Shown: piece by piece, positions 1 to 64,000 of the stretch
Numbering within the stretch: position 1 is the stretch's first letter
Layout: the number at the start of each line of letters is the position of its first letter
Assembly: GCA_009885955.1 (NCBI GenBank)
Contig: VFJS01000009.1
Span: forward strand, 1 to 64,000
Direction: 5' to 3'
Source of the DNA: Spirochaetia bacterium
GTDB lineage: Bacteria > Spirochaetota > UBA4802 > UBA5550
DNA length: 64,000 nucleotides
The notes under the pieces: model-generated
What the model was told of the DNA's origin: nothing
The model's database searches: none
Seen by the model: only the letters and a program-made list of their open reading frames with translations
Made by a program: the position numbers and the translations under genes

Positions 1-46
1 CAATAGATACGATCCCCCGTTTAAATTTCTCGTTTGTTTTCATCAT
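1..46 (-). CDS. N-terminus of a gene leaving the window
   Basis: Only the first 15 codons are present (reads MMKTNEKFKRGIVSI) before the window edge. A clear Shine-Dalgarno GGAGG at 50-54 precedes two adjacent ATG codons at 44-46 and 41-43; the second has the better spacing (6 nt). The basic residues followed by hydrophobic ones could begin a membrane segment or signal sequence, but too little is visible to identify it. Confidence 0.55.
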   Translation of the reverse strand, partial: MMKTNEKFKRGIVSI

Positions 47-109
47 GTCCCTCCAAAAAATATTTTTGAGGGATTATTGCATGAATTTTGACTTATGGGA
101 AGATGGGGT

Positions 110-565
110 TTATCGAGCGCTTACCTTCCTATCAAAATATTTACCTCTAAAAAGATTACCAACTGAATATGCTTTTACAACTTCAAAATCTTTTAAGACA
201 TCAAATAATTTACCATGTCTTTTAAGTCTGTTGATAACTGTTTCAATTTTACTTTTAAAAAATCCTTTAATACTACTGATAAAATTCTTTGAATCAATGA
301 CTGCATTTACATCTGTTGAAAAAATAATCATTCCTCCTTTATAATCAAATTCATGGGTTATCGATTCATTTAATAATATTTTACCAACAATATTATAATA
401 TTTTCTAGTGTGTGAAAAATCTCTAAATGCTCCATGCCATTTCAAAGCATCAAAAAAACATTCATCTCTTACTTCTCTAATAGAGACACTTAATGATTCT
501 TCAAGAATTGTATCTACTTTTGAAAATCTTGATCTTTTAAATATTGATTTATATCTTTGGAACAT
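110..565 (-). CDS. hypothetical protein (151 aa)
   Basis: I do not recognise this protein. It is basic and mixed alpha/beta in composition, with no signal peptide or membrane segment. The start ATG follows an AGAGAGG Shine-Dalgarno, which supports translation. It lies 28 nt downstream of the 77-codon gene on the same strand, so the two may be co-transcribed. It is the last complete gene of the accessory run of small orphans at the left of the window. No domain or catalytic motif stands out, so no function is proposed. Confidence 0.55.
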   Translation of the reverse strand: MFQRYKSIFKRSRFSKVDTILEESLSVSIREVRDECFFDALKWHGAFRDFSHTRKYYNIVGKILLNESITHEFDYKGGMIIFSTDVNAVIDSKNFISSIKGFFKSKIETVINRLKRHGKLFDVLKDFEVVKAYSVGNLFRGKYFDRKVSAR

Positions 566-593
566 ACATTTTACCTCTCTACTTTATTAGTAT

Positions 594-827
594 TTACATT
601 TTAAGTAATTTGCATACTAACAACTCAGCATCATCCCCATACTTTTCTTTAATAAATTCTCTTGTACTTATACCATCTGTTGTTTGAAGCCATTCATCAA
701 ATGTTACAATATCAAAACCCAAATAGATTGTAAAATAATCATCTAATTTCACTTGGAACAATTTAAAGAACCCCTGCTTATTCTTAAACAGGAGTTCTTT
801 ATTTTCTAACATTGATTTTGGAATCAT
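594..827 (-). CDS. small hypothetical protein (77 aa)
   Basis: Unrecognised 77-residue protein with many aromatic residues and no membrane segment. The ribosome binding site is weak (GTGG several bases before ATG). Its position directly before the 151-codon gene on the same strand, with a short gap, is the main support. It could be a small partner of that protein or a fragment of a larger protein. Confidence 0.4.
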   Translation of the reverse strand: MIPKSMLENKELLFKNKQGFFKLFQVKLDDYFTIYLGFDIVTFDEWLQTTDGISTREFIKEKYGDDAELLVCKLLKM

Positions 828-877
828 TTATTTTACCACATTTCCATAATAATCTTAGACAGGTTTTTTAACTTCAA

Positions 878-1396
878 TCAATCAACATTAACCCAAATCA
901 ATTCCCCGGGAGATGAATAATCATCAATGTACTTCGCAAATGCTTCCAGTGATAGGATTTCACTTTGAGTTACATGCTGAATTTTTTCCCCATCATGAAG
1001 ATTAGTAATCATGATATTATCATTAACATCCAGAAGCCCCTTTATGAAGGGCGGATGCTGATTCAGTGAATAATCAATTTTAAGAAAACTACTCCCCGGT
1101 TCTTTTACAAAATCAATGAGCAGCTTAAATTCCGATTCCCCGGAAATATTTTTGCATATAAACCAATAGACCTTATTGATAAAGGAACTATCTTCAAGAT
1201 GGAAATCTATTGAATAGTCATTTAATGAATCAATATACTGATACTCATGGAATTCACTATTCACTATGGCCTTGTACAATGCATCGAAATCCTCAACCGG
1301 CGCTAAACTTGACTTCATATCATGCTTCCTGAAATGATTGAACATGATAGTTAAAGATTCAGGGAAATTTTCGATTTCATGAACTTTCATTGTCAT
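878..1396 (-). CDS. hypothetical protein (172 aa)
   Basis: Unrecognised acidic soluble protein without signal peptide or membrane segments. AAGGAG stands 4 nt before the first ATG (ATG-ACA-ATG), a strong translation start. It follows the 145-codon gene on the same strand after only 13 nt, so the two are probably one transcript. Composition resembles small cytoplasmic accessory proteins (for example immunity or island cargo proteins), but nothing in the sequence proves such a role. Confidence 0.6.
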   Translation of the reverse strand: MTMKVHEIENFPESLTIMFNHFRKHDMKSSLAPVEDFDALYKAIVNSEFHEYQYIDSLNDYSIDFHLEDSSFINKVYWFICKNISGESEFKLLIDFVKEPGSSFLKIDYSLNQHPPFIKGLLDVNDNIMITNLHDGEKIQHVTQSEILSLEAFAKYIDDYSSPGELIWVNVD

Positions 1397-1409
1397 ACAC
1401 TCCTTAAAT

Positions 1410-1847
1410 TTATATTATGTTTACAGATGATAGGCTAGAAAGGGTTTCTTCTTTTATCCTTTCAGGCAGATCGATTATGACAGCATCCTGTCCTGAAAAT
1501 CCGCAAGCAAGCATCTGCACCGCCCAGTTTCTGAGAATGTTCATCCCTTTATATGAAAGACTATGGACATTGATAGTCCAGCTGCTCCGTTTCCGGTAAT
1601 ACCTGATCCTTATAAATCCCTTCCTGACCAGGGACAGAATAATCCTCTCCCTGGCCTTCCCCTCTATTCCCATCTCTTCCGATTCTTCATTATATATTTC
1701 CTGAATTTCAGACAATAGAATTCCAAAAAATTCTGGTTTATCTATGACTGTGTTGATATGATTGATCTGCACAGCCATAAATTTCCCATCCGGTGCGATC
1801 CAATAGGCTTCAGCCTTATCAAATATTTGTTTAAAATCTTCTTCCAT
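1410..1847 (-). CDS. hypothetical protein (145 aa)
   Basis: Unrecognised protein. It contains a W-I-A-P-D-G segment near residue 16 and a basic R-I-R-Y-Y-R-K-R patch near residue 80, compatible with a small nucleic-acid-associated protein, although that is only inference. A CTGGAG motif lies about 12 nt upstream of the ATG, inside the degenerate repeat that follows the zinc-ribbon-like gene. It lies just downstream of that gene and upstream of the 172-codon gene, all on the minus strand. Confidence 0.5.
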   Translation of the reverse strand: MEEDFKQIFDKAEAYWIAPDGKFMAVQINHINTVIDKPEFFGILLSEIQEIYNEESEEMGIEGKARERIILSLVRKGFIRIRYYRKRSSWTINVHSLSYKGMNILRNWAVQMLACGFSGQDAVIIDLPERIKEETLSSLSSVNII

Positions 1848-1870
1848 AGATCATTACAGCTCCAGGTCCT

Positions 1871-1959
1871 TTAATTCTCTTATCAGGGTTTCCATATCAA
1901 CTGCCTCGATTATACTTCAATTTTCTTATCAATGTTTCCATATCAACCGCCTCTATGAT
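1871..1959. repeat. 46-bp degenerate tandem duplication at a gene 3' end
   Basis: Two imperfect copies (1871-1913 and 1917-1959) align with a 46-bp offset and share a ten-base core TCCATATCAA (1891-1900 and 1937-1946). Read on the minus strand both encode E-A-V-D-M-E-T-L-I-R-[KE]-L-K, but because 46 is not a multiple of three the second copy falls into another frame. The upstream gene therefore terminates inside the second copy. Confidence 0.75.
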
Positions 1960-2469
1960 TTCTTCATTTTTCTTTGATGGTTGCTTTCTTATGATTTCGG
2001 AAAGTCCACTGCTGACTGGTACGATGACGATAGTCCCCGGAGCTGCATATTTGTCCAGCTTCTCCATGACAAATTTGACATGCTGTCCGAACTTCTTGCT
2101 GGTGATGCTAATATTATTATAGCAGATACTGCAAATCCCTCCGACCTTGTTTCTCCCGCTAAAGGGCGAGCCTCCCATGCCATGAATATGGACACTCCTC
2201 CTCATGCAGTCCGGGCATGTTTCCAGTAATTTCTTCTCCTTCCACAATTCAACCAGGATCCCCAGGGGAAGCTGCCAGCTTCCCAATAAAACAAGATTAA
2301 GGTTGAGTGGGCCTGCCTTGCAATAGAAGTAACTACGATTATTGAGGATAATATCTGAATGTCTCAGAATTAGTTTAAAATTACTGCAATACAACTTCCA
2401 ATCTTTAAATTTGTCATCTTTTGGAACCGGATCATTCTGACCGAAAAGTGATTTAATCTTGAGCGCCAT
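1897..2469 (-). CDS. zinc-ribbon-like hypothetical protein (190 aa)
   Basis: Unrecognised family. The visible landmark is a pair of CxxC knuckles (C-P-D-C near residue 86 and C-S-I-C near residue 112) with intervening histidines, suggesting a structural zinc site. An AGGGGG Shine-Dalgarno lies upstream of the ATG. The C-terminus ends V-D-M-E-T-L-I-R-K-L-K followed by five residues read through a 46-bp tandem duplication. The other copy, out of frame, encodes a nearly identical V-D-M-E-T-L-I-R-E-L-K and then a natural-looking stop, so the present end is probably a frameshifted version of an older one. A structured leader with two hairpins lies upstream. Confidence 0.6.
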   Translation of the reverse strand: MALKIKSLFGQNDPVPKDDKFKDWKLYCSNFKLILRHSDIILNNRSYFYCKAGPLNLNLVLLGSWQLPLGILVELWKEKKLLETCPDCMRRSVHIHGMGGSPFSGRNKVGGICSICYNNISITSKKFGQHVKFVMEKLDKYAAPGTIVIVPVSSGLSEIIRKQPSKKNEEIIEAVDMETLIRKLKYNRGS

Positions 2470-2495
2470 GAGAATCCCCCTGAAAAGTTTTTATA

Positions 2496-2574
2496 AGATG
2501 GGCTGATATTAAAAAGCCCATCTGTAATGGTATGGTCTGTTAGTTCACATTCATAATAATTTGCAACAGACCAT
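2496..2574 (-). other. two consecutive hairpins in the leader of the zinc-ribbon-like gene
   Basis: On the minus strand the first hairpin has perfect 10-bp arms (2565-2574 with 2532-2541, 23-nt loop). The second has perfect 9-bp arms (2515-2523 with 2496-2504, 10-nt loop) and is followed by an A/T-rich stretch. The second could end transcription from the 2595-3215 gene; the two together could also form a regulated leader. No known riboswitch class is recognised. Confidence 0.5.
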
Positions 2575-2594
2575 TGAAACACATCCGGATTTTA

Positions 2595-3215
2595 TCATCC
2601 TATCCTCACAGTTCCGATATCATGACCGGATGCAGTAACAATTACCCAACTCTTAGTAATCCGGATATCGGGCGAATAATATGTGGTAAAAACATTCTCA
2701 TTGGGTTCAAGCCAAATTGATTTAATATCAGGATAGTTGATGCAGCATCTACGACCTTTATTGACATACTTCTCCTGAAGAATTTTAATAGCCTCTTCCT
2801 CGGAAGTATTATACTGAAAATTGTGATTCCCATAGACGCATGCCATGTAACGTATGATTGCATTCTTCGGGCATCTTGGCACTCGTAATGCCTGCTGATA
2901 ATAATGGCGGTCAAAGGTTACAGCGATGTTCAGCTGTTCCAGGTCTACTCCTATGGCCTTGAGATAGGATAATGAAATGTCTCTTTCCAAATTATCCCAT
3001 GATTTCCTGTGATCCCTGAACTTCTGATAATTCCTGTATCCACAGGCCTCCATGAGCTCAAGACTTGAGATGGTCTGTTTTATGCGGTCCGGAATTTTAT
3101 CTGAATTCTGTTTAATGTATGTCTTTGCAGTTTGAAACCGCTTGTAATCAATGAGACTGTTAGACTCGGCTGATTTAAAGGGAAAGGGCAATGAATTATC
3201 TGAATAATTTTCCAT
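2595..3215 (-). CDS. hypothetical protein (206 aa)
   Basis: Unrecognised soluble protein. I choose the ATG at 3213-3215 (M-E-N-Y-S-D) because AGGAGG lies 8 nt upstream; the frame stays open for 38 more codons upstream, but without such a site. The middle holds an A-C-G-Y-R-N-Y-Q-K-F-R-D-H-R motif followed by a predicted helical stretch, and the C-terminal part has C-C at about residue 157. It belongs to the minus-strand accessory run. No catalytic motif is evident. Confidence 0.6.
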   Translation of the reverse strand: MENYSDNSLPFPFKSAESNSLIDYKRFQTAKTYIKQNSDKIPDRIKQTISSLELMEACGYRNYQKFRDHRKSWDNLERDISLSYLKAIGVDLEQLNIAVTFDRHYYQQALRVPRCPKNAIIRYMACVYGNHNFQYNTSEEEAIKILQEKYVNKGRRCCINYPDIKSIWLEPNENVFTTYYSPDIRITKSWVIVTASGHDIGTVRIG

Positions 3216-3416
3216 AGGATATTCCTCCTGTTTTTTGTTGAACGGCCATGGCCGTATCTCATTACTCACAGACAGGAAATATCCCATCTGCGCTTTAGCT
3301 GTTTTTACGCCCGCAAGCTGCATGATCAAATCGGCGTGCTTCTTTGATGACTTATAATTTTATTCCCGACATACCTCCTTTATCTATTGATGTTTCATTC
3401 TTATGATAAAATTCGA

Positions 3417-4010
3417 TTATTCATTGAGCCATGCGAACCAGGTCCTTTGATTGATATATCCAACATTATTCTTTTTACAGACATTCATGGTATGCCCGGT
3501 ACCCCCGGACATAGGTTCATCGAGATCGTCGTAGAAAATACCGAAGGAAGCAGGTTTCACGTCTTTGGTTCCAAGAACCTTAACCGTGTCCCGGATGATA
3601 TAAGCGGCCTTCATGGAAAACCTGTCCCGTTCGCCGGATACATACCGGTCGATGAGCTTTTCAGTCTTCTTGTTCATCTTTGATTGATATACCACTTTTG
3701 ATTCGCCTATAAGACTTACATCATCCAATGAAATAGTTGAGTAAGCCAGATTTTCTTTTTTCCTGTGAGTCCCGTAAGGGGCAATGGCCTGGAGCCTTGT
3801 TTTATCAATATAAGCTACCCCTTTTGAAAAATAGAGATCGGCCCCCTTGGCATTTCCGCTTCTGAAAAGGATATGCTTTGTCTTTTCAGTTAAAAGGCTC
3901 CCGATTTTTTCCAGTTTTTCCATATCCCGGTCTTTGACATCACGTTTTCCTTCAAGAAGAACGACGGACCCGGGTAGATCATACTTGTCAATGAATTCAT
4001 TCAGAGTCAT
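3417..4010 (-). CDS. SLOG/YpsA-like nucleotide-binding protein (197 aa)
   Basis: The segment F-R-S-G-N-A-K-G-A-D (about residues 49-58) resembles the glycine-rich loop of SLOG-type Rossmann proteins (DprA/YpsA/DUF2493 relatives, usually [SG]-G-x-A-x-G-A-D). The C-terminal S-G-G-T-G-H-T...V-C followed by I-N-Q resembles the end of these folds. SLOG proteins bind nucleotides or NAD-like ligands and often occur in phages and in conflict or signalling systems; a role here is inference. AGGAGG lies 8 nt before the ATG. Neighbours are small orphans, so it may be island cargo. The family call is by motif only. Confidence 0.55.
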   Translation of the reverse strand: MTLNEFIDKYDLPGSVVLLEGKRDVKDRDMEKLEKIGSLLTEKTKHILFRSGNAKGADLYFSKGVAYIDKTRLQAIAPYGTHRKKENLAYSTISLDDVSLIGESKVVYQSKMNKKTEKLIDRYVSGERDRFSMKAAYIIRDTVKVLGTKDVKPASFGIFYDDLDEPMSGGTGHTMNVCKKNNVGYINQRTWFAWLNE

Positions 4011-4100
4011 ATTTTCATCCTCCTGTCTTTTCTATCATAAATTAGATTTTAAATTCTGAGTTTAATATTATACTTCTATATTATACATAAGTTTTTTAAT

Positions 4101-4125
4101 AACCTAAACCTGCAAGGTTCAGGTT
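4101..4125. repeat. 11-bp inverted repeat with 3-nt loop upstream of the SLOG-like gene
   Basis: Arms 4101-4111 and 4115-4125 pair with a single A-C mismatch around a GCA loop. It lies in the 236-bp gap between two minus-strand genes, about 90 bp upstream of the SLOG-like start. The flank after the hairpin on the minus strand is A-rich rather than T-rich, so an operator or RNA hairpin is as likely as a terminator. Confidence 0.4.
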
Positions 4126-4246
4126 AATATTTTCTTAATAATTGTTAATTTTGCAAATCAAAATTGTCTATGCCTATCAATCCACAAAGAGGGACTCTGT
4201 ATTAGGCTTTACTATGGATATTTTATTGAACTCCTATACATATCCC

Positions 4247-4492
4247 TCAATCCACAACCCATCCTCCTTCAAGGAGATCGTCAATGGATTCATAGGATTC
4301 ACTCTTCCCCTCTGTATCATTGAGAAGGTGGATGACATACCGGGATTCCATGGCATCCCTGAGCCGCATGGTCCCGAACTTACCATTAATGTTCTTCAGA
4401 TGGCACTTAAGATCACGCATGAAGCTTTCTACCGGGCAGTCATAGAGAATCTCCCTGGTTTTTTCCTTTAATTCTTCGGAATATTTATTCAT
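4247..4492 (-). CDS. small hypothetical protein (81 aa)
   Basis: Unrecognised 81-residue acidic protein, predicted mostly helical, with an N-terminal K-Y-S-E-E-L-K-E-K-T-R helix. GGAGG lies 7 nt before the ATG. It follows the gamma-glutamylcyclotransferase-like fragment by about 46 bp on the same strand. No membrane segment or known domain is visible. Confidence 0.55.
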   Translation of the reverse strand: MNKYSEELKEKTREILYDCPVESFMRDLKCHLKNINGKFGTMRLRDAMESRYVIHLLNDTEGKSESYESIDDLLEGGWVVD

Positions 4493-4538
4493 AAAAAAGC
4501 CTCCAGATGTTTATATATGATAATTATTTATTGTCACC

Positions 4539-4730
4539 TTATAACAGATTGCAGCATATTTTCCTCTCATAAACGATATTTGCAAAGCCCGAACCGGAAC
4601 CATTGTTTGACATCTTGTTAAACTCCAGCCTGTATCCATTGAGCACTCCCTTTTGTGCAGAAGAATAGGATATCCCCCTTGAATCAAGCCTGTCCGGACT
4701 CATATTGGATCCATAGGGAAAATAGAACAT
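4539..4730 (-). pseudogene. truncated gamma-glutamylcyclotransferase (GGCT/AIG2) N-terminal fragment
   Basis: The 63 residues start with the GGCT signature Y-F-P-Y-G-S-N-M-S and continue R-L...G-Y-R-L-E-F-N-K-S, the N-terminal substrate loop and strand of this fold, then break off after F-A-N-I-V. Intact family members are around 110-160 residues and carry a catalytic glutamate further on, which is absent here. A strong GGGAGGGAGGA Shine-Dalgarno precedes the ATG, so it is probably still translated. No remainder of the gene is visible downstream, so I call it a deletion remnant rather than a frameshift. Confidence 0.6.
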
Positions 4731-4907
4731 AAATCCTCCCTCCCTGTAATACTCTTGCTATAGTAACAATATAACGTGGCACCTATGACAAATGGCGTCC
4801 TATACATATATGTAGACGATTTAGGGGGGGAAATATCGGGATTTTTTGGGATAATTTACGGACAAAATTTAATTATTGCTCTTTAACTATTTAAAAACCC
4901 TTTTTAA

Positions 4908-5192
4908 CTAGTTAATTCTCAGCTTAGTAGTCTTAAGAAGAGTTTCCAATTCTCTCCTTTTATCAATCAGCTCTTTTATTTTTTTTTGCATTATCAGAAT
5001 CCGATAAACTGATATATTCTGTTTTTTTACTTTTTCATTTTTCCTGTAAGACCTGTATAAAGACTCCCTACCATTCCTGGTCTTGATCGATACAGATCCG
5101 ACAGGAAGTTTCACTATCTTTTTTTCATATCGTCCCAGTAACTTTTGAAGCCTTTCATACTCCTCCTTGAGAACAGCTTGTATAGTACTCAT
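4908..5192 (-). CDS. small coiled-coil protein, DUF6788-like (94 aa)
   Basis: A helical N-terminus is followed by K-L-P-V-G-S-V-S-I-K and a short R-x-S-L-Y-R-S-Y-R-K segment, then a long basic coiled coil to the end. This K-L-P-x-G-S pattern recalls small phage- or plasmid-associated proteins grouped as DUF6788. The start at 5190-5192 is chosen because GGAG lies 6 nt upstream; the open frame also has a GTG four codons earlier. It closes the accessory run before the metabolic genes begin. Confidence 0.5.
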   Translation of the reverse strand: MSTIQAVLKEEYERLQKLLGRYEKKIVKLPVGSVSIKTRNGRESLYRSYRKNEKVKKQNISVYRILIMQKKIKELIDKRRELETLLKTTKLRIN

Positions 5193-5336
5193 CTTCATCT
5201 CCACTGGTTGCCCAACAATGTTTAAAATTTACATTTTTATTGGGCAATAATTGAATATTAACAAAATTACTCATACCTCAAAAATCCTAAAAATAAATAT
5301 GAGGAAATTGAATTACATTTGAAGAAGTATGGCCGT

Positions 5337-5861
5337 TTACTTCATGCTTTTCATCATGTTTTCGCTTTTATTCCACTCTTTAATCCATTCGGGAATTTCA
5401 GGGGACTTCATTTTGCCGTAAAGTGAGGTCACAATGTCTTCAGATTTTACCTTGGAACCATTGCGAAGGAAGACTGTCCTTACAATTCCCGCGGCTAAAA
5501 GCTCACCGCCGCATAAAAATCTCTGGAAGAAGTAAAACCAGTCATCATCCCATCCGAGAATGCATGTTTCCACTCTATATTTCTGAAAAGGCTTTATTGA
5601 TTTCACATACCTCACCATCACCGAAGCGACAACTGGAAACCATCGATTTTTTATGCAGTGCGTCAGGAGGCCGTTTCGCAGTGTCAAATCCAGCCTGCCG
5701 AGGTCCATGACCGAAACATACCTTCCATCATTCAGGTGAAAGTTGATGTCAATGTCATTGGGCCATACCCGGAACTTCACAATGCCCGTTTCCAGCGGGC
5801 CGAGCCTCTTTCTGAAAAAAGAGAGAATGATGATTTTGAAAGCCCTTAAATATAGATTCAT
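5337..5861 (-). CDS. hotdog-fold acyl-CoA thioesterase-like protein (THEM6-like)
   Basis: A 174-residue hotdog protein. The family signature D-I-D-I-N-F-H-L-N-D-G-R-Y...D-L-G-R is visible at about residues 36-57, where the 4HBT family usually has D-x-D-x-N-x-H-x-N-N. Thioesterases of this type hydrolyse acyl-CoA or acyl-ACP; the substrate cannot be told. A hydrophobic N-terminal stretch of about 15 residues suggests membrane association, as in THEM6-like members. Its ATG abuts the stop of the DUF523 gene, and FabG and CoA-transferase genes lie upstream on the same strand, consistent with an acyl-CoA operon. Confidence 0.75.
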   Translation of the reverse strand: MNLYLRAFKIIILSFFRKRLGPLETGIVKFRVWPNDIDINFHLNDGRYVSVMDLGRLDLTLRNGLLTHCIKNRWFPVVASVMVRYVKSIKPFQKYRVETCILGWDDDWFYFFQRFLCGGELLAAGIVRTVFLRNGSKVKSEDIVTSLYGKMKSPEIPEWIKEWNKSENMMKSMK

Positions 5862-6275
5862 CTACAGCTCATTCTCGGTGATTACCTTAATTCCATTATT
5901 TGCAAGCAGCTCGGAGGTTACACCGTTTCCTTTTATTACTTTTTTTGTAAATGTACCATCATAGATCTCGCCGAATCCGCAAGACGGGCTACGCTGTTTC
6001 ATTATAACCTTTTCAGCTGAAAAAATTCTGGCGATTCTCAGGACCTCACCTGCGCCCCTGCTGAACTGTTCCGTTACATCGTCCCCATTTTTTGTTCTTA
6101 CAAGGGTTCCGATCCTCTCGGTCCGGTCCCTTGGCGTGGAAAGTCCGCCAAGCTGTTCCGGGCATACGGGAATCAGCGTTTCACTCTTTAATAAATTGAT
6201 AACCCCGGCATGCGCTTTGCCTGTTCCGTCAAAACGGCATTGTATGCCCAGGAGGCAGGCGCTGCAGAGTATCAT
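5862..6275 (-). CDS. DUF523 family protein
   Basis: A 137-residue protein beginning M-I-L-C-S-A-C-L-L-G with C-R-F-D-G shortly after, the hallmark of DUF523 (YbbK-like), along with C-P-E-Q-L-G-G-L and the later R-S-P-S-C-G-F-G. The conserved cysteines suggest a metal or Fe-S site, but the biochemical function of the family is not established. It lies directly between the thioesterase and FabG-like genes with gaps of 0 and 4 nt, so it is co-transcribed with them. Confidence 0.85.
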   Translation of the reverse strand: MILCSACLLGIQCRFDGTGKAHAGVINLLKSETLIPVCPEQLGGLSTPRDRTERIGTLVRTKNGDDVTEQFSRGAGEVLRIARIFSAEKVIMKQRSPSCGFGEIYDGTFTKKVIKGNGVTSELLANNGIKVITENEL

Positions 6276-6279
6276 GGGA

Positions 6280-7032
6280 TTATATCATCCCGTACCCGCC
6301 GTCAACACAGAGGAGCTGGCCGGTAATGTAACTGCTCTCATCTGAAGCCAGGAATACGAAAGAAGGTGTTATATCTTCCGACTCGGCGAATTTTTTTAGA
6401 AGGATCCTGTTCATGTAAATATCCTTCAGTTTTTCATCGGACCTTATCTTCTCGGTCATGTCCGTGGCCACAATACCCAGGGAAATGACATTGACGCAGA
6501 TATTATATCGTGCGAGCTCCCTTGCCATGGATTTCGTCATGCTGATGACTCCGCCTTTGGCTGCGCTGTAATTTATCTGTCCCACGGTACCCACGATCCC
6601 TGCCACCGATGTTACATTTATTATCCTCCCCCAATTCTGATCCTTCATGCGGTTTGCTGCGGCCTGCGCGCATAAAAAGGGCCCTTTCAAGTGAATATCC
6701 ACGACATCGTCCCATTCCTCTTCAGTCATCTTGAGCATCATTGCAGGTTTTGTGAATCCGGCATTGTTGACGAGGATATCAATCCTGCCGAAATTATCAA
6801 CAGCCGTCTTGACCAGCATCTCGGCATCGGTTTTTGATGCCGCATTGCCTTTCACGGCAACGGCTGAACTTCCAAGTTTTTTTATCTCATCAACTACCTC
6901 ATGAGCAGCCTCTTCTTTGGATGTATAGTTTATCACAACCTTCGCACCCTCCTTCGCGAAGTGCAATGCCACTGCCCTTCCCACTCCCCTGCTGCTCCCT
7001 GTAACCAGGGCTACTTTGTCTTTTAATTTCAT
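6280..7032 (-). CDS. fabG: 3-oxoacyl-ACP reductase-like short-chain dehydrogenase (FabG family)
   Basis: Classical short-chain dehydrogenase of 250 residues. It has the T-G-S-S-R-G-V-G nucleotide loop near the N-terminus, N-N-A-G around residue 88, catalytic S-V-A-G and Y-S-A-A-K around residues 140-157, and a C-terminal V-D-G-G-Y-G-M-I typical of FabG. It would reduce a 3-oxoacyl thioester with NAD(P)H in the cytoplasm. I start at the ATG at 7030-7032 (M-K-L-K-D-K); a GTG three codons upstream is possible but sits almost on the GAGG. Placed with CoA-transferase and thioesterase genes, it may serve a catabolic or specialised acyl pathway rather than housekeeping fatty acid synthesis. Confidence 0.8.
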   Translation of the reverse strand: MKLKDKVALVTGSSRGVGRAVALHFAKEGAKVVINYTSKEEAAHEVVDEIKKLGSSAVAVKGNAASKTDAEMLVKTAVDNFGRIDILVNNAGFTKPAMMLKMTEEEWDDVVDIHLKGPFLCAQAAANRMKDQNWGRIINVTSVAGIVGTVGQINYSAAKGGVISMTKSMARELARYNICVNVISLGIVATDMTEKIRSDEKLKDIYMNRILLKKFAESEDITPSFVFLASDESSYITGQLLCVDGGYGMI

Positions 7033-7144
7033 TTTTTCCACATCCTCATATTTTGTAGCGTAAAGTTTAAATATTTAATATTCCTGATCATTAATTTTTT
7101 CTGTAATATTCAAATGTCAAGAAAAGAATGCATTCCACCTGAAA

Positions 7145-7921
7145 TTAATTTCCTGTCCAGAATCCCCCGGGGTCCAGGTTCTTCAGAATATCAATTTCTT
7201 CCCTGCCGGGCGCACGGGTAACGGACAATGTATCGCTAATCTTCAGAGACCATCCTGTATTTTTTAATACATCCTCAACTGTCACTCCCGGATGGGTTGA
7301 GGCAAGGTACATTTCACCGGTTTTGATATCGAACCTGAGCACTCCAAGGGTTGTTATTACTGCGGACGGCCCTCCGCCGGTAAGGCCTTTTTCTTTTCTC
7401 CATTCCACGCCGGTGCCGTAACCGGGCGAAGTCAGATAATCCACCCTCTCCACAAACCTATGTTTTTCATGGGACATTATTATGATATGACGTTTTCCAA
7501 GTGATGCAAGGTCGCAGGCACCGCCGCTGCCAGGCAGCCTGGTTACTTTTCCATTTTTATCGCGGACATAGCTCGTATTCAGGTTGCCGAACCTGTCCAC
7601 CTGGGCTCCTCCAATGAAACTGGCATCCACGAGGCCGCGCTGGAGCAGGCCCATCATGTCCCCGGTGTCGGCAAGCCACAGGGATCCGCTGAGATTCGGA
7701 AGGTCACCCATGGTCATCAGAGGCATTGGCGCTACCGAATCTCTAGCTATTCCCAGCTCATAAAGTCCCACGGCATCAGCGGCATGAAGGCTTTTGGCAA
7801 GAAAAAAAGCGAGCATGGGGAGGCGCATCCCGACAAAAACAACTTCGCCATTTTTTATTTCAGCAGAGGCGGCAGAGACCATTACCTGGCGCATGTTAAA
7901 GCCGGCAATATCAGTATCCAT
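7145..7921 (-). CDS. CoA-transferase family I, subunit B (GctB-like)
   Basis: A 258-residue beta subunit of a family I CoA-transferase. The segment L-Y-E-L-G-I places Glu55 where glutaconate CoA-transferase GctB has its catalytic glutamate (Glu54), and the G-G-A-Q-V-D and G-S-G-G-A glycine motifs follow. It should transfer CoA between carboxylic acids together with the upstream alpha subunit. The ATG at 7919-7921 follows AAGGGG by 6 nt and lies within the end of the alpha-subunit gene (11-nt overlap), implying translational coupling. The substrate is unknown; the divergent transporter genes suggest a branched-chain or aromatic acid. Confidence 0.8.
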   Translation of the reverse strand: MDTDIAGFNMRQVMVSAASAEIKNGEVVFVGMRLPMLAFFLAKSLHAADAVGLYELGIARDSVAPMPLMTMGDLPNLSGSLWLADTGDMMGLLQRGLVDASFIGGAQVDRFGNLNTSYVRDKNGKVTRLPGSGGACDLASLGKRHIIIMSHEKHRFVERVDYLTSPGYGTGVEWRKEKGLTGGGPSAVITTLGVLRFDIKTGEMYLASTHPGVTVEDVLKNTGWSLKISDTLSVTRAPGREEIDILKNLDPGGFWTGN

Positions 7922-8822
7922 AGTCAACCCCTTCAGACAGCATATGGTTTTTTATTTTCAGGGAATCCATCCTCCCTGCTCCGAGAATTTTCCTGTAATC
8001 GCCGGAGTTTCGGACCGGTGTAACCCATGTTTCAAGCCAATTTCTGAACGATTCCCTGTTTTTTGAAAATTCCCGGTATTCAAGAAAAAATTCATGGTCC
8101 CTGTTGTAAAATCCCGGAGCCGGTGACGGATGGGCTCCCCAGGGCGCGTGTACAACAGCGCTGACCCTGAACCCCGGAGTGATGACCCTGTTGGGATCCC
8201 TTTTTATGAATTCAGTTTCAACTATCTCTTCAGCCGTGAGGATTATTTTTTCCGAGGCAAGGCAGGCCTCCCTTGCTATTCCGAAATTGCCCCAGGCATG
8301 GGCGTTTCCATGTTCATCGGACCGCTGGACATGTATTACAGCGACATCGGGGTTTATGGAAGCAACGGCTGTGAGTTTCCGGCCGGTGAAGGGGCAGTCA
8401 ATTTCCTTTATCCCCGTATTCGTTTTATAGAGGTCGCCCCCCAGCGCCGTAAGGGTCGGCATAAACGGAAGGCCCATGGCGCCTGCGCGCAACGCCATTG
8501 TTATGGTGAGGTTTGAGTGGTCTTCAACGGTTATTGACCCGTTTTCCACCCCCCTCCTGAAATTATAGCCCGAACCGGTTATGACATTCCCCACCCATGC
8601 GGCCTTCACCGATGAGACGCAGCCGGCGCCGATAAGCTGGTCAAAGAGTATATCTGATATCGGGCCGATAAGGGTGAGATTTTTTTTCCCCTGCCTGATG
8701 ATCTCATGCCCTGCTGCAAAGGGGATCATGGTTTCCAGGGTAGCGCCGATTACCAGCGAAGACCCTGAAGGAATGTACCTCTTAATAGCATCCTGCAGGT
8801 TTAATAATTTCGATTCTGCCAA
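7911..8822 (-). CDS. CoA-transferase family I, subunit A (GctA-like)
   Basis: A 303-residue alpha subunit, with the glycine-rich start of the CoA-binding fold (P-S-G-S-S-L-V-I-G) near residue 18, L-I-G-P-I-S and the G-N-V-I-T-G-S-G region near residue 80, then a long C-terminal half characteristic of GctA rather than the shorter ScoA type. It begins with TTG (8820-8822) with GAGAGG about 9 nt upstream, a non-ATG start. It is first in the minus-strand operon leading to the B subunit, FabG-like reductase, DUF523 and thioesterase. Confidence 0.8.
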   Translation of the reverse strand: MAESKLLNLQDAIKRYIPSGSSLVIGATLETMIPFAAGHEIIRQGKKNLTLIGPISDILFDQLIGAGCVSSVKAAWVGNVITGSGYNFRRGVENGSITVEDHSNLTITMALRAGAMGLPFMPTLTALGGDLYKTNTGIKEIDCPFTGRKLTAVASINPDVAVIHVQRSDEHGNAHAWGNFGIAREACLASEKIILTAEEIVETEFIKRDPNRVITPGFRVSAVVHAPWGAHPSPAPGFYNRDHEFFLEYREFSKNRESFRNWLETWVTPVRNSGDYRKILGAGRMDSLKIKNHMLSEGVDYGY

Positions 8823-9340
8823 TTGACAGGCCTCTCAATCATATATAATAAAATAGTGTAAAAATCAGAATTTTGATATTAAAATAAATGAACAACGTAA
8901 TTTTATGAGGTACTTATAAAAAATAAATTATATATTTATTTTACCTTTATATTGCAATTAAATTTTATCAAAATGGAGAGACTGAGATTATAATTAAATT
9001 AGTAAATACTTTAATTATATCAAATATTTAAAAAAAGTATTACAATATCAATGTGAAATATTAACATTAACCATATTCCATATAATTTATTTTAAATATT
9101 TTAACAAAAAATAATTTATTTTTCTTGACTAAAATGATAATTATTAGGAATTAATAATTTAATAATTTAATAAATTACATATTCAGCCATTATTAAGCTG
9201 AATTATAAATTTAATTATTTGCAAGATTATAAGCTGAAATTATCAATTTTAATTTTAAACCTAAACTGATAGGCAAATATTAAAAATTTAAGCTTATAAT
9301 GTAACAGCAAACATTTAATAAAAAAAATTTCGGAGGATGT
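8823..9340. promoter_or_regulatory. 518-bp AT-rich divergent control region
   Basis: No gene is visible. It separates the CoA-transferase operon (minus) from livK (plus). A TATAAT at 9295-9300, about 40 bp before livK, is a reasonable -10 element without a good -35. A small inverted repeat (ATTCAGC at 9181-9187 with GCTGAAT at 9197-9203) and a further AAGCTGAA copy near 9231 could be operator half-sites. Three tandem AATTTAAT units lie around 9150-9175. Confidence 0.4.
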
Positions 9341-10504
9341 ATGAATTTTAAAAAATTTTTAACTGTCAGCCTTTCCTTAATGGTTTCACTCTTTATTGGA
9401 ATTTCTTGCGGAGATAAAGGCGGCAACACGATCAAAATCGGTGCGCTTTTTTCAGTAACTGGGCCTGCTTCATTCCTGGGAGCCCCTGAACAGAAAACTG
9501 CTCAGATGCTGGTTGAAGAAATCAACGCAAAAGGCGGAATCAACAATAAAAAGATTGAACTCATTGTTGAAGATACAGCAGGAGATGCCAACAAGGCGCT
9601 CTCACTGGCAAACAAGCTGATCAAAGAGAACAAGGTTCTTGCTATCATCGGGCCGTCGACATCCGGCGAGACTTTGAAGATCAAAGAACTTTGCGAAAAA
9701 GAAAAAGTAATTCTCATCTCCTGCGCAGCAGCGGAAAGCATCGTAAATCCGGTTGCAAAATATGTCTTCAAGACACCCCAGAAAGACAGCCAGGCCGCAA
9801 TGAGGATTTTCATGACTATGAAGGATATGGGAATTAAGAATGTAGGAGTAGTAAGCTCGGGAGACGGTTTCGGTAAAGGCGGAAAAGAGCAACTTGAGAA
9901 ACTTGCGCCGAACTATGGTGTAACAATTTCCATCAGCGAAGTGTATGATGCAAAAGCCACAGACCTTACCGGTGTTCTTAACAAGCTGAAAGGAAAGAAT
10001 GTTGAAGCAGTCATCAACTGGTCTATAGTTCCAGCACAGGCCATCGTTGCGAAAAACATGAGACAGATGAATATGACTGCTCTCCTGTTCCAGAGCCATG
10101 GATTCGGAAATATCAAGTATGTTAAAGAGACAGGGAAAGCCGGAGAAGGCATCATATTCCCGGCCGGAAGGCTTCTCATCGCGGATAAACTTCCGGACAC
10201 AAACAAGCAGAAAGCCCTCCTTATAAAATATAAAACCGACTATGAAGCAAAATTTAAGGAAGATGTCAGCACATTCGGCGGACATGCCTATGATGCGATC
10301 ATAGTTATTGTTGAGGCAATCAAAAAAGCCCAGTCAACAGATAAAGACAAAGTCAGGGATGCCATCGAAGGCCTCAAGGATGTTGTCGGAACCGGTGGTA
10401 TTTTCAACTTCTCTGCAGCTGATCACAACGGCCTTGACATTGATGCTTTTGAAATGATAACCGTAAAAGATGGAAAATTTGTTCCATATGAAAAAAAGAA
10501 ATAA
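9341..10504 (+). CDS. livK: branched-chain amino acid-type ABC transporter substrate-binding lipoprotein
   Basis: A 387-residue periplasmic type I binding protein. A lipoprotein signal peptide ends with G-I-S-C (lipid cysteine about residue 23), followed by I-K-I-G-A-L-F-S-V-T-G-P, the start of the first Leu/Ile/Val-binding lobe. I-I-G-P-S-T-S-G-E and the later G-H-A-Y-D-A match the family. It captures a ligand outside the inner membrane and hands it to LivHM. GGAGG precedes the ATG. The gene heads a five-gene liv operon, separated from livH by a strong hairpin that would allow higher livK mRNA levels. Ligand specificity is uncertain: LivK-like proteins also bind aromatic acids and other carboxylates. 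Confidence 0.9.
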   Translation: MNFKKFLTVSLSLMVSLFIGISCGDKGGNTIKIGALFSVTGPASFLGAPEQKTAQMLVEEINAKGGINNKKIELIVEDTAGDANKALSLANKLIKENKVLAIIGPSTSGETLKIKELCEKEKVILISCAAAESIVNPVAKYVFKTPQKDSQAAMRIFMTMKDMGIKNVGVVSSGDGFGKGGKEQLEKLAPNYGVTISISEVYDAKATDLTGVLNKLKGKNVEAVINWSIVPAQAIVAKNMRQMNMTALLFQSHGFGNIKYVKETGKAGEGIIFPAGRLLIADKLPDTNKQKALLIKYKTDYEAKFKEDVSTFGGHAYDAIIVIVEAIKKAQSTDKDKVRDAIEGLKDVVGTGGIFNFSAADHNGLDIDAFEMITVKDGKFVPYEKKK

Positions 10505-10547
10505 ACAAATTTAATTAATCTGTATTGTAATTAAATCTAAACCTGTA

Positions 10548-10578
10548 GTCCCATCATCTTTATAATGGATGATGGGAC
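10548..10578 (+). terminator. 11-bp perfect hairpin between livK and livH
   Basis: Arms 10548-10558 and 10568-10578 are perfectly complementary and include GTCCCATCAT, with a 9-nt loop. The following bases are A/T-rich but not a pure T-tract, so it is likely an attenuator or 3'-end stabiliser giving more livK than livHMGF transcript. Confidence 0.65.
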
Positions 10579-10694
10579 AAATTTTAAATTTATTATTTGA
10601 CTTTATTCTAAAATAATTAATAATTGACTTTAATATAAAGAAATATAATTTCAATAAAACTGTATTTTATCATTTTAACTTTAAGGTAATAATA

Positions 10695-11585
10695 ATGTCT
10701 TATGAACAATTATTACAATATGTATTCTCCGGGATTACAAACGGAAGCATCTATGCCATAACCGGAATCGGATTCAATATCATTTATAATACCACTGGAA
10801 TTATAAATTTTGCCCAGGGTGAATTCCTCATGCTTGGAGGGATGACATCCATAACCTTTTCCCGTTATTTTCCTCTTCCTATAGCTGTAGCACTGGCCGT
10901 AATAGTAACCGCTATTGTCGGTGCCCTGATCGATTTTCTTGTAATAAGAAATCTTAAAAAGCAATCAATACTCTTCATGATTATTGTGACTATTGGTTTA
11001 TCCATTCTTCTTCAGGAGGCGGCTCTTCATATCTGGGACGAAAAAGTCAGGTCTCTCCCATTCTTTACAGGAGATGAAATATCATCGATAAACATATTTG
11101 GCGCATATATCTCTCCCCAGGTCCTCTGGGTAGTGCTCATATGCAGTATCATTGTGGCAGTCCTTACGGTTTTTTTTAAATACACGGCAACCGGCCGGTC
11201 AATGAGGGCATGCTCGTCAAATGTAATTGCAGCAAGGCTCTGCGGCATCAACTCCAAAAACATGATAACCCTCTCTTTCACCCTGAGCGCGGCCATCGGG
11301 GCGCTGGCCGGGGCAGTGGTTTCACCCATAACGCAGACCCAATATGACTGCGGCACCTCACTTGCAATTAAAGGTTTTGCCGTTGCCATTCTCGGAGGAC
11401 TGGGGAACAGCATCGGGGCAGTTGCCGGTGGAATAGTCATAGGGCTCCTGGAATCTCTGAGCATCAGTATACTCCCCCTCGCCTACAAGGATGCAGTATC
11501 AATATCAATCCTTCTTCTTATATTATTTGTCAAGCCAAGCGGTCTTTTCGGCAAGAAAGAAATATCAGCTTTAAAGGATTTCTGA
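10695..11585 (+). CDS. livH: branched-chain amino acid-type ABC transporter permease LivH
   Basis: A 296-residue inner membrane permease with about eight hydrophobic segments. The typical opening Y-A-I-T-G-I-G-F-N-I-I-Y and N-F-A-Q-G-E-F-L-M-L-G motifs are followed by the conserved A-I-L-G-G-L-G-N-S-I-G-A loop near residue 230, which contacts the ATPase. It pairs with LivM to form the translocation path. AAGG lies before the ATG. Its stop codon overlaps the livM start by one base (TGATG), indicating coupled translation. Confidence 0.9.
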   Translation: MSYEQLLQYVFSGITNGSIYAITGIGFNIIYNTTGIINFAQGEFLMLGGMTSITFSRYFPLPIAVALAVIVTAIVGALIDFLVIRNLKKQSILFMIIVTIGLSILLQEAALHIWDEKVRSLPFFTGDEISSINIFGAYISPQVLWVVLICSIIVAVLTVFFKYTATGRSMRACSSNVIAARLCGINSKNMITLSFTLSAAIGALAGAVVSPITQTQYDCGTSLAIKGFAVAILGGLGNSIGAVAGGIVIGLLESLSISILPLAYKDAVSISILLLILFVKPSGLFGKKEISALKDF

Positions 11586-12658
11586 TGAACAAGAAAAAAT
11601 ATTATCCGCTTTTTGGCCTCATGGCCTTCATAATATTATTCCAGCTCTTTTCATCTTTCTCGGGAAAAGAATTCCTGCTGATCCAGCTTACCATGTGCGC
11701 ATACTATTCTATGGTTATCATCGCCCTGTGCACGCTCATGGGATATGCAGGCCAGATATCTCTCGGCCACGCCGCCTTCTTCGCGATTGGAGGTTACACA
11801 ACCGCTGTTTTGACAACGTTAAATCTCATACCTGACAAGGATAATTTTTTTATCTCCCTGTTCAACTCACTCGGTTTTTTATCATTAAGGGTGAATCCTT
11901 ATGGAATTGAGATTCTCCATTTTTCTCCATGGATCGCACTTGTTGTGGCAGTTGTTATAACCTATGTCATATCCTTTATCATAGGAATTCCCATTCTTAA
12001 ACTCAAGGGGCATTATCTTGCCATGGCCACTCTCGGATTCGGTACCATAATATACAGGGTTCTTCTGGGCGGCAAAATATTCGGTGAAGCCGATGGGATA
12101 TCTGATATTCCTGAATTCAATATTTTTAATCTGCTGAAGATTAACGGCGATAATGCGGACAGGATAGAAAACTATTATGCTGCATGGTTTATTGTAGTTA
12201 TATCAATGCTGTTGTTAATCAACCTGATACATTCAAGGGTAGGCAGGGCCCTCCGCTCCCTTCATGGAAATGAACATGCTGCAAATTCCATTGGTGTTAA
12301 TCCTGCCAGGTATAAACTCTTTGTATTCACTCTTAGCGCAGTTATGGCCGCGGTAGGCGGCGTATTTATGACCCACTTCAGCGGCAGCATAGGGCCAGGT
12401 GAGGCAGGTGTACTCAAATCCGTAAGATATGTGGCGATTGTTGCAGTTGGCGGAATGGCCAATATCTGGGGCGCTCTAATCATGGGGATTATATTAAATT
12501 ACCTGTCACTCAGGGGATACCTGGGTAGTTATGATGAGGCTATTTTCGGCGTCATCCTCGTTCTCATAATGCTTTTTACACCGGATGGAATTTTCAAAGC
12601 AGGGAATTTCGGCAGCATAAAGAACTTTATTTTCAGTAAAATTTTTAAAAAGGCATAA
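11585..12658 (+). CDS. livM: branched-chain amino acid-type ABC transporter permease LivM
   Basis: A 357-residue inner membrane permease. It has G-Y-A-G-Q-I-S-L-G-H-A-A-F-F (about residues 50-63), the LivM signature, and the E-A-A-x-x-x-G coupling helix region, here G-N-E-H-A-A-N-S-I-G-V near residue 230, with V-G-G-M-A-N-I-W-G near residue 293. It forms the heteromeric channel with LivH. It lies 18 nt before livG in the same operon and overlaps livH by one base. Confidence 0.9.
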   Translation: MNKKKYYPLFGLMAFIILFQLFSSFSGKEFLLIQLTMCAYYSMVIIALCTLMGYAGQISLGHAAFFAIGGYTTAVLTTLNLIPDKDNFFISLFNSLGFLSLRVNPYGIEILHFSPWIALVVAVVITYVISFIIGIPILKLKGHYLAMATLGFGTIIYRVLLGGKIFGEADGISDIPEFNIFNLLKINGDNADRIENYYAAWFIVVISMLLLINLIHSRVGRALRSLHGNEHAANSIGVNPARYKLFVFTLSAVMAAVGGVFMTHFSGSIGPGEAGVLKSVRYVAIVAVGGMANIWGALIMGIILNYLSLRGYLGSYDEAIFGVILVLIMLFTPDGIFKAGNFGSIKNFIFSKIFKKA

Positions 12659-12676
12659 ATAAGATAAAGAATTACA

Positions 12677-13447
12677 ATGGCATATCTTGAAATAAAAAAA
12701 CTCTATCGATCTTTTGGGGGCCTTCAGGCGGTCTTTGATGTCAGTTTTGATGTTGAAAAAGGTACCATCAATGCCATTATCGGGCCCAATGGCGCAGGGA
12801 AAACTACACTGATAAACCTCATATCAGGCGCGTTAAAACCTGATTCCGGTGAAGTTATTTTCAACGGACTGCATATTGAAAATCTTCCTCCCTACAGTAT
12901 TGCCCAAAAAGGTATTTCCCGCACATTTCAGAATATCAAGCTTTTTTCCAACATGACTGTTCTTGAGAATATCATGATGGGAAGGCACGTTAGAACAAAC
13001 TCAGGCTTCATTACCGGACTACTCAATCTTCCCTGGTCCTGGAAGGAGGAGGATTCCACCCTGGAAAAATCAAGAATGATTCTGGAACAGTTCAAGCTTT
13101 CCGAATTTGCCGACAGGCCTGCAGATAGTCTCCCTTTTGGCAAGCAGAGAATTCTCGAATTTGCCAGGGCAATGTCAATGGATCCCGAACTCCTGATTCT
13201 CGATGAACCTGCAGCTGGACTCAACATGAATGAAACTGAAGAGCTGGCAAAGGTAATAACAAATGTTAGAAATTCAGGAATTACCATACTTATTATTGAA
13301 CATGATATGACGCTCATTATGGATATTTCAGAAAAGATAGTTGTTTTAAATTATGGCGAAAAGATTGCCATGGGAACTCCAGAAGAAATTCAGAAGAACA
13401 GTGATGTAATAAAGATCTATTTAGGAGACGATAATGCTATCGGTTAA
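12677..13447 (+). CDS. livG: branched-chain amino acid-type ABC transporter ATPase LivG
   Basis: A 256-residue ATP-binding subunit. The Walker A motif G-P-N-G-A-G-K-T-T is near residues 36-44. The LivG-type signature L-P-F-G-K-Q-R replaces the usual L-S-G-G-Q, as is normal for this subfamily. The Walker B motif L-L-I-L-D-E-P-A-A-G-L-N and the switch histidine in I-E-H-D-M are present. It powers uptake through LivHM as a heterodimer with LivF. Its 3' end overlaps the livF start by 14 nt. Confidence 0.9.
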   Translation: MAYLEIKKLYRSFGGLQAVFDVSFDVEKGTINAIIGPNGAGKTTLINLISGALKPDSGEVIFNGLHIENLPPYSIAQKGISRTFQNIKLFSNMTVLENIMMGRHVRTNSGFITGLLNLPWSWKEEDSTLEKSRMILEQFKLSEFADRPADSLPFGKQRILEFARAMSMDPELLILDEPAAGLNMNETEELAKVITNVRNSGITILIIEHDMTLIMDISEKIVVLNYGEKIAMGTPEEIQKNSDVIKIYLGDDNAIG

Positions 13448-14150
13448 AAGCCTTGAGTCGGGCTATGGCAAACTGCGCGTTCTTAAAGGGATATCGATGC
13501 AGATTGATCCAGGAGAGATAGTAACAATAATTGGAGCCAATGGAGCAGGAAAAACCACTCTTCTGAATACTATTTCAGGAATCATAAAGGCCACATCAGG
13601 AGAAATTGAATTCAACAGGACTAAAATCAGCAATTTTCCGGCAGAGAAAATAGTAAAGCTTGGCTGTTCACTTGTCCCTGAGGGAAGACAGATCTTCAAT
13701 ACGCTTACCGTAAAAGAAAACCTGCTTATCGGATCCCATACCATCAAAAATAGTCAGATTGTAAAAAGTGAATTGAATAATATTTATAACCTTTTTCCGG
13801 TTTTGAAAGACAGGATTAATCAGCTGGGCGGAACCCTTTCGGGTGGAGAGCAGCAGATGCTGGCAATCGGGAGATCTCTCATGTCAAAGCCTAAATTGAT
13901 CATGCTCGATGAGCCTTCTACGGGCCTGGCCCCTTTGATTATAAAAAATATCTTTGAAATTATCATAAAACTGAAAGAGCAGGGAAATACAATTCTTCTG
14001 GTTGAGCAAAATGCCAAAGCAGCGCTCAGGATTGCCGACAGGGGATATGTCATAGAAACAGGGCAGATTGTCCTGGAGGATAAAGCAGACGCGCTTCTCA
14101 GGAATGACGAAGTTCAAAACGCATATCTCGGCAAGGAATATAAAAAATGA
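13434..14150 (+). CDS. livF: branched-chain amino acid-type ABC transporter ATPase LivF
   Basis: A 238-residue ATP-binding subunit with Walker A G-A-N-G-A-G-K-T-T (about residues 36-44), the signature L-S-G-G-E-Q-Q, Walker B L-I-M-L-D-E-P-S-T-G-L-A-P and the switch region V-E-Q-N. V-P-E-G-R-Q-I-F near residue 80 is typical of LivF. It is the last gene of the transporter set, starting inside the end of livG. A 172-bp gap with no obvious strong terminator separates it from the ACT-domain gene. Confidence 0.9.
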   Translation: MLSVKSLESGYGKLRVLKGISMQIDPGEIVTIIGANGAGKTTLLNTISGIIKATSGEIEFNRTKISNFPAEKIVKLGCSLVPEGRQIFNTLTVKENLLIGSHTIKNSQIVKSELNNIYNLFPVLKDRINQLGGTLSGGEQQMLAIGRSLMSKPKLIMLDEPSTGLAPLIIKNIFEIIIKLKEQGNTILLVEQNAKAALRIADRGYVIETGQIVLEDKADALLRNDEVQNAYLGKEYKK

Positions 14151-14322
14151 GAAAAGATAATATTCCCTCCCCCTTTTTCTTGACTTAATGTATTAATCAG
14201 ATTATTATACATATAAATCACTTATCCTGATATTTACAGCTTAAAATTTTTTATGATCAGTTATATGATACAATGTGCGGCAGAATAAGTGCGATGAAAG
14301 TCTTGATCAGAGGGGTAATGGC

Positions 14323-14757
14323 ATGAAATTAAAACAGATTACGATTTCACTTGAAAATTCCCATGGCCGCCTTTATGAGGTAACTGATGCATTGGGCAAA
14401 GCAGGTATTAATCTCCGGGCCGCTAGCCTGGTTGACACAGGCGCTTTCGGACAATTGAGGCTTCTTGTATCCGATATACCATTATCCCGCCGGATACTTA
14501 TGGAAATGATGCTCCCCGCTTTTGTGGAAGAAGTGGTTGCAGTAGAGATTGATGACAAGCCCGGAAAACTTTCAGAGCTGTTGAAATGTTTTCTTGATTC
14601 AAATATAAACATCCTCTATACCTATGCCATCGGCGGATTTTCATCATCAATCGCTGTAATGATTTTTAAATTCAACAATAATGATGAAGCTATTCAGATA
14701 CTGCAGAGAAACAATTTTAGAATTCTCAATTCCGAATCGCTAGGTATTATGAAATAA
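14323..14757 (+). CDS. tandem ACT-domain protein
   Basis: A 144-residue protein made of two ACT-like modules. The first starts K-Q-I-T-I-S-L-E-N with G-R-L-Y-E-V-T-D-A-L; the second starts near residue 70 with V-A-V-E-I-D-D-K-P-G-K-L, the classical ACT ligand loop. ACT pairs bind amino acids and act as sensors. Stand-alone tandem ACT proteins commonly neighbour Liv transporters and aryl-CoA or 2-oxoacid genes in anaerobes. I choose the ATG at 14323 because AGAGGGG lies upstream; an open extension of 16 codons exists but has no good site. A regulatory role sensing the transported substrate is inferred. Confidence 0.75.
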   Translation: MKLKQITISLENSHGRLYEVTDALGKAGINLRAASLVDTGAFGQLRLLVSDIPLSRRILMEMMLPAFVEEVVAVEIDDKPGKLSELLKCFLDSNINILYTYAIGGFSSSIAVMIFKFNNNDEAIQILQRNNFRILNSESLGIMK

Positions 14758-14795
14758 AATCTGTCATGGCCTGAAATCAAACCGGGGGTTGCGTT

Positions 14796-15737
14796 ATGAG
14801 AAAAAAATCAGAGTTCAATCCGAAATCTTTCGCAGTTGTAGGCGCAGGCCCTGTGGGCTGCATTGTGGCTGCATTTCTTGCCAAAGGCGGAAACGAAGTC
14901 ACACTGTGCGATATAAGTCCGGAGCTATTAAAACCTGTCCTTGATCCGGGAATCATCATTGAAGGCGCTGAAAATTTTAAGCAGGCTGTCACAAGAACCT
15001 GCACCCATGTGGATCAACTTTCGGAATTCAAGCACGATGTTATAATTATTACTGTAAAAGCCAATGCCACCCCGCTTATTGCTTCGGCAATAGAAACATT
15101 TTTACGGGAAGATATGTATGTTATAAGCTGGCAAAACGGCATAGATACAGAACTAGCTTTGGCGAAGTTTTTAGGAAAGCGCCCGGTAATGCGCGCGGTT
15201 GTAAATTATGGATGCGGCCTTGTGGAGCCAGGTCATGTAAAAATGGCTTTCCATCACCAGCCCCATTATCTGCAGGAGCTTGATACCTTATCGGCAGATG
15301 CCGCTGAAGCGATTGCAGAGGCCCTTTCCAAATCAGGTCTCGGGACAAAGAGGACCGACTCTATAATTTCAATGGTTTGGAGAAAAGGCATACTCAATGC
15401 ATGCATGAATCCCGTATGTGCAATGACCGGATTTACCATGGCCAGGGCCATGCATGATCCCATAATATTCCAGCTTGTGGATTCCCTGATAAAGGAGTGC
15501 ATAAAAGTAGCAAGAGCGAATGAAATATCACTGGGATGGGATTTTTATACCTATGCCATTGATTACATGATGAAAGCCGGAGATCACAAGCCTTCCATGC
15601 TGATTGATATTGAAAATAAGAGGAGAACTGAAATAGACTTCATTAATGGAAAATTTATTGAATACGGGAGCCAGGCTGGAGTGGAAACACCCTATAATAG
15701 AACTCTTCTCTCCCTTGTAAAAGCCATAGAGCCTTAA
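14796..15737 (+). CDS. ketopantoate reductase-like (ApbA/PanE family) oxidoreductase
   Basis: A 313-residue protein. The N-terminal Rossmann loop V-G-A-G-P-V-G-C lies at residues 15-22 and the family motif Q-N-G near residue 113. The catalytic lysine region W-R-K-G is near residue 200, N-x-x-x-N (N-A-C-M-N) follows, and the C-terminal E-I-D-F-I-N-G-K-F-I segment is conserved in PanE. It would reduce a 2-oxo acid such as ketopantoate with NADPH. Its place after liv and ACT genes, rather than with panB or panC, suggests a different 2-oxo acid derived from the imported substrate; this is inference. Confidence 0.75.
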   Translation: MRKKSEFNPKSFAVVGAGPVGCIVAAFLAKGGNEVTLCDISPELLKPVLDPGIIIEGAENFKQAVTRTCTHVDQLSEFKHDVIIITVKANATPLIASAIETFLREDMYVISWQNGIDTELALAKFLGKRPVMRAVVNYGCGLVEPGHVKMAFHHQPHYLQELDTLSADAAEAIAEALSKSGLGTKRTDSIISMVWRKGILNACMNPVCAMTGFTMARAMHDPIIFQLVDSLIKECIKVARANEISLGWDFYTYAIDYMMKAGDHKPSMLIDIENKRRTEIDFINGKFIEYGSQAGVETPYNRTLLSLVKAIEP

Positions 15738-15782
15738 AACAATGATGCCCGGCAGAATTAATCTCCGGAATTTTTATGCTCT

Positions 15783-17339
15783 TTAAGACTTGAACAGCAA
15801 TGTATTCATCCCATCGGAATCGTTTTTCAATCTTGATGATAACTGAAGGAGATCCTGTATAACATTAGAGATATCCTGGGATAGACTAATCATCTTATTC
15901 ATTCCATCAAAAATTTTCCTGTTCAATTCATCCTGGCTGTTAAAATGATTAATGACTTCTCCTGTTGTCTTGTCTATTTCAATTGTCGAAGATTGCAGTT
16001 CTTTGCTTTCCCTGACCTCCCTTTCGGTTTTTATATTCAGATCCATTATAAAATCAGAATTTTCCTTAACAAATAATGTAATCTTATCAAGCCCTGAAGC
16101 CATCTCAGAAAACACCTTTGATACATTATTTATATTATCCACGGTATTCCTAATAATCATGGATATTTCCTTGGATGAATCAATACTGATTGTTGCGAGT
16201 TTTGAGATTTCATCTGCCACAACAGCAAATCCTTTCCCATACTCCCCTGCCCTGGCTGATTCGATTGCAGCATTGAGAGACAGAAGATTAGTCTGATCGG
16301 CAATGCTGTTAATTGTTTTTGAAATTTCTTCAATTTTCTGGGAATTGTCCTGCATCATTTTAATTGAAGCAGAGCTCTCCCTGATATACTTTTCATTGAG
16401 CTCAGCCAGGGAAAGCGCCCTTGCCGATGATTCAGTCTGTGCAGAACTTACATTATAGACTTCTTCCATGAGGTTTGATATCTCCCTTATCCTGACGAAA
16501 TTCTCATCTATCGATTCTTTCTGAATTAATATTTTTTCTCTGAGTGATTTAAAACCAACATTGAAATTCTTCGCCTTGTCCGTGATGTCATTGATGCAAC
16601 TGTTGCTTTCCTGTATTCTATCCCCTATAATCCGCGTGGACATGGAGAGGTCGGTGCTGCTGATGGAAAGATCTTCGGCAGTTTTTTTTACAGTTCCAAG
16701 CAGTGCATTTAATGACATATTATTTTTTTCAGATTGAATGTTACTGTCTTCAATAGCCTTCAGGTTTTTGTTTGTATAATCGGCCATCAGATAAACAAAA
16801 TAACAGAGGGCTAGGAGAAATATGAGTTTTCCAAGCTCAGTGGGGAGTCTTAAAAATGCCGGGTCAAAAATCATTTTTGTGTCTTCGCTGAACTGCATTC
16901 CTCCGTCAAGGATGCCCAGGGCGACAAGGGCAATAAAACTGAGTGATGCTATCACTGAATAGTATATGATGAGCTTTTTATTGTACCGCAATCCGCATAG
17001 TACTGCGAAAATCATATACACTAAAAATGTTGCAGGTTCCTTTATAGAGAGGCCATATCCATTATACGGGTCAAAGTGAAAGCTGAATTTAACCAGAAAA
17101 ATCAGAAGTGTTTCTATTGTGACAGAGATGTATATCAGTTCTTGAGGGATCCTTCCGGATCTAATGTAAATATAATTAATGGCAAAGAGGGCATAATATA
17201 CAAGAGCTCCTATGAAAACCGAGTAGTAAACTGCTGGGACCGATTTGGATTTGTATGATGAAAACGCCAGGAGCAGGACAAATGTTGCCAGAATTAAACG
17301 GGCCCTGTTAACTATTTTTTCCGTTGTTGCAATATTCAT
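15783..17339 (-). CDS. methyl-accepting chemotaxis-like protein with six-helix membrane sensor
   Basis: A 518-residue chemoreceptor. About six hydrophobic helices (residues 12-30, 38-58, 68-86, 101-118, 122-143, 168-187) form an integral membrane sensor instead of the usual periplasmic domain. A long coiled coil follows, with the conserved signalling tip [18 protein letters not shown] at about residues 346-363, which binds CheA and CheW. The start ATG at 17337-17339 follows GAGG by 7 nt; a TTG four codons upstream is less likely. It is monocistronic and convergent with the PanE-like gene. The signal sensed is unknown. Confidence 0.85.
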
Positions 17340-17538
17340 TTTTTTCCTCAATGTAGATTTTATACAAAATTCTTTTAAATAGCAAATAAATTTTATTTAA
17401 ATTTTATAATATTATTCAATCTTTTTTTTGAAAAGTGATAAATTTTCAGTGAAGATTGTATTCCATTAAATCAATAATTCAAATGTGATTTTATATAATT
17501 CAATAATTCTTCTGGTGATATGGTATTGATAGTGGTGT

Positions 17539-18807
17539 TTACATTTTTTGAATAAGGTACAGGAAAGCCGGAATATTGATACTATGTTTGATTTCTTTGA
17601 ATTTGTTTTGCATTTCACCATGATTCATATTCCCTGCGATCGGGGATAGATACATGCATGATTTCCCGTATTTTCCGGGCAAATGCCTATCGCAAAGGTC
17701 TATGATCGACCTGTAATGACTATCAGTGAGATTGCCGCCTATAATAAAGTTCATTGTCAATTCAATATTCTCATATTTCCTATTGAGCTCTAATATTTTA
17801 TGGAAAGCATCAGAAATAACTTTTGAGTTTAAAGGCTTATTAATTAAATTGAGTGTTGCATCATCAGCGGATTCCAGTCCGGTATTTATATAAACATAAT
17901 ATCCCGTTTGATTTAGTAACAGATAAAGAGAATCGCTGGAGTTTAATATAGATTCAACACTTCCGAATAAAAATAGATTTCTCCCTTTAATATAGGAATG
18001 CTCAAAGCCGAACATTCCCGATGCTTTGCGTATTGTATCGATGATTATTTCTTCCCCGGCCATGAGTGAATCATGAAGGCCAAGGTAGATGGAATTGTAA
18101 TTTACCAGGTCCCTGTCATAATATTTTTTGATATCCCTCAATCCTTGTTCTATATCAGGCCTGCTCCTCACTTTATATGCGTTACCTGACTTTACCATGC
18201 AGAAACCGCAATTATACAGGCAGCCGTCAGATATAATAATGGGAATCACATCATAATCGACATGCCTGGCATCAGGAGGAAGGACACTGATCTCATTGCC
18301 CAGGATCTCCTGAAAATTCATTGATTTCTTCATCAAATGCTCAGGAGTATTTTTCTGCACCTGCCTTAGAAACTCATCGATTTTTCCCGGTAATAGTTCG
18401 GATAATATCACATTAATGATTTCATGAAGGGTGTTCATCGATTCTATGGCTCTATAAACTTCAGTGTTCTCAAATGGTCTGTATGCAAAAATTGTATTTG
18501 ATACATACTGAAAACATGGCAGGTAATATTCCCCTATATAACTGTATATCCCGGTATAAATTCCTGGTGTGTAATAGACCCATTTATTTGCGGCAGTTCT
18601 TTTCAGCCATTCATCCCCCGGCCAGATTTTCATCAATGGCTTAATATACTTAATTTCACCCAGAAGATTGAAGTAATATGAATATTCTTTAGTTTCGATA
18701 ATTGAATTAATTCCGTATATCACGGGATAACTGACCTTCAGATAACGATCAGTTCCTTTACTTTCCACTATGATTTTTGCCAGGTCATGGCTGTATGTAT
18801 CAGACAT
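17539..18807 (-). CDS. radical SAM protein with a 190-residue N-terminal extension
   Basis: A 422-residue protein whose radical SAM domain begins late: Cys196, Cys200 and Cys203 form the C-x3-C-x2-C cluster motif in G-C-L-Y-N-C-G-F-C. The barrel continues to the C-terminus, with N-T-G-L-E-S-A-D near residue 310 and N-F-I-I-G-G near residue 350 resembling the SAM-binding strands of the Elp3/HemN-like branch. The first 190 residues, rich in Tyr and Trp, match nothing I recognise. The reaction and substrate are unknown. AAGAGAG lies upstream of the ATG. Both flanks are intergenic, so it appears monocistronic. Confidence 0.75.
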   Translation of the reverse strand: MSDTYSHDLAKIIVESKGTDRYLKVSYPVIYGINSIIETKEYSYYFNLLGEIKYIKPLMKIWPGDEWLKRTAANKWVYYTPGIYTGIYSYIGEYYLPCFQYVSNTIFAYRPFENTEVYRAIESMNTLHEIINVILSELLPGKIDEFLRQVQKNTPEHLMKKSMNFQEILGNEISVLPPDARHVDYDVIPIIISDGCLYNCGFCMVKSGNAYKVRSRPDIEQGLRDIKKYYDRDLVNYNSIYLGLHDSLMAGEEIIIDTIRKASGMFGFEHSYIKGRNLFLFGSVESILNSSDSLYLLLNQTGYYVYINTGLESADDATLNLINKPLNSKVISDAFHKILELNRKYENIELTMNFIIGGNLTDSHYRSIIDLCDRHLPGKYGKSCMYLSPIAGNMNHGEMQNKFKEIKHSINIPAFLYLIQKM

Positions 18808-19132
18808 ACATTGACTCTCTTAATAAAATATCAGATAAAAATGAATAATATTATAATATTTTTTCATTAAAGGGATTGGTTTTTTTACATTTTTTTTTGG
18901 AACATAGCCCTATTATATCGAATTTAATGTCATTCATTACATAATAAATAGCGTTCATTACCTTACCCGTTGTCAGAGTAAAATTGTTATTGTAATTTTG
19001 TTATGATATTATTATGTATTCATATTAAAATTAATTCCCTCCCTCACTACCCTGATTTAATCATTAGGTGTAAGCAGCGGGGAGTAAGAGTTAATGATAC
19101 CTGCAGATTCCCTTAAAAAGAAATGTGCAGGT
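18808..19132. other. 325-bp intergenic stretch
   Basis: AT-rich, without a credible open reading frame or RNA gene. It must hold the promoter of the radical SAM gene and the end of the lipase transcript. The only structure seen is a 7-bp inverted repeat (19099-19105 with 19126-19132) with a 20-nt loop, which is weak. ATTCATTAC occurs twice around 18930-18960. Confidence 0.35.
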
Positions 19133-19933
19133 TCAGGGTTTTAGAGGGAGAGTGGAATTAATTTTAATACCATTAGTATTGATAAATAAACCATTATCAA
19201 GAAAATATTCTATATTTTTCACAACATCATTTTGAAGCAGGAGCAGGGAGTGCTGACCTTTTATCATTATAAAATCCTTCATACCTGTAAGCCTTGTTTC
19301 ATCCACACCTACTGTCATATCATTATCACCTGAAATGAAGGGATTTAATCCCATATTTCTTCCCGTTCCCCCGGCAATGATTCCAAATTCACATATGGGA
19401 ATAAATTCCCTGCCTGAAAAGGTTGTTAGAAAGTCATTAAAAAGAGACCCGAATAAAGGTCTGACAAAGGGAATATACTTTTTCAGAAATACGCCCCACT
19501 CCGAACCCTGATTTGGAGGAGCAATCATAACAAAGCGCTTAACTTTTTCAGGCCGGTATTTTGCAAGATAATACCTGACTATTATTGTACCTATGCTGTG
19601 GGTCACAAAATTCAGTGTTCTGTATCCGCCGGGAAGTTTTTTTAATTCCGCATTAAGTTCAATAGCGATGGAGTCAATAGATTTTGACCAGGTATCATAG
19701 CCGAAGTTGATAACGTTGTATCCTTTTGCAGATAAATTTTTAGCAATTTTCGACATGGAATTCTGGTTTCTGAACAACCCGTGAACGAGAACAACGCAGT
19801 CCTTTCCGCTGGCCTGATTAATCCAATTGGTATTATAGGAATTTGAATTCTGCATGAATACGGCGACTCCGGTGATGGTAATGAAAAAAACAATTAATAT
19901 TCCGGCAACTCTTTTTGATAGTGGTAATTTCAT
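19133..19933 (-). CDS. alpha/beta-hydrolase, lipase-like, membrane-anchored
   Basis: A 266-residue alpha/beta-hydrolase. An N-terminal hydrophobic segment (about residues 8-27) suggests a signal anchor. V-L-V-H-G-L near residue 50 gives the oxyanion-hole HG. The nucleophile elbow reads T-H-S-I-G with Ser113, Thr replacing the first Gly of G-x-S-x-G. D-N-D near residue 205 and G-Q-H-S-L near residue 228 would supply Asp and His. Likely a lipase or esterase facing the periplasm. It starts at the ATG 10 nt after the GPAT-like gene, so it is probably co-transcribed; together they point to membrane lipid turnover. Confidence 0.75.
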   Translation of the reverse strand: MKLPLSKRVAGILIVFFITITGVAVFMQNSNSYNTNWINQASGKDCVVLVHGLFRNQNSMSKIAKNLSAKGYNVINFGYDTWSKSIDSIAIELNAELKKLPGGYRTLNFVTHSIGTIIVRYYLAKYRPEKVKRFVMIAPPNQGSEWGVFLKKYIPFVRPLFGSLFNDFLTTFSGREFIPICEFGIIAGGTGRNMGLNPFISGDNDMTVGVDETRLTGMKDFIMIKGQHSLLLLQNDVVKNIEYFLDNGLFINTNGIKINSTLPLKP

Positions 19934-19943
19934 CAACTGATTT

Positions 19944-21449
19944 TTAAAATAGATTGTTCAGGGAATTTGAGTAAAATTCAAGAAGGGGTTCCTTTTTTCT
20001 GTTTATCATGACGGAATTTTTCTTTAGAATTACAATTTTCCTTTTTTTAAGAATTTCAAGCCCTGCTTTTACCGTATTCCTTGCGATTCCGGTTTCAAGA
20101 AATTCCTCTTCAAAATCAACGAGCTCTTTTTTTCTGTCTTTTTTTTCCTGCTTGAGATTTATCTGGCTTTTAATTCCCCTTTCAAAGGCCCTTCCAAGGA
20201 CAATTCTTCTTTTTTTAATCCTGAGTTCTTTTCTTAACTGAATAATTTCCTTAACCAAATCATTCCTGTCAAAATTTTCTTTTTTAATATTCAGGATGGC
20301 CCTTGATGTTATGCTTACCGGTGTAACGGGAATTATTTCACCAATCTGGTTCATAAGCCTTGCTGCGAATTTTTTTATTACGGCCAGTCTCTTTTCACGG
20401 CCAATGTTCAGCAGCCGTGGGTTCTGTTTTTTCAGAAAGGCCGATACAGAGACAGGATCTCCGAAACTGACACTGGCATATCCGTGCTGTTTAAGCTTTC
20501 CTGAAATTAATCGAAAAATATTGGTTATAATGATCACGGGCGTATTAAGAAGAATTTTGAAGAGGGACAGCAGATGATCTTTAAAACCTGATTTAAATTT
20601 TTTATTTTTCCATTCTGATACCAGATTTTTGTCTTCCAACACCCAATCATAATTTATGCCCACCGGAATGAATACGATATCCCTTGTAAAATTTTTATCC
20701 TTTTTAATATTGATAATATAATCGATTATACCGACTTTCGGGTCCCGCAGTGAACCGTCACGGGTTAGTCCTCCTTCAGGGAAAATACCCTGGGTAATTC
20801 CGTTCAAACTGATCTGTTGAATATATTTTTCAAGGACAATGTGATAGAGCCTGTCTTTGAAATTTCTCCTTATAAAATAGGCTCCAAAGGACTTGAATAT
20901 GTATTCAAGGGGCCAAATCCTGGCCCATTCACCAACAGCATAGCTTACCGAAATTTTTCTGGCCAGCATGTATGAAACAATGATATAATCAATATTGCTC
21001 CTGTGGTTCATGACGAATACAACCACGTTGTCCCTGGGTATTTTTTTCAGCTTTTCGGCGTTTTCCCGGTCGATTACTACTTCGTAGACCATATTGAGAA
21101 AGATGCCGGCAATCCAGTATCCGAACTTGAAATAGGAAAGCATATTGAAAAAGGGGACAATCTCATCGATATATTTCTCCACCATTGACTGCGCTTCTTC
21201 AACCATGATGCCGTTCTCTTTTGAATAATCGATGATCGCCTGGTTAATTTCATTATCATTAAGGAGTTCATGCTTTACTATTACCTTGTTCATGAACTTA
21301 TACCTGTCGAGTTTTACCTTGTAGCCGCTTACCAGCTTTCTAAGCAATCTGCTCTGCTGGCGGAGCAGTACTCTCTTGATAAATGATCGGATTATCTCAT
21401 ACAGGAGGATCAGAAAGAGTATTTTGATTATGATAATGACTATATTCAT
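19944..21449 (-). CDS. glycerol-3-phosphate acyltransferase-like protein (PlsB/GPAT family)
   Basis: A 501-residue membrane-associated acyltransferase. All GPAT blocks are intact: N-H-R-S-N-I-D (His149 and Asp154 of the HX4D motif), G-A-Y-F-I-R-R (189-195), F-P-E-G-G-L-T-R (from 223) and I-P-V-G-I-N-Y-D. It should acylate glycerol-3-phosphate or a lysophosphatidate. An N-terminal hydrophobic helix (residues 2-20) anchors it. The C-terminal 120 residues are lysine-rich and helical, without a known domain. I start at the ATG at 21447-21449, since the open frame upstream overlaps aroQ and shows no family similarity. It contrasts with the degenerate acyltransferase domain fused to GpsA at 47988-50129. 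Confidence 0.8.
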   Translation of the reverse strand: MNIVIIIIKILFLILLYEIIRSFIKRVLLRQQSRLLRKLVSGYKVKLDRYKFMNKVIVKHELLNDNEINQAIIDYSKENGIMVEEAQSMVEKYIDEIVPFFNMLSYFKFGYWIAGIFLNMVYEVVIDRENAEKLKKIPRDNVVVFVMNHRSNIDYIIVSYMLARKISVSYAVGEWARIWPLEYIFKSFGAYFIRRNFKDRLYHIVLEKYIQQISLNGITQGIFPEGGLTRDGSLRDPKVGIIDYIINIKKDKNFTRDIVFIPVGINYDWVLEDKNLVSEWKNKKFKSGFKDHLLSLFKILLNTPVIIITNIFRLISGKLKQHGYASVSFGDPVSVSAFLKKQNPRLLNIGREKRLAVIKKFAARLMNQIGEIIPVTPVSITSRAILNIKKENFDRNDLVKEIIQLRKELRIKKRRIVLGRAFERGIKSQINLKQEKKDRKKELVDFEEEFLETGIARNTVKAGLEILKKRKIVILKKNSVMINRKKEPLLEFYSNSLNNLF

Positions 21450-21465
21450 ATTAACTATTCGGATT

Positions 21466-21909
21466 TCATTGATTCTTTTTGCTGTTAAGAAAATTTTCCA
21501 GGGCCATGAGCCCGAGAATATAAGAATAATATCCAAAACCTGTAATCTGCCCGATGCATACCGGAGCAATATGGGAATGCCGTCTGAACTCCTCCCGTGA
21601 ATGAATGTTTGAAAGATGAACTTCCACCGTCGGGACTGAAACAGATGAAATGGCGTCCCTGATTGCAATGGATGTGTGGGTATATGCTGCCGGATTTATC
21701 ACTATGCCGTCAGCTTTTTTATTATTATGGATGAAATCAATTATTTCACCTTCACTGTTTGACTGAAAAAAAGAGAGTTTGATATTTTTTTTACCGCCAT
21801 ATTCCATTATTATTCCGTCAATTTCAGCCAGTGTAAGGCTCCCATAGTAACCTGTCTCCCTTTCACCAAGGAGGTTGATATTCGGCCCGTTTATGATTAG
21901 TATTTCCAT
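21466..21909 (-). CDS. aroQ: type II 3-dehydroquinate dehydratase
   Basis: A 147-residue enzyme of the shikimate pathway converting 3-dehydroquinate to 3-dehydroshikimate. The start I-I-N-G-P-N-I-N-L-L-G-E-R-E and the catalytic tyrosine in E-T-G-Y-Y-G near residue 21 are typical, as are S-N-S-E-G-E, N-P-A-A-Y-T-H-T-S and V-E-V-H-L-S-N-I-H-S-R-E. Length equals the family norm. It forms dodecamers in the cytoplasm. The gene sits between cinA (117 bp upstream) and the GPAT-like gene (16 bp downstream). Another shikimate gene, aroE, lies at 44861. Confidence 0.93.
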   Translation of the reverse strand: MEILIINGPNINLLGERETGYYGSLTLAEIDGIIMEYGGKKNIKLSFFQSNSEGEIIDFIHNNKKADGIVINPAAYTHTSIAIRDAISSVSVPTVEVHLSNIHSREEFRRHSHIAPVCIGQITGFGYYSYILGLMALENFLNSKKNQ

Positions 21910-22026
21910 GGCTCCCGTCTTTAATTATATGATAATTAAATGGCAAAGTATACTTACATAGGATTTATAAATATATTTCAAGGAGATTTTTTATCTATGC
22001 AATAAAAATTACTCTTTTAAGGCAGC

Positions 22027-23268
22027 TTATTCCGGTTTTCCCATTTTTCTGATTAAATGCTTCCTTAGAAAATCAATGGCAACAAGTGAAGAATGGTTTC
22101 TAATTCTCTCCCGCGTACCGATTATCTCCCGTTTGAAAACAATTATTTCATCGTGTATTGCAAACCCGAAAAATACTGTACCCGCTGGTTTTTCCGATGA
22201 CCCGCCCCCGGGCCCTGCAATTCCTGTTACAGAAACCGCGGTTTCGGTCTTAAAAATTTTTTTTGAGCATAGCGCCATTTCTCCTGCCACTTCTTCGCTT
22301 ACCGCGCCATGCCTTGATATTAGCTCCTCCTGAATTCCCAGAATTTTTACCTTCATTTCATTGCTGTAAGCTATTAATCCTCCGGAATATGCAAGGGAGG
22401 ATCCGGGGATGTCGGTTATTCTTTTTGATATAAGTCCGCCGGTGCAGGATTCAGCAACAGATAATTTGAGCCGGTTTTTTATCAGCACTTCCAGCAGTTC
22501 CTCTTCAGGAAGGAGAAGGCCGTTTCTGAGAATATTTTCATTAAAAATCTGTTTGAGGCTGTTCAATATACCAGTCCCGTTAAACCGGGCTCCGTCCTGG
22601 ACAAAAGTGAGGGTACTTATCCCGCCTTCAGCAGTGATTCCCCAGATGCAATCATTAATAACTACACCCATGGTTTTGACTTTTTCATTTATTTCACTCT
22701 CTTTCATCCCCACAATTTTAGCCGTGACATTGTTTCTGATTATTTTTCCAAATTTAGCAGCTAAAAAAGGGAGGACCTCCTCATTGAACATGGAAATCAT
22801 TTCAACAGGAACTCCGGGAAGCGCTATGATTAACTTATTGATATATTCCAGTATGAACCCGGGGGCAAGTCCGAGCCTGTTTTTTATAATTTTTGAGCCG
22901 GAAGGAACTTCGGCCATTTTATGATCCGATTCATTGAATGATCTCCCAAGGGACAGGAGAACTTTTTTCATCTTATCAAAAGCATGATTATCGATGTTGA
23001 TGGAAAAATTAAAGATCTGCCTCAGTGCCTCAATGGTCATATCATCATCTGTCGGGCCAAGCCCGCCAGAAATAATTATGGCGTCGGAATTAGCCATTGC
23101 GAATTGAATTATTTTTTTCAAGTCGTCAATGTTATCGCCTGTGGTAAAATGATACTTCACTTCAATGTTTGAGCTGAAAAGGGCATTGCTGATAAAACTG
23201 GAATTTCTATCAGCTATTTTACCGTACATTAATTCATTACCCGTGGATATGACAGATAGGATTTTCAT
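22027..23268 (-). CDS. cinA: CinA family protein (competence/damage-inducible; NMN deamidase domain)
   Basis: A 413-residue CinA protein. The N-terminal MoCF-like domain starts I-S-T-G-N-E-L-M-Y-G-K and carries I-I-S-G-G-L-G-P-T-D-D and A-L-P-G-V-P-V-E. The C-terminal PncC domain has V-A-E-S-C-T-G-G-L-I-S-K and V-T-G-I-A-G-P-G-G, typical of nicotinamide-nucleotide amidase. It probably recycles pyridine nucleotides. I choose the ATG at 23266-23268 (M-K-I-L-S-V-I-S) with AGGA upstream, rather than the longer frame that runs into argS. It lies 13 nt after argS, so it is likely co-transcribed. Confidence 0.9.
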   Translation of the reverse strand: MKILSVISTGNELMYGKIADRNSSFISNALFSSNIEVKYHFTTGDNIDDLKKIIQFAMANSDAIIISGGLGPTDDDMTIEALRQIFNFSINIDNHAFDKMKKVLLSLGRSFNESDHKMAEVPSGSKIIKNRLGLAPGFILEYINKLIIALPGVPVEMISMFNEEVLPFLAAKFGKIIRNNVTAKIVGMKESEINEKVKTMGVVINDCIWGITAEGGISTLTFVQDGARFNGTGILNSLKQIFNENILRNGLLLPEEELLEVLIKNRLKLSVAESCTGGLISKRITDIPGSSLAYSGGLIAYSNEMKVKILGIQEELISRHGAVSEEVAGEMALCSKKIFKTETAVSVTGIAGPGGGSSEKPAGTVFFGFAIHDEIIVFKREIIGTRERIRNHSSLVAIDFLRKHLIRKMGKPE

Positions 23269-23281
23269 AATATCCTGAAAA

Positions 23282-24961
23282 TTACATCTTTTCCGGAGTG
23301 GAAATGCCAAGGAGCCGGAGGCCATTTCTCAGGACGATGCGCACTGAATCCGAGAGGAAAAGATAGGAATTAGTTTTTATGGCATCATCGGTCAGGACCC
23401 TGTGTTCAGTGTAAAATCTATGGAAGACCTGCGCGAGCCTCAGAAGATAATTGGCAATCTTGTGCGGTTCAAGGGTTTCAGCAGCGCTGGCAATCTCTTC
23501 AGGGTATTTAAGAATCATTTTGATCAATGCCACTGATTCATGGCCTTTAAGGTGTTCATTTTCAATATCTTTATAATCCCGGTGTATACCCCGTTTTTCA
23601 GCCTCCCTGAATATAGAGCAGATACGGGCATAGGCATACTGGAGATAAAATACCGGATTTTCGGAGCTCTCCTTTTTGGCCAGCGCAAGGTCGAAATCGA
23701 GGTGACTCTCCAGGGACCTCATGATAAAAAAATACCGCGCAACATCAACCCCTATCTCTTCAATGAGCTCGCTCATCGTTGAAAAATTCCCGAGCCTCTT
23801 GGACATTTTTATGGTGTCCCCTTCCAATACGAGGTTAACCTGCTGTGCTATGAGAACAAAAAATTCACCATGGTATTCCAGGGCCTTAACTGCCCCTTCA
23901 AGACGTTTTATATAGCCGTGATGATCCGGGCCCCATATATCTATGATTAAATCATATCCACGCCTGATCTTATCCCTGTGATAAGCTATGTCAGCCAGCA
24001 AATACGTAGGCCTGCCATCATCCCTCATGACAACCCTGTCTTTATCGTCCCCGTAATCAGTTGAGCGGAATAATTTTTTTCCTTCATCTGAATAGATTAC
24101 ATTTTTGCTTTCAAGCTCCTTTAATGTTGCGGACACATCGCCTGATTGGTGGAGTGAGCTCTCTTTAAACCAGCAGTTGTATTTCACATTGAACTTTTCA
24201 AGATCCTGTTTCTGCCTTTCAACATTAAACCGGATTGCCATTTCAGAGGAAAAATCATTCAATTCCTTTTCAAGCATCCTTGAACCGAGGTCTTCACTGA
24301 AGTTTTCCAGCACATGAGCAGCGATGTCCCTTACATAAGCTCCATGGTACCCGTCTTCAGGGAAATGAGAATCTTCGCCCCTGATTTCTCGGATCCTTGC
24401 CAGGACTGATTTCCCCAGGAGTTCCACCTGGTTTCCGTAATCGTTAACATAAAATTCACGTTCAACAATATCACCGTTCGCTTCCAGTATCGAGGCTATT
24501 GTGTCGCCGATCGCAGCGGCCCTTGCCGATACAATATTCAAAGGCCCGGTAGGGTTTGCAGAAACAAATTCCAGGTTCACGCGCCTCGGCTTTTCTTTTG
24601 TACACCTGCCGAAGGAAAAATCTTTTATTGTAACTTCCTTCATCATTTCAATGAGGTAATCAATTGAAAAAAAAATGTTAATAAACCCGGGTTTGACTAC
24701 CTCAACTTTATCAATTTCATTATGCTTTTCTATAAATTCTTTAAGGGTTGCGCCTATTTCCATGGGCGGCTTCCGTAGAAGCCTGGCAGTTTCCAGTGAG
24801 AATGAAGAAGAAGTATCTCCGAATTTCTGTTCCTTGGGATATTCCACTCTGCATTGCGGGTAGTCTACACCACCGGGGAGTGCGCCTTCACCTATGGCTT
24901 TTGCTACCGCTGATGATAATATTTTGTATGTAATTTCTTTAAAATTAAAATCATAATTCAT
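23282..24961 (-). CDS. argS: arginyl-tRNA synthetase with altered HIGH motif
   Basis: A 559-residue class I aminoacyl-tRNA synthetase charging tRNA-Arg. The N-terminal Add-1 domain, E-F-V-S-A-N-P-T-G-P-L near residue 131, F-Y-V-N-D-Y-G-N-Q, the K-M-S-K-R loop and the C-terminal DALR anticodon-binding helices with W/Y-rich end are all present. The HIGH box, normally H-[VI]-G-H after G-P-L, reads N142-I143-V144-S145, so both signature histidines are missing. The rest is full length and intact, so the gene is surely functional; the change may be a lineage trait. It heads a minus-strand cluster with cinA, aroQ, GPAT-like and lipase genes. Confidence 0.93.
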   Translation of the reverse strand: MNYDFNFKEITYKILSSAVAKAIGEGALPGGVDYPQCRVEYPKEQKFGDTSSSFSLETARLLRKPPMEIGATLKEFIEKHNEIDKVEVVKPGFINIFFSIDYLIEMMKEVTIKDFSFGRCTKEKPRRVNLEFVSANPTGPLNIVSARAAAIGDTIASILEANGDIVEREFYVNDYGNQVELLGKSVLARIREIRGEDSHFPEDGYHGAYVRDIAAHVLENFSEDLGSRMLEKELNDFSSEMAIRFNVERQKQDLEKFNVKYNCWFKESSLHQSGDVSATLKELESKNVIYSDEGKKLFRSTDYGDDKDRVVMRDDGRPTYLLADIAYHRDKIRRGYDLIIDIWGPDHHGYIKRLEGAVKALEYHGEFFVLIAQQVNLVLEGDTIKMSKRLGNFSTMSELIEEIGVDVARYFFIMRSLESHLDFDLALAKKESSENPVFYLQYAYARICSIFREAEKRGIHRDYKDIENEHLKGHESVALIKMILKYPEEIASAAETLEPHKIANYLLRLAQVFHRFYTEHRVLTDDAIKTNSYLFLSDSVRIVLRNGLRLLGISTPEKM

Positions 24962-25089
24962 AATTTTACCCGGTTTATTTTAGAAAATTATGAAAGCAGC
25001 TTTTGTCAACAAAATAATCTCATAGAGAGTAAGTATATTTCCATTATTCATCTTATTCAAAATTACATATGCCAAAAATCTGGAAATGG

Positions 25090-25132
25090 TATATGTATGT
25101 TTATTTGAATTTATCAAATAAACATACATATA
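25090..25132. repeat. perfect 19-bp inverted repeat (43-bp palindrome) between argS and the cyclase
   Basis: Arms 25090-25108 and 25114-25132 are perfectly complementary with a 5-nt loop ATTTA. It lies between divergent genes, 80 bp before the cyclase start and 129 bp before argS. Neither side is followed by a T-tract, so it is not a canonical terminator; a large operator, a cruciform or a structured leader element is possible. Confidence 0.7.
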
Positions 25133-25145
25133 AAAAATTAATAGC

Positions 25146-25172
25146 TTGAAATTATTATTACGAATTTATAAT
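25146..25172 (+). promoter_or_regulatory. candidate promoter of the CHASE2 cyclase gene
   Basis: TTGAAA at 25146-25151 and a perfect TATAAT at 25167-25172 are separated by 15 nt, slightly short of the optimum. They lie just downstream of the 43-bp palindrome, which would place that palindrome upstream of the -35 element like an activator site. Confidence 0.35.
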
Positions 25173-25212
25173 TTATTATAAAATGTTATTATCCCCAAAT
25201 TGAGAGGATGCC

Positions 25213-27216
25213 ATGGGTTCTGTTAAATTAGATAAAAATCATCTTGTCGGATTTTTAATATCTATCATTGTCTTTATTGTTTTGTCAACAATATACACCT
25301 TTACAACAGTATTGGAGGGAATGGAATATGGCGGTATCGACTTCAGATTTTTTCTGAGGGATCCCATTGAAAAAAGCCAGAGCCTGGGAAAGGGAGTGAA
25401 AAGGACAAATATCAACCAGAGGGCAAGAAAAGATATAATTATAATCGGCATTGATGAAAGCACAATAAGGGAATTTTCTGATAAAGGCAAGAACTGGCCC
25501 TTTGACTGGAATATCCATGCAAAAGTAATAAAAAACATACGTACAGGGGAACCCAAATCAATATTCTTTGATATTATGTTCATGGATCACAAACCCTATG
25601 AAAAGGAGCTTGCTGAAGAGATAAGCCTGGCAGGAAATGTATTTCTTGATTTCCCCTTTGAAAATGAGGAAATTGGAAAGGATTATATTGACCAGAAAGA
25701 GAGAATGGAACTCCTGAACAGGGTCAGATTCAAAGTCCCGGCTGGAGATAATACAAAACAGCTTGTTGCCGAGGCTGTCCCCCCTACCCCGCTCCTGACC
25801 AAATCTGCCAAGGGGATTGGATATGCGAATGTCTTCCCCGGCAGGGACAAGGTAAACAGGACTATGCCGCTGATTTTAAAGCTGAATGGATGGTACTATC
25901 CTAATATAGATTTGGTGATAGTTATGCACTTCTATGGAATAGGGATGAATGATGTTGAAGTAAAACCCGGGCATTATATCAAGCTCAAAAATATTCCACC
26001 GGAAAAAATGCGAAAGCCAAACAAAGAAAGGGAGATTGCAATACCCATCGATGAATATGGATTTATGGATATCAACTATACCGGAGGAGCCGGCAGTTTT
26101 ACCCACCATTCATATAATCTTTTTCATGCAAATGTCATCGATGCCAAAAAAGGTAATACTTCCATTAAAGATAAAATACTCCTCGTAGCTGCCTATGCCT
26201 CCACTGGTATAGCAACTGATGAAAAAAAATCGCCCTATGGAGCCACCTTCGGAATTGAACACCATGCCAATGCCCTCAATACGATATTAAACCAGGATTT
26301 CCTCTTCAAGATGACTGAATTTCAGAATTTACTATTAATGCTGGCAATTGCAATCATCATGGGACTTATCGTATCAAAAGCATCAATCATCATATCGGTA
26401 ATTTTTACCATGCTGTTCTCAATCTTCTATATTTTCATTTCATACCTGTTATTTGATAAATTCAGCATAATAACTGCAATGGCCACTCCTGTAATACAAA
26501 CCGGCCTTACCTTTACGCTCATTACCGCTTTCAGGGTTTTAACTGAACAGAGGGAAAAAAAATACATCAGAAGCACGTTCTCAAAATTTGTATCCAAATC
26601 AGTCGTTGATGAACTTTTAAAGCATCCTGACAAGTTGAAGCTTGGTGGAGACAAAAAGATACTCACTGTCCTTTTCTCCGACATAAGGGGTTTCACATCA
26701 ATCTCTGAAAAATTTACCCCGGAACAGCTTGTTGAGCATCTCAACGTATATCTTCAGGCAATGACCGATATAGTTTTCAAATATGAAGGCACCCTGGACA
26801 AATATGTCGGGGACATGGTCATGGCTTTCTGGGGAGCACCAATACCCCTTGAAAACCATGCACTTAACGCAAGCAAGGCAGCCGTCGAAATGATGGTCGT
26901 CCTTGGCAAGATGAATGAGAGCTGGAAGGCTGAAGGGAAACCGCCCCTGGACATCGGCATCGGGTTAAATACAGGGGCCATGGTTGTAGGCAACATGGGC
27001 TCGGCTATACGGATGGACTATACCATAATGGGAGACAATGTTAATCTCGGATCGAGACTTGAAAGCACCAATAAGATTTACGGGACAAATATAATAATCA
27101 GCGAATTTACTTATGAACATGTGCGGGATCATGTCATAGTCAGAGAGCTTGATCTCATAAAGGTAAAAGGGAAAGAGCTTCCGGTAAGGATCTATGAGCT
27201 AATCGATCTGAAATAG
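25213..27216 (+). CDS. CHASE2-domain class III adenylate cyclase
   Basis: A 667-residue membrane sensor cyclase. One N-terminal helix (about residues 10-32) is followed by a periplasmic CHASE2 domain to about residue 350 (opening D-F-R-F-F-L-R-D, with F-D-I-M-F after the first strand), then about three helices to residue 450. The class III catalytic domain follows: metal-binding Asp490 in F-S-D-I-R-G-F-T and Asp534 in Y-V-G-D-M, and G-D-N-V-N-L-G-S-R-L-E giving the transition-state Asn and Arg. It makes cAMP in response to an unknown periplasmic signal. GAGAGG precedes the ATG. Its 3' end overlaps the convergent AsmA-like gene by 18 nt. Confidence 0.88.
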   Translation: MGSVKLDKNHLVGFLISIIVFIVLSTIYTFTTVLEGMEYGGIDFRFFLRDPIEKSQSLGKGVKRTNINQRARKDIIIIGIDESTIREFSDKGKNWPFDWNIHAKVIKNIRTGEPKSIFFDIMFMDHKPYEKELAEEISLAGNVFLDFPFENEEIGKDYIDQKERMELLNRVRFKVPAGDNTKQLVAEAVPPTPLLTKSAKGIGYANVFPGRDKVNRTMPLILKLNGWYYPNIDLVIVMHFYGIGMNDVEVKPGHYIKLKNIPPEKMRKPNKEREIAIPIDEYGFMDINYTGGAGSFTHHSYNLFHANVIDAKKGNTSIKDKILLVAAYASTGIATDEKKSPYGATFGIEHHANALNTILNQDFLFKMTEFQNLLLMLAIAIIMGLIVSKASIIISVIFTMLFSIFYIFISYLLFDKFSIITAMATPVIQTGLTFTLITAFRVLTEQREKKYIRSTFSKFVSKSVVDELLKHPDKLKLGGDKKILTVLFSDIRGFTSISEKFTPEQLVEHLNVYLQAMTDIVFKYEGTLDKYVGDMVMAFWGAPIPLENHALNASKAAVEMMVVLGKMNESWKAEGKPPLDIGIGLNTGAMVVGNMGSAIRMDYTIMGDNVNLGSRLESTNKIYGTNIIISEFTYEHVRDHVIVRELDLIKVKGKELPVRIYELIDLK

Positions 27217-29460
27217 CTGGTGTTTCTTTACATCTTTCCTGTTTATCAGGGAAATTTCAGGATTTACAAGGGGGCCGCTGATTCTGAATGGGATATTCAT
27301 GATTTTATTCTCCCTGTCAGTAATAATTGGATATATGTATACGCTGATTCCATCAGCGTAGTTGTACAGGCCGTAAGAGTTAAAGTTGACCGGCTCGCTG
27401 TTCAAAGAGAAGTTGCTGATAAAAAAATTGCCTCCCCGCTGGGTCATGGTCACTGAAAAATTCTGAAAGTTTAAATCTGTAAAATCGCTTGTATGCAGGC
27501 CATTCTGTTCGAAATATTTGTAAAGCCTTTTCTGGATATTTGTATTCTTTATAGACCCGGAAGTAATTGAGATATTCAGCAAAGCCTCTGAATGCTCAAG
27601 CATCTGTGACGGCCTGTAGGCATTCAGATCAAATTCATATTCACATGATGCCGTTCCCGTCAATGCATATGTCCCTCCAAGATCTTTTGAAATTTCCTTT
27701 AAATTAAAATTTTTAACAGAACCCCTGGATGTGAAGAATGGATAATCTCTGTTAAGGAATATGAAAAGTTCAGCGCTATATTTTCCATCATATCCCGATA
27801 CTTTGAAATCTTTTATTGATACCTGGCCGTTCTTTAAACTTAATTCCATAAAAAGCCCTTCCAGATTTGCATTTCCCTCAAATCTGACCTTATTTCCCTC
27901 TAATCTGAGTTGAATATCATTGTTTGATATTGTCTTTGCCACAGGCAGTTCAAGAAAATTTACATGATCATATCCTCTCTTGCTGTCCTCGTATGCCCTG
28001 GAAAAAATATAGTTCAGGGAACCTTTAAGTGCTGAGAAAAGCAGATCAATTTCAACAACTTTTGAATTAATAAGAGCAGCAGTTTCTGATTTTATTGGAT
28101 GCCATTCCTTGACAGTGGTATTGCTGTTTAAGAGAAAATCAGAATGAAATAATCTGATAAGACCGTTGCATGAGACTCCTTTGGTGTCTGCGTTAAGTTT
28201 GAATTTTGTATCTGTAAAAACTTTATCTTTTTTCCCCTTGTTAAACCATTCGACATTAAAATTTTCAAGATTAATTCCGGCGCTGATATTATTAACCTTT
28301 TTATTTTTAATGTCGATATCAGCTTCAGCATTCAGCTGCAGTTTTCCATTATACGTAAAATCTTTTACAGGCGTGAAAAAATCGGAAAGCCTGCTGAGAT
28401 CCATGTGGTTAGACTTGAATGAGAAGATCAGGGACTCGTCTTTTTTATTGCTTATGTATTTACCAAAACCTTCAAGGCTTAAATTATCATCAAAGAGAGT
28501 CAGCCTGGACAGGTTGTAGATATTATCCTTATTATTGATTTCAAGATCTAAATCGAGGGACATGGTTTTATTAGATATAATTTTGTATGGCGACGGGGCA
28601 ACCGATGTATAATCAAAATTGTGAGTTTCTACTGTTCCTTTAACGGTAGTAATCTGATTATCAACGGCAGATTTTAAATTTAACGAAAGGCCGCCTTTTA
28701 TTGAATTAGTAATGATCCTGTATTCACTGAAGAATTCATTAATGTATGCCAGATCGAAATTTTCAATTTCAACGTTGTGAACAGAATTTTTATTATTAGA
28801 AAAAAAGTGTCCGCTTAACTGGAAGACCCCTTTTTTGATGGCTTTCAGCTTATGAGGTATTAATTTTCCATGGATATCATAAATAATTTTATCATCAGCA
28901 AACTTGAAATTTCCATTAACATTTGCGCATCCGACGGTGAGTTTTTTTTCTTTGAATATCTCCGTATAATGAATTTCACTATTCAAAAAGGATAAACTGA
29001 AATTTTTAAAATCCGCGTATTTAATATCCTTGAAATCTTTTTTGAAAATCAGCAGGTTTTTAAGGCTGTCATAATGTTCCTTCCCATATTGTTTGTGAAT
29101 TGTTATGATGGAATTTTTAAAAATAATATCAAGAATTTTTATGTTTTTTTTTAACAATTCAAAAAAATTAAGATGGATAACAATTTTATCGCTTTTTAAC
29201 AGACTCATGCTATCGTTGAAATCACTTGAGTTGGAAAGGTCCAGGTTCGATAATAATAAATTCCCTGAATAATCAATGTAAATATCATCAAATTTAACTG
29301 CCTTGTCAAGATACTCTTTGCAGAATTCCGAGGCAGTTTTTCTTAGCAGACCTTCATTGAAATTAATATAAAAAAATATTTTGAAAAAAAGGGGTACGAC
29401 AATGAGGATGAGAATTGCCCCTGAGATGATAAAAAAACTATATTTTTTTTTAAAAATCAT
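27199..29460 (-). CDS. AsmA-like inner-membrane-anchored protein
   Basis: A 753-residue protein with one N-terminal transmembrane helix (about residues 8-28) and a large periplasmic region of repeating beta strands. The N-terminal E-F-C-K-E-Y-L...D-I-Y-I-D-Y-S-G-N-L-L-L-S-N-L-D-L part and the C-terminal G-S-I-K-N-T-N-I...I-S-G-P-L-V-N-P-E segment are characteristic of AsmA/DUF748-type bridge proteins. Members of the AsmA/TamB/YhdP group are thought to carry phospholipids between membranes, supporting an outer membrane in this organism. It is convergent with the cyclase gene and shares 18 nt with it. Confidence 0.75.
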   Translation of the reverse strand: MIFKKKYSFFIISGAILILIVVPLFFKIFFYINFNEGLLRKTASEFCKEYLDKAVKFDDIYIDYSGNLLLSNLDLSNSSDFNDSMSLLKSDKIVIHLNFFELLKKNIKILDIIFKNSIITIHKQYGKEHYDSLKNLLIFKKDFKDIKYADFKNFSLSFLNSEIHYTEIFKEKKLTVGCANVNGNFKFADDKIIYDIHGKLIPHKLKAIKKGVFQLSGHFFSNNKNSVHNVEIENFDLAYINEFFSEYRIITNSIKGGLSLNLKSAVDNQITTVKGTVETHNFDYTSVAPSPYKIISNKTMSLDLDLEINNKDNIYNLSRLTLFDDNLSLEGFGKYISNKKDESLIFSFKSNHMDLSRLSDFFTPVKDFTYNGKLQLNAEADIDIKNKKVNNISAGINLENFNVEWFNKGKKDKVFTDTKFKLNADTKGVSCNGLIRLFHSDFLLNSNTTVKEWHPIKSETAALINSKVVEIDLLFSALKGSLNYIFSRAYEDSKRGYDHVNFLELPVAKTISNNDIQLRLEGNKVRFEGNANLEGLFMELSLKNGQVSIKDFKVSGYDGKYSAELFIFLNRDYPFFTSRGSVKNFNLKEISKDLGGTYALTGTASCEYEFDLNAYRPSQMLEHSEALLNISITSGSIKNTNIQKRLYKYFEQNGLHTSDFTDLNFQNFSVTMTQRGGNFFISNFSLNSEPVNFNSYGLYNYADGISVYIYPIITDRENKIMNIPFRISGPLVNPEISLINRKDVKKHQLFQID

Positions 29461-29640
29461 AATAATTTTTGTTTACTGGATATTATATGTTAGATATAAA
29501 AGGTTAATAATAAAAAACTTGATAATATACCGTATATTTTTTGATTGTGAGTCAAGCATATTTAGGACGTAAATTTGTTTTTACAATACAAAGAATCAAA
29601 TTATTATCTCATCAGATCATTGTAAATCATTATAACAATT

Positions 29641-30012
29641 ATGGAAACAAAAAATTCAATAAATAAAACAAATGGTGAACAGGACGCAATTGATAGACAG
29701 TATATACAGAAGCTTATTAGTATGCATAATAGTTATCAACTGGAGAAGTACAGTCATATCAGCCTGAAAGATTCACATTCCCCTTTTGAAGGGACCCCCA
29801 AGAAACATCCCAACGATGATAATATAATCATTCTCCTTCTCAACCCATTTTCAAAAAGGAAGAAATTTTATGAATTTCCAATTAATTCAATAGGCGGCAT
29901 TGAAGACCTGGGGACAATTTCTTCTGAAAATGGTGAAACTGCGTATATTACTAAAATTTGGGTCAAAAAAGGTATGCCCGGCCTCATGGCGGAATCATTC
30001 ATTGTGGAATAG
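29641..30012 (+). CDS. hypothetical protein (123 aa)
   Basis: Not recognised with certainty. The first 60 residues are hydrophilic. The second half has a compact pattern N-I-I-I-L-L-L-N-P-F-S, F-Y-E-F-P-I-N-S-I-G-G-I-E-D-L-G-T-I and A-Y-I-T-K-I-W-V-K-K-G-M-P-G-L, which looks like a small conserved beta domain. No signal peptide or Shine-Dalgarno is evident. The last codons form one arm of a 15-bp perfect hairpin with the 3' flank. It precedes the type II secretion operon by 426 bp. Confidence 0.6.
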   Translation: METKNSINKTNGEQDAIDRQYIQKLISMHNSYQLEKYSHISLKDSHSPFEGTPKKHPNDDNIIILLLNPFSKRKKFYEFPINSIGGIEDLGTISSENGETAYITKIWVKKGMPGLMAESFIVE

Positions 30013-30028
30013 AACAATGAATGATTCC
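29991..30028 (+). terminator. 15-bp perfect hairpin straddling the stop codon
   Basis: Arms 29991-30005 (inside the coding end) and 30014-30028 pair perfectly with an 8-nt loop that contains the TAG stop. The downstream bases are AAACTTTCCCC, so a classical U-tract is missing; it is probably a 3'-end stabiliser or weak terminator. Confidence 0.55.
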
Positions 30029-30438
30029 AAACTTTCCCCTTGGTAACCTAATTGTTTGATTAATTGTTCAAAGATGAAATTATTGGTGTGTGAAAATTCA
30101 ATCATAGAATATTATTATCATTAATTTACTTGACGCCCATGCTTTTTTATATTTTTTAACAATTTTAGTAAGATATGTAATCATTAAATAATAACAATTA
30201 ATATTTAATAGGATTATTGATTTATAATTCATGAAGACAAGATTAAATTTTGAAGGATATCAATAATTTTTAAAATTTTCTATTAATTCGGCTCCCTTAA
30301 TATATGTAACAATGTTTTTTAATTTTTTTCTAATACTTAGTTATTAATTTTCAACATAATTGATATCAATTATTATTTTAAAAATCAATAATACTAGCTT
30401 AAGAGTGTATATTATCATTTGTTTATTTAATAATTAAA
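30013..30438. promoter_or_regulatory. 426-bp AT-rich upstream region of the gsp operon
   Basis: No gene is seen. The region should hold the promoter of gspC-N. At 30356-30373 there is a perfect 18-bp palindrome containing TTGATATCAA, centred about 75 bp before the gspC start. A similar GATATCAATAATTTT lies near 30256. These are operator candidates. No convincing paired -35/-10 was found. Confidence 0.45.
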
Positions 30439-31284
30439 ATGCAGAACATAAAATATCATCTTATCAATATTACTTCAGTACTGTTGTTTTCCTATTTAAC
30501 AGCAGCATCAATTAATCAGATAATAAAATACAACATCTCCCCTGTTTACAATAAGAATGTAAAAAAATCGGGCAAAGTTCTTGTGAGAAAAATACCCAGA
30601 AATTATGAATATTATAATAAAATATTAGACTCCGGCTTTTTCCCAAAAGTAGATGCAGTGAAGGTTGTAGATGATTCTGCAGATAAGCAAATCACTGCGG
30701 GGATAGCTGAAAATCTGACTCTCATGGGAACAATCACCGGTCCCGGAAATATTGCAATGGCCATGATTCTGAAAAAGGGGGAAAAAGAGCCTGAAATATT
30801 CAAGTTATGGAGCAGTGTATACGGGTTAAAGCTGATTGCAATACTTGAGAATAAGGTCTATCTTAAAACGAATGAAGGCAGAGTAATACTGGAATTATAC
30901 GGAAAAATGACAGAGATCGTAGCAAAAAAACCGAAGGAGACCGCCTCGTCGGATAAAGTTTTAAAACAGAACTTCAGCAGATCTGAAATAAAACAGAATG
31001 TCCTGAATAATCTTGATAATGCAATGAAGGGGCTTGTTGCCGGACCTCACCGATCCGGGGATACAATTGACGGTTTTGAATTAAAAACAGTCAGGCCCTA
31101 CAACATTCTCTATAAACTGGGCGCCCGAAGCGGAGATGTTGTAAAAAGAATAAACGGTCATGTTCTGGACAGTACCGAAAAGCTGTACAAGCTCTGGGAA
31201 GCAGTAAAAAATGAGCCTAAGCTGAGCATTGATATTGACAGGGGAACCCAACCCCTCACACTTGAATTAAACATGACAGATTAA
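30439..31284 (+). CDS. gspC: type II secretion system protein GspC
   Basis: A 281-residue inner-membrane clamp protein of the type II secretion system. One transmembrane helix lies near residues 10-28. A homology region around residues 88-150 (L-T-L-M-G-T-I-T-G-P-G, then L-Y-G-K) binds the secretin. A C-terminal PDZ-like domain (F-E-L-K-T-V-R-P-Y-N-I-L-Y-K-L-G-A-R-S-G-D-V) selects substrates. It links GspD in the outer membrane to GspLM in the inner membrane. It is first of twelve gsp genes in canonical order, 20 bp before gspD. Confidence 0.85.
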   Translation: MQNIKYHLINITSVLLFSYLTAASINQIIKYNISPVYNKNVKKSGKVLVRKIPRNYEYYNKILDSGFFPKVDAVKVVDDSADKQITAGIAENLTLMGTITGPGNIAMAMILKKGEKEPEIFKLWSSVYGLKLIAILENKVYLKTNEGRVILELYGKMTEIVAKKPKETASSDKVLKQNFSRSEIKQNVLNNLDNAMKGLVAGPHRSGDTIDGFELKTVRPYNILYKLGARSGDVVKRINGHVLDSTEKLYKLWEAVKNEPKLSIDIDRGTQPLTLELNMTD

Positions 31285-31304
31285 ATACATTTAAGGAAAA
31301 TAAA

Positions 31305-33194
31305 ATGCACTTCTCAAAAAAGAAAATAACCCGTTCCCTGATTATCTGCCAGATTTTTTTCCTCTTTTCATTTATACATACAGGCAACAGGTTTTTTATC
31401 ACAGTTAAACCGCTTTGGGCTGAAAAAGAGAAGGATAACGAAAAAACTGATGGAAAAGAGTCCATAAAGATAATAAAAGAAAATATTCAAGATGTCAAAG
31501 AAAACGTTAAGGAAGTAAAAGACCCGGGTAAAGTTATAAAGGAAGTTGCAGAAAAAAAAGAGGCCCCGAAGCCTGTTGTAAAAGAGAAGTATTTCACTTT
31601 GAACTTTAAGAATGTTGAAATTGAGGATTTTTTGAATATCATGAGCCAATTCATCGGGAAGAACATTATTCTCGATGACAAGATCAAAGGTAAAATTACA
31701 ATAAACTCTGCAAAACGGATTCCAATAAGCCAGGCTTATGATGTACTTAAATCAATTCTTGAGGTAAAAGGTCTGGCAATTGTAGAATCAAGCAACCTGA
31801 TTAAGGTCATACCTATAACCGATGCCCTTAAAAAAAATGCAGAAATCATTATCGACGGGAAAAAGACTGAAATTGTAGCTGAAAGGGAGGATTCAGTAAC
31901 ATTCCTTCTTGAGTTAAAATTTGCAGATGCCGCTGAAGTCTCAGGGGCATTGGCTACTTTAAAATCGAAATATATGACAATTGTTGTTTATAAGTCACTG
32001 AATACACTAATCTTCAGCGGTGCCTCCTCTGAAGTGGATGGCCTGGTTAAAATTACGAAGGCCCTTGATAAAAAAATTGAAGAGCTGATCGATGAGCCGA
32101 AGAGCATGGGAAACATACATGTAGTTCATCTTGAGAATGCAAATTCAGACCAGCTTGCCGAGGTTCTATCGCGTGTACCCTTTTCAGATTCTGCTAAGAT
32201 TGAAACTGCGCCCAGGGCTGTAAAATCTGATAAAACAAAAAGAGTGACCCAGACACAAACACCCACAACACCCAAGGCGAGCAAACTTTCTATTATATCG
32301 AATAAAGATACAAATTCCCTGATCATTTCAGCAAGCCCTGATGAATTTAAAGAGATCCAGCGATTGATAAAAGAACTCGATATCGTTAGAGAACAGGTAC
32401 TCATTGAAGCGCTGATCGTTGAGGTCGGCGTAGACAGCGGATGGGGATTTGGAATTGACTGGATGCTTGGCAATAAAGTCGGCTCGAGTCTCGTTGGCGG
32501 CTCGTCTATCATGAATGGTTTTCCGAATTACGTCCAGCCGCCAGGAATTAAGAAACAGCTGATTCTTCCAATATCAACGGGTTTTCAGCTTGGCTATTTG
32601 AGTGACACATCCATCCTTTCCTTTGCCCTGCTGAATGCATCAGGTTCAAAAAGCAATGTGAATATACTTTCAACTCCTCAGATACTTACAATAGACAACC
32701 AGGAGGCTGAGTTGAACGTCGGTGAAGAGGTCCCTGTTCAGCAGAATGCAAGGATAACTGAAACAAATGCAGCCTATTATACATGGGGATATAAGCCAGT
32801 AGGTATAAAACTTAAAATTACTCCTCACATAACTAAAAATCAGAGAATTACAATAGACCTGTATCAGGAGGTCAACACTGTCCTTGATTCTTCTGCCACT
32901 GATAAACCGCCAAAGCTCGGGAAAAGGGATATCAAGACAAAAATTACCGTTCTTGATGGAAAAACAATTGTTGTAGGAGGCCTTATCAGAAATAACAAAT
33001 CTGTATCTGAGACAAAAGTGCCATTGCTCGGAGACATACCGCTGCTTGGCTGGATCTTCAAGCATAAATCAGTAACGTACAGCAAGACAAACCTTCTGGT
33101 TTTTATTACACCATATATTGTTACCAAAGATGAAAAAATTGATAAAATCACAAATCAAAAACGTAGCGTTGAAACTATTTTAAAAAATGACTAA
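31305..33194 (+). CDS. gspD: type II secretion system secretin GspD
   Basis: A 629-residue outer-membrane secretin. A signal peptide (about residues 1-42) is followed by a charged EKD-rich linker. The N0 domain is near residues 98-175 (F-T-L-N-F-K-N-V-E-I) and N1/N2-type repeats follow (V-H-L-E-N-A-N-S-D-Q-L). The secretin core runs from about residue 365 (V-L-I-E-A-L-I-V-E-V) to L-L-G-D-I-P-L-L-G-W-I-F near residue 590. It assembles the exit channel for folded proteins. It is shorter than many GspD proteins because one N repeat appears to be missing. No pilotin gene is recognised nearby. Confidence 0.93.
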   Translation: MHFSKKKITRSLIICQIFFLFSFIHTGNRFFITVKPLWAEKEKDNEKTDGKESIKIIKENIQDVKENVKEVKDPGKVIKEVAEKKEAPKPVVKEKYFTLNFKNVEIEDFLNIMSQFIGKNIILDDKIKGKITINSAKRIPISQAYDVLKSILEVKGLAIVESSNLIKVIPITDALKKNAEIIIDGKKTEIVAEREDSVTFLLELKFADAAEVSGALATLKSKYMTIVVYKSLNTLIFSGASSEVDGLVKITKALDKKIEELIDEPKSMGNIHVVHLENANSDQLAEVLSRVPFSDSAKIETAPRAVKSDKTKRVTQTQTPTTPKASKLSIISNKDTNSLIISASPDEFKEIQRLIKELDIVREQVLIEALIVEVGVDSGWGFGIDWMLGNKVGSSLVGGSSIMNGFPNYVQPPGIKKQLILPISTGFQLGYLSDTSILSFALLNASGSKSNVNILSTPQILTIDNQEAELNVGEEVPVQQNARITETNAAYYTWGYKPVGIKLKITPHITKNQRITIDLYQEVNTVLDSSATDKPPKLGKRDIKTKITVLDGKTIVVGGLIRNNKSVSETKVPLLGDIPLLGWIFKHKSVTYSKTNLLVFITPYIVTKDEKIDKITNQKRSVETILKND

Positions 33195-33214
33195 TTGATG
33201 CAAGATTATATTCA

Positions 33215-34918
33215 ATGATAAAAAATGCTAAGGTAAAACAGTTAGGCTCCATTCTGCTTGAAAGAAAAATTATTGAGCCTGAAAAACTTCAGGAAGCCCT
33301 CCTCTATCAGGAAAATAGCAATCTAAGGCTCGGGCAGATTCTTGTAAAAAAGGGGCTGGTTTCTGAAAATGAGCTACTCAAGGCGCTGGGTGACCACTAC
33401 GGCATAAAATGTATGGTTCACATTGACTTTGAGGATCCTGATAATATCTTCAAAATAATTCCCATCCATTTTCTTAATAAAAATAAGATTGTCCCTTATA
33501 GAATTTCCGGGAAAATAATTAATGTGGCTATTGTCGATCCCCTTAACATCCAGCCACTGGATGATCTTAAAATGCTGTTCCCGGGCTTTGCGCTTGAACC
33601 GGTATTAACTTTTGACGATGAGATAAGCAGGCTTATCCAGACACATTATGATGTACTCAAGGGAGAAACCACTGATGATGTCATAGAGGATCTTGAAGAA
33701 TCCGATTTCGAGATACTGTCAGCACATACAGCCGAGACTCATGATATTCTCGACATGGCCAACGAGGCCCCAATAATCAGGCTGGTTAATACTATTATCA
33801 AGCAGGCGGTAACCGAACAGGCCAGTGACATTCACTTTGAGTCCTATGAAAAGGATATACAGGTCAGGTTCAGGATAGACGGCATGCTCTATCAGATGTT
33901 CACCCCTCCAAAGAAATACCAGTCGGCAATTATATCCAGGATCAAAATCATGGCAAACCTTAATATTGCCGAGAACAGGCTGCCTCAGGATGGAAGGATA
34001 CAGCTAAAAATATCCGGCAAGGATATTGATATAAGGGTATCCGTATTTCCAACCCAGTTCGGTGAACGGATTGTTATGCGTCTGCTGAATAAAACCGATA
34101 TGAAATTTGATCTGAGTTCTCTCGGCTTTGATAAAAGCAATCTGGAATTCTTTGACAAGCTGATAAATAAAACCCATGGGATCATCATGGTCACCGGGCC
34201 TACGGGAAGTGGTAAATCAACAACACTTTACTCTGTTCTCACGAGCCTTAATAATATTGATGTGAATATTCTTACTGTAGAAGATCCTATAGAATACCAG
34301 CTCCATGGCATTGGCCAGATGCAGGTCAGACCTAAGATTGATCTTACATTTGCTACGGGGTTGAGATCGATATTGAGACAGGATCCGGATATAATAATGA
34401 TTGGAGAGATACGGGATCTTGAAACTGCTGAGATTGCCATACAATCGGCGCTCACCGGCCACAGGGTTTTTTCAACACTGCATACAAATGATGCCGCAAG
34501 CGGGTTTACCAGGCTCCTTGAAATGGGGATCGAGCCCTACCTTATTGCTTCTTCTATTAATGCTTTTCTGGCACAAAGGCTTGTGAGAAAATTATGCACA
34601 AACTGCAGGGAGCAATTCAAACCCCAGAAAAAATTACTCGACGAATTATCGATAAAACCTTCTCAGCTCATGGATGGGAAGCTCTATAAAAGCAAAGGAT
34701 GTGAAAAATGCATCAACACCGGGTACTCCGGGAGGCTGGGAATTTTCGAACTCCTCCCCATCTCCGCAGAAATCAGGAGGCTTGTCCTTTCCCATGCTGA
34801 TGCAAGCCAGATTAAGGATGTTGCGGTAAAAGAAGGAATGGTCACTCTTTTGGAGAACGGGATTAAAAAGGCAATGGAAGGAATAACAACTGTTGAAGAA
34901 GTGCTGAGAGTATGCTAA
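33215..34918 (+). CDS. gspE: type II secretion system ATPase GspE
   Basis: A 567-residue cytoplasmic hexameric ATPase driving pseudopilus assembly. An N-terminal MshEN-type domain starts L-G-S-I-L-L-E-R-K. Walker A G-P-T-G-S-G-K-S-T is at residues 328-336, the Asp box L-T-V-E-D-P-I-E and Walker B I-M-I-G-E-I-R-D follow, and the His box reads T-L-H-T-N-D-A-A. A C-terminal tetracysteine metal site has C-T-N-C and C-E-K-C. It binds GspL via its N-terminal domain. Only one base separates it from gspF. Confidence 0.94.
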   Translation: MIKNAKVKQLGSILLERKIIEPEKLQEALLYQENSNLRLGQILVKKGLVSENELLKALGDHYGIKCMVHIDFEDPDNIFKIIPIHFLNKNKIVPYRISGKIINVAIVDPLNIQPLDDLKMLFPGFALEPVLTFDDEISRLIQTHYDVLKGETTDDVIEDLEESDFEILSAHTAETHDILDMANEAPIIRLVNTIIKQAVTEQASDIHFESYEKDIQVRFRIDGMLYQMFTPPKKYQSAIISRIKIMANLNIAENRLPQDGRIQLKISGKDIDIRVSVFPTQFGERIVMRLLNKTDMKFDLSSLGFDKSNLEFFDKLINKTHGIIMVTGPTGSGKSTTLYSVLTSLNNIDVNILTVEDPIEYQLHGIGQMQVRPKIDLTFATGLRSILRQDPDIIMIGEIRDLETAEIAIQSALTGHRVFSTLHTNDAASGFTRLLEMGIEPYLIASSINAFLAQRLVRKLCTNCREQFKPQKKLLDELSIKPSQLMDGKLYKSKGCEKCINTGYSGRLGIFELLPISAEIRRLVLSHADASQIKDVAVKEGMVTLLENGIKKAMEGITTVEEVLRVC

Positions 34919-34919
34919 C

Positions 34920-36167
34920 ATGATATTTCATTACCAGGCTCTTAATAAAAGTGGCAACACGATTTCAGATTTTATTGATGCAGCTTCCGAAAGTTCGGCC
35001 AGGCAGAAGATCAGGGGTTTGGGATTTTACCTTGTTAAAATTCAAAAGCATGATATTTCAATCAGCACCGTTGTTAAAAAAACATCAAAAATAAGAACTC
35101 TTGCAGATACAATATCTGACGTAATCAGCACCAGGTTCATATCCAAACAGGTAGGGCTTTTCTCCAGACAGCTTGCCACGCTTCTTAATGCCGGAATGCA
35201 GCTCCCAATTGCAATATCAAACATTATCGAGCAGATTGATAACAAGCACTTTAAGAATATCATTACAGATGTTAAAGGTAAAATTGAGGAAGGTTCAAAC
35301 TTTTCTAATGCACTTATGCGGCACAATACAGTATTTTCAGACATGTATGTCAACATGGTCAGGGTAGGAGAAAATCTTGGCTCACTTGACCATGTAATGG
35401 AAAGGCTGGCCGACATGGAAGAGAAAAATAATGTTTTAAAAAATAAAATACAGGGGGCACTGTACTACCCTGCATTCATGTTTATTTTTGCCATTATCGT
35501 AGTAATTTTTCTGATGGTGAAGGTTATTCCTTCAATTTCAGTCATGTTCATTGAACAGAAAAAAGAACTTCCAATGCCAACACAATTGATTATATTTTTA
35601 AGCAATCTTCTTTCTAAATTCTGGTTCATGATTCCCATTATTGTTATTTCATTCATTTATTTTTTTAAAAAATATTCAAAGACTATAGAAGGAAAAAGAA
35701 AAATTGACGAATTTAAACTTAACATTCCATTGATAAAGAATATTTATAAGAAAATTATTGTTTATAGATTCGCTCAGAATCTTGGAATATTGCTCAGTAA
35801 CAAAGTTGATATAATTAGATCCTTCGAAATTGTCGGGAAAATAGTAGATAATTCAATAATTGAAGAAAAAATTGCTGAAGCAGAAAAAAAAATTAAGGAA
35901 GGTTCATCGGTATCTACCGCACTTGCCAAGTCGGATTTTCTTCCGAAAATGGTACTCGGCATGCTTTCAGCGGGTGAGGCCAGTGATAAACTTGACCAGA
36001 TGATGATTAATATCGGCAAGGTTTACGAGACTGAAATCGAATTGACGATTAACAGTCTTACAAGCCTGCTTGAGCCGATAATTATTATATTCATGGGTAT
36101 CATAATCGGTACAATAGTGATGGCTGTTATGCTCCCCATGATGGAGATGAACCTTCTTGTGCAATAA
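34920..36167 (+). CDS. gspF: type II secretion system inner membrane protein GspF
   Basis: A 415-residue polytopic platform protein with two T2SSF cytoplasmic helical repeats: one starts F-S-R-Q-L-A-T-L-L-N-A-G near residue 80, the second F-A-Q-N-L-G-I-L-L-S-N near residue 285. Transmembrane segments lie near residues 180-200, 220-245 and 380-405. It couples GspE motion to pseudopilin polymerisation. It is 28 bp before gspG with an AAGGAG site for that gene. Confidence 0.93.
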   Translation: MIFHYQALNKSGNTISDFIDAASESSARQKIRGLGFYLVKIQKHDISISTVVKKTSKIRTLADTISDVISTRFISKQVGLFSRQLATLLNAGMQLPIAISNIIEQIDNKHFKNIITDVKGKIEEGSNFSNALMRHNTVFSDMYVNMVRVGENLGSLDHVMERLADMEEKNNVLKNKIQGALYYPAFMFIFAIIVVIFLMVKVIPSISVMFIEQKKELPMPTQLIIFLSNLLSKFWFMIPIIVISFIYFFKKYSKTIEGKRKIDEFKLNIPLIKNIYKKIIVYRFAQNLGILLSNKVDIIRSFEIVGKIVDNSIIEEKIAEAEKKIKEGSSVSTALAKSDFLPKMVLGMLSAGEASDKLDQMMINIGKVYETEIELTINSLTSLLEPIIIIFMGIIIGTIVMAVMLPMMEMNLLVQ

Positions 36168-36195
36168 AAGGAGATAAATATTAAAGGAGCTGTTT

Positions 36196-36639
36196 ATGAT
36201 TAATTTTTTTAAGAAAATTTCCAAAAGATTCTTAAGGATATTCAGGGATGAGTCCGGTATTACCCTGATCGAAATTATGATCGTTGTATCAATTCTTGCC
36301 ATTCTTGGTACGCTCGTTGTACCGCGTCTGATGGATAATGTTAAAAAAGCAAAAGTTAGTGCGGCAAAAACAGATTTAAAAACATTTTCAACATTACTGG
36401 ATACCTATTACATGGAATTCAATGCATACCCTACTTCCGAAGAAGGGTTAAAAAAACTTGTTGAAACCGGAAAATTAAAAAATACAAAAACAGCACTCAA
36501 CGATCCATGGGGACACCCCTATGAATACAGGTCGCCAGGTGAGAATAATCCCCAGAACGAATACGAAATTTGGAGTAATGGAGAAGATGGCAAACCTGGC
36601 GGTGAAGGATTTAATGCTGATATAAAAAACTGGGAATGA
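36196..36639 (+). CDS. gspG: major pseudopilin GspG
   Basis: A 147-residue prepilin. The class III signal has a 21-residue leader ending in Gly21, then I-T-L-I-E with Glu at +5, followed by the hydrophobic N-terminal helix. The C-terminal domain carries Y-P-T-S-E-E-G-L, N-D-P-W-G-H-P-Y and W-S-N-G-E-D-G, the calcium-binding region of GspG. It forms the shaft of the pseudopilus after cleavage by a prepilin peptidase (gspO), which is not in this window. AAAGGAG precedes the ATG. Confidence 0.95.
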   Translation: MINFFKKISKRFLRIFRDESGITLIEIMIVVSILAILGTLVVPRLMDNVKKAKVSAAKTDLKTFSTLLDTYYMEFNAYPTSEEGLKKLVETGKLKNTKTALNDPWGHPYEYRSPGENNPQNEYEIWSNGEDGKPGGEGFNADIKNWE

Positions 36640-36678
36640 CAGGCAAAGAGAAATCATGAATAGTGCACATAACGCATT

Positions 36679-37287
36679 ATGACAAATGTCATTATGAGGA
36701 AAATTATTCAAGTTTTCTCAAAAATCAAATGCCAGAACGGAATGACCTTGATAGAGATAATTGTTGTTGTAACTATTATCTCTATCATGTCGATGGTGGC
36801 AGTTCCGAAAATTTCAGGTATTTTCAGCAACAAAAGAGAGAATGTTGCAATATTCACCGGAATAATAGCAAGAACTTTTGATGATTCATTTTTACATGAA
36901 AGGATCAATTATCTTGTAATCCATTTGTACAATGGCGGGGATAGGGCAGGTAAAAATTTTTTAAAATCTGATGATGATGTATTCAGAAGAAGTAACGGCC
37001 TCTCAATAGTAAATCTCAAAGATGGGATATTCATTGATAATAATAGAAAAATTTTTAGTCATAAAGCATTTAATGATTCCTTTAAAATTGAAGAAGTCCT
37101 CCTCGGCAGTGGAGAAAATATTCAAAACGGAAATATTATGATCCCTTTTTATCCGCAGGGATTTTCAGATAATGCAATAATACATCTGATTGCAAATGAT
37201 GATGAAAAAATTTCAATAAGAATTTTTAAACATCTGAAAGAACCTAAAGTGTTTCCAGGATATATTGTTTTTGAAAATAATTTTTAA
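36679..37287 (+). CDS. gspH: minor pseudopilin GspH
   Basis: A 202-residue prepilin-like protein with a 21-residue basic leader ending in Gly21 followed by M-T-L-I-E (Glu at +5) and a hydrophobic helix V-V-V-T-I-I-S-I-M. The soluble part is beta-rich and weakly conserved. Position between gspG and gspI identifies it as GspH, a minor pseudopilin near the tip of the fibre. The start is not fixed by a good ribosome site; a second ATG five codons later is also possible. Confidence 0.85.
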   Translation: MTNVIMRKIIQVFSKIKCQNGMTLIEIIVVVTIISIMSMVAVPKISGIFSNKRENVAIFTGIIARTFDDSFLHERINYLVIHLYNGGDRAGKNFLKSDDDVFRRSNGLSIVNLKDGIFIDNNRKIFSHKAFNDSFKIEEVLLGSGENIQNGNIMIPFYPQGFSDNAIIHLIANDDEKISIRIFKHLKEPKVFPGYIVFENNF

Positions 37288-37309
37288 AGCCGCAAGTTAA
37301 ATTGATACT

Positions 37310-37684
37310 ATGAACAATAAATCAGGTTTTGCCCTTGTTGAAATTCTTATTGCAGTAAGTATTTTGTCCCTGGTGCTCCTCAGTGTTTTCACTGGGGTTT
37401 CGGCCAGCATCAATGTAAGCCTCGATTCAAAAAATTTTACAAGGGCAATGATATTAGCTAAAACCAAGCTCAATGAATTTATAATCGATAAAATGAGAGG
37501 GTCCGATATAACAGATGAACCGGATTTTAAAAGCAGCGGATTTTATTACAGCAGGAAAATTGAAAAATACGAAAACATACTGCTTGGACCGTATCCCGTA
37601 AAAAGGGTTGTGATTGTTGTAAAATGGAAAGACAAGGGAAAAGAAAAAAAATTTAACCTTAGCTATATATACCCTGAACTATAA
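37310..37684 (+). CDS. gspI: minor pseudopilin GspI
   Basis: A 124-residue prepilin with a very short leader (M-N-N-K-S-G) cleaved after Gly6, then F-A-L-V-E with Glu at +5 and a hydrophobic helix. The A-K-T-K-L-N-E-F segment after it is typical of GspI, which nucleates the tip complex with GspJ and GspK. Its TAA overlaps the gspJ ATG by one base. Confidence 0.9.
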   Translation: MNNKSGFALVEILIAVSILSLVLLSVFTGVSASINVSLDSKNFTRAMILAKTKLNEFIIDKMRGSDITDEPDFKSSGFYYSRKIEKYENILLGPYPVKRVVIVVKWKDKGKEKKFNLSYIYPEL

Positions 37685-38367
37685 TGATATTTTTCAAAAA
37701 ACCTGCTCCACTATTGCGGAGAATTTTACATGTAATAAGATCTGAGAATGGTTTCACCCTTCTTGAGATACTGGTTGCGACTGCAATTTCTGCTCTTATC
37801 ATGGCCATGCTATCGACATCATTTAAATCAATAATAACATCGATTGAAGACATGACCGGCTATACGGAGTTTTATGAAAATCTTAATATGGCAATTTACA
37901 GAATAGACAAAGATATCTCAAATACCTACTTTACTATTGAAAATAAAAATCTCTGTTTTATTTCTGAAACCATTGGAGCCAACAGTGTTATTAATTTTGT
38001 TTCAGTAATACATAATGACATTAACCTCCGGTTTGATATAACAAAAGAATATCACTATAGTGACATAAGAGAGGTTGGCTACAGTCTTCTCCCCGGCGCT
38101 GACAGGAAGGGTGAGATGAAATTGATAAGGAGGGAATCCCCCCATTTTGACAAAGATCCGGAAAAGGGAGGGGAATCAAATATCCTGCTTAACAATGTTA
38201 CCGGACTGATTTTTGAATTCAAAAGCGGAAATGACTGGGTTAAGAAATGGGATACGAGAATAAACAGCAAAATTCCGGAAGCTGTAAGAACCACTTTAAT
38301 TTTAAAAAATTATAAGAATGCAACCGAAGAATTTTTATTTATCTCTTTTATAAAAATGAAAAATTAA
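37684..38367 (+). CDS. gspJ: minor pseudopilin GspJ
   Basis: A 227-residue prepilin with a 23-residue leader ending S-E-N-G, then F-T-L-L-E-I and the hydrophobic helix L-V-A-T-A-I-S-A-L-I. The A-I-Y-R-I-D-K-D-I segment near residue 77 and the R-T-T-L-I-L region near the end fit GspJ. It belongs to the tip complex. One base separates it from gspK. Confidence 0.9.
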   Translation: MIFFKKPAPLLRRILHVIRSENGFTLLEILVATAISALIMAMLSTSFKSIITSIEDMTGYTEFYENLNMAIYRIDKDISNTYFTIENKNLCFISETIGANSVINFVSVIHNDINLRFDITKEYHYSDIREVGYSLLPGADRKGEMKLIRRESPHFDKDPEKGGESNILLNNVTGLIFEFKSGNDWVKKWDTRINSKIPEAVRTTLILKNYKNATEEFLFISFIKMKN

Positions 38368-38368
38368 T

Positions 38369-39643
38369 ATGCATATTCAGAATCACAACACTGGGATTAT
38401 CGTCAGCTGGTTAAAAAAAAATTTCACGAGGATGAATGCTGTAAAGAGTTACATTCATCGTGAAAAATTATTGAAATCCCGCGGAGTAAGTCATTATGTT
38501 TTCAATGAAAGGGGTTATGTCCTTATTATTGTCCTGATTACAACAACCCTTCTGATTACCATTACAACAGATTTCATAATAGCATCACAGACAAATATCG
38601 GCTATATGAGAAAATTCAGTAAAAAGCTGAAAGCGGGATATCTTGCCAAGTCCGGTATTGAATTATGCAAATCTCTTCTGGAAGCTGACAAAAATGGGGA
38701 AGCGGGATCAATTTTCCCTGGTGTAAATTCAGACAAAAACATAGACAGTTATCATGACCTGTGGGCAAAGGAATTTCCTGAAGTCCCGATTGACGAAGGT
38801 TCAATCAAAGTCAGCATTACCGATGAGAATTCAAAAATAAACCTGAGTGTTCTTGCAACAGAATTTGTTGATAAAACAACATATTATGGAATTACCCAGA
38901 GGTTCTTCGTAAACATGGGACTTCTGATGGATTTTGCTGATATTATTATTGACTGGGTGGATATTGATGATAGCCCATTCCCATATGGTGCTGAATCATC
39001 TGACTATTACATGACCTTACCCATACCCTATTCTGCAAAAAATGCAGCCATGGACAGCATTGATGAATTGCTCATGCTGAAGAAAATGACTCCGGAGATC
39101 TTTTATGGCATGGGAGGAGGAGGCATGGGCATAGAAGAAGGCCTGGTTGATAATAACATGGGTGATCTTTCATTGAGTATCGAAAAAGCATTTAATAAAA
39201 ACCTGAGGAAAACTGACTCAAAAAATGTAACAGATAAAGACAAATCTTCTCTCATCAATGTACCCATAGGTAAAGAAAAAAGCAGAAGATTATCCGATTA
39301 CTTCAGGGTACATGGCAGAAGGGAAGTCTTCAATGATGAATTGAATAAAATAAATATTAATACAGCGCCATTCAGAGTAATATCAGCATTGACAGAAAAA
39401 ATGACTGATGATGTAGTGACAGAGATTATTAAAAGGAGACTGAATTTTCCATTCAAATCTATTGATGATATAAAAGATTTAATAAAAGATGATTCATTCG
39501 AAAATCTGAAAAATAATATACTGTCTGTTAAATCAATAATATTTAAAATTACAGTAATAGCAACAGTAATGGATTCCGCGGTAAAGATAACGGCAATCTA
39601 CAACAGGGATCAAAAAAAAATACTATACTGGTCTGAAGAATAA
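38369..39643 (+). CDS. gspK: minor pseudopilin GspK
   Basis: A 424-residue protein, larger than other pseudopilins as expected for GspK. A long leader ends at Gly49 (F-N-E-R-G), followed by Y-V-L-I-I-V-L-I without the +5 glutamate, which GspK characteristically lacks. The soluble domain contains N-S-K-I-N-L-S, D-I-I-I-D-W-V-D-I-D-D and two helix-hairpin-like SAM regions with I-N-I-N-T-A-P. It caps the pseudopilus. The true start is uncertain: the leader is unusually long, and an ATG 21 codons downstream lies close to a GAGG. Confidence 0.88.
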   Translation: MHIQNHNTGIIVSWLKKNFTRMNAVKSYIHREKLLKSRGVSHYVFNERGYVLIIVLITTTLLITITTDFIIASQTNIGYMRKFSKKLKAGYLAKSGIELCKSLLEADKNGEAGSIFPGVNSDKNIDSYHDLWAKEFPEVPIDEGSIKVSITDENSKINLSVLATEFVDKTTYYGITQRFFVNMGLLMDFADIIIDWVDIDDSPFPYGAESSDYYMTLPIPYSAKNAAMDSIDELLMLKKMTPEIFYGMGGGGMGIEEGLVDNNMGDLSLSIEKAFNKNLRKTDSKNVTDKDKSSLINVPIGKEKSRRLSDYFRVHGRREVFNDELNKININTAPFRVISALTEKMTDDVVTEIIKRRLNFPFKSIDDIKDLIKDDSFENLKNNILSVKSIIFKITVIATVMDSAVKITAIYNRDQKKILYWSEE

Positions 39644-39660
39644 TATTCTGGAGATGGAAT

Positions 39661-41301
39661 TTGTTTGAGAATATTGCTGCAATAGATATTGGGACTTACT
39701 CAATTAAAGTTGTTTTGATTAAAACAGGACTGAAAGATTTTGAGGTTAAGTCATTTATCTATGAAAATATCAGTTACAATATTGAAAATTATTCAGATGC
39801 TTTGAATGAGGCCTTGAAAAAAATTGCATCGGAAGAGGATTTATCGAATTACAGGATACTGACAAACCTTCCCATGGAAAAGGCGATTATAAGAAATGTA
39901 AATTTCCCTTTTAATGATGTTAAGAAAATTGCTGATGCCATACCATACGAGGCAGAGGATAATATCCCGTTCAATATCGACGACCTGGTACTGGATTTTC
40001 AGCCTTTAAAAAGCGAAAATAAAGATGAAGGAAGGGTACTCCTTGCTGCTGCCGGCAAAGATACGGTACTGGATTTTATTAAAATTTTAAATGAACAAAA
40101 CCTTATTCCTATAAAAATGGGAATGGAATCCACATCCCTCTTTGAATCTTATCGATATTTTAATAAAATCCAGCAGGAAACTGTAATCCAGCTTCATATA
40201 GGAAACAAAAAAACTATTATAAATTTGATAAAGGATAATTCACTTATCTACACAAGGGCAATATCTGCTGGGATATGCATGATACATAAATCCATTGCGG
40301 ATATAATGAAGTTTTCTCTTCAGGAATCGATAACTTTATTTGAAGGCCTTGATATAGACCTGAATTCTCTAAACAGCAATATTCATAAAGGTGCATACAA
40401 GACATTAAAAGTTAATAAAGATAAATTTAAAAAAATTTATGATGAATCTATCCGTATTTTTAATGAATTAATTGAACAGATTATTCTTACAATCCAATCT
40501 TATACAGTCTCTGGAGTTGAGCTTAATTTTGACAGGGTGTTAATTTCAGGAGGTGGGTCCAACATTGAGGGGATTGGAGTTATATTGTCAAAAAATCTTG
40601 AGCTGCCGGTAATTGCATTACCTTTCATTGACTATAATAATGAAATTTCGGTCAGGAGTCAATTCCATATTGCTTTCGGCATGTTTCTATCTCATATAAA
40701 CCGAAAATCCTATGCCATTAATTTTCTTAAAGGGGAATTTATCCCTGACATATCAAGATCAACAAAAAAAATATATTATCTTTCAGCTTTTTTTTGTGGA
40801 TTGTCAGTATTAATATTTCTACTAAATGCAGTAATATCCAGCGCTCTTGTCTCTAGTACAAATAATAAATATAATGATATTTTATCAGACAAATTTAAAA
40901 AATATTTCAATACAAAAAAAATTACTGATGATCCGATAGTTGAGGCTAATAAGATAATAAAAAAAGAAAAATCCGAATTGGATAACATTACATCTCTTGT
41001 CTCAGCAAACAATTCCATTATGGACCTGCTTCTTGATATATTGAATAATTTTTCTCCAGATGAATATTTTGAAATGAAGGACCTGGTAATAAATGAAAGC
41101 ATTATTAAAATTGATGGCATTATAGGTTCAGGAAAAGCTATTGATGATTTCAAAGAAAAGCTTATAAAATCAAATAAATATGATACAGTTTCTTTGAACA
41201 TAAAATTTTCAAAAAAAAATGAGGTTCGCTTCACAATGACAATAAAGCTTAAAACGGAAATTCCCAGGGAAAAAGGAAATAAAAATGATAAACTTGACTG
41301 A
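39661..41301 (+). CDS. gspL: type II secretion system protein GspL (actin-like/PilM fold)
   Basis: A 546-residue bitopic protein. The cytoplasmic N-terminal part has the actin-like A-I-D-I-G-T-Y-S-I-K nucleotide motif and resembles PilM; it recruits GspE. One transmembrane helix lies around residues 374-395, and a periplasmic ferredoxin-like part follows. It uses a TTG start with GGAG 7 nt upstream, since no in-frame ATG is suitable. The 3' end overlaps gspM by 17 nt, implying coupled expression of the GspL-GspM pair. Confidence 0.85.
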   Translation: MFENIAAIDIGTYSIKVVLIKTGLKDFEVKSFIYENISYNIENYSDALNEALKKIASEEDLSNYRILTNLPMEKAIIRNVNFPFNDVKKIADAIPYEAEDNIPFNIDDLVLDFQPLKSENKDEGRVLLAAAGKDTVLDFIKILNEQNLIPIKMGMESTSLFESYRYFNKIQQETVIQLHIGNKKTIINLIKDNSLIYTRAISAGICMIHKSIADIMKFSLQESITLFEGLDIDLNSLNSNIHKGAYKTLKVNKDKFKKIYDESIRIFNELIEQIILTIQSYTVSGVELNFDRVLISGGGSNIEGIGVILSKNLELPVIALPFIDYNNEISVRSQFHIAFGMFLSHINRKSYAINFLKGEFIPDISRSTKKIYYLSAFFCGLSVLIFLLNAVISSALVSSTNNKYNDILSDKFKKYFNTKKITDDPIVEANKIIKKEKSELDNITSLVSANNSIMDLLLDILNNFSPDEYFEMKDLVINESIIKIDGIIGSGKAIDDFKEKLIKSNKYDTVSLNIKFSKKNEVRFTMTIKLKTEIPREKGNKNDKLD

Positions 41302-41806
41302 CAGGGAGCTCAAGTTCGTTAAATTATTATTTTCCATATTACTTTTTGTTATGTTATATTTTTTTATTATATCTCCAATAATCAATTTTAAATACAATCT
41401 AGAAAAAGAATATGAAACTAACCTATCAAGACTAAATAGCCTTGATAATCTTTATGAAAAGTATATCGAGATTACTCAACAGAAAGAACATTATCTCAAT
41501 CTTCTGAGGAACAATGAAGGTATTACAACTCTTATAGAAAATTTTTCAAAAGAAACTAATTTATTAAAAAATAAAACATACACCAGAGACAATCCAAGCA
41601 TTGTACAGAACAAATTTAAAAAATTTTCTACTGATGTAAAATTTGAAAGCGTTGATATGAAAAGCATGCTCAATTTTATTTATAAACTTGAGAATTCAAA
41701 TAAAATCATTAAGATCACTGATCTCAGGATTCAGCAGGCTATAAAAGGAAAAAATACTTTTGATGTTTCATTGAGAATTGATAGTTTTACTCCGCAGCAG
41801 CCATAA
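41285..41806 (+). CDS. gspM: type II secretion system protein GspM
   Basis: A 173-residue bitopic protein. A short cytoplasmic start is followed by a transmembrane helix at about residues 13-33, a coiled coil, and a small periplasmic ferredoxin-like domain. The D-R-E-L-K-F-V-K opening resembles GspM. It stabilises GspL. AAGGAAA lies before the ATG inside the end of gspL. Assignment rests on topology and gene order as much as on motifs. Confidence 0.8.
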   Translation: MINLTDRELKFVKLLFSILLFVMLYFFIISPIINFKYNLEKEYETNLSRLNSLDNLYEKYIEITQQKEHYLNLLRNNEGITTLIENFSKETNLLKNKTYTRDNPSIVQNKFKKFSTDVKFESVDMKSMLNFIYKLENSNKIIKITDLRIQQAIKGKNTFDVSLRIDSFTPQQP

Positions 41807-41844
41807 AAATAGAATAGATATTTTTAATTATTGATACCAGGGGA

Positions 41845-42945
41845 ATGATGAATTTAAGCAATTTTGGAAATAAAATCAAATCAATTGCAGATAGATTGAT
41901 CCAAATACTCAAGGTAATCTTTAAACTTCCCTATATTAAAACATATCTCATTGTCTCCATTCCCCTAATCATAATTTTTTTAATTTTTACTTTCCCCTAT
42001 GATGTCCTTCTAAGAAATCAATTGCTGAAATTGGAACAAAGCATATTTAAAAGCATTTACATAAGGGATATTCAGACCAGTTTTGTTGATGTGACTACCC
42101 TTACAAGTATTCATATCATCACAAAAGAAGAGAGTGAAATAAGTATCAATGATATAACTGTAAATATGTCAGTAAATCCCTATACACTGATGATTAATAA
42201 CAATATTATTGGTGATATTGCAATAAATGGATTGAAGTTTATCATGAAAAACATGCAGTTCAATTTTAATGTAAATGGTAATGCAAATATTAAAATGGAT
42301 AAAAATTTTAATACTATTGAAAAAGGTAAAATTAAATTTTTTGTCCAAAATTGCAATTTAAAATTGAATGAAATTAATATTCCAACTCAACTTGGCAATC
42401 TGCCCGTAAAGATTCCTGATATAAAAAATGCAACTTTGAATTTTGATTCCAATATTATAAACAAAATTTTAAAAATTGAAAATATGATTATAACTGGCCC
42501 TGATGTGAAAGGGTCAATAACCGGAACCGTAACAATAACTAATTTCGTACTAAACTCAACACTTGATCTCTTGGCAAATATCGATGCCCAGTCAAAAATC
42601 CTTAATGAATTCAGGGATTTACTTGGTTCATATACCGATAAGGATGGAAAAATTAAATTTAGAATTAAAGGGACATTGAACAATCCAAGAATTGAACCAT
42701 CAGGTGCTGCTGATAGCTTAGAAAAGCAACCGGTCATTTCTGAAAGCAACCCTAAAAAAAATGAGAAATCAGAACAAAATCTCTCTTCAGAAAACATTCA
42801 AAAGCAAACTGTTACCTCTGAACGCAATATTATCAAAAATGAAAATACGGAAAAAACAAAGGTTTCAGATGGAACAGACGAAGAACCCTTACGATCCAGA
42901 CGTGGAAATCGAAAAAAAGTACGCAGTCAAAATCCTGAGGATTAA
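41845..42945 (+). CDS. gspN: type II secretion system protein GspN-like
   Basis: A 366-residue protein with one transmembrane helix near residues 33-52 (I-V-S-I-P-L-I-I-I-F-L), then a periplasmic beta-rich domain of the GspN/AsmA-like type containing a repeated internal pattern and G-T-L-N-N-P-R-I-E-P near residue 277. The C-terminal 75 residues are low complexity and charged, with two 19-residue near-repeats (residues 293-311 and 319-337). GspN is present in only some type II systems. It ends the gsp gene run, 31 bp before the ispH fusion gene. Confidence 0.75.
   Translation: MMNLSNFGNKIKSIADRLIQILKVIFKLPYIKTYLIVSIPLIIIFLIFTFPYDVLLRNQLLKLEQSIFKSIYIRDIQTSFVDVTTLTSIHIITKEESEISINDITVNMSVNPYTLMINNNIIGDIAINGLKFIMKNMQFNFNVNGNANIKMDKNFNTIEKGKIKFFVQNCNLKLNEINIPTQLGNLPVKIPDIKNATLNFDSNIINKILKIENMIITGPDVKGSITGTVTITNFVLNSTLDLLANIDAQSKILNEFRDLLGSYTDKDGKIKFRIKGTLNNPRIEPSGAADSLEKQPVISESNPKKNEKSEQNLSSENIQKQTVTSERNIIKNENTEKTKVSDGTDEEPLRSRRGNRKKVRSQNPED
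42721..42855 (+). repeat. gspN: in-frame 78-bp-period repeat in the gspN 3' end
   Basis: Two copies (42721-42777 and 42799-42855) encode related 19-residue blocks of the form [EQ]-K-Q-x-V-x-S-E-x-N...K-N-E-x-x-E, separated by seven residues. They form a charged tail unlike the conserved domain. Confidence 0.6.
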
Positions 42946-42976
42946 CATGCAGTACTGAGTCTTAAGGGAAAATAAA

Positions 42977-44695
42977 GTGAAAATTGAACTTGCCAAACAT
43001 TCCGGCTTCTGCCTCGGCGTTCGAAATGCAATTTTGAAGATGGTCGATGAGATAAATGCTTCAAATGATGAGATCTATGTTTACGGCCCACTGATTCATA
43101 ATCCACAGACAATCACTGTACTCCAGAAAAGAGGCCTGAAGACCATTGAAAACCTTTCTGATATCAAAAATAAACAAATTGCAGTCAGGACCCATGGAAT
43201 AACGAATGCCGAAAATAAAAAAATTAAATCCTCAGCATCAAGAATCATTAATTTAACATGCCCGAGAGTTGCCAGAGTACAGTCATTGATAAAAAAATAT
43301 TCATCCACTGGGTATTTTACAATCATACTGGGGGATGAGAAACATGCCGAAGTTATCGGACTTAAGAGCTATGCAATTTCAGGTGTGAAAGTAATAGCCA
43401 TGTTAGATGATATTGATAATATTCCATCTATGGAGAAATACCTTCTTGTTTCACAAACGACCCTCGACAGGGACCTCTTTGATAAAATTGTGAGGATTCT
43501 GCAGCAAAAATTTGAAGATATCCTGATTATTGATACAATATGCAACTCAACAAAAAATAGACAGGTTGATGTTAAAAATGGAATCGCAAGAGGTATCGAT
43601 ACTCTTGTTGTTGTTGGTGGCAAAAATTCTGCAAACACAAAACGGTTGGCCAGAATTGGTGAAGAACATAACATTAAGACATTATATGTGGAATCAGAAG
43701 ATGAAATAAACTATAGTGATTTTAAAAATTCAGAATATATTCTTGTTACCGCAGGTGCATCAACACCTGGCTGGATAATAAATAATGTACTGGAGAAATT
43801 GTATGATGTCAAATTTAAAAAAGCAAATTTTATTATAAATATCATTAAAAATGTATTGGAATTCGTTGTCAGGACAAGCTTACTTTCATCTGTTGCCGCA
43901 TTTTTTTTTAGCCTCCTGCTCCAATACTTCGCAGGGATAACATACAATTATAGATTATCTCTTATTGCATTCATATACATTTTTTCAATGTATTCAATCA
44001 ATAATTATTTTGACAGGGATTTTCTCAAAACATGCAATTCAAATAAATTTAAAATTTATGACAGGTTTGGTATACCACTTGTTGTATTATCTATTTTATC
44101 AATGATCATATCAATTAAATTTTCATATGATTCCGGGATAACAATTTTTATGGTTCTGATTTCTTCATATATTTTTGGGATAGCATATTCAACGGATTAT
44201 GTTAAATATATAATTAAAATGCTACATTTATCCATACTCCGAAAAATTTATAACTCAAAAATAATTACCTATCTGGGCTGGTTATATGTCATTATATTCC
44301 TGCCTTCCATTATCTATCCAATAGATATATATGAAATAATCAACTTTTCTATTTTCATTTTGAGTATAATTTTTTTCAGACATTTTCTTATAGATGTCAT
44401 TGCATTTCAAAGCGACCTGATTTTTGGGAGAGAGACAATTCCTGTTCTCATTGGAGTAAAAAATATTACCATCCTTGCCATAATAATATCTTTTCTTTCA
44501 ATTCTGACACTTGTAGCATTTGCATTTTTAAGAAATAACATGCTTATTTTAATATTTAGCATCAATATAATTTATTACTATGTTTTATTGAATAAAATTA
44601 AAAATGCAAATTACCTGATATCATTAAAGTATGAAGTTCTGGTTGATTTTAATTTCATACTAATGATTTTCTTTTTTTATATTACCACATCCTGA
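42977..44695 (+). CDS. ispH: IspH (HMBPP reductase) fused to a UbiA-like membrane domain
   Basis: A 572-residue fusion. Residues 1-280 are IspH, the Fe-S enzyme making IPP and DMAPP: cluster cysteines Cys12 (G-F-C-L-G-V), Cys95 (T-C-P) and Cys189 (I-C-N-S-T) with His41, His73 and the H-A-E-V-I-G motif are present. Residues 290-572 form about seven to nine membrane helices of UbiA type: N-N-Y-F-D-R-D stands for the N-D-x-x-D motif, and a second site reads D-V-I-A-F-Q-S-D before F-G-R-E-T-I-P-V. Both Asp motifs are partly degenerate. The start is GTG with AAGGGA upstream. The fusion suggests making isoprenoid precursor and using prenyl chains at the membrane. Confidence 0.85.
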   Translation: MKIELAKHSGFCLGVRNAILKMVDEINASNDEIYVYGPLIHNPQTITVLQKRGLKTIENLSDIKNKQIAVRTHGITNAENKKIKSSASRIINLTCPRVARVQSLIKKYSSTGYFTIILGDEKHAEVIGLKSYAISGVKVIAMLDDIDNIPSMEKYLLVSQTTLDRDLFDKIVRILQQKFEDILIIDTICNSTKNRQVDVKNGIARGIDTLVVVGGKNSANTKRLARIGEEHNIKTLYVESEDEINYSDFKNSEYILVTAGASTPGWIINNVLEKLYDVKFKKANFIINIIKNVLEFVVRTSLLSSVAAFFFSLLLQYFAGITYNYRLSLIAFIYIFSMYSINNYFDRDFLKTCNSNKFKIYDRFGIPLVVLSILSMIISIKFSYDSGITIFMVLISSYIFGIAYSTDYVKYIIKMLHLSILRKIYNSKIITYLGWLYVIIFLPSIIYPIDIYEIINFSIFILSIIFFRHFLIDVIAFQSDLIFGRETIPVLIGVKNITILAIIISFLSILTLVAFAFLRNNMLILIFSINIIYYYVLLNKIKNANYLISLKYEVLVDFNFILMIFFFYITTS

Positions 44696-44860
44696 AATAA
44701 TAAAATAAATATTTTTTATGCATAATGTATTTTATTTAATTCTAACGATAATATATTATTGAACTATTCAGGAATGACAGGGTAGTTAAAAAAACGTACC
44801 GGGAACGCTTTCATCTTAACCAGAAATTTTGTAAATATTTTCTCGAGTAGGATTATTTAG

Positions 44861-45721
44861 ATGCTTATAAACTCCAACACAATACTTTACTGCATTTTTG
44901 GGAATCCTGCTCGGCACTCCTTTTCGCCTATTCTTCATAATTATGCATTTGCTCTGCATAATATCAATGCAGTATATCTTGCTTTTGAAATCGATTCTAT
45001 CAAAAAAGGTATTGAATCATTCAGGACATTAGGTATCAATGGCGCCAGCATAACAATACCATTTAAGATAGAAGTAATCAATTACATAGATGAAATAGAT
45101 TCACTTTCATCCCAAATCGGTTCTGTAAATACGCTCAGAAATGAGAATGGGAAAATTAAAGGTTATAATACAGACGGATCTGGCGCTGTTCGTGCACTAA
45201 TGAATAATAATGTAAAAATTGAAAATAGAAATGTTATGATAATCGGAAATGGGGGATCGGCCAGAGCCATTGCTTTTAGTCTATTAAAAGAGTCAGGAAA
45301 TATATTTATAGCTGGAAGAGATAGAAATAAGGTATCCGGTTTAGCTAAAGATTTAAAATCTTTTTATGATCATGTTGATACTATTGAATTAATTCAAATA
45401 AATAAAAATTTTATGAAAAACATTGATATAATAATAAATACGACCCCTATTGGGATGAGACCAAACATCAATTCCACCCCTCTAGATTCAGATTTATTAG
45501 ACGAGAGCCATGTTGTTTTTGATATTGTTTATTCTCCTGAAATAACCAGATTTTTACATGATGCAATCGAAAAAAAATGCAAAATAATTAAAGGCATTGA
45601 TATGCTGATTTATCAAGGCATCAAACAGTTTGAAATTTGGACAGGAATAAAACCTTTGGAAAACAAAATAATTGAGTATATGACTTTGTATTTCTCGGGA
45701 AGAATAAATGAGTATAAATAG
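44861..45721 (+). CDS. aroE: shikimate dehydrogenase
   Basis: A 286-residue NADP-dependent enzyme reducing 3-dehydroshikimate. G-N-P-A-R-H-S-F-S-P near residue 14 gives the substrate serines, I-P-F-K-I-E the catalytic Lys69, N-T-D-G the conserved Asp near residue 105, and I-G-N-G-G-S-A-R-A-I the NADP loop near residue 128. AGGATT precedes the ATG. It overlaps folC by 14 nt. The preceding 165 bp shows no gene and may contain its own promoter. Confidence 0.94.
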   Translation: MLINSNTILYCIFGNPARHSFSPILHNYAFALHNINAVYLAFEIDSIKKGIESFRTLGINGASITIPFKIEVINYIDEIDSLSSQIGSVNTLRNENGKIKGYNTDGSGAVRALMNNNVKIENRNVMIIGNGGSARAIAFSLLKESGNIFIAGRDRNKVSGLAKDLKSFYDHVDTIELIQINKNFMKNIDIIINTTPIGMRPNINSTPLDSDLLDESHVVFDIVYSPEITRFLHDAIEKKCKIIKGIDMLIYQGIKQFEIWTGIKPLENKIIEYMTLYFSGRINEYK

Positions 45722-46997
45722 ACTCAACCGATTCATAAATAATGAAAATATTACAGAATATAAAAATTATACTCTTTCAAATATTATTGCGCTCTTAAAA
45801 GCTATTGGAAATCCACATGAAAAACTAAAATTTTTTCATATCGCCGGTACTAATGGAAAAGGGTCAGTCTCCTATATGCTGAATAATATACTAATTAATT
45901 CAGGGTATAAGACAGGACTTTTTATTTCACCTCATCTTGTTCGTATAAATGAACGAATTCAAATTAATAGTGTCGAGATATCCGACAATACACTCAATCA
46001 ATATATTGAAGAAATTATTGATGTTATCGATAATTCAGGAAATTTATTCCCAACATATTTTGATATTTTAACTGTCATAGGATTAAAATATTTCTTTGAA
46101 AATAGTGTCGAAATATGTATTATGGAAACCGGCATGGGCGGGCGCCTTGATTCAACAAATGTAATCACCCCCCTCTGTTCTATAATTACTGATATATCCA
46201 TGGACCATGTTAACATTCTCGGTTCAGATATTAGAGAAATTGCTATTGAAAAATCAGGTATAATTAAACACAACATTCCTGTTGTAACATCTAATTCAGA
46301 TAATTCAGCAATTGAAATCATCAGAAAAAAATGTGTTGAATCCGATTCGACTTTATTTCAGCTTAATAAAGATTTTATTGCCGAAGATGTTGTAAATACC
46401 GATAATGGGTATATATATAACCTAAAATTTTTTCACCCATCTGAAAAAATTGAAATATTAAAAATTACTATAAATCTCATTGTATCTGCACAGATAAAAA
46501 ATTCATCCATAGTCATCGCTTCGCTGTTGGCTGTTGCCGAGAAACTCAATAAAGTCAATCATGAAAGCATAAGACGAGGCATATTAAATGTCAACATCCC
46601 AGGCAGATTTGAAATATTATCTGTTACACCTTTAATTATTTTCGATCCGGCACACAACACTGGAGCAATAAAAGTAATAATGGATACTCTTAATCTGAGA
46701 TACAGAAAAATAAAATTATGTCTCATTATATCAATTATGAAAGACAAAGAGTATGATACAATTATTAAACTTTTAACAGATTCCGGGGCATTTATAATTT
46801 ATTATGAGTTAGATGATAATAGAGTTTATAGGCCTTCGATAAATAGAAATTTATTGATACAAACCATAGCATCCAACACAGACAGCCTTGTAAAAATACT
46901 AAATAATAAATTGAAAGATTTTGATCTGTTCCTGTTCACAGGCTCTTTCAGATTGTACGAAACTGCTATTGAATGTAAAAAAAGATTGAAATTATAA
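45708..46997 (+). CDS. folC: bifunctional folylpolyglutamate/dihydrofolate synthase
   Basis: A 429-residue ligase adding glutamate to folates. The P-loop A-G-T-N-G-K-G-S lies at residues 46-53. L-F-I-S-P-H-L-V-R-I-N-E-R, T-G-M-G-G-R-L-D-S-T-N-V and D-H-V-N-I-L-G are family motifs. The C-terminal domain includes F-D-P-A-H-N-T-G-A. Whether it also acts on dihydropteroate is not shown by sequence. It starts within the end of aroE, so the two are co-translated. Confidence 0.93.
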   Translation: MSINRLNRFINNENITEYKNYTLSNIIALLKAIGNPHEKLKFFHIAGTNGKGSVSYMLNNILINSGYKTGLFISPHLVRINERIQINSVEISDNTLNQYIEEIIDVIDNSGNLFPTYFDILTVIGLKYFFENSVEICIMETGMGGRLDSTNVITPLCSIITDISMDHVNILGSDIREIAIEKSGIIKHNIPVVTSNSDNSAIEIIRKKCVESDSTLFQLNKDFIAEDVVNTDNGYIYNLKFFHPSEKIEILKITINLIVSAQIKNSSIVIASLLAVAEKLNKVNHESIRRGILNVNIPGRFEILSVTPLIIFDPAHNTGAIKVIMDTLNLRYRKIKLCLIISIMKDKEYDTIIKLLTDSGAFIIYYELDDNRVYRPSINRNLLIQTIASNTDSLVKILNNKLKDFDLFLFTGSFRLYETAIECKKRLKL

Positions 46998-47023
46998 TTC
47001 TATGTATGTAATATTTTCATATT

Positions 47024-47983
47024 ATGAATAATAACAACATTAAATCACTTCTTATATCTATCAGGGAAACCATTAAAAAAGGGATAGATGGCGAATTTTC
47101 AGTTATTGAGATCAGGAATGAATATATAAAATTGTATACTATTTATGATAATATCATTAAACTTCAAAATATAAATCCAGTTGGTAGTTTCCTTAAGGGA
47201 ATTTTTTATAACCATAATATTAAAAATTTTTCTAAAATAACAGCTCTTTATATTTCAAAAAATGATACTGCAGATCAGATTTGTTATTTTGGAGATGTGC
47301 AACTTGGGAATATTATCAACAAATTTATAAATGAAAAAAAATCAGCAGGCGTACTCCCATTCCTCAAGCCTGAAAAAATTATTATAGATGATAATAACAA
47401 CCTGACCTATTTATTATACCTGCAAACAATAGAGTGCGCAGATGATGTTCAGCTGATTTCTGCAACAATAACATCTTCCCATTTTTTCAATGAAGAACAG
47501 TTCCTCTTTTTAAATAAAGTTATCTGCCTTATTTATAAAAAAATGTTACATATTTCATCGGGCGGTTTCATAGATTTCTTTGATATAATATCAAAGAAAA
47601 TAATTGAATATATCAATACCGAAGGGACTACATCAGTTCAATTATTTGTATTCCAGAGTTTAAAGGAAATTTTTCAGGATTCTGCTATTTCTGTTTATAA
47701 TGACATTAGCAGAAATATTCATAATACACTGAAAAAGTACTTCAGCAGAAATTCAAAAATATTCGTCCTTTCACTAACACAATATATTGTTCTGAGCCAG
47801 GAAGAAGTCTCACATGAAAATGTCAAGAAAAAGAATTCAAAAATAAATTTCACCTATAATGAACTTCTTATTCCTTATGAAACAATATTGATTGAAACAA
47901 AAGATTTTCAATCAATATATAAATTCTGGGATGAAGTTTTTATTATCAATAACTATATTTCTGCAGGCGATATCAGGCTTTGA
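47024..47983 (+). CDS. hypothetical protein (319 aa)
   Basis: Unrecognised soluble protein, AT-rich in codon use like its neighbours. The first 60 residues look helical. The middle (about residues 60-180) alternates beta and alpha, with T-A-L-Y-I-S-K-N-D and L-T-Y-L-L-Y-L-Q-T, and the last 100 residues resemble a degenerate nucleotide-cyclase or GAF-like pattern ending E-T-K-D-F-Q-S-I-Y-K-F-W-D. These are only impressions. It follows folC by 26 bp and is convergent with the gpsA fusion, 4 bp away. No Shine-Dalgarno is obvious. Confidence 0.65.
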   Translation: MNNNNIKSLLISIRETIKKGIDGEFSVIEIRNEYIKLYTIYDNIIKLQNINPVGSFLKGIFYNHNIKNFSKITALYISKNDTADQICYFGDVQLGNIINKFINEKKSAGVLPFLKPEKIIIDDNNNLTYLLYLQTIECADDVQLISATITSSHFFNEEQFLFLNKVICLIYKKMLHISSGGFIDFFDIISKKIIEYINTEGTTSVQLFVFQSLKEIFQDSAISVYNDISRNIHNTLKKYFSRNSKIFVLSLTQYIVLSQEEVSHENVKKKNSKINFTYNELLIPYETILIETKDFQSIYKFWDEVFIINNYISAGDIRL

Positions 47984-47987
47984 ATTA

Positions 47988-50129
47988 TTAAAGCATTTCT
48001 CCTTCTTCAATTTTAATTCTGAAATCATTATTTATTGAATCATTCTGCCATATTTCACCAATAACTTCAGATAGTTTATTTTCTGATTTATTATTCATTG
48101 TGTAATCTGAGAGATATATTGGATCTGAAAAATTAATTCTAATTTTACTGTCAAAATATTTCGAAATAGAGATTTTTTTTGCTTCACCTGCCACATTATT
48201 CTTCCGGTATAGTATTTCCACTGGAATCAAAACAATTTCAACAGTATTCTTGTAGATTGATTCAAGCAGAATATCAAAAAAATCATCCGGGACGATAATA
48301 TTTTTATCTATGACTTCTGGTTTATGTTGTGGAAAATAAAGGAGTGATACACCATGCTCTATCATAACAGAAATATATTCACAGAGCGATTCCCTGTAAA
48401 CGACATTTGATATCCTGTCAGCATCAACAATAAATCCGCCTGAAAGTTGCAGGTATAATTTATCCCAATCAGATGTAATCATGTCACGGCTTACAAAAAA
48501 TCTGGGAATGGGAAATCTGCTTTTCTTTATTGCATAAAGTGCGCAAACAAAGTCATGGTAATCTTTGAATGTGGAAACAAATATCATGCTTGCAGATTTA
48601 TTTATCTGATGTATTTTTTCAAAATTTCCTGAGATTTCAATCCTGTTTTCAGGGGATGAGAAGAATTTGATGAAGTTAATGATCTGTACATATTTAAGAA
48701 AAAACCAGCTCACAGTAGAATTATAGTTATCAATAATACTCTTAACATATAGTTGTGCCAGAGCTTCAATTGAAGATTTATAATTATCATCATCAAGATT
48801 GTTTAAAATATTTAACTCATTTTTTTTAATCTTTTTTAAGTTGTTTTTTAAATAATAGTTTGAGAATTGCAGAAGATTATCGACAACTTCTCCCTTTTTA
48901 TCCTTATATTTACTCTCTTCTCCATCAGGAATAAATTTTTGATAAGTCCTTTGTGTAATTATATTTACATAAGCATGACCTGTAACATTTTCAAGCCCCT
49001 TCTTTCTGTCAGAAATCTGTATTTTTGTCTCAAGGTATATCTGCTCAAATTTTTCTGGATTTTTAATCGTCTCGATCAGCAGTGACGGATTTTTTTTATT
49101 AAGGAGAACCTCATAGAGTGACCTGTATACCGGTATCGATATTTTGTGTTCTTCTGCAAGTTCAATTAATGGCTCTATTGCATATGCCCCTTCAGCAAGA
49201 TAATTTAATTTTTTACTCATCTTTTCAATTATCTCTTCAGGTTTGAATCTTAATATAAACCTGTCAATCAAGTCCAGGCTTTTTTTTCTCTGCATGATCT
49301 GCATAGATATCTCTCTGCCGAACCTTCTGTTTCTGCTATGATTGCTTAAAGCAGTAGCCACCAGGTCGCCAAGACCGGAAATATCAATGATAGTTTCCTG
49401 CCTCGCGTCAAATAGTTTAGCCAGTCTTAGCATCTCCTTTAATGCTTCAGATATAAGGGCTCCGGTAAGGTTGTCTCCACATTTGGGAAGGACTGAAATC
49501 ATTCCTGCTGCTATTGCCGCAGGATTTTTTAATATTCCTCCAACTTCTACACCGAGTATATCGTCGGTCTCCCTGCACTGCATATAATCATTTGATATTA
49601 ATTTTACGAATACTTTTCTTGAGAGATTAGATTTACATGCTACATTAAGGCAGGTGTGGTATTTATTTCTGACTTCTTCAGCATGGCTTGGACCATAAAT
49701 AGCCACGACTTTATTTTTAAATTTTGGAATACCTTTTTCTATTGTTTGAGAAATTGTAAGAGTTTTATGATTAACCTTGCAAAACCCCTTTGTCAAAAAA
49801 CCGAGATATGTTTTTTCAGAAATATATTTCCCTATCCTCAATGATATATCATGGACAACCTTTGACGGTGTTGCTATAATTATAGCATTTGAGTTAATTA
49901 CAGATTCTTTAATGCTTGATGTGGCAGTGATGTTGTTGGGCAGGAGAAAACCGGGAAGATATTGAAAATTTTCCTTCCGGTTATTAATTCCACTAACAAC
50001 GCTCTTTTCATAAGCCCATAGAATTACTTTCATTTCAGGATTATTTTCAGCTATGGCTATTGCAATGCATGTGCCCCAGGAACCTGCGCCAATAATCGAA
50101 ACTTCCTTGATGCTTCCAATACTTGTCAT
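47988..50129 (-). CDS. gpsA: glycerol-3-phosphate dehydrogenase (GpsA) fused to a degenerate GPAT-like domain
   Basis: A 713-residue fusion. Residues 8-345 are a complete NAD(P)-dependent GpsA: G-A-G-S-W-G-T (14-20), T-K-G (113-115), G-P-S-H-A, catalytic Lys201 in L-K-N-P, and S-G-L-G-D-L (251-256). After a basic linker, residues 510-690 align with PlsB-type acyltransferase but have lost catalysis: the HX4D box is Phe521...Asp526, the F-x-E-G-G box reads F-P-Q-H-K, and the F-I-R-R box reads F-I-V-D-A. L-I-P-V-E-I-L-Y still matches the fourth block. GpsA makes the very substrate GPAT uses, so the dead domain may bind or route glycerol-3-phosphate. It follows rpoD by 133 bp. Confidence 0.88.
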   Translation of the reverse strand: MTSIGSIKEVSIIGAGSWGTCIAIAIAENNPEMKVILWAYEKSVVSGINNRKENFQYLPGFLLPNNITATSSIKESVINSNAIIIATPSKVVHDISLRIGKYISEKTYLGFLTKGFCKVNHKTLTISQTIEKGIPKFKNKVVAIYGPSHAEEVRNKYHTCLNVACKSNLSRKVFVKLISNDYMQCRETDDILGVEVGGILKNPAAIAAGMISVLPKCGDNLTGALISEALKEMLRLAKLFDARQETIIDISGLGDLVATALSNHSRNRRFGREISMQIMQRKKSLDLIDRFILRFKPEEIIEKMSKKLNYLAEGAYAIEPLIELAEEHKISIPVYRSLYEVLLNKKNPSLLIETIKNPEKFEQIYLETKIQISDRKKGLENVTGHAYVNIITQRTYQKFIPDGEESKYKDKKGEVVDNLLQFSNYYLKNNLKKIKKNELNILNNLDDDNYKSSIEALAQLYVKSIIDNYNSTVSWFFLKYVQIINFIKFFSSPENRIEISGNFEKIHQINKSASMIFVSTFKDYHDFVCALYAIKKSRFPIPRFFVSRDMITSDWDKLYLQLSGGFIVDADRISNVVYRESLCEYISVMIEHGVSLLYFPQHKPEVIDKNIIVPDDFFDILLESIYKNTVEIVLIPVEILYRKNNVAGEAKKISISKYFDSKIRINFSDPIYLSDYTMNNKSENKLSEVIGEIWQNDSINNDFRIKIEEGEML

Positions 50130-50190
50130 GTTATTTATTTCATATCAACAAAAATAATTTGAGATGGTTTCCCCTGAAAAGATGATAAAA

Positions 50191-50220
50191 TTAATTGAAG
50201 GTATTATTACTTTCAATTAA
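50191..50220 (-). terminator. candidate rpoD terminator
   Basis: Perfect 9-bp AT-rich arms (50212-50220 with 50191-50199, 12-nt loop). On the minus strand they are followed by TTTTATC. It lies between the rpoD stop and the gpsA start. The low-GC stem makes it a weak terminator, perhaps allowing partial read-through into gpsA. Confidence 0.45.
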
Positions 50221-50262
50221 AGTCAATAAGTTTTAATATGAAAAATGAAATAGTAGAAAAAT

Positions 50263-52023
50263 CTACATATAATCGAGATAATCCTTTAATTTTCGAGCTC
50301 TAGTGGGGTGCCTGAGTCTTCTTAAGGCTTTTGCTTCAATTTGTCTTATCCGTTCACGGGTAACTTTGAAAACATAACCTACTTCTTCCAGGGTATGAGA
50401 ATATCCATCATCAAGTCCGAACCGCATCCTTATGACTTTCTGCTCCCTGGCAGGGAGTGTGCTCAGAACTGTTGTTATCTGTTCATTTAACAATCTATAA
50501 GCCGCTGTATTTGCAGGTGAATCTATTTCTTTATCTTCAATAAAATCACCAAGTAAAGAATCCTCTTCTTCTCCAACCGGAGTTTCAAGGGAGATTGGCT
50601 CACGCGCAACATTTTTTACAGCCTTAACCCTTGAAATGGGCCATCCAAGCCTGTCGGCCAGTTCTTCTGAGGCAGGTTCCCGACCGAATTCCTGTTGAAA
50701 AAGCCTGGTCTCCCTCATAACCTTATTTATTTGTTCTATCATATGGACAGGTACACGAATTGTTCGCGCCTGATCAGATATGGCCCTTGTAATTGCCTGC
50801 CGTATCCACCATGTGGCATATGTTGAAAATTTATATCCTTTTCTATACTCAAATTTGTCTACAGCTTTGATAAGACCAATATTGCCTTCCTGAATCAAAT
50901 CAAAAAAATGCATACCCCTGTTGGCATATTTTTTAGCAATAGAAACTACAAGCCTGAGATTAGCGTTGATAAGCTCTCTTTTTGCAATGGATATCTTTTT
51001 GTATCCTTCGGAAATCTGTTTACCCCATCTCATAATATCGTCAGCTGATGCTCCAGCCTCCTGCTCAATGCGTCGAATTTTCCGCTCATTATTCCTGATA
51101 TCTTTAACTATATTCAGCAGATCTTCCTTGTTTGTCAATTCCAGCTTTTTTAATATGTCACGAATATCCTCGCCCTTTTCAACTTTCCTGGCGAAATGTT
51201 TAAGCTCCTTAAGATCAAGACCGTATTTTTCCTGAACAAGATCAAAAAAGAAATGAGTATCTTTAATTCTGTTTACCATTGATCTTATTTTACTGGACAG
51301 TTTTGAAATCTCGTTTTCATTTACGCCAATCTCTTCAATGGCCTTTCTGATTTTATCCTTTGATTCCTTTTGTTTGGCAAGATAGTCTTTGGCAGCATCA
51401 GATTCCATGTCGACTTTTTTCAACTTACTGCTCAACTTTAAAACCTTGGTATCTTCCTCGATAATAATTTTCATCTTCTCATTATACTTTTTTTCGAGGG
51501 AGTCCATATCTACAGAAGAGAAATAATACATTTTGTTTACTTTTAAAACTTCAGTAAGCTTAATTTTACCGCTTTTTACTTTATTATGGTTTTTGATGAA
51601 TTCATTGATTAATAACGTAGAATCCAGGACAGCTTTTTCAATTAAAATCTCGCCATCCTCTATACGTTTTGCCAGGTTTACCTCCTGATCGCCTGAAAGA
51701 AGAGATACCCGGCCGATTTCACGGAGATATAGTCTTATAGGATCATCAATAGCATTGCTGTCGCCTGCTGCCGCAGCTTTTTTTGATGTGGCACCTTTTT
51801 TAGCTTTTACAACGCCGCTTACTTTTTTTGTGGCTTCTTCGACAACATCAATTCCCATCTGATTAAGCAGAATGAATATTTCATCGATTTTTTCGGAATT
51901 CAGTAGTTTATCAGGTATTATATCATTTATTTCATCATAGGTAACTTCATGGTTTAATTTTCCAATTTCGATTAACTTTTTAACTTCAGCAATATTTTCT
52001 AAAACTAAGTCATTCTTGCTCAT
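50263..52023 (-). CDS. rpoD: RNA polymerase primary sigma factor RpoD
   Basis: A 586-residue sigma-70. Region 1.1 is short and followed by an Ala/Lys-rich linker. Region 1.2 begins [12 protein letters not shown] near residue 93. A non-conserved insert of about 200 residues, rich in Lys and Glu, precedes region 2 ([12 protein letters not shown]). Region 2.4 [11 protein letters not shown] and region 4.2 with [10 protein letters not shown] are canonical, so the housekeeping -35/-10 should be TTGACA/TATAAT. It lies 79 bp after dnaG, the common macromolecular-synthesis arrangement. Confidence 0.95.
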
Positions 52024-52102
52024 TCTATGTTTTACCCCTTGAAAATTATATTACAGTATGATTAACCAATATTTTGCTGTTGGAACAGTTTACTTCATCC
52101 GT

Positions 52103-53875
52103 TTATTGATAGTAAACAAAATTGTTAAGCTTCTCCTTTTCCCTTCTCAGTATTTCAATTTCTGTTAAATAGTTATTGTCTGGGCCTGAAGAATTTTTGA
52201 TCTTATCCGCATATTTATTTATTTTTGCGTCAATTTCATGAAGTTTTAATTTTATATATATTTCGGTATATGCTTTTTCAGGATTTTCAGTAATAAACCC
52301 TTCAATTAATGATTTATTTAAAAATTCCATTTCGAAATCATTCTCAAAAAAGTCAAACATTTTATCAACAGAAAAAATCTGATTCGAATAGTAGATCTCT
52401 GCGATTTTCATGAAAATATTTCTTGTTATAACATCTGAAATATCATGAGGTGAAAAATCAACAGCAGCTCTTTCTATAAGCTCGGGATAGTTACAGATCA
52501 ACTTCAACAGATCCCTATGTATTCTCGTTACCGGGTCGGTATATATTTCTTTCGTGCTGCCGGTCTTTTTTACGCTCCCCAATGCCCCATTTTTAACATA
52601 ATTAAAAAAATCCTTTCTGACAGAATTTTCATCAATTTTGAGCAACGAGCTTATCTTGTTAATATAAATACTTTTTTCTGATTCAAGTTCAATTTTCATA
52701 ATGACTGAAAAAAGTTTGATCATTGTATTAATCCGATCTTTTATACCGAATTCACCAATTATCCGTTTGATCTGAAAATCTACCGGTTTAACAGCAGAAT
52801 CGACTATAACCATGAATTCTCTCAGGGATTTTTTTAACAAAAAGTCAAAAGGATCTCCGTCCGGCAGCATGGCAACTCTAACTTCAACATTTATTTTGCT
52901 GAAAATTTCAAGTGACTTTAGTGCTGCTTCAAACCCTGCTGAATCTGAGTCAAATAAAACAACAGCCTCACTGCAATATCTGGAAATGATCTTTGCATGA
53001 TTCTCAGTAAAAGCTGTGCCAAGGGATGCAACAACATTCATCAGGCCTGCCTGATGACAGGCTATTACATCAAAATATCCCTCTACAACTATGACCCTGT
53101 TTAATTCTTTGATTGAGGCTGATGCCATATTCAGCCCATAGAGGATCTCCCGTTTTCTAAAAATTTCAGACTCAGGGGAATTTATATACTTTGCCATAGG
53201 TTCGGTTGGAAGATCAGACAGCCTCCTTGCTCCGAAACCCAGAGTCCTTTCGTTGATGTCAATAATCGGGAACATTATCCTGTTTCTGAATCTGTCATAA
53301 TAATGAGACCTGTTTTTATCACTGGAGCTCAAAAGACCTATTTTTTCACCAATATGTAAATCCACACTGTTTTTTTTAAGGCCCCCGGTGAGTTTGTCCC
53401 ATGAATCCGGAGCGAAGCCAATATTAAAAAGTTCTATTGAACCTTCTTTAATTCCTCTGTGAATCAGATACTCCCTCCCTATTCTTCCTTCAGATGAATT
53501 CAGATATTTACAGAAAAAATTCTGAGCAAATCTATTAATTCTGTATCCCTGTTCGAAAATAGGATTTTTTTCAGTTTCAATATTAGTAATTTCTACTCCG
53601 GCAAAACCTGCAAGATATTTTACACTTTCAAAAAAATTAAGTCTTTCAACTTTTGATATAAAGGTAAAAATGTTCCCTCCTGTTTGGCATCCAAAACAGT
53701 GAAAAATCTGCTTTTCATGTGATACAGTAAAAGATGGGGTCTTTTCCTTGTGGAATGGGCATAATCCAATATAATTTTTCCCCTTTTTTTTTAATGTGGG
53801 AACAAATTTTTTAATAATCTCTAAAATATCAGTACGTTCTCTGATAAGATCAATGGTTTCTCTTGGTATTAACAA
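52103..53875 (-). CDS. dnaG: DNA primase DnaG
   Basis: About 590 residues. The N-terminal CHC2 zinc finger has Cys39, His42, Cys60 and Cys63. The family opening L-I-P-R-E-T-I-D-L-I-R, the RNA polymerase domain, and TOPRIM with V-V-E-G-Y-F-D-V and V-L-F-D-S-D-S-A-G are present, with a helical C-terminal helicase-binding part. It synthesises replication primers. I place the start at the TTG at 53873-53875, one codon before the conserved opening. The frame stays open to another TTG at 53942-53944 with GAGG upstream, which would add 23 residues unlike the family; the start is therefore uncertain. Confidence 0.9.
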   Translation of the reverse strand: MLIPRETIDLIRERTDILEIIKKFVPTLKKKGKNYIGLCPFHKEKTPSFTVSHEKQIFHCFGCQTGGNIFTFISKVERLNFFESVKYLAGFAGVEITNIETEKNPIFEQGYRINRFAQNFFCKYLNSSEGRIGREYLIHRGIKEGSIELFNIGFAPDSWDKLTGGLKKNSVDLHIGEKIGLLSSSDKNRSHYYDRFRNRIMFPIIDINERTLGFGARRLSDLPTEPMAKYINSPESEIFRKREILYGLNMASASIKELNRVIVVEGYFDVIACHQAGLMNVVASLGTAFTENHAKIISRYCSEAVVLFDSDSAGFEAALKSLEIFSKINVEVRVAMLPDGDPFDFLLKKSLREFMVIVDSAVKPVDFQIKRIIGEFGIKDRINTMIKLFSVIMKIELESEKSIYINKISSLLKIDENSVRKDFFNYVKNGALGSVKKTGSTKEIYTDPVTRIHRDLLKLICNYPELIERAAVDFSPHDISDVITRNIFMKIAEIYYSNQIFSVDKMFDFFENDFEMEFLNKSLIEGFITENPEKAYTEIYIKLKLHEIDAKINKYADKIKNSSGPDNNYLTEIEILRREKEKLNNFVYYQ

Positions 53876-53944
53876 TTTTTTCTCATATTCAAATTTGTAG
53901 TAAAATAAACACACAAGCAAAATAGTAGATGTTTGATTATTCAA

Positions 53945-54389
53945 TGGGAACCTCGGATTATGATATCATGTGATTCCCTTGAGGGTATATGTCTGGGAAA
54001 TCAGTAATTAAAATATTTCATCTTCATATATTCTGATTTTAGATAAACCCTATAATATATAAATAATAAAAAATATTATGACTGTCAACCGGTTTCAAAA
54101 AATTTTTTAAATTATACAAAATATATTTGATATATAAACATTTAGTATGAGTTTTGACGATATTATTCATATATTGTACAATTTGACTGGTATTAGAAAT
54201 ATCCCGAAGGCATTATATTATAATATCTTCTTTAAATTGGATTTCATTTTACCTGAATAATAAATGAAGTTATGAGCTTAAATCTTCAGAAGTATACGAT
54301 ATAAAAAATAAACTATTTTCTGTTCTGATTATCAGGTTAGTTATCAGAAAAATTTAACCCTATATTTTCAATCCAAGCATGGAGACTAA
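53945..54389. other. 445-bp intergenic region between dnaG and the DUF4015 gene
   Basis: Divergent AT-rich control region without a credible gene. It contains a minus-strand promoter candidate at 54060-54088 for dnaG-rpoD, and a 7-bp inverted repeat around TTCTGAT/ATCAGAA near 54320-54350. No RNA gene was recognised. Confidence 0.4.
54060..54088 (-). promoter_or_regulatory. candidate sigma-70 promoter for dnaG-rpoD
   Basis: A perfect TTGACA (54088-54083 on the minus strand) is followed after 17 nt by TATTTA (54065-54060) and further A/T. The predicted transcript would have a leader of about 110 to 180 nt, depending on the dnaG start. Confidence 0.4.
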
Positions 54390-55430
54390 ATGAAAAGAAT
54401 AATTACTGCAACAATAATATTCAGCATATTTTTTATTTCAACGGACCATCTGAATAATTTCAGCAAAGCAAGCAATACAGCGGGGCCCATGGCAGAAGAA
54501 AAGCAGGGTGACGGCAGTGATAATGAGAAAAAGCAGATTCCTTCTTTAAAAAACCTTGAATACAGATTTCCTGAATTTTACAGGGGAATTTATCTTAATA
54601 TTGGCTCAGCCACGAACAAGGCGCTACTTGAAAAATTTGTGAAGATGTGCAAAGATTCCTTTATCAACACAATGGTTCTTGACGTGCAGAGTAATAGAAC
54701 AAATGCTTATTCTGTCCCGTCTGATCATGTGAAATACCTTATTGACAATAGTATTCATCCAATAGCAAGAATTGTTGTATTCGCCGACGGTCTTAAAAAT
54801 TATCCAGTCCAAAACAGCTTAATAGAAGCACGGATTGAGGCTGCTGAAAAAGCATGCCAGAGTGGATTCAGAGAAATTCAGTTTGATTATATCAGGTTTA
54901 ATGATTCCGAACGGAACAGGCATTTAACACTAAATGAAAGATACAGTTTTATTGAGGGATTCCTTCTTAAAGCCAGAAAACGTCTCCAGAAATATAATGC
55001 TAAAATTGCAGCAGATGTTTTCGGGAGGATTCCGTTAAATAGCGGGGATATTATTGGGCAAAGGATGGAAGGGCTCGACAATGTTGTGGATATTATCTGT
55101 CCAATGGCTTATCCATCGCACTATACATGGAGCAAAAAGTTTTATCTTGATCCCTATTATACTGTTTACACAACTTCAGTGAATGCTAAAAAAAGGGTAA
55201 AGAAAGCTGAAATAGTATCTTATATCCAGGCATTTAAAATGAAACTTTACGACATCCCCTATACGAAATATATCAGGGATCAGATTGCCGCTGTCCATGA
55301 TGCAGGGATAAAGGGATTCCTCTTCTGGAATGCTCAGCAGGTATATGATATTCCCCTGGATGTCACCAGGTCCTTCTACTTGAAAAAACAGGAACCTGTT
55401 AAAACGGAACAGAAGAGAGAGAGATTGTGA
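54390..55430 (+). CDS. DUF4015-family putative glycoside hydrolase
   Basis: A 346-residue exported protein. An N-terminal hydrophobic signal (residues 1-25) and a hydrophilic linker precede a TIM-barrel domain with R-G-I-Y-L-N near residue 65, M-V-L-D-V-Q, A-R-I-V-V-F-A-D, E-I-Q-F-D-Y-I-R-F, A-D-V-F-G and I-C-P-M-A-Y-P-S-H-Y, the strand-end motifs of the DUF4015 family. The family is predicted to cleave glycosidic bonds; the acidic residues in F-D-Y-I-R-F and A-D-V-F-G are the probable active site. The substrate is unknown. GGAG precedes the ATG. It is convergent with the lipoprotein gene. Confidence 0.8.
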   Translation: MKRIITATIIFSIFFISTDHLNNFSKASNTAGPMAEEKQGDGSDNEKKQIPSLKNLEYRFPEFYRGIYLNIGSATNKALLEKFVKMCKDSFINTMVLDVQSNRTNAYSVPSDHVKYLIDNSIHPIARIVVFADGLKNYPVQNSLIEARIEAAEKACQSGFREIQFDYIRFNDSERNRHLTLNERYSFIEGFLLKARKRLQKYNAKIAADVFGRIPLNSGDIIGQRMEGLDNVVDIICPMAYPSHYTWSKKFYLDPYYTVYTTSVNAKKRVKKAEIVSYIQAFKMKLYDIPYTKYIRDQIAAVHDAGIKGFLFWNAQQVYDIPLDVTRSFYLKKQEPVKTEQKRERL

Positions 55431-55452
55431 ATTGGGATATCATTTATCCCGT

Positions 55453-55914
55453 TCACTTCAAGTCGTTGTCAAATTCGGCAACGAATGTTGTTTTGCCATC
55501 TCTTTCAGATAGCATAGTGATATTAATAGTACGGTTATCAGGCAGATCAAAATAATAAAAATTAGGCCTTGGTTGTAAGATATTGTTCAACTTTATATAT
55601 CTGTTACGAAGGGCATCCAGCACCCATTTTTCAACAGTTATCAGATGCCTATCCTGAGTCAATTGCGCATCATAGAATTTTTTCTGGGATTCAAGGGCAA
55701 TTGTTGTCCTCCCGAATTCCACTTTATCAATAAAAATTTTATAAAAGCACCGGCTGTCGTCACCAGGGTTTTCCACGGAAATGTTGAAGGCTACAAATTT
55801 CAGGTTAAAGGTTCTTGTATTTATAACGTTAGAATTTTCTTTTTTTCCTGCCGTGCATCCGGAAATATGTAAAAATATTAATATTGATGGCAGCAGTGTT
55901 TTGAAAATCCTCAT
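55453..55914 (-). CDS. putative lipoprotein (153 aa)
   Basis: A small predicted lipoprotein: signal peptide with I-S-G-C lipobox (Cys about residue 20), then a single beta-rich domain. I do not recognise the domain; R-T-F-N-L-K-F-V-A-F-N-I and F-Y-Y-F-D-L-P-D are its most regular parts. The ATG overlaps the stop of the upstream PPC gene (TGATG), so the two are translationally coupled and may act together at the cell envelope. Confidence 0.65.
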   Translation of the reverse strand: MRIFKTLLPSILIFLHISGCTAGKKENSNVINTRTFNLKFVAFNISVENPGDDSRCFYKIFIDKVEFGRTTIALESQKKFYDAQLTQDRHLITVEKWVLDALRNRYIKLNNILQPRPNFYYFDLPDNRTINITMLSERDGKTTFVAEFDNDLK

Positions 55915-57482
55915 CAGTTGATTCTCCTTAGTCCTATCCTGTAGGGATTGCTAAAATTATCCCTGAGTGACTCAACAATAACATACCCCTTCCTATCGAT
56001 CATTTCTGTGAGATTTTTTCTGCTATTTCCCCTGAGCGTTATTGACTTGATGATGTATCCCAGGGAATCGGCTATTGAGACCTTAATTTCGCCATCTTTA
56101 ATCCCTTCAATAGCAAAAAGGATCCTCTCCCTCCTGTCATATTCGAGTAGAAAATAATCCACATCTCTGGCAGATGAAATAAATCCCCTGATATAATCTC
56201 CTTTAACATGATTAGCTAGATTTTTTGTATTGTTTGGCTCGGTCTCCATGAATTCTTCATCTTCAAAATGGGTAATGGTTATGTTATAATCATTTTCCCT
56301 GTCAAACTGTTCCAGTTTCCCCTGGACTGTAATGTAAAAATCACTGTCAATTGTCAGGTTGGGCATCACTTCAGTTTCGCCTTTCCCTGTATTATCCATT
56401 GTATGAATGATATTTTTTTTCATATCATATATTGAAGCTTTTATATCTATCTCAGGCGGTGATTGAATTGAAATTCTATAATACCCCGGATTCTTATGTG
56501 CCGGCTTGTAGAGAAAAAAATCCCTGTCTCCCGGACGATCTATCCTGCCCTTCATGATGTCGCCTGTTATGGCATTAGCCTTTGAGAAATCATTATTCGG
56601 CTCCATTTCATGGTCAGGGCTGAATTTATCAAACTCATATCTAATTTTGTATGGCTGTTCAGAGTTACTGCTGTTCCCCTTTGAGCATACCATTATGCAG
56701 TATAACCCCGGCTTTGTGATCCCGGCACCTCGTATCTCCTCTCCGAAACCGGTTTCATTGCTGTTTGAGGAAATCAGCATTTCTCCGCCGGAATCGAAAA
56801 GAAAAAGCTCTGAGTTAATGCCGGGAACTCCCGATAGGATTATATTCACCAAAACCGGAAGTTCTGAATCCCTGTCTATTTTAAATGAATACCAGTCCTC
56901 TTCCCTGTTGTGATTATCTGTTTCGGAATTGAGAAAGTTATATGATGGGGAAAAATATCCGGAATACTCAACTTTCTCATTAATTTGAGTGGCCTCCTCT
57001 GATCTGTCATTCGGCTCATGTTCTTCCATGGTAGCATCCCTTGAAGAAATAGATAGCGAATATGGAGTTTCCAGGTTGAAAGTTTTGGGGTCCCTGGCGC
57101 CATGTATCACTGCGATACAGTATGTTCCCGGTTCAGCATAGAGATTATTCATCCTCTCTTGAGAGGATTTGCGGTTATCATCAATATATTTCAGGAGCCT
57201 TGGCTTGTTTTCCATTCTCCATATCTGGAAAGCAATGTTAACCCCCTTTAATCCGGAAAGATTTATGTCAAGGATAGATTCTTTTTTTATGATGAATTTA
57301 AAATAATCCTTATCTGCTGCCGAGTTTATGAAACCCTCTATTCTGCCATTGACTTCAATAAAATTTGCCGTATCAAAGGAATCATTAGGCTCTTTTTCCA
57401 GGACTTTTCTCTCTTTACACAAGATCCCGGGGAATATAAGAATTATCATGTAAAATATATTAAGTATTAACTTTCTTTTCAT
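55914..57482 (-). CDS. exported protein with four PPC-type repeats
   Basis: A 522-residue exported protein. An N-terminal signal ends in P-G-I-L-C, a possible lipobox. Four modules each begin E-P-N-[DN] (near residues 31, 155, 293 and 412) and contain a D-x-D-[YWF]-[FY] motif (D-K-D-Y-F, E-E-D-W-Y, D-R-D-F-F, D-V-D-Y-F), the mark of bacterial pre-peptidase C-terminal (PPC) domains. PPC domains usually follow a secreted protease or other enzyme domain; here there is none, only repeats. It could be a surface or adhesive protein, or a type II secretion substrate; that is inference. It is coupled to the lipoprotein gene. Confidence 0.75.
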   Translation of the reverse strand: MKRKLILNIFYMIILIFPGILCKERKVLEKEPNDSFDTANFIEVNGRIEGFINSAADKDYFKFIIKKESILDINLSGLKGVNIAFQIWRMENKPRLLKYIDDNRKSSQERMNNLYAEPGTYCIAVIHGARDPKTFNLETPYSLSISSRDATMEEHEPNDRSEEATQINEKVEYSGYFSPSYNFLNSETDNHNREEDWYSFKIDRDSELPVLVNIILSGVPGINSELFLFDSGGEMLISSNSNETGFGEEIRGAGITKPGLYCIMVCSKGNSSNSEQPYKIRYEFDKFSPDHEMEPNNDFSKANAITGDIMKGRIDRPGDRDFFLYKPAHKNPGYYRISIQSPPEIDIKASIYDMKKNIIHTMDNTGKGETEVMPNLTIDSDFYITVQGKLEQFDRENDYNITITHFEDEEFMETEPNNTKNLANHVKGDYIRGFISSARDVDYFLLEYDRRERILFAIEGIKDGEIKVSIADSLGYIIKSITLRGNSRKNLTEMIDRKGYVIVESLRDNFSNPYRIGLRRIN

Positions 57483-57663
57483 AATGCGTAATTATAATCA
57501 AATAATATTTTTGTAATTGTTACTTATATGGAAATGAACTAAAATAGAATATTCCAATGGTATTCCGGATGAGGGGAAGTCAACGATTATTCACGAGTAT
57601 AATATTGGCAGGAATGAGAATTTTTGTGAATAGTGAGAACTGAATTATCAATTTTTGAAAAAA

Positions 57664-57990
57664 TTATGAACCAATCAGCTGTTTTAAATCGTTAACAGCT
57701 TTTTCTCTATTTGAGATACCGGTTTTTTTGATACCTTTTCTGATAACATTATCCCATTGTTTTTCAGGAATTTCAAGTTTCATACTTTCCAGAAGTTCAA
57801 GGATTTTAGTATCAGTATTTATGTTGAATATATTTTCAGAATCATACCTGAAAAGTGAAAACAACCTGTCTATGTAATCACCTATCAGCTTGGTGGGGCT
57901 CATGGATTCCGTTTTTTTCTGAAGGGTATCTTTCTTTTTTTCAGATTTTTTTAATTCCCTCTGATGACGTTCAAGATCTGTCCTTTTCAT
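57664..57990 (-). CDS. small basic hypothetical protein (108 aa)
   Basis: Unrecognised 108-residue protein. A lysine- and glutamate-rich N-terminal helix (residues 3-30) is followed by a helical domain with G-D-Y-I-D-R-L-F-S-L-F and L-E-I-P-E-K-Q-W-D. There is no signal peptide. AGGAA lies about 10 nt before the ATG. It stands alone between the PPC gene and the response-regulator operon. Confidence 0.6.
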   Translation of the reverse strand: MKRTDLERHQRELKKSEKKKDTLQKKTESMSPTKLIGDYIDRLFSLFRYDSENIFNINTDTKILELLESMKLEIPEKQWDNVIRKGIKKTGISNREKAVNDLKQLIGS

Positions 57991-58140
57991 GCAATTAATT
58001 CCTGAATGCTTGTCTTTGAATAAATTAATGTCAAAAATGATATATTAGATTAAATTTCAAGATTTATTTTGGTTACTTTTTAAAAAATTAAATTTTTTAA
58101 AGATAACATTTTATCAGACAAATTAAGGAAAAATATATGC

Positions 58141-58178
58141 ACCGAAAGATATTCATAATAAAATGAATATCTTTCGGT
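58141..58178 (-). terminator. 16-bp perfect hairpin after the regulator operon
   Basis: Arms 58141-58156 and 58163-58178 pair perfectly around a 6-nt loop. On the minus strand it stands 54 bp beyond the stop of the membrane-anchored regulator gene and is followed by TGCATATATTTTTCC, a U-rich tail. It likely ends that transcript. Confidence 0.75.
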
Positions 58179-58231
58179 AGAAAAAAATAGTCAATCAGGC
58201 ATTTTTGTGCATTGCCTTTATAAATTAAATA

Positions 58232-59389
58232 CTAGGCATGCAGGAAAGTCTTTGTAAACTCCTTCCAAACCTTATCACTCATTAAAGTAAATTCCTGATT
58301 TGTCCTGTGAATTGATTCCTGTTCATCAGGTTTTGAGCTGAATGTATTTATCATGTTTATATACCGATCGATTTCATTTTTATACCATGTAACGGCATCA
58401 GCCCCTATTCTTAATGATTTTATATCCTCACCCAGATTTGTAGCTTCAAGGTAGCACAACCATCCATGTTCATAGGGTTTAATGCTGATAAGGTTAATAT
58501 TATCAGCCAGGTTAGCATTCTGGTACCTCACTACCCCGCTTATTGGAGAAAGAAAATTTGCTTTACGATCGCCTTGTATAAGGGTAAAAAGTGTTTCTCC
58601 TTTCTTCACTTTTTTCCCGATCTCAGGAAGAACCATGTCATCGATGGTTCCTATTATTTTCTGGACAAAATCGTCGATTCCGATTCTTACAAGTCCGTTC
58701 GGCTCAAAGCTGCTCCATGTATGGTCCTCTGATATGAATACACCGACTGGAACATTGAAGTCATGTTTCGATGCAGACTCCGCTATAGAAGGAGTAATCA
58801 GATGCACTGAGGGTTTAACCGATTTTTCTATCCGGTCCATCCTCTTGATGAGGAGCTTATTTACAAAATCAACAAGTTCATCCTCTGTAAACGGCTTCTG
58901 AACATAATCCATTGCTCCGAACTTCATTACGTCAACGGCAGTCTCTATCGTGGCATATCCGGTTATCATCACAACATCTATATCGGGACGGAGATGTTTT
59001 ACTGCTTTTGTAACTTCAACGCCATCCATGTCCGGCATTTTAAGGTCAGTGAATACAAAATCATAATCATTTTTCTTCACAAGCATGAGCGCTTCAGGCC
59101 CTTTTTCAACGGTGTCAACTGAATAGCCCGCAAGGACAAGTATCTTTCTAAAGCTGTCAAGAATGATCTCCTCATCATCAACGGCTATAATTTTTGCCTT
59201 AGGATTGTCCACCTTGACTCTCTTGAGTGTTGTAGCTTCATCTGCTATTTGGAGCTTTAAGCCGATATCAAGAGCTTTTTTTCTTTCTTCATGCAGCTTG
59301 GCATCACGATACCTTTTCAGAAGATATCTTATTGTCAGATCTACAATGATAAAAAGAACCAGCGTTACAAGAACTATGCCTATTACCAT
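58232..59389 (-). CDS. membrane-anchored response regulator with GcvH-like output domain
   Basis: A 385-residue protein. One N-terminal transmembrane helix (residues 2-20), then a REC domain (acidic D71-D72, phospho-acceptor Asp115, Lys165), then residues 212-340 resembling glycine cleavage H protein: D-H-T-W, V-R-I-G-I-D-D, L-P-E-I-G, S-P-I-S-G, L-A-D-N and H-G-W-L-C-Y. Counting back from S-P-I-S-G without gaps, the lipoyl-lysine position of GcvH is Asp274, so it cannot be lipoylated there. There is no DNA-binding domain. AAAGGAGG precedes the ATG at 59389. It lies 145 bp after the second REC-GcvH gene, so both may be partners of the same kinase. Confidence 0.85.
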   Translation of the reverse strand: MVIGIVLVTLVLFIIVDLTIRYLLKRYRDAKLHEERKKALDIGLKLQIADEATTLKRVKVDNPKAKIIAVDDEEIILDSFRKILVLAGYSVDTVEKGPEALMLVKKNDYDFVFTDLKMPDMDGVEVTKAVKHLRPDIDVVMITGYATIETAVDVMKFGAMDYVQKPFTEDELVDFVNKLLIKRMDRIEKSVKPSVHLITPSIAESASKHDFNVPVGVFISEDHTWSSFEPNGLVRIGIDDFVQKIIGTIDDMVLPEIGKKVKKGETLFTLIQGDRKANFLSPISGVVRYQNANLADNINLISIKPYEHGWLCYLEATNLGEDIKSLRIGADAVTWYKNEIDRYINMINTFSSKPDEQESIHRTNQEFTLMSDKVWKEFTKTFLHA

Positions 59390-59534
59390 ATTTCCTCCTT
59401 TTGAATTATTGGAAACTATTGTATCCCCTGATAAGTCTCCATAAATATTTATATAAATCACATTTCCCTGTCAAAGGGAATTATCAAATTTATATTCATC
59501 GTTCTATAATACTGACGGCCATAACTTTTCCAGA

Positions 59535-60329
59535 TCAGTACATTATGTATGGCTTAAGAAGCTGAATCTCCTTTTCAATATCATCAGGCATAATTCTGAT
59601 AAGCCACTGGGTGATAAATTTTTCAGTTTTGAACAGATCCAAGTTATCAAGGACATTCCGGTTGTTTATGGTAACTTTGCCGCTCACCGGGGACCAGATC
59701 CTGGATTTCTGTTTATTTTCATAGATGAGCTCCATCAATTGATTCCCCTGAATCATATAATCTCCTTCTGCCGGAAATTCAATTCCTGATATTTCACCTA
59801 CTGCAGATGAGAAATTGCTGCCAAGCCCTATATCAATTGATTTATCATCATTGATGCAGGCCCAAGCATGATTTCCAACAAAAAATATCCTGCCCGGGTT
59901 CCCGCCGGGAATATTTTTTGCAAAATGGTTCAGAGCATCACCAGGCTTATTGCCGGATTTTGAAAACTTGAATGCATTCATGACAACATCGATAAGCTCC
60001 TCGTAGGTAAAGGGCTTCGGAATAAAATCAAATGCACCGGTTTTAAATGATTCAAAAATATTCGCCAGGGTAGCATAACCGGTAATCATGATGACTGGCA
60101 TTTGGCTGAACTTTTTTATTATCAGCTCAATAATTTTGAATCCTGAAATCTCCTTCAGCATTAGATCCGTTATAACAAGCCTGTATGCATTCGATTCAAT
60201 CTTTCCAAGCGCAGTCTGACCGTCGTATGCCTGGTCAACGGAATAACCTTCGCTGGTAAGGATTTTCCCTGCGGTATCATTTACTACCTTCTCATCTTCC
60301 ACAATGAGTATATCAAAAACGTTCTTCAT
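59535..60329 (-). CDS. soluble response regulator with GcvH-like output domain
   Basis: A 264-residue protein. REC domain with Glu11-Asp12, phospho-acceptor Asp55, Thr83 and Lys105, then from about residue 147 a GcvH-like domain (N-H-A-W, I-D-I-G-L-G, S-P-V-S-G, L-D-N, Q-W-L-I-R-I). Aligned without gaps to S-P-V-S-G, the lipoylation site is Lys206 (E-N-K), so a modifiable lysine is kept, unlike the anchored paralogue. No transcriptional output domain exists. The ATG at 60329 is 4 nt after the kinase stop, indicating translational coupling. The longer open frame upstream overlaps the kinase gene and is unlikely to be used. Confidence 0.85.
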   Translation of the reverse strand: MKNVFDILIVEDEKVVNDTAGKILTSEGYSVDQAYDGQTALGKIESNAYRLVITDLMLKEISGFKIIELIIKKFSQMPVIMITGYATLANIFESFKTGAFDFIPKPFTYEELIDVVMNAFKFSKSGNKPGDALNHFAKNIPGGNPGRIFFVGNHAWACINDDKSIDIGLGSNFSSAVGEISGIEFPAEGDYMIQGNQLMELIYENKQKSRIWSPVSGKVTINNRNVLDNLDLFKTEKFITQWLIRIMPDDIEKEIQLLKPYIMY

Positions 60330-60333
60330 GGGA

Positions 60334-61866
60334 TTAAACCGTATTCCCGGCTGATTCCCCCGGCACTCCGCCGCTATCAGGAAGATATATAACAAACTCT
60401 GTCCCTTTCCCCGGTTCGCTATCGACATTTATCATACCGTTGTGCTCATCAATAATTCCCCAGGCAACGGAAAGTCCCAGGCCTGTCCCCTTGGTACCCT
60501 TTGTGCTGAAAAACGGTTCGAATATATTTCCCAGGTGCTCCTTTTCTATGCCGCAGCCATTATCCCGCACGGAGATGGAAATAAAATTTTTTTCGTTTTT
60601 AACCGCCGTCCCTGTTGTGATTGATATTTTTCCCTCGGGCTTCCCGGCAGTTGCATGAAGCGCGTTAATAAGAAGATTCATGAGGACCTGTTGAATCTGG
60701 TTCTTGTCTGCATCGATATCAGGGATATTGCTTTTCAGATTCTTCTCAACATTGACATTATGAAGTATCAGTTGATTGTCAATTATGGACAGGGTATGTT
60801 CAATAACTGTATTTATATTAACCTTCACTTTTTTAGCCGGGACCTGCCGGGCAAAATCAAGGAGATTTTTGACTATCTCCCTGCACCTTTTCGTTTCTCT
60901 GACTATTACTTCAAGGCTTTCCCTGAGATCATTGCGGTCTATTTTCTCATCTTCAATCCTTTTCAGCTGAAAACTGCTGTATGTAAGCACCCCGGTAAGG
61001 GGATTATTGATCTCATGAGCCACGCCTGCAGCAAGCTGCCCCAGGGAGGCAAGCTTATCGTTTTGATATAACTGCTTCTGTGTTTCGGAAAGTTTCCGGG
61101 TCATGGTATTGAATGCATTAGCCAGATTGCTCATTTCATGTTTTTTATCCATTTCTACCTTATAATTAAAATTTCCTTCCGATACTGCACTTGTTGCTTT
61201 CAGAAGCTCCTTTACCGGCCTTCCGATAAGTCTATGGACGAAAAACCAGAGCACAAGGCAGTTCACCAGAATAGCTGACAGGCCCATAATCATCAACTTG
61301 ATCTGGTTGAGCCAGATCTGATTGTCCACATCTTTTAAAGACATGGTTATATCAAGAACGCCAAGGACTTTTTTTTCCGGATCGTGAGCATGGCATGAAC
61401 TGATTGAACAGCTGGATTCATTATAAATGGGATTAATGATACCCAGGTACCTTACCCCTTTTGTATCCTGAAATATCCTTGTAGTCTCGGATATTGCCAA
61501 TTTTTCCAGGGGTTTGTCTGCGGTATGACATGCGTAGCACGCCTCTGCATTTTTATCGATCATATTGTTGATCTCTTTTTTATCTGAAGAATATATTATT
61601 CCGCCATTTTTATTTATTATCCTGACTTTTTCAATACCGGACTGTTTTCCGATAAAATCAATAATATGGTGCAACTGTTCATTCTGGTTTTTAAGCATAC
61701 TGAATTTAGTGCTGTTTTTAATCGTTTCACTTAACTGATGACCGCTTGTTTCGATGAGAGCGATCATCTCGTTGCGTGAGGACTTAGTACTTATGAAGGA
61801 AAAAACACTTATACTCAGTATACTTACAAGACCAATCCCCAATATTAATTTATAACTTGTTAACAC
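60334..61866 (-). CDS. sensor histidine kinase with c-type haem periplasmic domain
   Basis: A 510-residue kinase. A transmembrane helix lies near residues 7-27. A periplasmic domain follows with two haem-binding motifs, Cys110-x-x-Cys113-His114 and Cys153-x4-Cys158-His159. A second helix (190-211) is followed by HAMP (about 212-262). The DHp domain has His284 in H-E-I-N-N-P-L, and the ATPase domain has D-N-G-C-G-I, F-F-S-T-K-G and G-T-G-L-G-L-S. It probably senses redox state, oxygen or NO. The start is GTG with AGG 6 nt upstream. It is first in an operon with the two REC-GcvH regulators and divergent from the cytochrome module. Confidence 0.9.
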   Translation of the reverse strand: MLTSYKLILGIGLVSILSISVFSFISTKSSRNEMIALIETSGHQLSETIKNSTKFSMLKNQNEQLHHIIDFIGKQSGIEKVRIINKNGGIIYSSDKKEINNMIDKNAEACYACHTADKPLEKLAISETTRIFQDTKGVRYLGIINPIYNESSCSISSCHAHDPEKKVLGVLDITMSLKDVDNQIWLNQIKLMIMGLSAILVNCLVLWFFVHRLIGRPVKELLKATSAVSEGNFNYKVEMDKKHEMSNLANAFNTMTRKLSETQKQLYQNDKLASLGQLAAGVAHEINNPLTGVLTYSSFQLKRIEDEKIDRNDLRESLEVIVRETKRCREIVKNLLDFARQVPAKKVKVNINTVIEHTLSIIDNQLILHNVNVEKNLKSNIPDIDADKNQIQQVLMNLLINALHATAGKPEGKISITTGTAVKNEKNFISISVRDNGCGIEKEHLGNIFEPFFSTKGTKGTGLGLSVAWGIIDEHNGMINVDSEPGKGTEFVIYLPDSGGVPGESAGNTV

Positions 61867-62147
61867 AATTCGCCTGTTCTCTATGAAAACCTAATATTTC
61901 TCAAATAATCAATCGACTAAAAACTATGCTATTTATGCAATTTAATGCATTGTTTTATAGAATATTCAATTATAAAATCTAATCTTTTCAGTTTATGTTA
62001 CAATTGATTCTATGATATTTACCATATATTTACAAATATTTAATAAAATAATTAGAAATTGTAATTTTTTTTTTTTGAAGTCATATTTTCAAATTGTAAT
62101 TGTAACATAAATAAATCAGAATTTTTAATTTTTGTTAGGAGGAACAT
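61867..62147. promoter_or_regulatory. divergent control region between haem sensor kinase and cytochrome module
   Basis: 281 bp, AT-rich, with a run of 14 T near 62063-62076. A perfect 14-bp inverted repeat, 61992-62005 (TTTATGTTACAATT) and 62098-62111, spans 92 bp. Further ATTGTAA copies occur near 62057 and 62092. They may be binding sites for one regulator acting on both sides. AGGAGG for the cytochrome gene ends the region. Confidence 0.45.
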
Positions 62148-62624
62148 ATGAAGTGGAAAATCCCGCTAACAATGATAATTTTTTTTATTTTTAATTATCT
62201 GAATGTTGGATATGCACAGAATAAACATAACGCATTTCCAGAAATTATTACAATACCTTCAATTATCGGGGAGATCAATTTACTTCACGGCAAGCATTTC
62301 AAGGAATACGGCGTGGAATGCAAATCATGCCATCATGAGATTTATGCGCCCAAGCTGAATATTCCTCATGGAGAATATTCCCGGCATATCTGGAAAGGAT
62401 GCAACTATTGCCACACCGGTGATAAAAATCAAAAAGTGGATTACAAGTGCGGGAATTGTCATAAAATTCTTACTACAAACTTTGCCGAAGAGACTCAAAG
62501 TTCAAAGGTTGTAATTCATAAAAACTGTTCTCTGTGTCATGACATGGGAAAAGAGAAAAAGGCCGCTGCAAACTGTAAGTTTTGTCATTCAGGTCCCAAA
62601 AAGAAACTGATCCCGAATTATTAG
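62148..62624 (+). CDS. periplasmic pentahaem cytochrome c (c3/c7-like)
   Basis: A 158-residue exported cytochrome. The signal peptide ends about A-Q (residues 23-24). Five C-x-x-C-H haem sites lie at residues 58-62, 85-89, 101-105, 127-131 and 143-147; His47, His50, His63, His74, His80 and His124 could be distal ligands. The layout resembles cytochrome c3/c7-type low-potential electron carriers. AGGAGG precedes the ATG. It is 42 bp before the HybA-like gene, and together they form the start of a membrane redox complex gene set. Confidence 0.88.
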   Translation: MKWKIPLTMIIFFIFNYLNVGYAQNKHNAFPEIITIPSIIGEINLLHGKHFKEYGVECKSCHHEIYAPKLNIPHGEYSRHIWKGCNYCHTGDKNQKVDYKCGNCHKILTTNFAEETQSSKVVIHKNCSLCHDMGKEKKAAANCKFCHSGPKKKLIPNY

Positions 62625-62666
62625 TCACAATACATACAAAGATATTTTCATTTTTGGAGAAAAAAA

Positions 62667-63524
62667 ATGAATAGAAGAAAATTTTTTAAACTTGCCGGGA
62701 TAAGCGCTGCCGGATTAACCGAAAAATTAATAACATCAGCTGATGCGGCCGGGATTCCATCCACCAAGCAGTTCATCGGAGTTTTAAACGATACTACGAA
62801 GTGCATCGGCTGCAGGAATTGTGAAAAGGCATGCAGCGAAGTGAACGGCATGCAAGTCCCTGACATAGAAAACGATAACGCTCTTGAAAAGGAGAGAGTG
62901 ACAGATGAAAAACAGCTGTCAGTAGTTAACAAGTACAAAACGGACAAAGGGACGGTATATATTAAAAGGCAGTGCATGCACTGCTGGCAACCGGCCTGCG
63001 CTGCCGCATGCCTGACCAATGCACTGCACAAAACTGAGGAAGGGCCAATTATCTGGAGAAGTGATAAATGCATGGGATGCAGGTACTGCATGGTATCATG
63101 CCCCTTTGACATTCCGAAATTTGAATATCAATCATGGAATCCGAGAATTTTAAAATGTGATATGTGCTGGAAACGAATCCAGCAGGGGGCAATACCGGCC
63201 TGCGTGGAAGCCTGCCCATCGGAGGCATTGATGTTCGGCCTGAAAAAAGACCTTATGGAAATTGCACGAACCAGGATTTACAAGCATCCCAAGGATTATG
63301 TTTCCCATGTGTACGGAGAGTATGAGGTGGGCGGCGCCAGCTGGCTCTATCTTTCATCTGTTCCCTTTGAACAGCTCGGTTTCAGAACGGATTTGGGGAA
63401 TACACCTTACCCGGAATATACAAAAGAATTCCTCTACGCGGTTCCGGCAATAATATTGATTCTTCCGCCGCTGTTATATGGCCTGCATCATATAACTGAA
63501 CCTGAAGATTCTGAAAAAAAATAA
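62667..63524 (+). CDS. Tat-exported four-cluster ferredoxin, HybA/HmcB/DsrO-like
   Basis: A 285-residue iron-sulphur protein. A twin-arginine signal (Arg3-Arg4 in N-R-R-K-F-F-K-L) directs export of the folded protein. Sixteen cysteines in four groups (46/49/52/56, 103/106/111/115, 135/138/141/145, 164/167/179/183) would hold four [4Fe-4S] clusters. A C-terminal helix (about residues 255-275) anchors it, as in HybA. It would pass electrons between the periplasmic cytochrome and the quinone-linked membrane subunit encoded next, 11 bp downstream. Confidence 0.9.
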   Translation: MNRRKFFKLAGISAAGLTEKLITSADAAGIPSTKQFIGVLNDTTKCIGCRNCEKACSEVNGMQVPDIENDNALEKERVTDEKQLSVVNKYKTDKGTVYIKRQCMHCWQPACAAACLTNALHKTEEGPIIWRSDKCMGCRYCMVSCPFDIPKFEYQSWNPRILKCDMCWKRIQQGAIPACVEACPSEALMFGLKKDLMEIARTRIYKHPKDYVSHVYGEYEVGGASWLYLSSVPFEQLGFRTDLGNTPYPEYTKEFLYAVPAIILILPPLLYGLHHITEPEDSEKK

Positions 63525-63535
63525 CTGGGGGATTT

Positions 63536-64000
63536 ATGGAGATAACTGCAAAAAAAGGGATAAAATTTATCATCAGTGAACTGAAACCGAGGGGCGAACT
63601 ATTCACTCCATTTAACATTATTACAATACCGATAATTGCTCTGGGCCTTATCATCGTGGCATACCGGTTTGTCAATGGCCTCGGGTCGGTGACAAACCAG
63701 TCGCAGATTTTTGCCTGGGGGCTTTGGAAAGGGTTCAATGTTGTCACCGGCGTGGCTTTTGCCGCCGGCGCCTACATCGTCACCTTTATGGTGTATGTGC
63801 TGAGGATAAAAAAGTATCACTCCATCGTTAAGGCTACGGTCCTCAACGGATTTCTGTCCTATGTATTTTATGCCGGGGCACTTATACTTGACCTCGGGCG
63901 CCCCTGGAACATTATCAATCCCATCATTGGAAATTCCTTCGGTTTCAATTCCGTGCTCTTCCTCGTTGCCTGGCATTTTATGCTCTACATTATCGCGCAG
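63536..64000 (+). CDS. NrfD/HybB-type quinone-interacting membrane subunit (partial, cut by window end)
   Basis: The first 155 residues are present, reading open to the end of the window. Three or more hydrophobic helices occur (about residues 28-46, 70-95, 105-125, 143-155), with P-F-N-I-I-T-I-P, W-G-L-W-K-G-F-N-V-V-T-G-V-A and L-D-L-G-R-P-W-N, which are typical of HybB/NrfD family proteins. GGGGG lies before the ATG. Such subunits exchange electrons with menaquinone. Because the gene continues past 64000, later partners (hydrogenase or another oxidoreductase) cannot be seen. Confidence 0.88.
   Translation, partial: MEITAKKGIKFIISELKPRGELFTPFNIITIPIIALGLIIVAYRFVNGLGSVTNQSQIFAWGLWKGFNVVTGVAFAAGAYIVTFMVYVLRIKKYHSIVKATVLNGFLSYVFYAGALILDLGRPWNIINPIIGNSFGFNSVLFLVAWHFMLYIIAQ

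Follow-up and report, generated by a model that had tools for sequence, protein, structure and literature searches.

The arginyl-tRNA synthetase (ArgRS) encoded in the window analysed here (the whole stretch of 64,000 nucleotides) is probably the housekeeping ArgRS of its organism, and one of a large bacterial set in which the entire HIGH box has been replaced, H-x-G-H giving way to N-[I/V]-V-[S/N]; such an enzyme would activate arginine without HIGH histidines, by means of groups that were present in KMSK-type ArgRS before the change. Textbooks name the HIGH histidines as the catalytic signature of the class I synthetases, and here both of them, together with the glycine on the adenine side, are missing from an enzyme that is apparently the sole ArgRS in many bacteria, one Leptospiraceae genome included. 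For work on synthetases the case is clearly of interest, as a natural test of how essential HIGH is.

The window ArgRS and its altered motif

The gene lies on the minus strand, for which the initial annotation gave no indication. Its product scored 390.9 bits against the argS family model TIGR00456, above the curated cut-off of 261.65 bits, and carries the three Pfam domains of an ArgRS in order, each over its cut-off. The features are listed below; "Val144 type" denotes ArgRS with neither HIGH histidine and with valine at the third motif position, and rows are aligned sequences.

23282..24961, minus strand: argS, arginyl-tRNA synthetase, 559 aa, open frame from ATG to stop codon (TIGR00456, 390.9 bits)
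24668..24919, minus strand: Arg_tRNA_synt_N domain (PF03485), residues 15-98 (Pfam, E 9.7e-17)
23756..24595, minus strand: catalytic domain (PF00750), residues 123-402 (Pfam, E 5.3e-16)
23285..23644, minus strand: DALR anticodon-binding domain (PF05746), residues 440-559 (Pfam, E 4.7e-35)
24539..24556, minus strand: N136-P-T-G-P-L141, conserved lead-in of the HIGH box (N136 in 163/163 Val144-type rows)
24527..24538, minus strand: N142-I-V-S145, replacing H-I-G-H (alignment and relatives)
24518..24520, minus strand: Ala148, which is Gly, Trp, Gln or Asn in other ArgRS motif types (Ala 97% versus 0-3%)
23915..23932, minus strand: G344-P-D-H-H-G349, with Pro345 accompanying Val144 and with His347 and His348 kept (row comparison; a model helix starts at 345)
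23840..23842, minus strand: Gln374, the sole position besides the first KMSK residue at which the Val144 group is enriched in a hydrogen-bond donor (donor 86% versus 5% and 0%; Gln 74%)
23795..23809, minus strand: K385-M-S-K-R389 loop with Lys388 kept (Lys at 388 in 162/163 Val144-type rows, one row being gapped)

The motif stretch reads N136-P-T-G-P-L-N142-I-V-S145-A-R-A. The alignment to the ArgRS of Campylobacter jejuni (3fnr, NPTGPLHIGHARGA) is free of gaps at this point, NPTGPL-NIVS-ARAAAIGD standing against NPTGPL-HIGH-ARGAVFGD, and the register of NIVS versus HIGH is therefore secure. All three key positions of the box are altered: the first histidine is Asn142, the glycine is Val144 and the second histidine is Ser145. 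The initial annotation had reported both HIGH histidines absent and KMSKR intact, and was correct on both counts (the loop occupies residues 385-389); it had not recorded the loss of the third-position glycine, nor that of the glycine after Arg147, which is Ala148 in the window protein. The class I pattern H-x-G-H is thus lacking, the KMSKS-type loop is present as K385-M-S-K-R, and the IleRS2-like form G/AXHH, with histidine at positions 3 and 4, is not seen either, these positions being Val144 and Ser145. A HIGH motif displaced to another part of the protein was ruled out, as a scan of the whole window ArgRS for H..H gave no match.

The predicted structure of the protein (pLDDT 95.4) was closest to 3fnr, with a Z score of 35.8 and an rmsd of 2.0 over 446 residues at 38% identity, and Foldseek agreed. 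The 15 best structure matches were all ArgRS, with Z from 35.8 to 27.3, the next being a CysRS at 21.3. Helices in the model begin at residues 143 and 345, and the altered motif opens the helix spanning 143-161. The window protein thus shares with the canonical KMSK-type enzyme of C. jejuni its family, fold, NPTGPL lead-in, GxDHHG and KMSKR motifs and DALR domain, and differs from it in having NIVS and GPDHHG where 3fnr has HIGH and GADHHG.

Directly after argS comes a CinA-family gene (window 22027-23325, minus strand), the longest frame of which shares 44 bases with the end of argS; an inner ATG is its likelier start. A protein with CHASE2 and adenylate/guanylate cyclase domains is encoded divergently from argS (25213-27216, plus strand), and a secretin of the GspD type with an N0 domain (31305-33194, plus strand) lies close to the beginning of a series of same-strand genes.

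Distribution, selection and copy number

A contig scan yielded 205 confirmed relatives, of which 80 were kept; as these stand nearest to the query, their proportions are not a frequency in nature. Both histidines were absent in 68 of the 80 (35 xVS, 30 xVN and 3 xVQ), 12 had only the fourth-position histidine, and none kept both. The sample was enlarged with the best-scoring loci and with chosen stretches, again weighted towards relatives, giving 315 loci with an ArgRS frame and, with L001, L002 and L131 left out, 300 distinct ArgRS including the window's own. Neither histidine was present in 166 of these, both in 53, only the first in 46 and only the fourth in 33, with a gap at the motif in 2. 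Valine occupied the third position in 163 of the 166 sequences without histidines (xxV[S/N/Q], mostly N[I/V]V[S/N]); the remaining three comprised two QIGN and one SISY. Some latitude was seen at the first position of the Val144 type, where N, V, A, S, G, L, I and T all occurred.

Of 392 Spirochaetota genomes, 83 contained a strict DNA pattern with asparagine first and valine third; among the Bacillota, the phylum of the Clostridiales bacterium G395, 38 of 299 genomes had it. The reversed pattern gave zero matches in the same kind of search. Named carriers included Spirochaetes MAGs, Leptospiraceae, Bacillota MAGs, Goldiibacteriota, Auribacterota, Cloacimonadota, Calditrichota, KSB1 and Eisenbacteria, with a further group without histidines in the Armatimonadota. 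The suspicion voiced in the initial annotation, that similar variants occur in spirochaetes and may mark a particular clade, was therefore borne out for the Spirochaetota and was too narrow as a statement on distribution, as the variant is also found in Bacillota, KSB1, Eisenbacteria, Cloacimonadota, Goldbacteria, Calditrichota and Armatimonadota, while other Spirochaetota families retain HIGH. The variant is real and widespread, and probably ancient. The same annotation had allowed that it might turn out to be common and already described: it is indeed common (166 of 300 distinct ArgRS, in a sample weighted towards relatives), but no description of NxVS or NxVN ArgRS was found in the literature searched, in which subscription journals were mostly beyond reach. 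Within that literature it is apparently undescribed for ArgRS, precedents for a changed motif existing in IleRS2 and TrpRS.

Other variants were also encountered. An HMGN form with K/RMSKR, in which the second HIGH histidine is asparagine, accounted for 39 of the 300 distinct ArgRS (L157-L184 and L279-L313, in the phylum of G395). Nearly every HIGH variant seen occurs within one phylum, the Armatimonadota, whose sample (L248-L277, phylum of L041) held HIGH, HAGN, HIGN, TVAH, SVAH, QIGN, SVVN, LVVQ, AVVQ and NVVN.

Among the 163 Val144-type genes the valine was invariant, and it was encoded by GTC in 54, GTG in 47, GTT in 40 and GTA in 22. All four GTN codons being used, the change is selected and not an artefact, and chance, sequencing error and assembly error were rejected on the strength of this codon variety in relatives. 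Position 142 was AAT in 82 genes and AAC in 64, that is, asparagine in 146/163, with another residue in 17; position 145 was serine (from both TCN and AGY codons), asparagine or glutamine. As judged from the codons, purifying selection is acting on Asn142, Val144 and Ser145 as a new fixed state.

The genome from which the window derives is 98.35% complete, and a family search of it returned a single argS over the cut-off, so that the check for a second copy proposed in the initial annotation yielded none. The only other match, at 23.8 bits, was a LeuRS fragment match with an intact HMGH and was discarded as a second argS; the canonical pattern NPTGPLHxGH was absent from this genome. In 20 genomes of named relatives, whose completeness was not given, argS was found over the cut-off in all and exactly once in 19. 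The relatives' loci were of the Val144 type in 18 of the 20, and 17 of these 18 genomes had a single argS. Since the variant is the only argS in these 17 and in the organism's own genome, almost all of these organisms would have to rely on it for charging tRNA-Arg. The exception, Candidatus Auribacter fodinae (G397), has two full argS genes (L185 and L186), one with HTGH and KMSTR and the other with NAVS and KMSKR. Two divergent argS genes, both with HVGH, were also seen in G528 (L283 and L284).

Residues associated with Val144 and the history of the type

Residues were compared in a thinned set of 252 rows, 48 having been dropped as more than 80% identical, short or gapped at the motif; the groups compared were 137 Val144 rows, 40 HxxN rows and 22 HIGH-plus-KMSK rows. 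The Val144 group was marked by Val144 (100%), Ala148 (97%), Pro345 (97%, 133/137) and Gln374 (74%). At position 345 the rows with glycine at the third motif position mostly have alanine (90% of the HxxN and 77% of the HIGH-plus-KMSK group). Valine at position 3 together with histidine at position 1 or 4 was found in 0/137 rows, which indicates that the site changes as a unit; our reading is that of a working ArgRS whose HIGH site would have been rebuilt as a whole. Behind the pairing of Val144 with Pro345, Ala148 and Gln374 stand 2 independent contrasts; significance would need far more, and these linked changes by themselves prove nothing.

The initial annotation had held that another residue must compensate for the lost histidines. 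No histidine, lysine or arginine was newly conserved at 70% or more in the Val144 group and below 50% in both HIGH-bearing groups, the only lysine listed by this filter being the first KMSK residue, a position at which the other rows mostly have arginine; the idea that a new basic residue compensates was thus rejected. The claim was only partly supported: the older GxDHH motif and the KMS-Lys are kept, and Ala148, Pro345 and Gln374 accompany Val144. His347 was present in 163/163 and His348 in 161/163 Val144-type rows, and basic residues kept in at least 97% of the group include Arg147, His328, Lys331, Arg334, His347, His348, Lys388, Arg389, Arg409 and Arg446, all of which are conserved in HIGH-bearing relatives too. 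GxDHH and KMSKR show the same conservation in HIGH-bearing ArgRS, so that it is elimination and not covariation that makes them candidates. To judge from these alignments, no obvious substitute was recruited when the site lost its histidines, and the remaining groups are common to KMSK-type ArgRS.

Lys388 was kept in 179 of 182 rows without the fourth-position histidine and lost in 41 of 70 rows with it. On well-supported branches this amounts to 6 independent pairs (sign test, p = 1), and a trade-off between this histidine and the KMS-Lys is not claimed, as the pattern may reflect shared history. The three rows lacking both residues include L318 (SISY, without KMSK), which sits on a very long branch and is doubtful.

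A FastTree phylogeny of the 252 rows, built with the motif columns removed, required 4 changes for the 140 rows without histidines. One branch (support 99), reaching across phyla, contained 128 of them, and the other 12 fell among the Armatimonadota, which in the tree also hold HIGH, HxxN, TVAH, SVAH and QIGN forms. In an IQ-TREE analysis of 55 representatives under a better model, 8 HIGH-bearing spirochaete rows (HIGHGRW) were placed beside the NxVS spirochaetes of the window (98/96) and inside the Val144 rows (99/89); a single Val144 clade was not rejected by the AU test (p 0.421). Such nesting would mean either a regain of HIGH or several losses, and a regain in some spirochaetes is possible on this tree. 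The spirochaete ArgRS with HIGHGRW or HVGHGRW, which IQ-TREE nests among Val144-type rows, are L119-L121, L123, L126, L127, L130, L136, L137 and L145.

Proposed chemistry and alternative explanations

In several class I enzymes the first HIGH histidine stabilises the transition state of activation, its loss being reported to cost approximately 10^3-fold, and the HIGH glycine makes room for adenine; in IleRS2 a shifted helix 1 allows a bulky third residue (PMC10485003). Arginine activation by ArgRS requires tRNA (PMC7373986), and a survey of class I structures describes HIGH residues as contacting bound ligands little outside ATP complexes (PMC5919687). We infer that the window enzyme can dispense with HIGH histidines in activating arginine with ATP. 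Lys388 and Arg389 of KMSKR, His347 and His348 of GPDHHG and Asn136, acting on the phosphates, would stabilise the transition state, while Asn142 and Ser/Asn145 may serve as weaker hydrogen-bond replacements to phosphate and ribose. In TyrRS, asparagine in the fourth HIGH position is nearly as good as histidine. A shift of the helix-1 tip probably makes room for the bulkier Val144, with the adenine site shifted to match, and Pro345 and Ala148 would be changes matching this valine.

Loss of both HIGH histidines normally hints at an inactive paralogue, and the window protein might be such a paralogue, a moonlighting protein or a decaying gene, another enzyme charging tRNA-Arg. This is hardly credible for a full-length protein that retains its anticodon domain and KMSKR, evolves under purifying selection and is the sole TIGR00456 match over the cut-off in its own genome, as its counterparts are in 17 of the 18 other genomes with this type. 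Another scenario is that of a slower but sufficient enzyme: if arginine activation is not rate-limiting, loss of HIGH would be tolerated with nothing to compensate for it, and the motif would have drifted to its fixed state. The lack of any new conserved basic residue and the relative freedom of the first motif position agree with this, but Val144 in 163/163 and Asn142 in 146/163 rows across several phyla speak of strong constraint and not of drift, and Pro345 and Ala148 change along with Val144; we consider it unlikely.

It has also to be asked whether a natural ArgRS inhibitor mimicking arginyl-adenylate exerted the selection that changed the motif, as in the mupirocin hyper-resistance of G/AXHH IleRS2, in which the altered third position blocks the inhibitor with a mild effect on catalysis (PMC10485003). 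The age of the variant and its occurrence in many phyla, together with the finding of no second ArgRS beside it except in G397, make such an origin very improbable. We know of no such ArgRS inhibitor. An extension of the preferred reading, that of arginine activation by groups already present in KMSK-type ArgRS, is possible though doubtful: a multi-phylum ArgRS lineage would form the aminoacyl-adenylate without HIGH histidines or glycine, stabilisation having moved to the GPDHH histidines and the KMS-Lys, and a full HIGH box would later have been regained in Spirochaetota from such an ancestor (HIGHGRWAA forms). If true, HIGH, the best known of the class I signatures, can be both discarded and rebuilt.

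The need for HIGH is directly testable, as nature provides related ArgRS pairs with and without the motif, even inside one phylum; tools or drug designs keyed to HIGH in ArgRS overlook part of bacterial diversity. The closest parallel, the G/AXHH form of IleRS2, is likewise a natural and widespread change of HIGH in a housekeeping synthetase that includes the third, adenine-side residue, but IleRS2 keeps two histidines, one moved to position 3, whereas the window ArgRS has none and has no known link to an inhibitor (PMC10485003). TrpRS has TIGN, so that HIGH is not universal in class I (PMC10201369). It resembles the present case as a class I family without either histidine, its position-4 asparagine recurring in the NVVN form of ArgRS; it differs in being another family and in keeping the glycine, and the ArgRS change affects only some members of its family, the others retaining HIGH.

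The ArgRS that lack KMSK (HLGH with MKSR, HVGH with FKTR; 28 of 252 rows) likewise have one class I signature eroded, but represent the reverse case: HIGH is (nearly) intact, the KMS-Lys is missing and Lys139 precedes HIGH, a position that is Gly139 in 100% of the Val144 group. In these enzymes the lysine before HIGH compensates for the missing KMS-Lys. Seven Omnitrophota ArgRS (L060, L065, L066, L070, L072, L079 and L080) combine T/S-I-A-H with M/L-S-T-R; they have lost the KMS-Lys and carry glycine at position 139, so that the lysine before HIGH is missing as well. In the Spirochaetota, the KMSK-lacking ArgRS L100, L104, L109, L110, L117, L118 and L124 have glycine or serine as the first HIGH residue (GIGH, SIAH, SMGH).

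What the first reader, a model, noticed from the sequence alone, without database searches (positions are those of the whole stretch)
47988..50129. GpsA fused to a catalytically dead GPAT-like domain
The C-terminal 200 residues align along all blocks with PlsB-type acyltransferase, yet the catalytic His is Phe521 and the E-G-G block is Q-H-K. GpsA makes glycerol-3-phosphate, the GPAT substrate, and a motif-complete GPAT-like enzyme is encoded at 19944-21449. The dead domain could be a substrate sensor, a scaffold that recruits the active enzyme, or an allosteric regulator of phospholipid entry.
Basis: partly seen in the sequence, partly recalled or inferred. Interest (0 to 1): 0.7.

Follow-up and report, generated by a model that had tools for sequence, protein, structure and literature searches.

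The report
GpsA carrying a conserved dead acyltransferase
In one lineage of uncultured spirochaetes the only enzyme that makes glycerol-3-phosphate carries, at its end, the inactivated but still selectively maintained remains of the enzyme that would use that product, whereas the cultured spirochaete Leptonema illini and its relatives carry the same fusion with both halves apparently intact, which suggests that joining these two first steps of membrane-lipid synthesis mattered even after one half stopped working.

Summary
ORF 47988-50129(-) is a 713-aa GpsA (residues 10-352, all catalytic residues present) fused to a GPAT/PlsB-fold domain (378-713) with Phe521 for the catalytic His and Q601-H-K for E-G-G; the model aligns to human GPAT1 at Z 22. 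This is not recent decay. The fusion occurs in 38 of 46 genomes of the order; the His column is non-His in 36 of 38 and block III is lost in all. It is the only GpsA wherever checked, with a separate motif-complete PlsB in nearly all genomes. New here: family f34 of the same phylum (including, by exact scaffold length, Leptonema illini) has the same fusion with H-X4-D and E-G-T-R intact in 16/16. Both halves group dead with intact fusions (98; 100/98), so one fusion event is the simplest reading. Rates are mirror images: GpsA conserved and GPAT drifting in the dead group, the reverse in the intact group. The dead half is still under purifying selection (dN/dS 0.10-0.13 in two families, 0.32-0.37 in one). 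Best reading: a pseudo-acyltransferase kept for a non-catalytic job, probably docking GpsA at the membrane or PlsB. That job is inferred, not shown.

The parts
47988..50129 (-). gpsA-pseudoGPAT fusion gene, 713 aa
49050..50129 (-). GpsA domain (residues 1-360); K114, K201, D255, S265, R266, N267, E313 and GxGxxG intact
   Evidence: Pfam; invariant columns; residue table; structure Z 40.5 to 3k96
48660..48998 (-). helical N-terminal part of the GPAT-like region (residues 378-490), including most of a hydrophobic helix 471-491 before the core
   Evidence: DSSP of models; alignment to GPAT1 8e4y residues 121-512; hydrophobicity
47991..48659 (-). GPAT-like acyltransferase core (residues 491-713)
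48567..48569 (-). Phe521 codon TTC at the catalytic His position of H-X4-D (Asp526 kept)
48501..48503 (-). Arg543, invariant in dead (38/38) and intact (16/16) fusions, mostly His in stand-alone PlsB
48321..48329 (-). Q601-H602-K603 in place of E-G-G/T (block III)
50263..52023 (-). rpoD, directly upstream of the fusion here and in most loci of the order
52103..53944 (-). dnaG, upstream of rpoD; order dnaG-rpoD-fusion also in L031-L033
19944..21668 (-). separate PlsB-like protein (HRSNID, EGGLT; 574 aa), a paralogue group apart from full-length PlsB

Best explanation
Shown: the protein is the cell's only GpsA, with a complete catalytic set, fused to a GPAT/PlsB-fold domain that has lost the catalytic His, the block II Arg and the block III G3P-binding arginines. 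Dead and intact fusions group together in both halves, so they most likely descend from one GpsA-GPAT fusion that still has intact motifs in the Leptonema family. In the window's order acylation can be done by a separate PlsB in most genomes, and the fused GPAT half became a pseudoenzyme that selection still maintains. Inferred: the ancestor was bifunctional and handed glycerol-3-phosphate from the GpsA half to the GPAT half. After catalysis was lost the domain kept its non-catalytic work, most likely holding GpsA at the membrane surface and/or against the true PlsB, so that glycerol-3-phosphate is released where it is consumed.
For: Fold. Family-wide loss of the active site: His column F9 A8 Y6 G3 L3 N2 H2 and five single others in 38, block III lost. 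GpsA residues intact in 22/22; only GpsA in the genome. Separate PlsB with H-X4-D and EGG/T-R. Intact fusion in 16 f34 genomes, with G164 C1 = 4,325,094 bp, the exact length of the largest Leptonema illini scaffold. Common descent: dead+intact 98 on the GpsA half, 100/98 on the GPAT half; dead domain + stand-alone PlsB rejected p=0.012. Ten fusion-specific residues kept in dead and intact alike. Selection: dN/dS of the dead half 0.10-0.13 (f7, f4), 0.32-0.37 (f5). Hydrophobic helix before the core kept. An opposite-order fusion GPAT-GpsA-like in three families shows that joining these two functions recurs.
Against: No interaction, localisation or activity was measured. The hydrophobic helix is only moderately hydrophobic in the window protein (KD 1.12) and no clear membrane anchor is predicted. 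The dead half diverges fast (median identity 27% against 57% for GpsA), and several lineages, the window's included, have lost the last ~60 residues, which fits slow erosion. G028 has the dead fusion but no PlsB hit, so the partner is not demonstrably always present.
Confidence: 0.5

Rival explanations
1. Structural passenger: once fused, GpsA came to depend on the domain for folding or stability; it has no role in organising lipid synthesis and is slowly eroding.
For: Fast divergence of the dead half, C-terminal truncations in several lineages, relaxed dN/dS 0.32-0.37 in f5.
Against: dN/dS 0.10-0.13 in f7 and f4, no in-frame stops in about 340 codons in nearly all members, fusion-specific residues kept in both dead and intact groups; f3 of the same order lives with an unfused GpsA.
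Confidence: 0.27
2. Allosteric sensor: the domain still binds an acyl donor, lysophosphatidic acid or another lipid signal and tunes GpsA activity.
For: Block II and P-R positions stay conserved (G564, G565, P542, R543) although catalytic residues vary; PlsB itself is under allosteric control in E. coli (PMC7439487).
Against: The block II Arg (CoA contact in GPAT1) and the motif III Arg pair (G3P contact) described in PMC11011501 are lost; the residue at the old active site varies freely.
Confidence: 0.17
3. The domain is still an acyltransferase using other residues, or is active in some members (L010, L016 have H-X4-D).
For: HKNIND and HKNVND in two members of the window's family; Asp kept in 31/38.
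Against: Those two lack block III and the block II Arg; they sit inside a clade with F and Y at that site, and Y to H is one base change.
Confidence: 0.04
4. Chance similarity or assembly artefact.
For: Own Pfam E only 0.21.
Against: Fusion in 38 genomes, profile and structure matches, two trees.
Confidence: 0.01

Closest known systems
GpsA, NAD(P)-dependent glycerol-3-phosphate dehydrogenase (PF01210/PF07479)
   Same: whole fold and all catalytic residues
   Different: carries a C-terminal GPAT-like domain of roughly 300-440 residues
PlsB / GPAT (TIGR03703, PF01553; human GPAT1 8e4y)
   Same: fold of helical part plus acyltransferase core, Asp of H-X4-D, Pro of block IV
   Different: catalytic His, block II Arg and block III lost; Pfam GPAT_C not detected; fused behind GpsA
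Intact GpsA-GPAT fusion of family f34 (Leptonema illini, L162), found here
   Same: same domain order, ten fusion-specific residues, one clade in both halves
   Different: H-X4-D and EGTR intact; GpsA half evolves fast and a second, canonical GpsA is present in nearly all
Reverse fusion GPAT-GpsA-like (~690 aa; L177-L184), found here
   Same: joins the same two functions in one chain
   Different: opposite order, GPAT motifs intact, GpsA part has lost GxGxxG and the S-R-N Asn
Dunaliella GPDH (6iuy), a GPDH joined to another enzyme domain (from memory: a phosphatase)
   Same: GPDH joined to a further enzyme domain (the structure match of the GPDH part)
   Different: different partner, not a pseudoenzyme

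Membership tests
GpsA (glycerol-3-phosphate dehydrogenase) | both Pfam domains over cut-off | tested here: met
GpsA (glycerol-3-phosphate dehydrogenase) | GxGxxG, catalytic Lys pair, Asp, S-R-N, Glu | tested here: met
   22/22 dead fusions
GpsA (glycerol-3-phosphate dehydrogenase) | DHAP reduction | not testable with these tools
   needs an assay
PlsB/GPAT acyltransferase | GPAT fold | tested here: met
   Z 22.2, 279 residues, rmsd 3.7 to 8e4y
PlsB/GPAT acyltransferase | H-X4-D with catalytic His | tested here: not met
   Phe521; non-His in 36/38
PlsB/GPAT acyltransferase | block III E-G-G/T-R | tested here: not met
   Q-H-K-P in the window protein; no dead-fusion member keeps it
PlsB/GPAT acyltransferase | block II Arg | tested here: not met
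   (columns 564-570: GGFIVDA in the window protein)
PlsB/GPAT acyltransferase | over the curated Pfam cut-off | tested here: not met
   window protein 11.9 bits against 23
Pseudoenzyme under selection | catalytic residues lost while dN/dS stays well below 1 | tested here: met
   measured for close pairs of f7, f4, f5, not for the window's own saturated pair
Pseudoenzyme under selection | demonstrated non-catalytic role | not testable with these tools
   needs experiment

The most novel reading that the evidence does not exclude
A single GpsA-GPAT fusion met opposite fates in two spirochaete lineages: in one the GPAT half died and became a docking module that couples GpsA to the separate PlsB, in the other the GPAT half stayed alive and the GpsA half relaxed because another GpsA took over; with the reverse-order fusion this makes physical coupling of G3P synthesis and acylation a recurrent, selected theme in the phylum.
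Probability: 0.4. Interest if true: 0.82.

Novelty: new variant of a known kind. Interest (0 to 1): 0.68.

Why it matters
GpsA and PlsB are textbook separate enzymes at the entry to membrane lipid synthesis, and how their activities are matched is an open question. A natural fusion with an intact form in a cultured, named organism (Leptonema illini) and a dead but maintained form in another lineage makes it directly testable whether the two steps are physically coupled, and what a dead GPAT domain is good for.

Tried and rejected
Genome-contig scan with the single protein found nothing; with the alignment it found four fusion loci, all spirochaete MAGs. Recent decay of one gene: rejected by the order-wide pattern. 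Origin of the dead domain from the genome's own PlsB line: rejected (AU p 0.012). I first took the f34 fusion for the only GPAT of genomes without PlsY or PlsB; dropped, because the reverse fusion also carries a motif-complete GPAT. A longer GpsA C-domain shared by both fusions is not proof of one fusion event: unfused Treponema-type GpsA appear to have a similar length. Literature searches in the held PMC library found no GpsA-GPAT fusion or acyltransferase pseudoenzyme of this kind; subscription papers are not covered. dN/dS for the window and its nearest relative is saturated and was not used.

Full report
Observation. The minus-strand ORF 47988-50129 encodes 713 aa without a break. Residues 10-352 are GpsA by Pfam with strong scores; the GPAT match of the window protein alone is not significant (E 0.21). 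The genome has 4.77 Mb and one GpsA, this one.

Is the GPAT resemblance real? A profile of 30 relatives finds exactly one solved protein up to E 10, a glycerol-3-phosphate acyltransferase (9vuq_E, E 3.2e-6). Sixteen of 30 relatives hit the NCBIfam plsB model, best 1.3e-13. AlphaFold models of the whole protein (mean pLDDT 83.9) and of residues 372-713 alone (84.0, pTM 0.85) were made from that alignment. The domain aligns to human GPAT1 8e4y over 279 residues, Z 22.2, rmsd 3.7; next come squash GPAT (Z 15) and Thermotoga PlsC (Z 14). The match covers residues 378-713, so helical part and core both belong to the GPAT fold.

Distribution. In the order, the GPAT-like domain profile finds fusions (at E 1e-15 or better) in 38 of 46 genomes, families f1, f2, f4-f7; f3 has an unfused ordinary GpsA. 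Named records among the full-length matches are Spirochaetes/Spirochaetia MAGs. rpoD lies directly upstream in most loci, dnaG upstream of rpoD where the flank reaches. Across 393 genomes of the phylum, the only other carriers at E 1e-15 are 16 genomes of family f34. One f34 genome, G164, has a first contig of 4,325,094 bp, exactly the largest scaffold reported for Leptonema illini 3055T (PMC3746420).

State of the active site. In 38 dead fusions the His column holds F 9, A 8, Y 6, G 3, L 3, N 2, H 2 and one each of W, C, R, V, S; Asp is kept in 31; block III is lost in all; the block II Arg is lost. The two with His (L010, L016) lack the other blocks. In 16 of 16 f34 fusions the motifs are H-X4-D, V-D-R and E-G-T-R. 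The full-length stand-alone PlsB proteins of the order have H-X4-D and E-G-G/T-R in 20 of 20. In GPAT1, motif I is catalytic, motif II contacts CoA and the motif III arginines bind G3P (PMC11011501), so the window's domain should neither catalyse nor bind G3P in the usual way.

Common descent. On the GpsA half the dead and intact fusions form one side of a branch (98), inside a larger group with Treponema-type GpsA, away from the canonical GpsA of f34 and f3. On the GPAT half, with the catalytic columns left out, dead plus intact fusions have support 100/98, and grouping the dead domain with the stand-alone PlsB is rejected (p 0.012). Ten positions are conserved in dead and intact fusions but not in PlsB: G384, E438, D467, G501, Y517 (F in the window protein), R543, E580, L597, E631, S674. 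One fusion event is the simplest reading; transfer between the lineages is not excluded, and the branches are long.

Mirror-image rates. Median identity within the dead group is 57% for GpsA and 27% for GPAT; within the intact group 34% and 56%. Of 14 f34 genomes checked, all but G124 also have a canonical GpsA, so the fused GpsA half is free to drift, although its catalytic residues are mostly kept. The dead group has a separate PlsB in nearly all genomes checked, so its GPAT half is free to drift.

Is the dead half still working? Nei-Gojobori dN/dS (own script) for close pairs: f7 0.10-0.13, f4 0.11, f5 0.32-0.37, with GpsA halves at 0.05-0.14. Values far below 1 mean selection for the protein sequence. 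They do not say for what; folding support for GpsA would also give them. The distances of most pairs are large, so the figures are approximate, and the window's own pair is saturated.

Mechanism. The product of GpsA is the substrate of GPAT. A fused pair can pass it on; I infer that the ancestor did. In the window's order the maintained but inactive domain most likely gives location or partner binding: the GPAT fold is membrane-associated in its known members (own knowledge), the helix before the core (471-491) keeps a hydrophobic character, and fusion-specific residues are kept without catalysis. No direct evidence for a contact with PlsB or the membrane was obtained.

Reverse fusion. In families f11, f22 and f34 (39 of 296 genomes) a ~690-aa protein has a GPAT domain first and a GpsA-like domain second. 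In the eight f34 examples read here the GPAT motifs are complete, while the GpsA part has GxGxxG broken, the S-R-N Asn changed and the Glu missing. It is the mirror of the window's protein.

Verdict. Observation confirmed; interpretation partly supported and extended. New variant of a known kind: a pathway enzyme fused to the pseudoenzyme form of its successor.

Noticed in passing
L177-L185 (family f34; also families f11, f22): Reverse-order fusion of about 690 aa: motif-complete plastid-type GPAT followed by a degraded GpsA-like domain, in 39 of 296 genomes of the phylum.
   Followed up: partly
window 19944-21668 (-): Second PlsB-like protein with HRSNID and EGGLT; a separate paralogue group (505-583 aa) beside full-length PlsB in several genomes, the only stand-alone PlsB-like one found in G006.
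   Followed up: partly
window 47024-47983 (+): 319-aa protein without Pfam match, convergent with the fusion and 4 bases from its end; relatives (22-32% identity) sit near the fusion in many loci.
   Followed up: no
G028: Genome 96% complete with the dead fusion but no PlsB (E 1e-5) or PlsY hit; its first acyltransferase is unclear.
   Followed up: no
L138 (G016), L014 (G005), L169/L185 (G195): Broken or frameshifted copies: fusion cut after the GpsA part near a contig end, a TGA inside, and split frames; sequencing error and real decay were not told apart.
   Followed up: no
G014, G033: No GpsA hit at all in two genomes of the order (about 90% complete).
   Followed up: no
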